Shown in pieces: positions 1 through 38,511 of a DNA stretch of 38,511 bases (the first letter of the stretch is position 1; every line of letters starts with the position of its first letter). The notes below the pieces were generated by a model. That model did not search any database and had not been told where the DNA came from. It was given only the letters and a program-made list of their open reading frames with translations. A program made the translations under genes and the position numbers. Source of the DNA: Chitinophaga pinensis (GTDB taxonomy: Bacteria > Bacteroidota > Bacteroidia > NS11-12g > UBA9320); the NCBI GenBank assembly GCA_945889315.1, contig CAMDBP010000016.1, forward strand, positions 1 to 38,511, given 5' to 3'.

Positions 1-1
1 A

Positions 2-1954
2 CTCGAAAAGGATCTTATACCAAACCCAAAATTAAGTATAAACAAAGGGGGATTAGCTCCATTGGGTGAGGTTAAAGATAATTGGACCTTTACGCAACTA
101 AAAGCGATGAGCAAAAAGTTGAAGTTTAATATGTCTAAACCAATAGCAGAGATGGATAGTGAGATATTAAATATTATTCTTCACGGTTCTGAGGAAAAAT
201 TTGAGGTTGAATATAAAGGGAGTTCGGGTTATAAACAGGTTTATGAAACCCAATGGAAAGGAGTAGTTCCTTCGCTTATGGAGGCCTATTTTGAAAAAGA
301 TTTTGGTACACTTAGTAGATGGGCAGATGAATTTATGACCGTAGTGCCTTGTCGCACTTGCCATGGAGGGAGATTAAATAAAGAAGCGCTTTCATATAAA
401 ATCGGAGAACTAAATATTGCCAACTTGAGCAATATGAGTATTAGTGAGCTTTACGAATGGCTTACCACCGTTGAGGCAACCATGAGTGAAAGACAACTTA
501 CCATTGGGGCTGAAGTTTTGAAAGAAATACGTGAACGCGTTAAGTTTTTGTTGGATGTTGGTCTTTCTTATCTATCACTAAATAATTCTTCAAAAACACT
601 AAGTGGAGGAGAGGCACAACGAATACGACTGGCAACACAAATAGGATCTCAACTAGAAGAAGTACTTTATATATTGGATGAACCTAGTATAGGTTTACAT
701 CAACGAGACAATAAGCGACTTATCAATTCGCTTAAGGAATTAAGAGATATAGGCAATTCTGTAATCGTAGTGGAACACGATAGAGATATGATCTTAGAAA
801 GTGACTTTGTTGTAGATATTGGTCCTGGCGCGGGCAAAAACGGCGGAGAGATTGTAGCAGCAGGCAAATGGGAAGACATCAAAAATAACGGTACTGTCAC
901 TTCTGATTATTTAGGAGGTCAGCGAAAAATAGAAATCCCCACTGAAAGGAGAAAGGGGACAGGGAAGAAGTTGGTGCTAAGCGGTTGTACCGGTAATAAT
1001 TTAAAAAATGTAACAGCAGAGTTTCCATTAGGCAAACTGATTGCCGTAACCGGCGTTTCAGGCAGCGGTAAAAGTAGTTTAATAAATGAAACGCTCCATC
1101 CCATACTTTCTGAATACGTATATAATTCCAATAAAAAACCCTTGCCTTATGATAAAGTAAAAGGTTTAGAGTACATAGATAAGGTAATTACCATCGATCA
1201 GTCGCCTATTGGCAGAACGCCTAGGAGTAATCCCGCTACTTATGTTGGATTTTTCTCTGATGTAAGAACACTCTATTCGGAAATAGGAGAAGCTAAAATA
1301 AGGGGCTACAAGCCTGGACGATTTAGCTTTAATGTAAAGGGGGGTAGATGTGAAACCTGCGGTGGCGGTGGACAAAAAGTGATAGAAATGAATTTTCTTC
1401 CTGACGTGCTGGTAGAATGCGAGACATGTCAAGGAAAGCGCTACAACAGAGAAACACTCGAAATACGTTACAAAAACAAGAGTATTAGTGATGTGCTAGA
1501 TATGACCGTAGAAGAAGCGGTAGGTTTCTTTGAAGCGGTACCAAGCATATATAGAAAAGTAAAAGCACTTAATGATGTTGGTCTTAGCTATATAACTCTT
1601 GGTCAAAGTAGTACTACTATTTCTGGAGGAGAGGCCCAACGGGTTAAACTGGCAACAGAATTAAGTAAGATAAGCACAGGACAAACATTCTATATTCTTG
1701 ACGAACCTACTACGGGACTTCATTTTGAAGACATAAAACAATTAATAGGTGTTCTCCAAAATTTAGTAGACTTAGGTAATACAGTACTGGTTATAGAGCA
1801 TAATCTGGACGTCGTGAAAGTCGCCGATTGGATTATAGATGTGGGACCTGAAGGTGGCAATGCTGGAGGCCAAATACTGGTAACTGGGACACCAGAAGAT
1901 TTGATAAAAAGTGACATAGGTCATACCGCAAAGTATCTAGCGCTAGAAATGTAA
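2..1954 (+). CDS. uvrA: Excinuclease ABC subunit UvrA (C-terminal part; 5' end lies outside the window)
   Basis: Frame is open from base 2 (LEKDLIPNPKLSINKGGLAPLGEVKDNW), so the TTG at 62 is not the real start. Two ABC signatures (LSGGEAQRIRLATQIG, ISGGEAQRVKLATELS), Walker A GVSGSGKSSL, zinc motif CETCGGGGQKVIEMNFLPDVLVECETC. Confidence 0.97.
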   Translation, partial: LEKDLIPNPKLSINKGGLAPLGEVKDNWTFTQLKAMSKKLKFNMSKPIAEMDSEILNIILHGSEEKFEVEYKGSSGYKQVYETQWKGVVPSLMEAYFEKDFGTLSRWADEFMTVVPCRTCHGGRLNKEALSYKIGELNIANLSNMSISELYEWLTTVEATMSERQLTIGAEVLKEIRERVKFLLDVGLSYLSLNNSSKTLSGGEAQRIRLATQIGSQLEEVLYILDEPSIGLHQRDNKRLINSLKELRDIGNSVIVVEHDRDMILESDFVVDIGPGAGKNGGEIVAAGKWEDIKNNGTVTSDYLGGQRKIEIPTERRKGTGKKLVLSGCTGNNLKNVTAEFPLGKLIAVTGVSGSGKSSLINETLHPILSEYVYNSNKKPLPYDKVKGLEYIDKVITIDQSPIGRTPRSNPATYVGFFSDVRTLYSEIGEAKIRGYKPGRFSFNVKGGRCETCGGGGQKVIEMNFLPDVLVECETCQGKRYNRETLEIRYKNKSISDVLDMTVEEAVGFFEAVPSIYRKVKALNDVGLSYITLGQSSTTISGGEAQRVKLATELSKISTGQTFYILDEPTTGLHFEDIKQLIGVLQNLVDLGNTVLVIEHNLDVVKVADWIIDVGPEGGNAGGQILVTGTPEDLIKSDIGHTAKYLALEM

Positions 1955-2049
1955 TGCACGTTACGTGCCTATACAGAAAATCAATTACTATTCTCCTTTT
2001 TCGTTTCTGCACTTGTAAGCTAAATCTCTCAAAAATTTACTACAAATGT

Positions 2050-2080
2050 ATTGCTGAACCTAAATCTCTGCGTACATTTG
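2050..2080 (+). promoter_or_regulatory. Bacteroidota-type promoter of the SRP RNA: ATTG (2050-2053), 19 nt, TACATTTG (2073-2080)
   Basis: Match to the TTTG-N19-TAnnTTTG consensus with one mismatch in the -33 element, placed just upstream of the SRP RNA 5' stem. Confidence 0.7.
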
Positions 2081-2082
2081 TC

Positions 2083-2172
2083 CCGGCTGACACGACCAGC
2101 TCCCTTTGAACTCCCCCAGGGCAGGAATGCAGCAAGGGTAAAAGGTTGTAGCGGTGCGATGTCAGCCATTTT
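2083..2172 (+). ncRNA. ffs: Small bacterial SRP RNA (4.5S)
   Basis: Apical SRP Alu-less signature CCCCCAGGGCAGGAATGCAGCAAGGGTAA; closing stem GGCTGACA (2085-2092) / TGTCAGCC (2160-2167), followed by TTTTTT. Exact ends are approximate. Confidence 0.9.
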
Positions 2173-2309
2173 TTATACTCAAATTACACTTCAATTTTAT
2201 TATCCTTCTATTATTTAGCATCCAGCGTGAGATGTTATAATCATTTCTATTTTTAAATTTATAGCGGTAAAATAGAGAACTCCCCAACCAAAACTATATC
2301 TTCGCCCTA

Positions 2310-2966
2310 ATGAAATTTTTTGTTGATACTGCGAACTTGGAGCAAATAAAAGAAGCTCAAGCACTTGGAATACTGGATGGCGTTACTACTAATCCGTCAC
2401 TTATGGCTAAAGAAGGTATTATTGGTTACGATAATGTAATGTCACATTACAGAACGATTTGTGAGTTGGTAGACGGCGATATTAGTGCAGAAGTTATTGC
2501 GACCGATTATGATGGTATGATCAAAGAAGGTCAAGAATTGGCAGATCTACATCCCAATATCGTAGTAAAAGTTCCTATGACCATAGATGGGATTAAAGCT
2601 ATCCGATGGTTTAGTGATAATGATATAAAAACAAATTGCACACTTGTATTCTCTGCAGGTCAAGCCATTCTTGCGGCAAAAGCGGGAGCTACGTATATTT
2701 CTCCATTTATTGGTCGTGTAGATGACATGACATGGGATGGTATTGAGCTGATTGCTCAAATCGCAGATATATATAGTATTCAAGGTTTCCCTACAGAAAT
2801 TCTAGCGGCATCCATTCGAAATCCATTGCACATAGTAAGAGCGGCAGAAGCCGGAGCAGATGTATGTACATGTCCACTTAGCGCAATCATAGGTCTAGCA
2901 AAGCACCCATTAACTGATATTGGATTAGCTCAGTTTTTGGCAGATCATAAGAAAGCCAATGGTTAA
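2310..2966 (+). CDS. fsa: Transaldolase / fructose-6-phosphate aldolase family (MipB/TalC-like)
   Basis: MKFFVDTANLEQIKEAQALGILDGVTTNPSLMAKEG and NIVVKVPMT motif; 218 aa short transaldolase form. Confidence 0.92.
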   Translation: MKFFVDTANLEQIKEAQALGILDGVTTNPSLMAKEGIIGYDNVMSHYRTICELVDGDISAEVIATDYDGMIKEGQELADLHPNIVVKVPMTIDGIKAIRWFSDNDIKTNCTLVFSAGQAILAAKAGATYISPFIGRVDDMTWDGIELIAQIADIYSIQGFPTEILAASIRNPLHIVRAAEAGADVCTCPLSAIIGLAKHPLTDIGLAQFLADHKKANG

Positions 2967-3099
2967 TGTTTTTGAAAAAACGAATACTATTGCTTAAAGC
3001 AGTTTATATACAAGTAGTTTTGTAAATTATTTAATGGTAACGTTTCTAGAACTAAAAACGCAACACTAGATTAGCCTGACTAAATATTATCGAATCAAT

Positions 3100-3822
3100 T
3101 TGAACCCTATAGTTATCATACCGACGTATAATGAGAAGGAAAACATTCTCGATATGTTAGATAAAGTAATGTCTTTATCAACGGTTTTTGATGTGCTCGT
3201 AGTTGATGATAATTCGCCAGACGGCACTGCTCAAATGGTTAAAGAGCGAATGGCAAACAAATCCAGAATAAACCTCCTAGAAAACGGAAATAAAAATGGA
3301 CTAGGAACAGCCTACATCGCAGGATTTAAATGGTGTTTGGAGCGAAATTATGAATATATCTTTGAGATGGATTGTGATTTTTCACATAACCCTGACGATT
3401 TGATCCGTTTACATGATGAATTGCAAAAGCCAGATAACGATATGGTGGTAGGGTCTCGCTATGTGGGTAATGTAGTAAATGTGGTAAACTGGCCTATGAG
3501 TCGTGTATTGTTAAGCTATTTTGCGTCCGCTTATGTGCGATTTTTTACTCAAATGAAATTAGCAGATGCCACTGCTGGTTTTGTCGGATATACGAGTGAA
3601 TTACTAAGTAGTATAGACATGTCTAGGATTAAATTTAGAGGCTACGCATTTCAGATAGAAATGAAATACACTGCACATTCCTTGGGTAAAACAATCAAAG
3701 AAATCCCCATTATTTTTACGGATAGAACCGCCGGAGAATCTAAAATGACGGGCGGAATTATTCGCGAGGCACTGTTTGGTGTAATTAGTCTTCGCTTCAA
3801 ACGCATTTCTGCGTTAAAATAA
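3100..3822 (+). CDS. Polyprenol monophosphomannose synthase-like GT2 glycosyltransferase (TTG start)
   Basis: IVIIPTYNEKENI, VVDDNSPDGTAQ, EMDCDFSHNPDDL, GSRYV..G motifs of the dolichyl-phosphate mannose synthase family. Confidence 0.9.
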   Translation: MNPIVIIPTYNEKENILDMLDKVMSLSTVFDVLVVDDNSPDGTAQMVKERMANKSRINLLENGNKNGLGTAYIAGFKWCLERNYEYIFEMDCDFSHNPDDLIRLHDELQKPDNDMVVGSRYVGNVVNVVNWPMSRVLLSYFASAYVRFFTQMKLADATAGFVGYTSELLSSIDMSRIKFRGYAFQIEMKYTAHSLGKTIKEIPIIFTDRTAGESKMTGGIIREALFGVISLRFKRISALK

Positions 3823-3831
3823 GAGTAACCC

Positions 3832-4722
3832 TTACTTAGAAAGATGCTTTTCGGCGTGGTAACTAGAACGAACTAGTGGGCCACTTTCTATATAGTCAAA
3901 TCCCATTTTCTGACCTTCTCGTTTGTACATCGCAAAAATGTCAGGATGCACATATTCAGCTACTTTTAGATGTCGTGTAGTGGGCTGCATATATTGACCA
4001 AGTGTTATGATTCCTACCCCGGTGTTTCTCAAATCGTGCATGGTTTCTAAAATTTCATCTTCTGCTTCACCCATTCCGCACATAATGCCACTTTTGGTTT
4101 TCATACCTTTCTCTTTAAGATATGAAAGTACAAAGAGTGATCTATCATATTTCGCTTGTACCCTAACTTCTTTGGTAAGACGTCTCACCGTTTCAATATT
4201 GTGCGAAACTATTTCAGGATGAACAGAAATAATACGATCTAATTGCTCTGTATTCCCTTGAAAATCGGGGATCAAGGTTTCAAGTGTAGTTTCTGGATTA
4301 AACTCTCTAATGGTCGTAACGGTTTTAGCCCAATGTATACTTCCTCCATCTTCTAAATCATCGCGGTCTACACTGGTTATTACTGCGTGTTTTATGCCCA
4401 TTATATTAATAGACTGTGCAACTTTAAATGGCTCAAGAGGATCAAGTTTCTCACCAGCGCCAGTAGCAACATTACAAAACTGACAGCTTCTAGTACAGGT
4501 ATTCCCGCCAATCATAAAAGTAGCAGTACCCGCTCCCCAACATTCCCCAATATTGGGGCATTTACCACTTTCGCAAATAGTGTGTAATTTGTTGTCTTTT
4601 ACCAACTTCAGCATTTCAGCATAGTGTCCTTCTCCAGGTATTTGGGTCTTGAGCCAATCTGGTTTCATACGCTGTTGCTGTTTTATCTTAACGTGGGGTT
4701 TGTTTTCTATGTTATTTTTCAT
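3832..4722 (-). CDS. lipA: Lipoyl synthase
   Basis: CESGKCPNIGECWGAGTATFMIGGNTCTRSCQFCNV (both Fe-S motifs). The ORF track start (4794) is too long; MKNNIENKPH.. at 4722 fits better. Confidence 0.96.
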   Translation of the reverse strand: MKNNIENKPHVKIKQQQRMKPDWLKTQIPGEGHYAEMLKLVKDNKLHTICESGKCPNIGECWGAGTATFMIGGNTCTRSCQFCNVATGAGEKLDPLEPFKVAQSINIMGIKHAVITSVDRDDLEDGGSIHWAKTVTTIREFNPETTLETLIPDFQGNTEQLDRIISVHPEIVSHNIETVRRLTKEVRVQAKYDRSLFVLSYLKEKGMKTKSGIMCGMGEAEDEILETMHDLRNTGVGIITLGQYMQPTTRHLKVAEYVHPDIFAMYKREGQKMGFDYIESGPLVRSSYHAEKHLSK

Positions 4723-4834
4723 AAAACGGAGCAAAATTAAGACTCTTTTTAGAGTATGTGCATTATATCGTAATTTTACGCTGCACGATAACAAAACAGT
4801 GATACTAATCGTTAGTTTTGTTTATTCTAATTAA

Positions 4835-7087
4835 ATGAGGTTAATCTACACTTTTTATTTTTTCTTAATAGGGCTCAGTCTCTTTGCTCAAAATAATACC
4901 CCTACCTACACCTGGCGTATGCATCTGCCTTATAACAGTGTAAGGCAAATAATAGAAGTAGATAGAACCCTGTATGTGCTGGCTGAAGTGGGCTTGTATA
5001 CATTTGATTTAATTAGTGGGGAATCCACAATGCTTACCAAAGTAGATGGATTTGCAGAATCAAAAGTGAGTAATTTTGGCTACTCTGACGATACTAAAAC
5101 CCTAATCATAGTATATGAAAACGGGAATATTGATTTATTAAAGGACAATAAAATCATCAACTTGCCAGGTCTAAAAAGAGCTAGTGTTGGAGGGCAAAAG
5201 TTTATCTACGAAACTTCTGTAATTGGTCGCAAAGCATATTTAGCCACATCATTTGGAGTAGTTGTGGTTGATTTAGAAAAGCAACTAATTTCAGCAGATT
5301 ACCAAAACCTAGGTGCTGGCGGTACTACGCTGGAAGTATTTTCCATTTTTGTCTTTAATGACACCCTTTACCTCGCTACTGATGAAGGTATAAAATCGGC
5401 ACCTGCCTATGATAGCCGAGTAAATCTTCAAAATTTTGAAACGTGGAAAACAAATACGACCTATAAATCTACTCGCCTATTTCGAGAATTTAACAACAAT
5501 TTGTTTTTCGTAAACGATAGTATCTTGTACAATTACGCAAGCGGCAGTTATTCAACGGTAGAAGCCGGCGTTAAAAAAGACTATAAAAGTTTAATAACGG
5601 CGCATGACAAATTGGTGATTTGCCGTTGGGAGGGAGTAGCACTTTTAGATAAGCTTTTTAAGCTGGAAGATAAGAAGGAGCCGTTTATGGAATATGCAAT
5701 CATAGATTATCAAAACAATTTATGGTTTGGTGGTTTTTATAGGGGGCTAATTAAAAAATGGCCAGACGGGAGGATAGACGGGTTTATACCCCCAGGACCC
5801 TATGGCTTGACGACCTATGATATGCAAGGGTATGAGAATACTATGTATGTAACAGCGGGAGGCCATACTAACGCGTATGCTCCGTCTTATGTAAACTATG
5901 GTTATTACATATACGAAGACGGACAATGGCTCAATAGAGATCTTAATAATCCAGTAGTAGGTAGTATGATTGATTTTACCAATATTTACATCAATCAAAA
6001 TAGTGGAGATGTCTATCTAGGTAGTTTTGGAAGCGGATTAGCAAAACTTAAAAACAAGGTCCCAGAGCAAAAATTTACTTCTGCGAATAGTACAATAAAA
6101 GCAGCGGTAGACACAAGAGAAATAGCATTAGGCATGACCCAAGATTCAAAAGGAACCTTGTGGGTAGCCAACTACGAAACAGAGAAACCGCTTTTATCGC
6201 TAAAAAAGGACGGTAGCTGGAAGGAATATAATGTTGGTTCCAACAGAATTGGGGAGATGGTAGTCGATGATCAAGATAATATTTGGATGCTAGCACCTCG
6301 TTCTAGTAGCCTTGGCCTTGTGGTCGCTAAAGAGAAGAGTAACGGGGGGGTAGATTATAGACCTCTCACTACAGGGGCTAAAAACGGCGGGTTGCCTAAT
6401 AATAATGTAAAGGCCATAGTGCGGGATAAAGACGGAGAAATTTGGGTAGGAACAGAAACAGGAATTGGGGTGTTTTATCAACCAAGCTTAGTCTTTGATC
6501 CACAGCAAAGAATAAATGCAGACGCACAGCAAATCATTATTGATGATGGAAGTGACATTGGATACCTACTAGAAAAAGAGGTTATAAATGATCTTAAGGT
6601 AGATGGCGGGAACAGAAAATGGGCTGCTACAAACAATGGAGTATGGCTTATTGCAGAAGATGGGTCACGTATTTTGAAACATTTTACGGCGAGTAATAGT
6701 CCGCTGCCTAGTGATATAGTGAATTGTATTGGCATAGTTCCAAATACAGGGGAAGTATTCTTTGGAACTACCCAAGGAATAACATCATATAGAGGAGATG
6801 CCACAGAAGCAAGTAGTACGCATCAAAATACATTAGTGTTTCCTAATCCTGTTCACTCTGCGTATCAAGGGCCCATAACGATTACCGGTTTGCCTGAGGA
6901 TGCGACAGTAAAAATAGCAGATGTCGCTGGTCGTGTTGTGTATGAACTGATTGCCACCGGCGGCACCGCCGTATGGAACGGATTAAACTTTGAAGGACAA
7001 AAGCCACAAACAGGAATTTATCTGATTTACAGCGCGAATAAGGATGACGAAGAAGCTTTAGTGACTAAACTGCTTATAGTGAGGTAA
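4835..7087 (+). CDS. porZ: PorZ-like type IX secretion beta-propeller protein with C-terminal sorting domain
   Basis: Signal peptide (YFFLIGLSLFAQ), repeated propeller-like motifs, C-terminal FPNPVHS...GITSYRG/T9SS-type domain ending in TGIYLIYSANKDDEEALVTKLLIVR; immediately upstream of recO, the usual porZ context in Bacteroidota. Confidence 0.85.
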   Translation: MRLIYTFYFFLIGLSLFAQNNTPTYTWRMHLPYNSVRQIIEVDRTLYVLAEVGLYTFDLISGESTMLTKVDGFAESKVSNFGYSDDTKTLIIVYENGNIDLLKDNKIINLPGLKRASVGGQKFIYETSVIGRKAYLATSFGVVVVDLEKQLISADYQNLGAGGTTLEVFSIFVFNDTLYLATDEGIKSAPAYDSRVNLQNFETWKTNTTYKSTRLFREFNNNLFFVNDSILYNYASGSYSTVEAGVKKDYKSLITAHDKLVICRWEGVALLDKLFKLEDKKEPFMEYAIIDYQNNLWFGGFYRGLIKKWPDGRIDGFIPPGPYGLTTYDMQGYENTMYVTAGGHTNAYAPSYVNYGYYIYEDGQWLNRDLNNPVVGSMIDFTNIYINQNSGDVYLGSFGSGLAKLKNKVPEQKFTSANSTIKAAVDTREIALGMTQDSKGTLWVANYETEKPLLSLKKDGSWKEYNVGSNRIGEMVVDDQDNIWMLAPRSSSLGLVVAKEKSNGGVDYRPLTTGAKNGGLPNNNVKAIVRDKDGEIWVGTETGIGVFYQPSLVFDPQQRINADAQQIIIDDGSDIGYLLEKEVINDLKVDGGNRKWAATNNGVWLIAEDGSRILKHFTASNSPLPSDIVNCIGIVPNTGEVFFGTTQGITSYRGDATEASSTHQNTLVFPNPVHSAYQGPITITGLPEDATVKIADVAGRVVYELIATGGTAVWNGLNFEGQKPQTGIYLIYSANKDDEEALVTKLLIVR

Positions 7088-7800
7088 TGATTACCAAAAC
7101 CAAAGCAATTGTATTACGCAACACCAATTATGGTGAAAGTAGTGTGATTAGTAAAATGTATACCCGAGAATTTGGGGTAAGAACCTATATTTTACAAAGC
7201 ATTCGAAAAGGAAAATCTGCCATTAAACCATCTATGATTCAGCCACTTAGTTTGGTGGATCTAGATATTTACGAAAAACCCAATAGCAGTATTAACAGGA
7301 TAAAAGAATTAAAGAATAATCCCCTGTTAATGGATATTCAAGACAGTGTTCCCAAAAAAACGGTAGCTCTTTTTTTACTTGAGTTGCTCAATCAATGCAT
7401 TGTAGAGGAACAATATGAAGAAGAATTGTTTGACTTCATCGCAGCACAAATTATTTTTTTAGAGCGTGAGCCACTCAACGCATTATTTCCAATTTACTTC
7501 ATGCTTAGACTTACTTATTATTTGGGCATAGAACCACAAGGAGAATTTTCTATAGATACCCCATACCTAAGTCTGGAAGAAGGAATATTCCTTGAACAAA
7601 GCGGCGTGAGTACGGTTTCTAAAGAGATTTCTGAGCTCATTTCCTTACTTGCCAACAATAGCAATTGGTCCTTGATTTCGATAAACTCTGATCTGCGTAG
7701 AGAAGGGCTAAATCAACTAATTAAATATTATCAATACCATATTACAAAGAACAAAAAAATGAAATCTGTTGAAATCCTTTCTGAACTTCTTCGTTTATAA
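7087..7800 (+). CDS. recO: DNA repair protein RecO
   Basis: MITKTKAIVLRNTNYGESSVISKMYTREFG N-terminal OB-fold motif; 1-nt overlap (TAATG) with the porZ stop. Confidence 0.92.
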   Translation: MITKTKAIVLRNTNYGESSVISKMYTREFGVRTYILQSIRKGKSAIKPSMIQPLSLVDLDIYEKPNSSINRIKELKNNPLLMDIQDSVPKKTVALFLLELLNQCIVEEQYEEELFDFIAAQIIFLEREPLNALFPIYFMLRLTYYLGIEPQGEFSIDTPYLSLEEGIFLEQSGVSTVSKEISELISLLANNSNWSLISINSDLRREGLNQLIKYYQYHITKNKKMKSVEILSELLRL

Positions 7801-7836
7801 AAAGTATAAGGAGCAGAGTTTTAGTATCTTTGTACA

Positions 7837-8409
7837 ATGAAGAAAGTAATAACTTTTCTAGTCTTAAGCAGTATTCTGTTTAGTGCAAATGCACAGAAAA
7901 AAAGTGCAGATTCTGCTATTATTTTGCGCAAAATGGTCATGGATGGAGATACTTTCTATGTATATACTTTTGACGAATTTATACTAAAAGAGTTTGACAA
8001 CAAGGAGCAAAAAGAAGAGTATCTAAGGTTGGTTCGAAATGTTAAAAAAGTGATGCCATACGCTAAGTTGGCGGCTTTTAGACTGCAAATGATGGAGGAT
8101 AATCTAAATCAACTTACCTCGGCTAAAGCAAAAAAGAAGTATATCAAAGCTACTGAAGAAGCTATAAAAGATGAATTTCTCTCTCATCTAAAAAACCTAA
8201 GCCTCAAGCAGGGGAAACTCCTCATAAAACTAATTCATAGAGAAACGGGGAATACTTCCTATGAAATACTTAAAAAATACAGAGGAAGTGCAAGCACGAT
8301 GTTCTACGGACTTTGGGCGAAATTTTATAATGCGGATATAGATACCAAATTTGATCCGATAGAGGACTATCAAATAGAGTATATAATTAAAAATGCAAAA
8401 TTAGAGTAA
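7837..8409 (+). CDS. DUF4294-type secreted/periplasmic protein, function unknown
   Basis: Signal peptide (VITFLVLSSILFSANAQ) and Bacteroidota-specific DUF4294-like body (VKKVMPYAKLAAFRLQMMEDNLNQL). Confidence 0.7.
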   Translation: MKKVITFLVLSSILFSANAQKKSADSAIILRKMVMDGDTFYVYTFDEFILKEFDNKEQKEEYLRLVRNVKKVMPYAKLAAFRLQMMEDNLNQLTSAKAKKKYIKATEEAIKDEFLSHLKNLSLKQGKLLIKLIHRETGNTSYEILKKYRGSASTMFYGLWAKFYNADIDTKFDPIEDYQIEYIIKNAKLE

Positions 8410-8428
8410 GGCTTAGGCCCTCATAAAT

Positions 8429-9142
8429 ATGAAAATAGACGTATTGGCATTCGGGGCGCATCCCGATGATGTAGAATTAGGTTGTTCTGGCACCTTGTTA
8501 AAATTAAAAGCTCAAGGTAAAAAAATAGGCATTATTGATTTGACTAAAGGGGAGATGGGTACACGTGGTAACGACCTTACTAGGAAGCAGGAGGCCGCTG
8601 ACGCTTCATCCATACTAGAGTTGGATGTACGCGATAATTTGGATCTAGGTGACGGCTCTTTTGAAATTAATCAAGAGAATAGATTGGCTGTAATTAAAGC
8701 TATCCGAAAGCACCAACCGACAGTCGTTTTGGCTAACTCATTCCACGACAGGCACACAGATCATGCACGGGGAGCACAGCTGGTCAAAGAGGCTTGTTTT
8801 TTAGCCGGTTTGAAAAAAATAATCACAGAAGATGAAAATGGTGAGCAAGGAAGTTGGAGACCAAAGCATGTGTTTCATTACATTCAATATTATCATGTTT
8901 CCCCACACTTTGTAATAGATGTTACGCCTTTTCAGGAGAAAAAAAATGAGAGTATACGTGCATACAAAACCCAATTTTTTAATCCAGAGTCTGATGAACC
9001 CGATACGCTGATTAGTTCAGAGAAATTTTTAAAGTTTGTAGAAGCGCGAGGGAGAGAAATGGGAGCCGCTATTGAAGTTGAATTTGGAGAAGGCTTTACA
9101 TCTGACAGCCCTTTAACCTATGATCTTTTTAGTCTTTTGTAG
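8429..9142 (+). CDS. bshB1: Bacillithiol biosynthesis deacetylase BshB1
   Basis: MKIDVLAFGAHPDDVELGCSGTLLKLKAQGKKIGIIDLTKGEMGTRG; HDRHTDHARGA; PIG-L/LmbE family with BshB1 features. Confidence 0.93.
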   Translation: MKIDVLAFGAHPDDVELGCSGTLLKLKAQGKKIGIIDLTKGEMGTRGNDLTRKQEAADASSILELDVRDNLDLGDGSFEINQENRLAVIKAIRKHQPTVVLANSFHDRHTDHARGAQLVKEACFLAGLKKIITEDENGEQGSWRPKHVFHYIQYYHVSPHFVIDVTPFQEKKNESIRAYKTQFFNPESDEPDTLISSEKFLKFVEARGREMGAAIEVEFGEGFTSDSPLTYDLFSLL

Positions 9143-10020
9143 GCTTTAAGTAGTAATTTGAGCCAAGGCGTACTCCAATTGGTTTCATAAAATGGCTCAT
9201 CGAAACTGCCAAATGACAAATAATATTCTTTTACACTAGGGATCATGGAACCTTCAAAGTCAAGAATATAGTTCTGACTGTGAAATCTAGATATCACTTC
9301 ATTAATTCCGAAAGATAATGCATTTAGTCTTCTGCCTTCTTCATTAGGAGCCCCTAAAATATAGTGAAGTCTATTGTTGTAGTTTGCAAATAATAATGCT
9401 GCTACGGTCTTGTCATGATTTGAAACCATACAATTAAAAAACATTTCAGGCTTCGTGTTAACCAGCAAAATCAAATTGGCATAAGCCTGTTTATCTAGTT
9501 GTTTATTAAGATGTCCGTATGCCTTTTTGTAGAACTCCGCTGTATGTTTTACCATACTTTGATCCGCAATTAAACTTAGCGATGTAGGCTTCTGTATATT
9601 CTTTCGTAAACTTTTGGAGTATTTTTTTTGGTTTTTTTCTAGTGTAGTTATGGGAAGTATTAAATTAATGCGAGGGCTAGATAAATTACCAAATTCAATA
9701 TTGCTGTTAAAGTGAACATGAGCGAATTTTGATTTTATCATGTTCCATATTTGCTCGATTAGTTCAGGGGTAAGTACTGTTCCTATCCAGTTACATTTTT
9801 GGATGAATGGCGGCTGATATAGTTTTAAATATCCGGTCATTTTCATTCGTGGAAGAGGTATAGCTCCAGCATAATCGTCTAAAATTATCGCATCCCACAC
9901 GCAAAATGTATTTAGGTAATCATAATTGTGAAAAATTAATGAATCGTGGCTTGCCAGAACTAATGCATCCCACTTATGCTTATCCACATTTTTATTTTTG
10001 AGGTATGTAAGACCGTACAT
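9118..10020 (-). CDS. GNAT/FemAB-like acyltransferase family protein, hypothetical
   Basis: 300 aa ORF; acyltransferase-like core (FYKKAYGHLNKQ, AALLFANYNNRLHYILGAPNEEGRRLNALSFGINEVISRF, YILDFEGSMIPSVKEYYLSFG). Confidence 0.65.
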   Translation of the reverse strand: MYGLTYLKNKNVDKHKWDALVLASHDSLIFHNYDYLNTFCVWDAIILDDYAGAIPLPRMKMTGYLKLYQPPFIQKCNWIGTVLTPELIEQIWNMIKSKFAHVHFNSNIEFGNLSSPRINLILPITTLEKNQKKYSKSLRKNIQKPTSLSLIADQSMVKHTAEFYKKAYGHLNKQLDKQAYANLILLVNTKPEMFFNCMVSNHDKTVAALLFANYNNRLHYILGAPNEEGRRLNALSFGINEVISRFHSQNYILDFEGSMIPSVKEYYLSFGSFDEPFYETNWSTPWLKLLLKAYKRLKRS

Positions 10021-10148
10021 TAAGCTATAGCTTGATATTGATTCATGTTTTAGCGTGCTAAAGTAGGTTAATTAGAGAATATATAATGTGCGTTACTTTG
10101 ATTAAAATGACACTTAAAAAATATTATTCCTTTTTTTTCAAATTAGCT

Positions 10149-10179
10149 CTTGCAAACTTATAGATTAATACTACTTTTG
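10149..10179 (+). promoter_or_regulatory. Putative promoter of the str-S10-spc-alpha superoperon: CTTG (10149-10152), 19 nt, TACTTTTG (10172-10179)
   Basis: Near-consensus Bacteroidota -33/-7 pair with 19-nt spacer, 30 nt before the rpsL ATG. Confidence 0.65.
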
Positions 10180-10209
10180 CAGACCTTTTTAGAAATTGGA
10201 TAGAAACAT

Positions 10210-10593
10210 ATGCCTACAATACAACAACTAGTACGTAAGGGGAGAAAGGAACTCACCAAAAAAAGCAAGTCAAGAGCATTAGACTCTTGTCCTCAGAGAA
10301 GAGGTGTTTGCACAAGAGTTTATACAACTACTCCTAAGAAACCAAACTCAGCTATGAGAAAAGTAGCAAGGGTTAGACTTACCAATGGGAATGAAGTGAA
10401 TGCTTACATCCCGGGGGAAGGTCACAACCTACAAGAGCACAGTATCGTTCTAGTTAGAGGAGGTAGAGTGAAAGATCTTCCAGGTGTACGTTATCACATT
10501 GTGCGTGGCGCATTGGATACTGCAGGTGTCGAAGGAAGAACACAACGAAGAAGTAAATACGGAGCTAAACGTCCAAAAGCCGCTAAGAAATAA
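10210..10593 (+). CDS. rpsL: 30S ribosomal protein S12
   Basis: [52 protein letters not shown]. Confidence 0.99.
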
Positions 10594-11063
10594 TGAGAAA
10601 GTCGAGAGCTAAAAAAAGAGAAGTAAGTCCAGATCCTAGATTTAACGATCAGCTGGTTTCTAAGTTCATCAATAACATGATGTTACAAGGAAAAAAAGAA
10701 ACTGCTCGTAAAATATTTTACGAAGCAATTGATTTAGTTGATGCTAAAATCGAAGAGGAAGCAGGAATTGAAACTTGGAAAAAAGCGTTGAATAATGTTA
10801 TGCCGTCAGTAATGGTGAAAAGTCGCAGAGTTGGTGGTGCTACTTACCAAATACCGATGGAAATTAAACCAGATCTTAAAGTATCTTTAGGTATAAAATG
10901 GATGATAAATTTTGCTCGTAAAAGAAACGAGAAATCTATGGCCAATAAATTGGCCGGAGAAATAATTGCTGCTTCCAAAGGAGAGGGCGCATCCGTAAAA
11001 AGAAAAGAAGATACACACAAGATGGCAGATGCGAATAAAGCATTCTCTCACTTCAGAGTATAA
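10593..11063 (+). CDS. rpsG: 30S ribosomal protein S7
   Basis: [39 protein letters not shown]. Confidence 0.98.
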
Positions 11064-11068
11064 GTAAG

Positions 11069-13174
11069 ATGGCTAAAAGAGATTTATTATACACAAGAAA
11101 TATAGGTATAGCTGCTCACATCGACGCAGGTAAAACTACTACCACTGAGCGTATTCTCTATTACGGTGGTGTAAGTCACAAAATAGGAGAAGTGCATGAT
11201 GGTGCTGCTACTATGGATTGGATGGAGCAAGAGCAAGAAAGAGGTATTACCATTACTTCTGCAGCTACAACTCTCAAGTGGAATTATAGAGAGCAAGAAT
11301 ATCATGTTAATATTATTGATACCCCAGGTCACGTTGACTTCACGGTTGAGGTTAATAGATCGTTAAGAGTATTAGATGGTCTTGTTTTCTTGTTTAGTGC
11401 AGTGGATGGTGTTGAACCACAATCTGAGACCAACTGGAGACTTGCCAATAATTACAACGTTCCTAGAATTGGATTTGTAAATAAAATGGACCGTCAGGGT
11501 GCAGACTTCTTAAAGGTTTGTAGCCAAGTTAAAGAGATGTTAGGAAGCCACGCTTTACCACTACAATTAAATATTGGTGCTGAAGATGGTTTTGTTGGTG
11601 TTGTTGATTTAATTAACTTCAGAGGTATAACTTGGAATGAAGAAGACCAAGGTATGACATTCCAAGAAATAGAAATTCCAGCAGATATCGTTGATGAAGC
11701 AAGACAATTGAGAGAAGAACTTCTTGAAGCTGTTGCAGAATTCGACGAAACACTTATGGAAAAGTATTTCGAAGATTCAGAATCATTAACAGAAAGAGAA
11801 ATATTAACCGCATTGAGATCTGCTACTATCGCTGGTAAAGTTGTACCAATGATGTGCGGTTCTGCGTTTAAAAATAAAGGTGTACAAGCGATGCTTGACA
11901 TGGTTATGGAAATTCTTCCATCTCCTATGGATGTTGAAGCAATTGAAGGCATCAATCCTAAGACGGAAGAGCCTACTTTTAGAAAACCAAGCGCGGATGA
12001 GCCATTCGCGGCTTTAGCGTTCAAAATTGCTACAGATCCTTTCGTGGGAAGACTTTGCTTTACTAGGGCATACAGTGGTGTGTTAGAGTCAGGTTCTTAT
12101 GTGTTAAACACAAGAACAGATAAGAAAGAGCGTATTTCGCGTATCTTTCAAATGCATGCTAACAAGCAAAACCAAATTGAGAGATTACAAGCAGGTGATA
12201 TTGCTGCTCTTATTGGGTTTAAAGATATTAGAACAGGAGATACGCTTTGTGCTGAAAATGCACCTATCGTATTAGAATCTATGGATTTCCCAGATCCAGT
12301 TATCGGTGTGGCTATTGAGCCTAAGACACAAGGTGACATGGATAGGTTGGGTATGGGTCTTGGTAAGCTTGCTGAGGAGGATCCTACATTTGTTGTAAAA
12401 ACGGATATAGAAACAGGTCAGACAGTAATTTCAGGTATGGGTGAGCTTCACTTAGAGATTATAGTTGACCGTCTAAGACGTGAATTTAAGGTAGAAGTAA
12501 ATCAAGGTGCTCCACAAGTTGCCTACAAAGAAACTATTACTAAGTCTGTCACGCACAGAGAAACATACAAAAAACAATCTGGTGGACGGGGTAAATTTGC
12601 TGATATTCAGGTGGAAATAGGCCCAGGTGATGAAGGTAAGGAAGGTCTAGAATTCGTAAACCAAATTGTTGGGGGTTCTATTCCTAGAGAGTTTATACCA
12701 GCAGTGGAAAAAGGTTTCAGAGAAGCTATGAAAAATGGTGCTCTTGCTGGATACGAAGTACAAAACCTAAAAGTGCGTTTATTTGACGGATCATTCCACG
12801 CAGTCGATTCAGACTCATTGTCTTTTGAAACTGCTGCTAAGTTTGCTTTTAGAGAGGCTTCTAAACTTGCGGGTCCTGTAATACTTGAGCCGATAATGAA
12901 GCTTGAAGTAATCACTCCAGAAGAAAATATGGGTGATGTTATAGGTGACCTTAACAGAAGAAGAGGTCAAATGCAAGGAATGAGTGAAAAAGGAGGAGCC
13001 CAAGTAGTTAAGGCATTGGTTCCGTTGTCTATGATGTTTGGATACGTTACGGATTTAAGAACTATTACCTCAGGTAGAGCAACTTCTACAATGGAATTTA
13101 ATAATTATGATATTGTTCCAGCAGGAATGTCTGCAGATATCATAGCTAAAGTAAAAGGAACACCTAAAGCATAA
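11069..13174 (+). CDS. fusA: Elongation factor G
   Basis: [50 protein letters not shown]; 701 aa. Confidence 0.99.
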
Positions 13175-13179
13175 TACAA

Positions 13180-13488
13180 ATGGTTAATCAAAAAATAAGA
13201 ATTAAGCTTAAGTCTTACGATCATAACTTGATCGATAAGTCGGCTGAGAAGATAGTAAAGTCTGTAAAGGCTACTGGTGCAATTGTTAGTGGTCCAATTC
13301 CATTGCCTACGCACAAGAAAATTTTCACAGTGCTAAAATCTCCTCACGTTAATAAGAAAGCTAGAGAACAATTTAAATTATGTTCTTATAAAAGATTAAT
13401 GGATATCTATAGCTCAAGTGCAAAAACTGTAGATGCACTTATGAAGTTAGAGTTGCCAAGTGGTGTAGACGTAGAAATAAAAGTTTAA
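13180..13488 (+). CDS. rpsJ: 30S ribosomal protein S10
   Basis: [33 protein letters not shown]. Confidence 0.98.
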
Positions 13489-13492
13489 GAAC

Positions 13493-14110
13493 ATGTTAAG
13501 TGTTATAGGAAAAAAAGTGGGCATGACTGCCATCTTTACCGAAAATGGTAAAAAAGAAGCTTGTACTGTAGTATCGTGTGAACCTAATTTTATCACGCAG
13601 ATTAAGTCTGAAGGTAAAGAGGGTTACAGCTCGGTGCAGATTGCTTCCGTTGAAAAAAGAGAGAAGAGTTCGAATAAACCAGAAATGGGTCATTTCGCCA
13701 AAGCAAATACTACTCCTAAAAGAGTAGTACTAGAAGTGAGAGACTTTGATGGTGAAGCAGTAGTAGGAAGTTCTTACGGTGTGGAAGTCTTTGAAGAAGG
13801 AGAATTTGTTGACGTAGTGGGTACTACTAAAGGTAAAGGATTTCAAGGGGTTGTAAAACGTCATGGTTTTTCCGGTGTTGGTGAGGCTACTCATGGTCAG
13901 CACAACAGACTTAGAGCTCCAGGATCATTAGGTGCAGGTTCTACTCCATCTCGCGTGTTCAAAGGGACTCGTATGGCCGGACAGACTGGTAATGTGAGAG
14001 TTAAGATTCAAAATTTAAAAGTGCTTAAAGTGGATACCGAAAATAATTTAGTTGTTATTGGCGGCGCTCTTCCTGGTCATAAAGGTTCTTACGTAGTTAT
14101 AGAGAAGTAA
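13493..14110 (+). CDS. rplC: 50S ribosomal protein L3
   Basis: MLSVIGKKVGMTAIF; GFQGVVKRHGFSG..THGQHNRLRAPGS. Confidence 0.98.
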   Translation: MLSVIGKKVGMTAIFTENGKKEACTVVSCEPNFITQIKSEGKEGYSSVQIASVEKREKSSNKPEMGHFAKANTTPKRVVLEVRDFDGEAVVGSSYGVEVFEEGEFVDVVGTTKGKGFQGVVKRHGFSGVGEATHGQHNRLRAPGSLGAGSTPSRVFKGTRMAGQTGNVRVKIQNLKVLKVDTENNLVVIGGALPGHKGSYVVIEK

Positions 14111-14111
14111 A

Positions 14112-14738
14112 ATGAAAGTAAAGGTAATAAATACATCTGGTGCCGAGACTGGCAAAGAAGTAACGCTTCCACAAGATATATTTGGTGTTGAGCCAAATGA
14201 TCACGCTATATATCTAGATGTAAAGCAATATTTAGCGAATCAAAGACAGGGTACGCACTCATCAACTGAAAAAGGAGATGTAAAAGGGTCTACTCGTAAA
14301 ATTAAGAAACAAAAGGGTACAGGTACTGCTAGAGCTGGTAGTATTAAATCTGGTGTTTTTGTTGGTGGTGGTCGCATGCACGGACCAAGACCAAGAGACT
14401 ATAGCTTTAAATTAAATAAAAAGTTGAAGCTTGTTGCACGAGCCTCTGCTCTTTCATATAAAGCTAAGGATAATGAGATTTTAGTACTTGATGCTATCGA
14501 TATGGCAGCAGCAAAGACTAAAGGATATACAGAGTTCCTTACAAATCTTAAATTAAATGATAAAAAGACTTTACTATTACTCCCAGAGTATAATAGCAAT
14601 GTTTACTTATCAGCACGAAATATTCCTAATGCTGTTGTTATGAAGGCTGACGATGTTAACACATATAACATTTTACACGCCAACAAGATAATTATGGTAG
14701 AAGGATCAATTGATAAATTAATAGCGACATTTAATTAA
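14112..14738 (+). CDS. rplD: 50S ribosomal protein L4
   Basis: KQKGTGTARAGSIKSGVFVGGGRMHGPRPRDYSFKLNKK. Confidence 0.98.
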   Translation: MKVKVINTSGAETGKEVTLPQDIFGVEPNDHAIYLDVKQYLANQRQGTHSSTEKGDVKGSTRKIKKQKGTGTARAGSIKSGVFVGGGRMHGPRPRDYSFKLNKKLKLVARASALSYKAKDNEILVLDAIDMAAAKTKGYTEFLTNLKLNDKKTLLLLPEYNSNVYLSARNIPNAVVMKADDVNTYNILHANKIIMVEGSIDKLIATFN

Positions 14739-14739
14739 A

Positions 14740-15030
14740 ATGGCAGTACTAGTAAAACCATTGATAACCGAGAAAATGTCTTTGTTAGCAGAAAGCAAAG
14801 GACATTATGGATTTAGAGTAGCGCTTACGGCTACAAAACCTGAGATAAAATCGGAGATAGAAAAAATGTACAACGTTGAAGTAACTAATATTAGAACTTT
14901 AGTTGTAGCAGGTAAAAGAAAAACAAGATTCACTAAATCAGGTGTTTCTAATGGTAAAACATCTAACTATAAAAAAGCTATTGTTAGCTTGGCTGATGGT
15001 CAGAGTATAGATTTTTACGAAAATATTTAA
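14740..15030 (+). CDS. rplW: 50S ribosomal protein L23
   Basis: LVKPLITEKMSLLAES..YGFRV; VTNIRTLVVAGKRK. Confidence 0.97.
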   Translation: MAVLVKPLITEKMSLLAESKGHYGFRVALTATKPEIKSEIEKMYNVEVTNIRTLVVAGKRKTRFTKSGVSNGKTSNYKKAIVSLADGQSIDFYENI

Positions 15031-15038
15031 ACTGAGAA

Positions 15039-15860
15039 ATGGGAATTAAGAGAATAAATCCAGTTACTCCTGGACAGCGTTTCAAATTAGCTGTTACTTT
15101 TGAGGCAATAACGGCAAGTAAGCCAGAGAAAAGTTTACTGGCTCCGCTTAAAAAATCGGGTGGTAGAAATGATACTGGTAAAATGACGATGAGAAATCGT
15201 GGTGGTGGACACAAGAGACGTTACCGTATTATCGATTTTAAAAGAAATAGATACGAAACTGCTGAAGTTTTAACCATTGAGTATGATCCAAATAGAACAG
15301 CATTCATTTCTTTGGTTCAATATGCCGATGGTGAAAAAAGATATATCATTGCACCGAAAGGTTTACAAGTAGGGCAAATGATTTCGAGTGGTACGGGTTC
15401 TACTCCGGATACAGGAAATGCATTATTTCTAAAAGATATCCCATTGGGTACAACAATACATAATATCGAAATGCAACCAGGAAAAGGTGCTGAGATATGC
15501 AGAAGTGCTGGTACTAGCGCTACATTAGTAGCTAGAGATGGTAAGTATGCGGTTATTAAATTACCTTCAGGTGAAAGTAGAATGATACTTATAACTTGCT
15601 TAGCAACAATTGGTGAGGTTTCGAATGGAGATCATCAGTTAGAGGTGTCGGGTAAGGCAGGAAGAAGCAGATGGTTAGGTAGAAGACCTAGAACACGTCC
15701 TGCTGCGATGAACCCAGTAGATCACCCTCAAGGTGGTGGCGAGGGTCGTTCGAAAGGTGGACAGGCCAGAAGTAGAAAGGGTATTATGTCTAAAGGTTTA
15801 AAAACAAGAAGTAAAAAGAAATCATCTTCTAGATTAATTTTAGAGAAGAAAAAGAAATAA
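15039..15860 (+). CDS. rplB: 50S ribosomal protein L2
   Basis: [48 protein letters not shown]. Confidence 0.99.
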
Positions 15861-15863
15861 GAT

Positions 15864-16127
15864 ATGGCTAGATCATTAAAAAAAGGACCATTTGTTCACT
15901 TCAAGCTTCAGAGAAAAGTGGATGTAATGAATGAAGGCGATAAGAAAACGGTAATCAAAACATGGAGCCGGGGATCACTTATCACACCAGATTTTGTAGG
16001 TCATACATTTGCCGTTCACAATGGTAATAAGTTTATCCCAGTGTATGTTACAGAAAATATGGTAGGTCATAAATTAGGAGAGTTTGCACCGACCAGAACA
16101 TTTAAAGGTCATACAGCTAAGAAATAA
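15864..16127 (+). CDS. rpsS: 30S ribosomal protein S19
   Basis: [33 protein letters not shown]. Confidence 0.98.
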
Positions 16128-16129
16128 AG

Positions 16130-16510
16130 ATGGAAGCAATAGCGAAGTTAAATAATTGCCCTATGTCTCCTCGTAAGATGAGATTAGTAGTGGACCAAAT
16201 TAGAGGTCAGAGAGTTGAAGTGGCTCTTAATGTATTGAAGTACAGTCAAAAAAGAATATATGCTGAAAAAGTAGAAAAGTTACTTAAATCAGCTATAGCA
16301 AACTGGCAAGAGGTTAACGATCTACGTGTGGATGAAGAAACAGGTTTGATCGTGAAAGAAGTTTTTGTAGATGGGGGAAGAATGCTGAAAAGAGTTCAAC
16401 CTGCTCCACAAGGAAGAGCACACCGTGTACGTAAGAGATCTAATCACATCACGCTTAAAGTGGATATTGTGGCTAGTAACGTTGAATCAGAAGAACCAAA
16501 GTCAGAATAA
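16130..16510 (+). CDS. rplV: 50S ribosomal protein L22
   Basis: PMSPRKMRLVVDQIRG; RVQPAPQGRAHRVRKRSNHITL. Confidence 0.97.
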   Translation: MEAIAKLNNCPMSPRKMRLVVDQIRGQRVEVALNVLKYSQKRIYAEKVEKLLKSAIANWQEVNDLRVDEETGLIVKEVFVDGGRMLKRVQPAPQGRAHRVRKRSNHITLKVDIVASNVESEEPKSE

Positions 16511-16516
16511 TATAGA

Positions 16517-17293
16517 ATGGGACAAAAAGTAAATCCGATAGGGCTTAGATTAGGTATCGTTAGAGGTTGGGAAAGCAACTGGTACGGAGGTAAAGAGTTT
16601 GGAGAAAAACTGGCGGAAGACAATAAAATACGTAAGTATTTGAATGCTAGAATGCCAAGAGCGGGTATCTCTAAGATCCTTATCGAACGTATGTTGAAGA
16701 GAGTTATCATCACAGTACATACATCTAGACCAGGTATAGTAATTGGTAAGGGCGGTTCTGAGGTTGATAAGCTTAAAGAAGAAATAAAGAAACTTACTAA
16801 AAAGGATGTTCAGATAAACATTTTTGAAGTAAAGAGACCAGAGATGGACGCTATGTTAGTGGGTCAGTCGATTGCTCAGCAAATAGAAGGTAGGGTTAAT
16901 TTCAAAAGAGCTATAAAGATGGCTATTGGGTCTACCATGAGAATGGGAGCTCAAGGAATCAAAGTTATGGTGTCTGGCAGATTAAACGGTGCTGAGATGG
17001 CTCGTACGCAGCAGTTTAAGGAAGGAAGAATTCCATTACATACGTTCAGAGCAGACATCGATTACGCATTATCTGAAGCGCTTACAGTTTATGGAAAAAT
17101 AGGCGTAAAAGTATGGATCTTTAAAGAGGAAGTTTTTGGTAAAAGAGATCTATCTGTAAACATGGGTATGGGTGAACCGAAACAACGTGAAGCGAGAAGA
17201 CCAGGTGGTAGAGACGATAGAAGACCAGGTGGTAGAGACGATAGAAGAGATAGAGGAAATAAGGACGGAAGAAGAACACCAAACAATAAATAA
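16517..17293 (+). CDS. rpsC: 30S ribosomal protein S3 with repetitive Arg/Gly/Asp-rich C-terminal extension
   Basis: [30 protein letters not shown] motif [14 protein letters not shown]; tail [32 protein letters not shown]. Confidence 0.98.
17195..17242 (+). repeat. Perfect 24-nt direct tandem repeat (AGAAGACCAGGTGGTAGAGACGAT x2) inside rpsC
   Basis: Units at 17195-17218 and 17219-17242 are identical; encodes RRPGGRDD twice. Confidence 0.95.
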
Positions 17294-17298
17294 GAGTT

Positions 17299-17718
17299 AT
17301 GTTATCTCCAAAGAGAATTAAATATAGAAAACGTCAGAAAGGTAGAGTAAAAGGCCTTGCAGGTAGAGGACATCGTATTGAATTTGGTGATTTCGGATTG
17401 AAATCATTAGAGCCATCTTGGATTACTTCTAGACAGATAGAAGCAGCAAGGATTGCACTTAACCGTTATATGAAAAGAGAAGGTAAAGTGTGGATTCGCA
17501 TATTTCCAGATAAACCAATTACAAAGAAACCAGCAGAGGTAAGGATGGGTAAGGGTAAAGGGTCACCAGAATATTGGGTAGCTTGTATCAAACCAGGAAC
17601 TATTATTTTTGAAGTTGACGGAGTAGGTGAAAATGTAGCTAAAGAAGCGATGAGACTTGCGGGTCAAAAGCTGCCTGTAGTTACCAAGTTTGTAGTAAGA
17701 CCAGATTATAGTGCTTAA
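17299..17718 (+). CDS. rplP: 50S ribosomal protein L16
   Basis: [34 protein letters not shown]. Confidence 0.98.
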
Positions 17719-17722
17719 TTTT

Positions 17723-17926
17723 ATGCAGTATCAAGATATAAAAAAAATGACTGAGAAGGAGCTTCACCTTAACCTTAAGGATGAAAGAGCTCAACTTCAG
17801 AAAATGAAGTTTAGTCACGCCGTTTCACCAATCGAAAACCCTCACAAGATTAGAGTAGTTAGAAAAACTATCGCGAAGTATCTTACAGAGATTAATAGTC
17901 GTAGACACCAAAATACAGTAGCTTAA
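17723..17926 (+). CDS. rpmC: 50S ribosomal protein L29
   Basis: MQYQDIKKMTEKELHLNLKDERAQLQKMKFSHAVSPIENPHKIRVVRKTIAKYLTEIN; the ORF track GTG start at 17711 overlaps rplP and is less likely than the ATG at 17723. Confidence 0.93.
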   Translation: MQYQDIKKMTEKELHLNLKDERAQLQKMKFSHAVSPIENPHKIRVVRKTIAKYLTEINSRRHQNTVA

Positions 17927-17929
17927 GAG

Positions 17930-18184
17930 ATGGAAAGAAATAGCAGAAAAGAAATAATAGGTGTGGTTAAAAGCAACAAGATGGAAAAAACCATCACCGT
18001 TGCCGTTGAGACTAAAATGAAGCACCCAAAGTATAAAAAGTTCGTAAAGTCAACTGCAAAGTTTAAGGCTCACGATGAAAAAAACGAGTGTAATGAAAAT
18101 GACGTCGTTAGAATCATGGAGACTAGACCTTTGAGTAAGGACAAACGTTGGAGATTGGTTGAAATTATAGAAAGAGCGAAATAA
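17930..18184 (+). CDS. rpsQ: 30S ribosomal protein S17
   Basis: [47 protein letters not shown]. Confidence 0.98.
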
Positions 18185-18185
18185 G

Positions 18186-18554
18186 ATGATACAACAAGAG
18201 TCAAGATTAAGAGTAGCAGATAACAGTGGAGCTAAAGAAGTACTTTGTATTAGAGTGCTTGGCGGCACCAAAAGAAGATATGCTTCTGTGGGGGATAAAA
18301 TAGTAGTAACTGTAAAGTCTGCTATTCCATCAGGAAATATGAAAAAAGGTACAGTTTCAAAAGCTGTCGTAGTTAGAACTAGAAAAGAATTTAGACGTGC
18401 AGATGGCTCGTACATAAGGTTTGATGATAATTCATGTGTGCTTTTAAACGCCGCAGATGAGCCACGTGCTACACGTATTTTTGGCCCGGTGGCTAGAGAG
18501 CTTCGTGATCGAAAGTTTATGAAAATAGTATCTTTAGCACCAGAAGTATTATAA
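18186..18554 (+). CDS. rplN: 50S ribosomal protein L14
   Basis: [53 protein letters not shown]. Confidence 0.99.
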
Positions 18555-18557
18555 GTT

Positions 18558-18896
18558 ATGAAACGTAAATTTAACAAAATACCTAAATTACACGTACGTA
18601 AAGGTGACACTGTGAAGGTTTTATCAGGTGATGATAAAAATAAGACAGGTGAAATTAAAGTAATTAACCTTCAAGAAGGTACTGCAATAGTTGATGGTGT
18701 AAATATGGTTACCAAGCATAGGAAACCAGATGCCGAAAATCCAAATGGTTCAATTGTGAAATTAGAAGCCGCTATTCGTGTTAGTAAATTACAATTGGTA
18801 GTAGGAGGAAAAACAACGCGTGTTGGCAAGAAGAGAAATGAAGAGGGAAAGCTTCAACGATATTCAAAAAAGACAGGGGATTTTATAAAAAATTAG
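18558..18896 (+). CDS. rplX: 50S ribosomal protein L24
   Basis: [37 protein letters not shown]. Confidence 0.97.
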
Positions 18897-18897
18897 A

Positions 18898-19443
18898 ATG
18901 AAACCAAGATTAAGAGAAAAATTCGAAAGCGAATTAGTAGCAAAGCTCAAAGAGAAGCATAGCTACAAAAACGTAATGCAAATACCAAGACTCACTAAGA
19001 TTTGTTTAAATCAAGGTATAGGCGCCGGTGTTGCAGATAAGAAATTGGTGGATAACGCGGTAGATGAAATGTCAATTATAGCTGGTCAAAAAGCTGTACC
19101 TACAATGTCTAAAAAAGCAATCTCTAATTTCAAACTTAGAGAAGAGATGGCCATAGGATGTAGAGTAACCTTACGAGGAGATCGCATGTATGAGTTTTTG
19201 GATAGATTTGTTTCTATTTCCCTTCCACGTGTAAGAGATTTTAGGGGTATTAGCGACAAAGGTTTTGATGGAAGAGGTAATTACTCATTAGGTGTTACTG
19301 AGCAAATAATCTTTCCTGAGATTGATATAGACAAAGTATCAAAATTGAATGGTATGGATATCACTTTCGTTACAACAGCGAAAACAGATGTTGAGTGCCA
19401 TAGTTTATTAACAGAATTAGGATTACCATTCACAAAGAATTAA
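18898..19443 (+). CDS. rplE: 50S ribosomal protein L5
   Basis: [44 protein letters not shown]. Confidence 0.98.
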
Positions 19444-19449
19444 GATAAA

Positions 19450-19719
19450 ATGGCAAAAGAATCAATGAAAGCGAGACAGCGTAAACGTGAGCATGCGGTA
19501 GCAACCTATGCTGATAAAAGAGCTGCGCTTAAAGAAGCTGGAGATTACGAAGGATTACAAAAATTACCTCGAAATGCATCTCCTACTAGATTGAGAAATA
19601 GATGTTCTGCAACCGGCAGACCCAGAGGATATATGAGAGACTTTGGAATATCAAGGAACGTATTTAGAGAAATGGCTTCTAAGGGCCTAATCCCAGGTGT
19701 AACAAAAGCAAGTTGGTAA
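19450..19719 (+). CDS. rpsN: 30S ribosomal protein S14 (zinc-independent, long form)
   Basis: [52 protein letters not shown]; 89 aa, no CxxC pairs. Confidence 0.98.
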
Positions 19720-19726
19720 TAAAGAG

Positions 19727-20134
19727 ATGAGTAAAATTACAGATCCAATAGCAGATTATCTTACAAGATTAAGAAACGGTATAAAAGCTAATCATAGAAT
19801 AGTTGATGTTCCTGCTTCCAATCTTAAAAAAGCGATAACTGAAGTACTTTTTGACAAAGGATATATCTTAAACTATAAGTTTGACGACGCGTCTGGTCCT
19901 CAAGGTACTATAAAAATAGCATTAAAGTATCACCCAACAACAAAACTTTCTGCAATAAAAGAGTTGAAGAGAGTAAGCAAGCCAGGGTTGAGACAATATA
20001 GAAGTGCAGAAGAACTTCCAAGAGTATTAAATGGTCTTGGTATCGCAATTGTTTCTACTTCAAATGGTGTTATGACAGACAAAGAAGCAAGAGTGCAAAA
20101 CGTAGGTGGTGAAGTATTATGCTTCGTGTCCTAA
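19727..20134 (+). CDS. rpsH: 30S ribosomal protein S8
   Basis: [24 protein letters not shown]-like [30 protein letters not shown]. Confidence 0.98.
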
Positions 20135-20161
20135 AGTAAAGTATAAATAGAAAGAAGAAAG

Positions 20162-20710
20162 ATGTCACGTATAGGAAAAAACCCAATAGCAATACCAGCC
20201 GGAGTCCAAGTAACTGTAGACAATGGAGTAGTTACTGCAAAAGGACCTAAAGGGGTGCTAACTCAGAATTACGAGTTGGTTAATGTTGAGGTAGAGGAGG
20301 GTAATGTTGTCGTAAGTAGAAACGGTGAAAGCAAGGAAGAAAAGTCTAAGCACGGATTGTATCGCTCTCTTATAAGCAATGTTATTGAAGGCGTTAGCAA
20401 TGGTTTTAAAACAACACAAGAATTAGTAGGTGTAGGTTATAGAGCAACTGTTGAAGGTCAGTTATTAGAGTTAAATTTGGGTTATTCGCATACCATTTTC
20501 ATGCAAATACCGGATGAAGTAAGTGTAATTGCCGAAGCGGTAAAAGGTAAACCACCAGTGGTTATTTTTGAAAGTATGGACAAGCAGCTTGTTGGACAGG
20601 TTGCGGCCAAATTAAGAAGCTTTAGACCACCTGAGCCTTATAAAGGTAAGGGTATCAAGTTTGCTGGTGAGGTTCTAAGAAGAAAAGCAGGTAAAACATC
20701 ATCTAAATAG
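20162..20710 (+). CDS. rplF: 50S ribosomal protein L6
   Basis: [40 protein letters not shown]. Confidence 0.98.
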
Positions 20711-20724
20711 TAAAGGCAATCATT

Positions 20725-21069
20725 ATGATTAAGAATAAGGCATTAAGAAGAGCAAAAATAAAAAGTAGAATCAGAAGTAAGGTGAAAGGCACGGCCGAGT
20801 TACCGAGACTTTGTGTATTCAGAAGCAATAAAGCAATCTATGCTCAAATAATAGATGACACTAAAGGCGCAACTATATTAGCAAGTTCTTCACAAGGATT
20901 AGATAAAGGTCCTAAAACGGAGGTGGCAAAGTTAGTTGGTAAAGCACTTGCTGAAAAGGCAGTAGCTAATGGTATTACGAGTGTAAAGTTTGACAGAAAC
21001 GGGTATTTATACCATGGTAGAGTCAAAAATTTAGCAGAAGGAGCAAGAGAAGGCGGGTTAATTTTTTAA
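20725..21069 (+). CDS. rplR: 50S ribosomal protein L18
   Basis: [46 protein letters not shown]. Confidence 0.98.
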
Positions 21070-21072
21070 GAA

Positions 21073-21591
21073 ATGGCAACACAGACATTAAAACAAGTAA
21101 AAACAACTGACTTAGAACTTAAGGAAACAGTTGTTAAAATAAACCGGGTAGCCAAAGTTACTAAAGGTGGTAGAACATTCAGCTTCAATGCTATTGTAGT
21201 AGTTGGAGATGGTAATGGTATTGTTGGTCACGGTCTTGGTAAAGCAGGGGAGGTTATTGATGCTATTCAAAAAGGTATAGAAGATGCTAAAAAGAATTTG
21301 ATAAAAGTTCCTATAATTAATAGCTCTATACCACATGAACAGTACGGTAAATACTCAGGTGGTTTTGTTTTTATGAAACCAGCTGCTCATGGTACCGGTG
21401 TAATTGCTGGTGGTGCGATGCGTGCGGTTTTTGAAAGTGCGGGTGTACATGATGTATTAGCCAAGTCTAAGGGTTCTTCAAATCCACACAATGTGGTCAA
21501 AGCAACTATCGACGCATTGTCAAAATTACGCGATGCTTACACGGTAGCAGAACAACGAGGAGTAAGCTTGAATAAAGTATTTAACGGATAA
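21073..21591 (+). CDS. rpsE: 30S ribosomal protein S5
   Basis: [41 protein letters not shown]. Confidence 0.98.
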
Positions 21592-21598
21592 TATTGAT

Positions 21599-21778
21599 AT
21601 GGGAAAGGTAAAGATAACTCAGGTAAAAAGTGCAATAAGAAGACCTGCTGATCAGAAAAGAACTCTGATTGCACTTGGAATTAAAAAGTTAAATAAGACG
21701 AGAGAAATGGAGGATTCGCCATCAGTAATGGGGATGATTCGTAAGGTTGAGCATTTACTTAAAGTAGAAAAAGCGTAA
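21599..21778 (+). CDS. rpmD: 50S ribosomal protein L30 (not in ORF track)
   Basis: My translation: MGKVKITQVKSAIRRPADQKRTLIALGIKKLNKTREMEDSPSVMGMIRKVEHLLKVEKA; sits between rpsE and rplO as expected. Confidence 0.96.
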   Translation: MGKVKITQVKSAIRRPADQKRTLIALGIKKLNKTREMEDSPSVMGMIRKVEHLLKVEKA

Positions 21779-21780
21779 TT

Positions 21781-22227
21781 ATGGATTTACATAGCTTGAA
21801 GCCGGCAGAAGGTTCGGTAAAAAACGGTAAAAGAATAGCAAGAGGTCAGGGTTCTGGTAGAGGTGGAACTTCTACTAAAGGACATAAAGGGGCTCAATCT
21901 AGAACAGGATATAGCAGATCTGCTGGTTTTGAAGGTGGACAAATGCCACTTCAAAGACGTGTACCTAAGTTTGGTTTTAAAAACCCTACGAGAGTGGAGT
22001 ACGTTGGGATTAACCTAGATAGATTACAAGAGTTTGTTGATAAAACTAAAGCAACAGACGTAACTACAGCTGGTCTAATTGAAGCGAATTTTATTAAGAA
22101 AACGGAGATTGTTAAAATCTTAGGTAGAGGAGAGTTGACTAGTAAAGTGAATGTTAAAGTAAACGCATTTACCAAAACGGCCAAAGCAGCTATAGAGAAA
22201 GCTGGAGGTTCAGCAGAAACCATCTAA
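21781..22227 (+). CDS. rplO: 50S ribosomal protein L15
   Basis: MDLHSLKPAEGSVKNGKRIARGQGSGRGGTSTKGHKGAQSR; FEGGQMPLQRRVPKFGF. Confidence 0.98.
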   Translation: MDLHSLKPAEGSVKNGKRIARGQGSGRGGTSTKGHKGAQSRTGYSRSAGFEGGQMPLQRRVPKFGFKNPTRVEYVGINLDRLQEFVDKTKATDVTTAGLIEANFIKKTEIVKILGRGELTSKVNVKVNAFTKTAKAAIEKAGGSAETI

Positions 22228-22234
22228 TATTTTT

Positions 22235-23602
22235 ATGAAGAAATTAATAAGTACGTTAAAAAATATTTACTCTATTGAGGATTTAAGAACACGACTTCTC
22301 AATCTTTTATTACTTTTAGTAGTATACAGGATTGGAACTTTTGTGGTAATCCCAGGTGTAGATCCGCTTATCTTAAGTGATCCTAATTTTTACGGTAATA
22401 ATGAATCCGGAGGATTATTGGGACTTATTAATACATTCTCGGGAGGAGCATTTGATAGAGTGTCTGTATTTGCACTTGGTATTATGCCTTATATCTCGGC
22501 CTCTATTGTAATACAGCTGTTAACCATCGCTGTTCCTTCTTTTCAAAAGATGCAAAAAGAAGGTGAAGATGGCAGAAGAAAAATTAATGCTATTACGCGC
22601 TATCTTACAATCGCCATTACTGCGGTTCAGGGTCTAGCATACCTTATCAACCTAAAATCTCCAAGCGGAAAGCCACTTGCACTTATGTCTGAAACAACAG
22701 GTGCTTTGGGTTGGACTACGTTCTTAATTGTAGGTACTATGATTTTGATAGCAGGTACTATGTTTACAATGTGGTTAGGTGAACGTATTACTGATAGAGG
22801 TGTAGGTAACGGTATTTCCATTATAATTATGGTAGGTATCATAGCAAGACTTCCAGCATCACTTCTAGCAGAAGTTGTTGATCGTTTTCAGGGCAGTCAG
22901 TTAATGCTTCTTATTGTTGAGATAGTCATTTGGGTACTCGTAATATTAGCGGTTATAGCGTTAGTTCAGGCGACTAGAAGAATACCTGTACAATATGCTA
23001 AGAGAATAGTTGGCAATCGTCAAATGGGAGGTGTTAGACAATATTTGCCACTCAAAGTAAATGCTGCTGGTGTTATGCCTATAATTTTTGCTCAAGCACT
23101 TATGTTCTTACCAGCGACTGCTACACAGGTTTCATGGTTTCAAGATTCGGGTTTTTTAAATGGTTTGTCAAATCCATATGGATGGGGCTACAATACCTTG
23201 TTCTTTACACTAATTGTGTTGTTTACATATTTCTACACAGCGATTACAATTAATCCAAATCAAATTGCAGAAGATTTAAAAAGAAACGGTGGTTTTATTC
23301 CGGGAGTAAAACCTGGAAAGAAGACAGCAAATTTTATAGGTGCCGTAATGTCACGCATTACCTTGCCAGGATCTGTTTTTCTTGGTTTCGTGGCAATATT
23401 TCCCGTGTTTGCAATTATGATCGGAGTGAACGATCAGTTTGCACAGTTTTATGGAGGTACATCATTGCTTATTATGGTAGGTGTAGTTCTAGATACATTA
23501 CAACAAGTTGAACAATATTTAATCATGAGACATTACGATGGACTTATGAAAACAGGTAAAATTAAAGGTAGGTCATCAGTAGGAGGAGCTATCACAGGAT
23601 AA
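22235..23602 (+). CDS. secY: Preprotein translocase subunit SecY
   Basis: RLLNLLLLLVVYRIGTFVVIPGVD; GIMPYISASIVIQLL; GERITDRGVGNGISIIIM; multiple TM segments. Confidence 0.98.
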   Translation: MKKLISTLKNIYSIEDLRTRLLNLLLLLVVYRIGTFVVIPGVDPLILSDPNFYGNNESGGLLGLINTFSGGAFDRVSVFALGIMPYISASIVIQLLTIAVPSFQKMQKEGEDGRRKINAITRYLTIAITAVQGLAYLINLKSPSGKPLALMSETTGALGWTTFLIVGTMILIAGTMFTMWLGERITDRGVGNGISIIIMVGIIARLPASLLAEVVDRFQGSQLMLLIVEIVIWVLVILAVIALVQATRRIPVQYAKRIVGNRQMGGVRQYLPLKVNAAGVMPIIFAQALMFLPATATQVSWFQDSGFLNGLSNPYGWGYNTLFFTLIVLFTYFYTAITINPNQIAEDLKRNGGFIPGVKPGKKTANFIGAVMSRITLPGSVFLGFVAIFPVFAIMIGVNDQFAQFYGGTSLLIMVGVVLDTLQQVEQYLIMRHYDGLMKTGKIKGRSSVGGAITG

Positions 23603-23603
23603 T

Positions 23604-23634
23604 TTTGCGTAAGAAGAGAAAAACATTAATTTTG
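23604..23634 (+). promoter_or_regulatory. Internal promoter before infA: TTTG (23604-23607), 19 nt, TAATTTTG (23627-23634)
   Basis: Exact match to the Bacteroidota TTTG-N19-TAnnTTTG consensus, 14 nt before the infA ATG. Confidence 0.8.
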
Positions 23635-23648
23635 CAGCCCTTTTAAAA

Positions 23649-23867
23649 ATGGCAAAACAGCAAGCAATAAAACAAGATGGTATCATCACAGAAGCGTTAT
23701 CCAACGCAATGTTTCGTGTAAAGTTGCAAAACGGACACGAGATAGTGGCAACCATCAGCGGAAAGATGAGGATGTATTATATCCGGATTCTACCAGGAGA
23801 TAAAGTGCAAGTTGAAATGTCGCCGTATGATTTAACCAGAGGCAGAATTAGTTATAGATATAAATAA
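23649..23867 (+). CDS. infA: Translation initiation factor IF-1
   Basis: [62 protein letters not shown]. Confidence 0.98.
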
Positions 23868-23871
23868 CAGA

Positions 23872-23988
23872 ATGAAAGTTAGAACATCAGTTAAAAAAAG
23901 ATCAAGCGATTGCAAGATCGTAAGACGCAAGGGACGTATCTACGTCATCAATAAGAAAAATCCAAGATTTAAGCAAAGACAAGGATAA
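23872..23988 (+). CDS. rpmJ: 50S ribosomal protein L36 (zinc-free form; not in ORF track)
   Basis: My translation: [38 protein letters not shown] (38 aa). Confidence 0.97.
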
Positions 23989-23990
23989 TA

Positions 23991-24368
23991 ATGGCACGTA
24001 TAGCAGGCATAGATTTACCAAAAGGTAAAAGAGGTGTAATAGGTTTAACCTACATACACGGTATAGGTAGCAGTAGAGCTTCTTATATACTTAAATCAGC
24101 GAATGTAAGCGAAGATAAAAAAGTTCAGGATTGGTCAGATTCTGATATCGCAGGTATTCGTGAGTTAATTGGTCAGGAGTTCAAAGTAGAAGGTGAACTT
24201 AGATCAGAAGTACAAACTAACATCAAGCGTCTAATGGATATTGGATGCTATAGAGGACTGAGACATCGTAAAGGCTTGCCATTAAGAGGTCAAAGAACTA
24301 AAAATAACGCTCGTACACGTAAGGGTAAGAAAAAAACAATGGCTAATAAGAAAAAAGCTCCTAAATAA
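23991..24368 (+). CDS. rpsM: 30S ribosomal protein S13
   Basis: [58 protein letters not shown]. Confidence 0.98.
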
Positions 24369-24375
24369 TTAGAAC

Positions 24376-24765
24376 ATGGCAGGAAGTAAAAAAACAGTTA
24401 AAAAAAGAAAGGTTATAATAGATGCAAATGGTTTTGCATTTATCAAATCTACATTTAACAATGTTATTATCTCAATAACCAACAGTCAAGGTCAAATTAT
24501 ATCTTGGAGTAGTGCAGGTAAAATGGGTTTCAGAGGCTCTAAAAAGAACACTCCTTATGCAGCTCAAGTTGCAGCTCAAGATTGTGCTAAGGTTGCAGTT
24601 GATTTAGGTCTTAAAAAAGTAGAGGTTATGGTAAAAGGTCCTGGAGCTGGTAGAGAGTCAGCAATCAGAACATTGAATCAAGCAGGATTAGAAGTGTCTG
24701 CAATAAAAGATATAACTCCACTTCCACACAATGGATGTAGACCACCGAAAAGAAGAAGAGTTTAA
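24376..24765 (+). CDS. rpsK: 30S ribosomal protein S11
   Basis: [57 protein letters not shown]. Confidence 0.98.
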
Positions 24766-24795
24766 TAATATTCACAAGGATTAAGAAGAATAACA

Positions 24796-25398
24796 ATGGC
24801 AAGATATAGAGGACCCAAAGCGAAAATTGCTCGTAGATTTAAAGAACCAATATTTGGACCATCTAAGGCTCTAGAGAAAAAAAACTATGGACCTGGACAG
24901 CACGGAAATAGCAGACGACGAGGTAAGCAATCAGAATATGCTATTCAGTTAGCTGAAAAACAAAAAGCTAAGTACACCTATGGTGTATTGGAAAAACAGT
25001 TTGCGCTTACTTTTGACAGAGCAGCTCGTAAAAAAGGAATTACTGGAGAAAATCTTCTTAAATTCCTAGAAGCGAGATTAGATAATACGGTTTATAGATT
25101 AGGTATAGCACCCACAAGAAGAAGTGCTCGTCAACTTGTTGGACATAGACACATTCGTGTGAATGGAATCGTAACAAACGTAGCTTCATATCAAATGAAA
25201 CCGGGAGACGTAATTGAAGTAAGAGAAAAATCAAAAAGTCTTGAGCTTATTACAGATTCTTTGGCAGGTAAAAAATCTTTTAGCTGGTTAGAATGGAACG
25301 GTACCGAGTATAAAGGTACTTTCCTTAACTATCCTGAGAGATCAGACATTCCTGAGAATATTAAAGAGCAATTAATAGTAGAACTTTATTCTAAATAA
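24796..25398 (+). CDS. rpsD: 30S ribosomal protein S4
   Basis: [52 protein letters not shown]. Confidence 0.98.
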
Positions 25399-25402
25399 TA
25401 AA

Positions 25403-26395
25403 ATGGCGATATTAGACTTTCAACAACCTGATAAGGTTATAATGCACAAAGAAACAGCCAATTATGGGTTGTTTGAGTTTAGCCCTTTGGAAAGGGGATA
25501 TGGTGTAACTGTAGGTAATGCCATGAGAAGAATTTTGCTTTCTTCTTTAGAAGGTTGGGCAATTACTTCTGTTAGAATAATTGGTGTTGATCATGAATTC
25601 TCAACAATTAAAGGTGTTTTAGAAGATGTAACAGAAATTATACTTAATCTAAAGCAAGTAAGATTTAAGAAATTGATTGATTCCAATGAAAGCGAAAAAA
25701 TATTTGTTTCATTAAAAGGAAAAGATGTTTTCAAAGCAGGCGAGGTATCTCGTTATACAAATGCTTTTGAGATCTTAAATCCTGATTTTGTTATCTGTAG
25801 TATGGAGCCTTACGTGAATCTAGAAGTAGAACTCACTGTTGAGAAAGGAAGAGGTTATGTTCCTGCTGATGAAAATATTCAAGAGAATGCTCCGATTGGA
25901 GAAATAGCAATAGATTCTATCTTCACTCCAATCAAAAATGTTAAATATCACGTTGAGGATTTTAGAGTTGAACAAAGAACAGATTACGAGAAGCTTATCT
26001 TTGAAGTGAAAACAGATGGTTCTATTCATCCTGAAGAAGCGTTAAAGGAAGCATCGAAGATAATGATTAGACACCTTGTATTGTTCTCGGATGAAAGCAT
26101 CTTAGAGGATACTCAGGTGCAATCTCAGAAAAATGAAGTTGATGAAAATATGCTTCATATGAGAAAAATACTTAAAACGTCTCTGTCTGATTTAGATCTT
26201 TCTGTAAGAGCATATAACTGTTTAAAAGCTGCAGAAATAAGAACATTAGGTGAATTAGTAAGTTTTCACATCGAAGATTTATTGAAATTCAGAAACTTTG
26301 GTAAAAAATCACTGACTGAATTAGAGGATTTTGTAAAAGAAAAAGGACTTAATTTCGGTATGGATGTAGCGAAGTATAATCTAGAAGACGAATAA
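25403..26395 (+). CDS. rpoA: DNA-directed RNA polymerase subunit alpha
   Basis: [36 protein letters not shown]; alpha-[26 protein letters not shown]. Confidence 0.98.
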
Positions 26396-26407
26396 TATTA
26401 TAGTACA

Positions 26408-26956
26408 ATGAGGCACGGGAAAAAATTTAACCACTTAGGTAGAAAGAAAGCACACAGAGAAGCTATGCTTAGTAACATGGCGAGCTCATTGCTTACTCAC
26501 AAACGTATATTTACAACTACAGCAAAAGCCAAAGCTTTACGCGTTTATGTAGAGCCACTTATAACGAAGTCTAAAGACAATACAACTCACTCTAGAAGAG
26601 TAGTATTTAGTTATTTACAAAGCAAAGATGTTGTAAATGAACTGTTTACTACAATTGGACCTAAAGTAGCTGAAAGACCTGGGGGATACACTCGTATTCT
26701 GAAAACAGGAAACAGATTAGGTGATAATGCAGATATGTGTATGATGGAGCTAGTAGACTTTAATGAGTCTATGCTAGAAGCAAAATCTGCTAGTGCAAAA
26801 GCCAAAGCAGGTAGTAAACGTACACGTAGAGGAAGTAAGCCTGCAGTGAAAGCAGAGGATGCCACTGAAGTGCAAGAAGTTGAAGCTGTTGTTGAAAATA
26901 CAACAGATGTTAACGAAGGTTCGGACGAAACTGAAGAAGCAAAAGAAGTAGAGTAA
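26408..26956 (+). CDS. rplQ: 50S ribosomal protein L17 with long acidic C-terminal extension
   Basis: [37 protein letters not shown]; tail [32 protein letters not shown]. Confidence 0.98.
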
Positions 26957-26982
26957 CTCTTACGATTTATTAGATACGTAAC

Positions 26983-27014
26983 AAAAGGCTAGCAAATAAT
27001 TGCTAGCCTTTTTT
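26983..27014. terminator. Rho-independent terminator of the ribosomal superoperon
   Basis: AAAA-GGCTAGCA (26987-26994) - AATAAT - TGCTAGCC (27001-27008) - TTTTTT; perfect 8-bp stem flanked by A4 and T6. Confidence 0.93.
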
Positions 27015-27053
27015 GCGTTGTATGACGTACAAAATTTTCACTATATTCGTAAT

Positions 27054-28262
27054 ATGAGATTCTTATTATTACTACTTGTTTTTAGTCCATTAGCTAATTT
27101 AATTGCACAAGATCATCCTGACTGCGATGGTAATAGATATAGAAGCGTCATTAACGCAGAAATAGATGCTTGGCGAAATATTAAGTTTAGTGAAGGCAAA
27201 ACTATTGCGGGTCGTGACCGCGAATTATTCTTAGATATTTATGCTCCTAAGGGTGATCAAAGTTCAAGTAGACCGATGGTGCTTTTAGCGTTTGGGGGTA
27301 GTTTTATAAATGGTAAGCGAACTGATATATCTTGGTTATGTGAGGAGTACGCAAAAAGAGGCTTTGTTGCTGTTTCAATGGATTATCGATTGTACGACTT
27401 ACCGTTGATACCGTTCCCTTCAGCTGGGGATATGCAAACGGTTGTGGTTAAAAGCGTTGTAGATATGAATGCAGCGCTACAATTTTTAATAAACGATGCG
27501 TCTATAGCAAACACCTATGGCATAGATACAAATGCATTATTTGTTGGAGGTATTTCGTCAGGCAGTATTATGGCTTGTCATACAGCAATGTTGGATGATG
27601 CGGATAACTTGCCAAGTTATATTGTAAATAAACTTCGCTCAGAAGGTTTAATTACGGATACAACTAGTATGCTGGGATCTAAATCGATAAAAGGTATACT
27701 TAATTTCTCTGGGGCGTTGCATATTGGCGATTGGTATGATTCTTCAGATCCTCCGCTCTTTAGTTGTCATGATGATGGGGATGGAACAGTCCCCTACAAA
27801 AATGGTTATGGTCAAGTTTTTGGTCAAAACATTGTTGAGTTAGAAGGTAGTTTTATATTGGATAGTCTCGCGAAGGTTAGAGGCATGGTTTCTGAATTGA
27901 TCACCATTCCGAATAGCGCGGGTCATGTTAGTTATTTTACAAATGAGACACAGAAAAATGAAATAGTTCAAAAAAGTGCTGTTTTTATGTATAAGCTTTT
28001 GTGTAGTGACAGAGCCGAAAGTCGTGATCTCGATAAACTAAAAATTAGCACAAGCCCAAATCCGTTTTCGCATGAATTGAAATTCAATGTTGACCAAGCG
28101 AATAACTTAAAAATTGAGTTAACGGATTTAACAGGTACTATTTTAATGTCACTTGATAGTAGCAACGGTATTTTTAAAACGGATAAGTTGTGCGCTGGGA
28201 TTTATTTTTTGAGGGTAGTGTCTGATAACGGAATAACAGTACAAAAATTGATAAAACAATAA
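27054..28262 (+). CDS. Secreted alpha/beta-hydrolase (carboxylesterase/lipase-like) with T9SS C-terminal sorting domain
   Basis: Signal peptide MRFLLLLLVFSPLANLIA; GGSF.NGKR oxyanion region, GGISSGSIMA nucleophile elbow; C-terminus STSPNPFSHELKFNV..GIYFLRVVSDNGITVQKLIKQ. The ORF track start (27000) lies within the upstream terminator. Confidence 0.85.
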   Translation: MRFLLLLLVFSPLANLIAQDHPDCDGNRYRSVINAEIDAWRNIKFSEGKTIAGRDRELFLDIYAPKGDQSSSRPMVLLAFGGSFINGKRTDISWLCEEYAKRGFVAVSMDYRLYDLPLIPFPSAGDMQTVVVKSVVDMNAALQFLINDASIANTYGIDTNALFVGGISSGSIMACHTAMLDDADNLPSYIVNKLRSEGLITDTTSMLGSKSIKGILNFSGALHIGDWYDSSDPPLFSCHDDGDGTVPYKNGYGQVFGQNIVELEGSFILDSLAKVRGMVSELITIPNSAGHVSYFTNETQKNEIVQKSAVFMYKLLCSDRAESRDLDKLKISTSPNPFSHELKFNVDQANNLKIELTDLTGTILMSLDSSNGIFKTDKLCAGIYFLRVVSDNGITVQKLIKQ

Positions 28263-28288
28263 CAAAGTGATGTATTACAAATGCCAAT

Positions 28289-28310
28289 CAAAGGGATTAT
28301 AGATCCTTTG
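28289..28310. terminator. Possible convergent terminator hairpin between the esterase and permease genes
   Basis: CAAAGG (28289-28294) / CCTTTG (28305-28310); contains the permease stop codon; no strong T tract. Confidence 0.35.
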
Positions 28311-29391
28311 TTAGGCCTTGTACCACTTTGTAACCATTAAAAAACTCCTTCGCTACTATTCTGATAAATGAATACGCGGGAACTGCGACAATCATACCGA
28401 TCAATCCAGCTAATGAGCCTGCCGATAGGATAACAATAAATATTTCGAGTGGATGCGCTTTGACACTTTTTGAAAATATAAGTGGTTGTAATATGAAATT
28501 ATCTAAGACTTGAGCAACAGCAAAAGGAATAAGTGCTTTTAAGATAAAACCCGTAAGTACAATATCTGGATGCACTTCTAATTGACCAGTGGCAGCAAGA
28601 CTGATGCCTATAAGGCCTCCAAGAAGAGGTCCTACGTATGGAATAATATTAAAAATTCCGGCTAAGAAACCAATAAGTAAAGCATTTTTAACACCCAATA
28701 TCATAAGGCCTATCGTTACAATTAGCATGATTATGCTATTTTGTATAACCACTCCTAAGAAGTATCGCGTAAGTAAATCTTTTGTTTCATTGAGAATAGT
28801 TTTGATCTTCTCTAGGTATTTGTTTGGTGTTATACTCTCCACTACGTTGTCGACAATGTTGCCGTCTTTGATTAAGAAAAAGCTTATAAAAAGAATAGAA
28901 AAAGCTGCAATAAGGGAGTCTGAAATACCGCTTAAGATATTTTTAATATAATTTCCGATATCACCCATACTGAAAATCTTGTTTACCTCTTTGTTGAGGA
29001 TATTTTGCAACTCTGACTCATCAATGTTGGCTTTTTTCATCCATTCGGATGCTGATTCTATAGTAGGTTGTATCCTGCTTACTACGGTATTGGCGTCTAT
29101 CTCTGAAATGATATGCGCTTGTTCTATTACCGTTGGGACGATAAGTTTGAAAAGTCCTATGATGATAATGACAAATGTCGTTAATACGGTAGCAGATTTC
29201 AACCAATTAGGCATCTCCCAATTTTTGAACTTGACCCTACCTAATAATCGCATTAAAGGTCTCGCAATAAAAGCAATAATTGCTGCGGCAAAAAAATAAT
29301 ATATTATAAAGCGCACGTTCCATAGAAGATAACCAAATATTAGGGTCCCAATAATACCTAGCGCTAGTCGTATGTTTTTATTCTGCAGCAT
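28297..29391 (-). CDS. AI-2E family transporter (PerM/UPF0118-like permease)
   Basis: Multiple TM segments, AAAIIAFIARPLMRLL, LIGFLAGIFNIIPYVGPLLGGLIG and ILSAGSLAGLIGMIVAVPAYSFIRI typical of the family. Confidence 0.9.
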   Translation of the reverse strand: MLQNKNIRLALGIIGTLIFGYLLWNVRFIIYYFFAAAIIAFIARPLMRLLGRVKFKNWEMPNWLKSATVLTTFVIIIIGLFKLIVPTVIEQAHIISEIDANTVVSRIQPTIESASEWMKKANIDESELQNILNKEVNKIFSMGDIGNYIKNILSGISDSLIAAFSILFISFFLIKDGNIVDNVVESITPNKYLEKIKTILNETKDLLTRYFLGVVIQNSIIMLIVTIGLMILGVKNALLIGFLAGIFNIIPYVGPLLGGLIGISLAATGQLEVHPDIVLTGFILKALIPFAVAQVLDNFILQPLIFSKSVKAHPLEIFIVILSAGSLAGLIGMIVAVPAYSFIRIVAKEFFNGYKVVQGLTKDL

Positions 29392-29788
29392 GTTTATCTG
29401 AACAAATTTCGGTTAGTACACGATTGGTTGATTTTGGATGTAAAAAAGCTATTATTTTGCCATCTGCACCATCTTTACCCTCTTGGTGAATAGCATCAAA
29501 ACCTTCTGCTTTTAAGCGTTTTATTTCTAAGTTTACATCTTCTACTGCAAAGGCAATATGGTGAATACCTTCGCCCTTACTTTCTATAAATTTATGAATC
29601 TCACTGTCTTTCGATGTAGCTTGTAATAATTCTATTTTCACTTCTCCTATCTGAAAAAAAGAGGTAATGACACCTTCACTAGCAACGGCTTCCATCTTGT
29701 AGTGCTCGGAATTTAGCAATTTGGCAAAAAGTTTATTGCTTTCTTCAATATCTTGGACTGCTATTCCGATGTGCTCAATTTTTTGCAT
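29378..29788 (-). CDS. mce: Methylmalonyl-CoA epimerase
   Basis: KIEHIGIAVQDIEESNKLFAKLLN; KGEGIHHIAFAVEDV; FLHPKSTNRVLTEI; glyoxalase fold. Confidence 0.92.
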   Translation of the reverse strand: MQKIEHIGIAVQDIEESNKLFAKLLNSEHYKMEAVASEGVITSFFQIGEVKIELLQATSKDSEIHKFIESKGEGIHHIAFAVEDVNLEIKRLKAEGFDAIHQEGKDGADGKIIAFLHPKSTNRVLTEICSDKHAAE

Positions 29789-29932
29789 TGGTACAAGTTT
29801 AGTTAATAGTTCTAATTTTCATTCAAAATTCCATTTATTACATTTCCGCTAATAGTCGAGTAAATGATTCCATCTAAAATTAATGAAGATATATCTTAGT
29901 AGTTTTCATAATATTCCTGAAGGAAATATTAG

Positions 29933-32089
29933 TTAATTTTTAATAAATTTTATAGTGTAAACAATACCGCTCTGAGCAACTATTTTAAGCATGTAAACAC
30001 CTGGTAAGTAATATATTAGGTCAATTTTAAGTATGGCGTTAAATGTTTCTTGTCTTAATATTTCTTGACCTAATGAATTATGTATATAGACATCCGCGTG
30101 CATAAAATCTATATCACTTAGATCTACAAAGAGGTTGCTTGAAACTGGATTAGGGAAAATCCCTATGGGTGATAATCGAGAAACATCCCTTGTTGTTGCG
30201 GGAGACTCACAAATGCCTAGCATATTGTTGTCCATCCATGTCAATCTCGAGGTTAACCAGTTTTTTAAAAAGACAACTTCTTCTATATAGCTATTGCCTA
30301 CATAGTCATTAGGCCACACGTATTGGCCAAGGATACTCCATTTTTCAAAGTTTCTAGCTGGAGCATTCCCCATTTCAGCTATCCTATTATCTATAAATTG
30401 TATTAGGCTATCGGTATGTAAAGCGCCGTTTCTGAGTTGTTGCCATCGACAGTTGATTAAATTGGATACTTCAGAAAGATCCGTCATCTTCTTTACCCAA
30501 AATGGGTGAGAGTTGTCGCAAGTCCCTTGAAATTGGTAGGTCCAACCCGTAGGGTCAGGTGAGCATGCATAATCAAAATTACCAAAAGCCAAGTTAAAAT
30601 CCCACAAGGGTCCGAAATGCAATTTCCCCCCGTCTGAGTTTTTAACTTTGTGCATATAGAAGCTGAGTTTATATGCGTCAATGTGCTTACCTATTTCCGT
30701 TACCAAAAAATAATCCACCCACGATGACACGTCTACAAAGTTTTTAAATTTCCAATAATATTCTGCGCCAGACATGGCACTCTCAAAACTCGTGATATAG
30801 CTTTTTATATATTCTCGCTGAACATCTTCCAATTCTTCTGCTTTTGGATCGTGATACGCATAAAATTTTGTGGGTGAAGTAGTGTTATACCATCCGTCTA
30901 TGTTAGTGCTTAAATCATCTCTATCTATTTGTACTATATAACCACCTGTCAACTCATCTCCTGATATATCTTCTGGTTTTAGGTTAGCTATATTGACCCT
31001 ATTTTTGTCTCTTTTAATTCGTTCAGTCATTATATAGACCCCTTTATAGTCTGAGTTTATGTATACTTCACACAATCGAGTTCTCGGGGTATACCTGCCG
31101 GTACTAGTTCCCATGTGATAGGCCAGTGCATTGCGCAATAATGACTTGTCGGAGTATGGCCCGTGTAATATCCAATCATTTTCAGAAGGCATGCCCAGAA
31201 TACTTACGTTATTATTGCTGCCATCAGCGAGCTGCGTTTCAAAACCATAGTTTTTCTTTGGAAAACTTTGTGATGAGGCTCCACATATTTCGATTGCAAT
31301 TGCCCCATTATAACCGTTATAGGTGTCTGTAACTAAATTCATTCCATGGTCGATAATTCCCAAATGTGCAGGAATCTTTGGTTCGTTTTTTACTTCTGCG
31401 TTGTTTAAAGTGGTAATAACCACAATGGGCAAAGTACTCCCTAAATTAGGAGCGGTAAACCAATCAGGAGTTGGCCTGTAATTTCTGCTTTGGTCGGTTA
31501 TGCCCAAACTTAAGAAAAAATTACTGCTCAAATCAGATGAACTTAAGGACTGATTATGTATTTGAATAGCGAGGGTATTAGTCCCTTCTTTAATCAGTTT
31601 CCTTAATGAAACCTGATCGATAGGGTAATCTTCAGGTTTCCCGCCGCTATATAGTGTTGCTTCTTTGTAGGTGCCAGCAAGTGCAATGTATTTGGGTGGA
31701 GTGCCTATAGTTCCAATCTTATTCCGGGCTATTTCTACGCCATTAATATAAGCAACAAAACCGTCATCATAATCAGCATGAAGAATGGCGTGACGTATTA
31801 CTGCAGTGTCGATGAGATAAAATACTTTCCTAATATAGACTGTACTTGTTGTGTTGAGGATGGTATTGTCATCGTTGTCCCCGTAACCAAAACCTCCTTG
31901 TCCATTAGTCCAATTTCTTGCGTCAAAGTTGGGTTGCATCCAATTAATATCGGGTTCACTTCCTGAGTGGTAAAACCACGTGTCTGTATTTTTTACTGCA
32001 GTTTCCCAGTGGTTAATGGATTGACCATTACTGGTAAAAGTGAGGTATAACAGTAAAAAAACAACTAGAATATTTCGTTGAAAAATCAT
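29933..32089 (-). CDS. Secreted CotH kinase-family protein with N-terminal beta-sandwich-like domain and T9SS C-terminal sorting domain
   Basis: Signal peptide MIFQRNILVVFLLLYLTFTSNG; CotH-like MTERIKRDKNRVNIANL and FGPLWDFNLAFGN; C-terminus GIFPNPVSSNLFVDLSD..LPGVYMLKIVAQSGIVYTIKFIKN. ATG at 32089 preferred over 32152. Confidence 0.88.
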   Translation of the reverse strand: MIFQRNILVVFLLLYLTFTSNGQSINHWETAVKNTDTWFYHSGSEPDINWMQPNFDARNWTNGQGGFGYGDNDDNTILNTTSTVYIRKVFYLIDTAVIRHAILHADYDDGFVAYINGVEIARNKIGTIGTPPKYIALAGTYKEATLYSGGKPEDYPIDQVSLRKLIKEGTNTLAIQIHNQSLSSSDLSSNFFLSLGITDQSRNYRPTPDWFTAPNLGSTLPIVVITTLNNAEVKNEPKIPAHLGIIDHGMNLVTDTYNGYNGAIAIEICGASSQSFPKKNYGFETQLADGSNNNVSILGMPSENDWILHGPYSDKSLLRNALAYHMGTSTGRYTPRTRLCEVYINSDYKGVYIMTERIKRDKNRVNIANLKPEDISGDELTGGYIVQIDRDDLSTNIDGWYNTTSPTKFYAYHDPKAEELEDVQREYIKSYITSFESAMSGAEYYWKFKNFVDVSSWVDYFLVTEIGKHIDAYKLSFYMHKVKNSDGGKLHFGPLWDFNLAFGNFDYACSPDPTGWTYQFQGTCDNSHPFWVKKMTDLSEVSNLINCRWQQLRNGALHTDSLIQFIDNRIAEMGNAPARNFEKWSILGQYVWPNDYVGNSYIEEVVFLKNWLTSRLTWMDNNMLGICESPATTRDVSRLSPIGIFPNPVSSNLFVDLSDIDFMHADVYIHNSLGQEILRQETFNAILKIDLIYYLPGVYMLKIVAQSGIVYTIKFIKN

Positions 32090-32299
32090 TAGAAACATAA
32101 GCAGGGTAAAAGTAAACATTTGAGAAGAGATACTATAATTTTTTGCGATCAAATAGAATTGGCAATCAAAAATTTCTTGTCTTTCAGTTGACCACTAAAG
32201 TGATTGAAGGTTTTTGCGTATTGTTTGTTGAGGATAGCAATAATTATTCAGAAATTGCATCTTTATCTTAGAATCATGTGAGTTGAATGAGGTAAAATG

Positions 32300-32307
32300 T
32301 ACTTTTG
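32300..32307 (+). promoter_or_regulatory. Possible iscS promoter -7 element TACTTTTG, with TGTG 19 nt upstream (32277-32280)
   Basis: TAnnTTTG match with a 3/4 match -33; a second -7-like element TATATTTG (32366-32373) lies closer to the gene but lacks a -33. Confidence 0.35.
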
Positions 32308-32410
32308 TTTCTTTAGGTATCAAAAAAACCAATCACCTATCCAAACTATATTCCCTTTAAGGCGTTATATTTGCGCATAGATTTAATCTAAATAAAGATA
32401 AGAGCAACGA

Positions 32411-33622
32411 ATGAATTTTCCAATATACTTAGACAATAACGCAACTACACCAATGGATCCGAGAGTTTTGGATGCAATGCTTCCTTATTTTAATGAAAAA
32501 TTTGGTAACGCGGCAAGTAGGAACCATAGTTTTGGATGGAATGCAGAAGAAGCGGTAGACTATGCTCGTGAGCAAGTAGGTCGCTTAATAGGCTGCACAA
32601 GTAAAGAAATAATTTTCACTTCAGGTGCTACAGAAGCCAACAACTTGGCTATCAAAGGGGTGTATGAAATGTATGGCTCTCAAGGTAATCACATGATTAC
32701 AGTAACTACGGAGCATAAAGCTACGTTGGATGCATGCAAAAAAGTAGAGAAAATGGGTGGAGAAGTAACCTATCTCTCGCCAAATGAAGATGGCTTGATA
32801 AACTTATCTGACTTGGAAGCAGCCATTACGGATAAAACCATACTTATTACGATTATGTATGGTAACAATGAAATTGGCGTGATTCAAGATATTAAGGCAA
32901 TTTCAGCAATTGCGAAGAAAAATGGAATCTTATTTCACACAGATGCTACGCAAACGGTAGGGAAAATACCTGTTGATGTAATAGCAGACGGAATAGACCT
33001 AATGAGTTTTACCGCACATAAAATGTATGGACCAAAAGGGGTAGGTGCTTTATATGTAAGACGTAAAAATCCACGTGTAAAAGTAACTAGTCAAATGGAT
33101 GGCGGGGGTCATGAAAGAGGGATGCGAAGTGGAACCTTAAATGTACCGGGTATAGTTGGATTCGGTAAAGCTTGCGAAATAGCACAAAACGAGATGGCTG
33201 AAGAGGCCATACGTTTAAGCGTAATGCGTGATAGATTGGAAAAAGAGCTTTTGACGATAGAAGAGGCATATGTAAACGGAAACACACAACATAGGCTTCC
33301 ACACGTTGCCAATATTTCTTTTAAATTTGTAGAAGGAGAAGGGCTTATGATGGGAACAAAAGACATCGCGGTAAGCAGCGGTAGTGCATGCACAAGTGCA
33401 TCTTTAGAACCAAGTTATGTGCTTAAAAGTTTAGGTTTAGATGATGAATTGGCACATTCATCTCTTCGCTTTGGATTAGGCAGATTTACTACGGATGAAG
33501 AAATAGATTTTGCCATTGAGCACGTAAAAACTGCGGTAAATAAATTACGAGATATGAGTCCACTTTGGGAAATGTTTAAAGACGGTATAGACCTCAAAAC
33601 AATAGAGTGGGCTGAACACTAA
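32411..33622 (+). CDS. iscS: Cysteine desulfurase IscS
   Basis: [50 protein letters not shown]; active-site [21 protein letters not shown]. Confidence 0.97.
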
Positions 33623-33725
33623 AAAAAGGATACCGAAGGTAAAAATTAAAAATTATATAACAGTTAAATTCAGACTTGACATCAATAGATGCACTTCTTG
33701 AACTAGACACAATCAAAAGAAAAAT

Positions 33726-34142
33726 ATGGCATATTCAGAAAAAGTAATCGATCATTATCAAAATCCAAGAAATATTGGTACACTTAATAAAGAAAGTAAA
33801 ATGGTAGGGACTGGCTTAGTGGGCGCACCAGAATGCGGTGACGTAATGCGTCTACAAATAGAAGTAGATGACGCGACTGGTATTATTAAAGATGCAAAGT
33901 TTAAAACCTTTGGTTGCGGATCGGCTATCGCATCTTCGTCTCTTGCTACAGAGTGGCTTAAAGGAAAAACAATAGAAGCTGCTATGGAAATTGATAATAT
34001 GGATATCGTAGAGGAATTAGCCTTGCCGCCAGTTAAAATTCACTGTTCTGTATTGGCAGAAGATGCGATCAAAATGGCCATAAACGATTACCGAGTAAAA
34101 CAAGGTCTAGCCCCTATAGAGGACAACAAAAAGCACTACTAG
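33726..34142 (+). CDS. iscU: Fe-S cluster assembly scaffold IscU
   Basis: MAYSEKVIDHYQNPRNIGTL; GAPECGDVM, FGCGSAIASSS, PPVKIHCSVLAEDAI. Confidence 0.97.
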   Translation: MAYSEKVIDHYQNPRNIGTLNKESKMVGTGLVGAPECGDVMRLQIEVDDATGIIKDAKFKTFGCGSAIASSSLATEWLKGKTIEAAMEIDNMDIVEELALPPVKIHCSVLAEDAIKMAINDYRVKQGLAPIEDNKKHY

Positions 34143-34168
34143 TGCTCGATAGATTTAAAAAATGAACA

Positions 34169-34191
34169 GTTAATGGTTGTATACCATTAAC
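34169..34191. promoter_or_regulatory. Perfect 9-bp inverted repeat between iscU and iscA (GTTAATGGT-TGTAT-ACCATTAAC)
   Basis: Arms 34169-34177 and 34183-34191 are exact reverse complements; no T tract follows. Confidence 0.6.
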
Positions 34192-34221
34192 AGATAAACC
34201 AATAATAAGTAACCTAAAAAG

Positions 34222-34548
34222 ATGATTACAGTATCAGAAAGAGCGGCAAATCAAGTAAACACATTAATGCAGACCGAAGGTTTGAATGAAGGTTTTTTTA
34301 TTCGTGTCTCTGTTGTAGGTGGTGGTTGTTCTGGCCTAAGCTATAAAATGGACTTTGACAATGAGTCCCAAGAAAATGACCAGGTTTTCGAAAGTAACGG
34401 ATACAAAGTAGTTTGTGATATGAAAAGCTTTCTTTACCTATGCGGAACAGAACTTGATTTTACAGACGGTTTGAATGGAAAAGGATTCCAGTTTAATAAT
34501 CCTAATGCAAATAGAACCTGCGGTTGTGGCGAGAGTTTCTCTGTTTAA
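34222..34548 (+). CDS. iscA: Iron-sulfur cluster assembly A-type carrier (IscA/HesB)
   Basis: GGGCSGLSYKMDF and CGCG C-terminal cysteines (NRTCGCGESFSV). Confidence 0.95.
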   Translation: MITVSERAANQVNTLMQTEGLNEGFFIRVSVVGGGCSGLSYKMDFDNESQENDQVFESNGYKVVCDMKSFLYLCGTELDFTDGLNGKGFQFNNPNANRTCGCGESFSV

Positions 34549-34568
34549 TCAGAACAAATAGTTCGACG

Positions 34569-34609
34569 AAAAAGCCATGATTTAGTTGACTAGATCATGG
34601 CTTTTTTTT
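34569..34609. terminator. Rho-independent terminator after iscA
   Basis: AAAAAGCCATGAT (34569-34581) / ATCATGGCTTTTT (34594-34606) plus T tract to 34609. Confidence 0.92.
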
Positions 34610-34673
34610 GAACCTATTCACATCTTTTTCAACAGCAATAAAATAGATAAGACAATAAACTACATTTGAACGA

Positions 34674-35684
34674 GTGCAACGTAACGCTAAAATAATTTCA
34701 CGCCTCACCGCTCTTTGGGCATTGTCCGAAGCGGGATTAGGAGGAGTTTTACACGCAATTCAGTTTCCGTTTACGGGCTTATTTGTAGGTGGATTTGCTA
34801 TTGTACTTATTAGTCTAATTGCTTATTTTGCAGATGATAAATGGGAAACTATTTTTAGATCACTTCTGGTAGTTTTAATAATAAAGCTAGCAGTTAGTCC
34901 TCATTCTCCTCCAACGAGTTACTTAGCTGTTTCGTTTCAGGCATTTATGGCAGCCTTAATTTTTAATAAACTGCGTATTAGCATGTGGAGTACGATGCTT
35001 TTAGGGGTTACAACACTGATAGAGTCAGCCATTCAAAAAGTCTTAGTAGTTTGGATTGTATACGGTAGTTCGTTATGGAATGCTATTGATGGATTTAGCG
35101 AATATGTTATTCAGAAGATGGGTTTATTCGGTGAATTATTTTCCTCTCAAGCGTTAATCTCAGTTTATCTTTGGACGTATGCCATTTTAGGTTTGGTAAT
35201 TGGCTACATGATCTATAATATCATCCAATATATGGATTATAATCAAGGTAATGTCAAGTATCAAATTCAAGCGATTGAGTTTGAAGAGAATCTAGGAGAA
35301 TTGAGAAAGAGAAGAGGCTTATGGAAGCAATGGATACTGTTTGGGACATTTTTTGCACTTATAGCAACCTATTATTTCTTTGTGAAAGACGGTAAATCTG
35401 TATGGGGGAATTGGCTTTACATTACACTTCGTAGTGCGGGTATATTGCTTCTTTGGTATTATGTGTTAGCTCGTTATTTTAAAAAGTACTTTGCAAAGTA
35501 CTTAGAAGGTAAAAAATTCAAAGTCCAAAAGGAAGTAGATGAAACCATGACATTACTGCCCTATTTAAGAAAGGTCGCAGCATTAGCTTGGCAAGAAAAT
35601 AAGCATACCAAGGGTCCTACGAAATTTAGAGACTTTTTGGGCGATACTATATTATACAGTATACATCTTACAATTGAGGAATGA
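34674..35684 (+). CDS. Uncharacterised polytopic membrane protein (GTG start; about 8 predicted TM segments by eye)
   Basis: Hydrophobic N-terminal domain ALWALSEAGLGGVLHAIQFPFTGLFVGGFAIVLISLIAYF..., a charged linker, then a C-terminal TM pair and basic cytoplasmic-type tail. Confidence 0.85.
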   Translation: MQRNAKIISRLTALWALSEAGLGGVLHAIQFPFTGLFVGGFAIVLISLIAYFADDKWETIFRSLLVVLIIKLAVSPHSPPTSYLAVSFQAFMAALIFNKLRISMWSTMLLGVTTLIESAIQKVLVVWIVYGSSLWNAIDGFSEYVIQKMGLFGELFSSQALISVYLWTYAILGLVIGYMIYNIIQYMDYNQGNVKYQIQAIEFEENLGELRKRRGLWKQWILFGTFFALIATYYFFVKDGKSVWGNWLYITLRSAGILLLWYYVLARYFKKYFAKYLEGKKFKVQKEVDETMTLLPYLRKVAALAWQENKHTKGPTKFRDFLGDTILYSIHLTIEE

Positions 35685-36154
35685 TTTACATCCTAGCAGG
35701 TGACGTAAGAAGTGGCAAAACTTCTGCCCTACAGGAGTGGGTGGATACCTGGGATACCGTAAAAGGAATTATTTGTCCTGACGACTCAGATAATCTTAAA
35801 TATTTGTATAATATTCAATCAAAAGAAAAACATGCATTTCAAAAGTTAGAAGAAGAGAATACTATTTCTGTAGGGAAGTTTCATTTTTTAGAGGATACAT
35901 TTAAGCTGGCTAACTATATTCTAATTAAGTCTTTTGAGGAAGATGATTATGATTTTTTAGTGTTGGATGAGTTAGGTAAACTTGAATTAGATGGGAAAGG
36001 CTTACATCAAGCGGCTAGTTATATCTTAGGTAATTATCAGTCAAATGATAATCAAAATCTGCTGTTAGTAGTACGAACTTCCTTAGTGAAAGAAATTATT
36101 GCTCATTATGACATTAAAGGTTTTCAAATAGTAGCAATTGAGACACTACCCTAA
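35681..36154 (+). CDS. Small P-loop NTPase (THEP1/NTPase_1-like)
   Basis: Walker A GDVRSGKTSALQEW, Walker B FLVLDELGKLELDGKG; start overlaps the upstream stop (ATGA). Confidence 0.75.
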   Translation: MIYILAGDVRSGKTSALQEWVDTWDTVKGIICPDDSDNLKYLYNIQSKEKHAFQKLEEENTISVGKFHFLEDTFKLANYILIKSFEEDDYDFLVLDELGKLELDGKGLHQAASYILGNYQSNDNQNLLLVVRTSLVKEIIAHYDIKGFQIVAIETLP

Positions 36155-36160
36155 CTTTAT

Positions 36161-36751
36161 TTAGCCTATTTGAGCTCGTAAATGCTCATATTCTTCGGGT
36201 GTATTGACGTTGGTGAATTCATTTACATCCAAAATTTGGACTCGTTGATTTCCATATTGATTTAAGAATTGTTGAATAGAACGGCCTCCATTGGTAAAGT
36301 ATTCTTCAAGACACGGAAGGGTTTCAATTTCCCAAATACTAAGCATTGGCTCCCAAGTACGTGTTTCTGTATTATAATAGGTTGTGGTTAGTAAATCCCA
36401 ATTACGGTGTACAATTATGTTTTTAATACTTTGTTTGGTGACTAGTGGTACGTCTACTCCTAATACTACAATACTCGTTTGCGTGAATCTCAGCGCGGAT
36501 ATTATCCCCGATAAAGGACCTTCTTCAGGGTATTCATCAATAATGGTATTATTCAGATGAAGATTTTTTTGCTCTTGATTTATGGAGTAAAAAACATCAG
36601 TAACATAGCATTTAAGTTTGGCATGAGCTAACTGGGCGAAGTTCTTTTTAGTTTCGTTTGTATGGGACGTATTGGCAATGAGTTGTGACTTATCGATCCC
36701 CATTCTGGAGCTTTTGCCACCCATCAATACAATGCCTATTAAATCTGCCAA
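36161..36751 (-). CDS. mobA: Molybdenum cofactor guanylyltransferase MobA
   Basis: IGIVLMGGKSSRMGIDKSQL nucleotidyltransferase motif; EGPLSGIISAL; VVLGVDVPLV. TTG start. Confidence 0.88.
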   Translation of the reverse strand: MADLIGIVLMGGKSSRMGIDKSQLIANTSHTNETKKNFAQLAHAKLKCYVTDVFYSINQEQKNLHLNNTIIDEYPEEGPLSGIISALRFTQTSIVVLGVDVPLVTKQSIKNIIVHRNWDLLTTTYYNTETRTWEPMLSIWEIETLPCLEEYFTNGGRSIQQFLNQYGNQRVQILDVNEFTNVNTPEEYEHLRAQIG

Positions 36752-36761
36752 TGTTTAACTT

Positions 36762-36944
36762 TTAGTTTTTATAGATAGCGTGAGCTAATCCAAACCCTAG
36801 TAATCCGTATATCAATATACTGCTTATCAAATTATCTGTAGAATAACCAAAAGGTAATCCAAACAGAATCCCCATTGATATACCTATGAAATAGCTATTA
36901 CGTTGACTATTGAGTACTAGGTGTTTTTTCATAAGTGGGTTCAA
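36762..36944 (-). CDS. Small (up to 60 aa) hypothetical membrane protein
   Basis: SYFIGISMGILFGLPFGYSTDNLISSILIYGLLGFGLAHAIYKN, two hydrophobic stretches; between mobA and the oxidoreductase gene. Alternative ATG start at 36932. Confidence 0.6.
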   Translation of the reverse strand: MNPLMKKHLVLNSQRNSYFIGISMGILFGLPFGYSTDNLISSILIYGLLGFGLAHAIYKN

Positions 36945-38511
36945 TACACTTCTTCTATGGTGATTTTTACTAATTTGCTGGTTGGCGTAAAACTTTTAGC
37001 AGCAAATGAATCAATAGGTATTAGTGGATTGGCTTCAGGAAAGTATGTCGCAACATTGCCAACAGGTATAGGATAGGGTATCACTAAAAACTTTCGAGCT
37101 TCTCGTTTAACACCATTAAATGCACTAAATAAGTTGACTTCTTGTTGTGCTCGCCATCCTCTCGCATCAATGTCTTTTTGATTCATCATAATTACCCTTC
37201 GCTCATTGTATATGCCTCTGTATCGGTCATCTAAACCATATATGGTGGTGTTATATTGGTCGTGACTCCTAATCGTCATCATAAAATATTCTCCATCTCC
37301 CAATCGGTGTTTTGGAAGTTTATGGACAGTAAAATTTGCTTTGCCATTTTCAGTGTTAAATTTTCTTTCTCTTGCTCCATTGGGCAAATAAAAACCACCA
37401 GATTTGCGAATACGCTTATTATAATCTTCAAAACCGGGAATAACCTGTTCAATGGCGTCTCTTATGTTATCATAATTACTCGCCATATTTAACCAAGGGA
37501 TGTTCGTGTTTTTAAATGTTGATATCGCCATTTGTGCGACAATAGCAACTTCACTTTGTAGCTGTTTACTTGGCGGTGTTAAAATTCCTTGTGAACTTTG
37601 TACGACGCCCATACTGTTTTCGCAACTCACAAATTGTTCGCCATCTGCTTGCACGTCTTTATCCGTTCTGCCTAAGCAGGGAAGAATAAGGGCTTGTTGC
37701 CCGGTTATTAAATGTGAGCGATTTAGCTTAGTGCTAATATGGGCAGTTAACCTGCAGTTTTGTAACGCTTGAGCTGTGAAATGCGTGTCGGGTGAGGCAC
37801 TTAAAAAATTGCCACCCATAGCAAAGAATACTTTCCCTTTTTCAGCATGCATTGCCTCGATAGCAGATACCACATGGTAACCGTGCTCGCGAGGTGATTT
37901 TATGCCATGTACTTGATCTAGCTTATCTAAGAATTCCGGTTTAGGAGCTTCCCATATCCCCATGGTTCTGTCTCCTTGCACATTGCTGTGTCCACGTACC
38001 GGACATGTGCCGGCACCTGGCTTACCGATGGCACCTTTAAGTAATAAAAGATTTACAATTTCTTGAATATTGCTAACTCCGTTTTCTTGCTGTGTTAATC
38101 CCATGGCCCAGCAAATAATAATTTTTTGATTAGATGCTAATAGGTCCGCTGCTTCTTCAATTAGGATTAAATCAACACCACTCTCTTCTGAACATTCTTG
38201 GATGGTATAGGTTCGTAGATCCGCGATGAGAGCTTCATAGTTTGACGTGTAACGTTTAATAAATTCGAGATCAAAAACGTTTTCTCCAGCATCTTCTTTT
38301 GCTAGTAGTATTAGCATTACAGCTTTTAAGAATGCCACATCACCATTTAACTTAACTGGCACATAAAGATCTGTGAGCGCAGTTCCCCCTTTTAAGATAC
38401 TCAAAGGAGATTGTGGATCTATAAAGTTCACCATACCCGCTTCGGGTATTGGATTTACCGTAATTATCTTGCCTCCATTTTCTTTGCACTTTTCTAATGC
38501 CCCGAGCATCC
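36941..38511 (-). CDS. FdhF/YdeP-family molybdopterin oxidoreductase (N-terminus beyond window end)
   Basis: GLTQQENGVSNIQEIVNLLLLKGAIGKPGAGTCPVRGHSNVQGDRTMGIWEAP; FFAMGGNFLSASPDT; MMTIRSHDQYNTTIYGLDDRYRGI. Frame open through 38511. Confidence 0.9.
   Translation of the reverse strand, partial: MLGALEKCKENGGKIITVNPIPEAGMVNFIDPQSPLSILKGGTALTDLYVPVKLNGDVAFLKAVMLILLAKEDAGENVFDLEFIKRYTSNYEALIADLRTYTIQECSEESGVDLILIEEAADLLASNQKIIICWAMGLTQQENGVSNIQEIVNLLLLKGAIGKPGAGTCPVRGHSNVQGDRTMGIWEAPKPEFLDKLDQVHGIKSPREHGYHVVSAIEAMHAEKGKVFFAMGGNFLSASPDTHFTAQALQNCRLTAHISTKLNRSHLITGQQALILPCLGRTDKDVQADGEQFVSCENSMGVVQSSQGILTPPSKQLQSEVAIVAQMAISTFKNTNIPWLNMASNYDNIRDAIEQVIPGFEDYNKRIRKSGGFYLPNGARERKFNTENGKANFTVHKLPKHRLGDGEYFMMTIRSHDQYNTTIYGLDDRYRGIYNERRVIMMNQKDIDARGWRAQQEVNLFSAFNGVKREARKFLVIPYPIPVGNVATYFPEANPLIPIDSFAAKSFTPTSKLVKITIEEVY

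Follow-up and report, generated by a model that had tools for sequence, protein, structure and literature searches.

The window, a stretch of 38,511 nt from Chitinophaga pinensis (CAMDBP010000016.1), makes up an entire contig of a 2.13-Mb genome whose near relatives include the MAGs 'Bacteroidetes bacterium UBA4009' and 'Bacteroidia bacterium CPBay_Spr15L08_66'. Toward its end stand a gene for a membrane protein and a gene for a P-loop NTPase, facing genes of molybdenum metabolism (Table 1). The original prediction had singled out this pair as probably co-translated, preceded by a strong terminator and converging on mobA with 6 nt between stops, and each of these points is borne out. An ATGA overlap joins the membrane ORF to the NTPase ORF, and fusions of the two proteins in other genomes strengthen the case for co-translation; the hairpin ahead of the pair is by folding computation a strong terminator-like structure (-25.5 kcal/mol, z = -8.3); and the coordinates place the mobA stop 6 nt from that of the convergent NTPase gene.

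All genus loci read have iscS-iscU-iscA-like genes immediately before the pair (32411-34548 in the window). IscS serves as the sulfur source for molybdenum cofactor (Moco) maturation in other bacteria, and this neighbourhood may be functional or incidental. On the far side of mobA, the 60-aa predicted membrane protein has a glycine-rich TM segment and is kept within the genus. The molybdoenzyme at the contig end is assigned through its orthologue in locus L029, which scores 901 bits against TIGR01701 and to which the window copy is 71% identical.

Table 1. Features of the locus, in positions of the window
Feature	Position	Strand	Basis
Membrane protein, 336 aa, GTG start; N-terminal S-component-like bundle and C-terminal T-like segment	34674..35684	+	
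S-component-like domain, residues 1-190	34674..35243	+	AF2 models, Foldseek, hhalign, invariant residues
T-like domain, residues 216-331; predicted TM helices and long helices	35319..35666	+	hhalign
THEP1-type P-loop NTPase, 157 aa (by sequence)	35681..36154	+	PF03266, structure-profile matches
Walker A GDVRSGKT of the NTPase	35699..35722	+	
Walker B and THEP1 signature, VLDELGKLE region, of the NTPase	35954..35986	+	residues invariant in 14 homologues
Intrinsic-terminator-like hairpin between iscS-iscU-iscA and the pair	34563..34612	+	folding energy
mobA, molybdopterin guanylyltransferase	36161..36751	-	PF12804 5.1e-16
60-aa predicted membrane protein between mobA and fdhF	36762..36944	-	genus-wide conservation
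FdhF/YdeP-family molybdoenzyme, cut by contig end	36941..38509	-	orthologue in L029

The membrane protein and its companion NTPase

The membrane protein could be assigned to no known family. Profile searches of Pfam, NCBIfam and the PDB returned no sequence match, including when 35 homologues were scanned individually, in keeping with the original prediction, which had recognized no named family. Given that homologues of 91-93% identity exist, that its gene has a dN/dS of about 0.03-0.06 within the genus where computable, and that homologues of about 30% identity occur across the phylum, the ORF is not a chance one. Both genes of the pair are under purifying selection in the genus (dN/dS about 0.03-0.13 where computable). 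Across 35 homologues, W15, E19, G23, H27, P32, G35, K71, P76, Q89, G131, and Y165 of the S-like domain are invariant, and R253 in the T-like domain is near-invariant.

AlphaFold2 models of the membrane protein reached a mean pLDDT of 70 with 16 homologues and 74 with 35, highest in the N-terminal half. The earlier proposal that this half is S-component-like finds support in Foldseek comparisons with the PDB, where FolT S-components matched with probabilities of 0.84, 0.66, 0.57, and 0.51 and TM-scores to the target of 0.42-0.49, although the E-values of 0.4-3 are not significant. Among the matches listed, FolT-type S-components alone exceed a probability of 0.5, and the best S-component E-value is 0.41. 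No sequence profile ties the long-form membrane protein to a known S-component family. Alignment with hhalign nevertheless joins its N-terminal half to short S-like paralogues (E=2e-21) and its C-terminal half to a T-like protein of ~185 aa (E=1.7e-5), both found in cassettes that are described below. The ~185-aa protein in turn aligns with EcfT over a 48-residue stretch (E=4.4e-4); the C-terminal half compared directly with EcfT is not significant (0.12), and T-like and S-like profiles gave no direct sequence link to PDB chains. The short paralogues match weakly, in both cases below cutoff, PF09819 (0.002) and PF09605 (0.008), which we take to be S-component families. As modelled, the N-terminal half thus resembles ECF S-components, and the C-terminal half is, by profile alignment, related to the small EcfT-like protein.

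The NTPase is of the THEP1 type by sequence, as had been suggested from its motifs. It matches PF03266 at E=7.6e-9 (36.1 bits against a curated cutoff of 23.9), and its family profile matches the THEP1 structures 1ye8 (Aquifex, 2.5e-6) and 2i3b (human, 0.006). Its motifs are the Walker A sequence GDVRSGKT and the Walker B context LVLDELGKLEL; in 14 homologues G12, K13, D96, E97, G99, L101, and E102 are invariant, with both Walker A and DExGxLE present. Neither the MobB family PF03205 nor the ABC_tran domain matched the window NTPase, and the matches of PF03205 to one NTPase paralogue (0.007) and of ABC_tran to one homologue (0.17) are below cutoff.

There is strong evidence that the membrane protein and the NTPase work together, because the two are both adjacent and fused. 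Separation in most genomes had been named in advance as counting against a functional pair; the NTPase adjoins the long-form membrane gene in 28 of the 38 loci read. In families f1 and f2 it follows the membrane gene directly, on the same strand and with a few-base overlap, in 18/18 loci read with complete genes, and in long-form loci of other families and classes it is adjacent in 10/20. A single polypeptide contains both the membrane domain and the NTPase in three distant Bacteroidota (L114, L115, and L116, of 557, 468, and 625 aa), with the NTPase C-terminal in two and N-terminal in the third; in L114 and L116 it comes immediately after the T-like segment. A search for plasmid-borne homologues of a long-form protein found none. 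In loci outside f1 and f2, a carboxymuconolactone-decarboxylase-like protein of ~107 aa (PF02627 in the single copy scanned) stands beside the membrane gene in L094, L095, L097, L099, L100, L101, L103, L106, and L109.

Molybdenum genes around the pair and cofactor synthesis in its genomes

The association with Moco, first proposed from the window, is strengthened by MobA-NTPase fusions, by the exclusion of synthesis genes, and by riboswitch cassettes. In the window genus mobA, fdhD, DUF7009, and fdhF genes stand beside the pair. In most cases the NTPase of sister family f2 forms one chain with MobA, and FdhD, DUF7009, and an FdhF/YdeP-family enzyme come after it. Next to the pair in other classes are PhsA-like, NapA-like, DMSO-reductase type II, and xanthine dehydrogenase genes, or a MobA-like gene, or a protein that by sequence resembles MOSC proteins. 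Where a genome lacks the membrane protein, its FDH operon contains MobA alone, with neither membrane protein nor NTPase, and the FDH operon of G068 itself carries moaA, moeA, moaE, moaC, and mobA. In most loci read, fdhD and the gene of the FdhF-family enzyme have DUF7009 (PF22668) as a neighbour, a protein of ~120 aa beginning MKIRIKxNSxRxR (L028:2974-3321 and equivalents).

In relatives of the window genome the membrane gene replaces Moco synthesis. MoaA, MoaC, and MoeA are missing from all 12 genomes of sister family f2 that carry the gene, although molybdoenzymes are present, namely a close FdhF relative in nine (in two of these as fragments or on another contig) and a more distant molybdoenzyme match in the remaining three (g19). 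Each of the 13 f2 FDH genomes without the membrane gene has at least one of MoaA, MoaC, and MoeA, and MoaA is present in 12/13. The contrast of 12/12 against 0/13 (Fisher 1.9e-7, uncorrected for kinship) corresponds to about two independent swaps on the FDH tree and not to 25 independent genomes, so the test overstates independence. Likewise, in an evenly drawn sample of 396 Bacteroidota genomes, the membrane gene or a fusion is carried by 10 of the 14 strong-molybdoenzyme genomes lacking MoaC and by 8/145 of those with MoaC (Fisher 1.7e-8, uncorrected for kinship). A strong molybdoenzyme here means PF01568 at 1e-14 or better, weaker matches being left out because they possibly come from proteins without Moco. 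The MoaC-less carriers span families f19, f37, f31, f48, and f25, which adds independence. A Bacteroidota survey of the pair against Moco genes, one of the checks put forward with the original prediction, strengthens the proposed Moco association in both samples.

True exceptions in the phylum sample, with a strong molybdoenzyme and neither MoaC nor the membrane gene, are G317, G454, G459, and G467; three of them belong to family f20, whose other members have MoaC, and assembly gaps or recent loss are possible there. G049, which has FDH without the membrane gene and without MoaC, was rejected as an exception: MoaA and MoeA are present, and a contig edge truncates its operon. In G147 and G450 MoeA is kept and MoaA and MoaC are missing. 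MoaA, MoaC, and MoeA are all present in the window's own genome, along with an adjacent MoaE-like gene, and import would therefore not be its sole source of Moco but a supplement to synthesis. Moco synthesis likewise occurs together with the pair in about ten further genomes of the phylum. Such coexistence, together with the MobA fusion, would fit a membrane platform that anchors MobA and the NTPase and hands endogenous Moco to enzymes with no import at all. We consider this improbable, as it leaves unexplained both the molybdoenzyme genomes without MoaA, MoaC, and MoeA and the presence, in the paralogous cassettes, of a TonB-dependent receptor and a Moco riboswitch.

Those cassettes, reached via weak phylum-wide matches, represent a second architecture in which an S-like paralogue of ~200 aa is accompanied by the ~185-aa T-like protein and a TonB-dependent receptor, and in three loci by a THEP1-type NTPase. 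The receptors match PF00593 and PF07715 at E<1e-17 in the four scanned. A Moco riboswitch (Rfam RF01055) lies upstream on the same strand in 6/6 cassette loci (L117-L122), at 53-70 bits against a cutoff of 36 and within 184 nt of the S gene; in L121 it overlaps the called S ORF start by 13 nt, and the sequence of L120 ends just after the S gene, the rest of the cassette lying outside the stretch examined. MoaC is absent from five of the six cassette genomes (G147, G220, G312, G320, and G450). Given a Moco-sensing RNA in genomes seemingly unable to make Moco from GTP, a riboswitch placed before an outer-membrane receptor and components of the inner membrane most plausibly controls the uptake of Moco. 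No Moco riboswitch was found at the window or at the other long-form loci scanned. The main text of the 2008 description of the Moco motif mentions neither Bacteroidetes nor TonB (PMC2408646); the riboswitches of L117-L122 are Bacteroidota examples ahead of TonB-dependent receptor cassettes.

An alternative reading of these data is that the membrane protein imports molybdate (or tungstate, or metallophore-bound molybdenum) for the ordinary pathway. Moco riboswitches also control molybdate transporters (PMC2408646), TonB-dependent receptors also take up metal complexes, and modA is absent in all f1 and f2 genomes tested; as the latter include Moco-synthesizing relatives, however, modA is uninformative as a discriminator between importers. 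Import of molybdate nonetheless appears quite improbable. The 12/12 f2 carriers and most MoaC-less carriers elsewhere are without MoaA, and mostly without MoeA, so that molybdate, with no conversion to cofactor, would be useless as cargo, and the sole structural resemblance is to vitamin S-components. It has also to be asked whether the cargo is another small molecule altogether, a vitamin or nucleobase, with molybdenum genes nearby through operon inheritance only. G010 (100% complete) speaks for this, in that its pair is intact and under purifying selection and no FdhF-like gene, MoaA, MoaC, or MoeA was detected. We regard such a cargo as very improbable, since the link recurs with unrelated molybdoenzymes, MobA, and the Moco riboswitch in several families. 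At the G010 locus (L134:490-862) the mobA-fdhF-fdhD-DUF7009 block of sister genomes is missing, with a gap of ~370 bp to the next gene.

Cofactor uptake as the probable function

The pair is probably an inner-membrane uptake system for Moco, as Mo-molybdopterin or molybdopterin, a judgement that covers both an energizing and a processing role of the NTPase. Several lines of evidence favour uptake: the adjacency and fusion of the pair, the MobA-NTPase fusion, and the absence of synthesis genes from carriers in f2 and, for MoaC, from most of the strong-molybdoenzyme carriers sampled across the phylum; molybdoenzyme neighbours of several kinds; the riboswitch cassettes, in all six loci and with five of the six genomes lacking MoaC; and the structural likeness to FolT, which binds folate, also a pterin. 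Against uptake stand the synthesis of Moco by the window genome and the retention of the pair in G010 without detected Moco genes, the Foldseek E-values, which are not significant, the non-adjacent NTPase in half of the phylum loci, the small number of swaps in f2 (about two), and the window and scanned long-form loci without a riboswitch. Free Moco is, moreover, unstable. From the original list of possible cargoes the Moco precursor is kept, and molybdate, nucleobases, and ordinary vitamins now seem less likely than Moco or molybdopterin. The likeliest cargo in f2 is Mo-molybdopterin before GMP addition, because MoeA is mostly missing together with MoaA and MoaC while f2 operons keep MobA; G147 and G450 may import molybdopterin.

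In the uptake scheme, for which we infer inward transport preceded by a step at the outer membrane, the S-component-like half, in whose helices the polar residues E19, H27, K71, and Q89 are invariant, would bind the pterin cofactor on the periplasmic side. The C-terminal T-like half would couple the S-like half to the cytosolic THEP1-type NTPase, which might drive cargo release inside or else receive and process the cargo, a role suggested by the NTPase-MobA fusion. The cofactor would be passed to MobA for addition of GMP and then be used by FdhD and the FdhF-like enzyme.

Whether NTP hydrolysis would power the transport divides two versions of this scheme. It is possible, though less likely than not, that the NTPase acts as a kinase or a processing enzyme, trapping the cargo or handing it on, and that transport itself is not NTP-driven; this version differs on mechanism only, the uptake role being the same and the cargo being Moco, molybdopterin, a dephospho-form, or cPMP. 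It is consistent with the description of 1ye8 as kinase-like and with an NTPase that has no ABC-type match above cutoff, with the MobA fusion, and with G147 and G450, which keep MoeA and lack MoaA and MoaC. The canonical EcfT (PF02361), moreover, is absent in 50/55 genomes with the system, the window's included, and a shared ECF module is therefore not available there; BtuM, an S-component-like B12 transporter in a Gram-negative, works alone without an ECF module (PMC6072759). On the other side, the position of the NTPase behind the T-like segment in L114 and L116 is an energizer-like arrangement, and cPMP is an unlikely cargo since MoeA is absent in most genomes lacking MoaA and MoaC. The bolder version, a self-contained Moco importer in which S-like and reduced T-like domains are energized by a THEP1-family NTPase instead of ABC ATPases, is put forward tentatively and must be counted as doubtful. 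If true, it would be the first bacterial Moco uptake system as well as a new class of NTP-driven transporter.

The system shares features with several known ones. FolT S-components (4huq_S, 7nnt_C, 4z7f_C) offer a likeness to its predicted multi-helix membrane bundle and bind a pterin (folate), but the membrane protein has no sequence match to them, is fused to a T-like half, and is paired with a THEP1 NTPase. THEP1/NTPCR proteins (PF03266; 1ye8, 2i3b) share the sequence family, Walker A, and DExGxLE signature of the NTPase, which differs in having a membrane protein as its coupled or fused partner and, in relatives, MobA as well. MobB (PF03205), the P-loop nucleotide-binding partner of MobA, is likewise a P-loop protein, whereas the NTPase family here is PF03266. 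BtuM is the nearest working analogue, with an S-component-like fold and a large cofactor cargo (both putative for the window system), although the latter has a T-like segment and an NTPase that is adjacent or, elsewhere, fused. ECF transporters under coenzyme riboswitches combine S, T, and NTPase parts as the short cassettes do, except that the cassette NTPase is not ABC-type, and the classes of coenzyme uptake listed do not include Moco (PMC3766115). On the uptake reading the window system would be an S-component kind of transporter in a new form, a new energizing module being the bolder reading.

To our knowledge, cells are generally thought obliged to make Moco themselves. A literature search, with subscription papers and preprints outside its scope, found no bacterial Moco importer, and according to a 2022 paper, exogenous Moco uptake had been neither examined nor observed outside C. 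elegans, where its transport is unknown (PMC9793310). A bacterial Moco importer, if true, would reveal cofactor cross-feeding in natural communities and would explain molybdoenzyme-bearing genomes without a Moco pathway; it would also provide a defined protein for the crossing of membranes by Moco, with a bearing on human Moco deficiency. Should the THEP1 NTPase power the transport, S-component transporters would gain a new energizing module and a poorly understood NTPase family a role. In three genomes, of families in which no modA was found, a TSUP/TauE-like membrane protein stands beside moeA within the Moco gene cluster (L136:5148-5894, L137:5193-5939, and L141:3761-4486) and is a candidate transporter of molybdate or a sulfur oxyanion.
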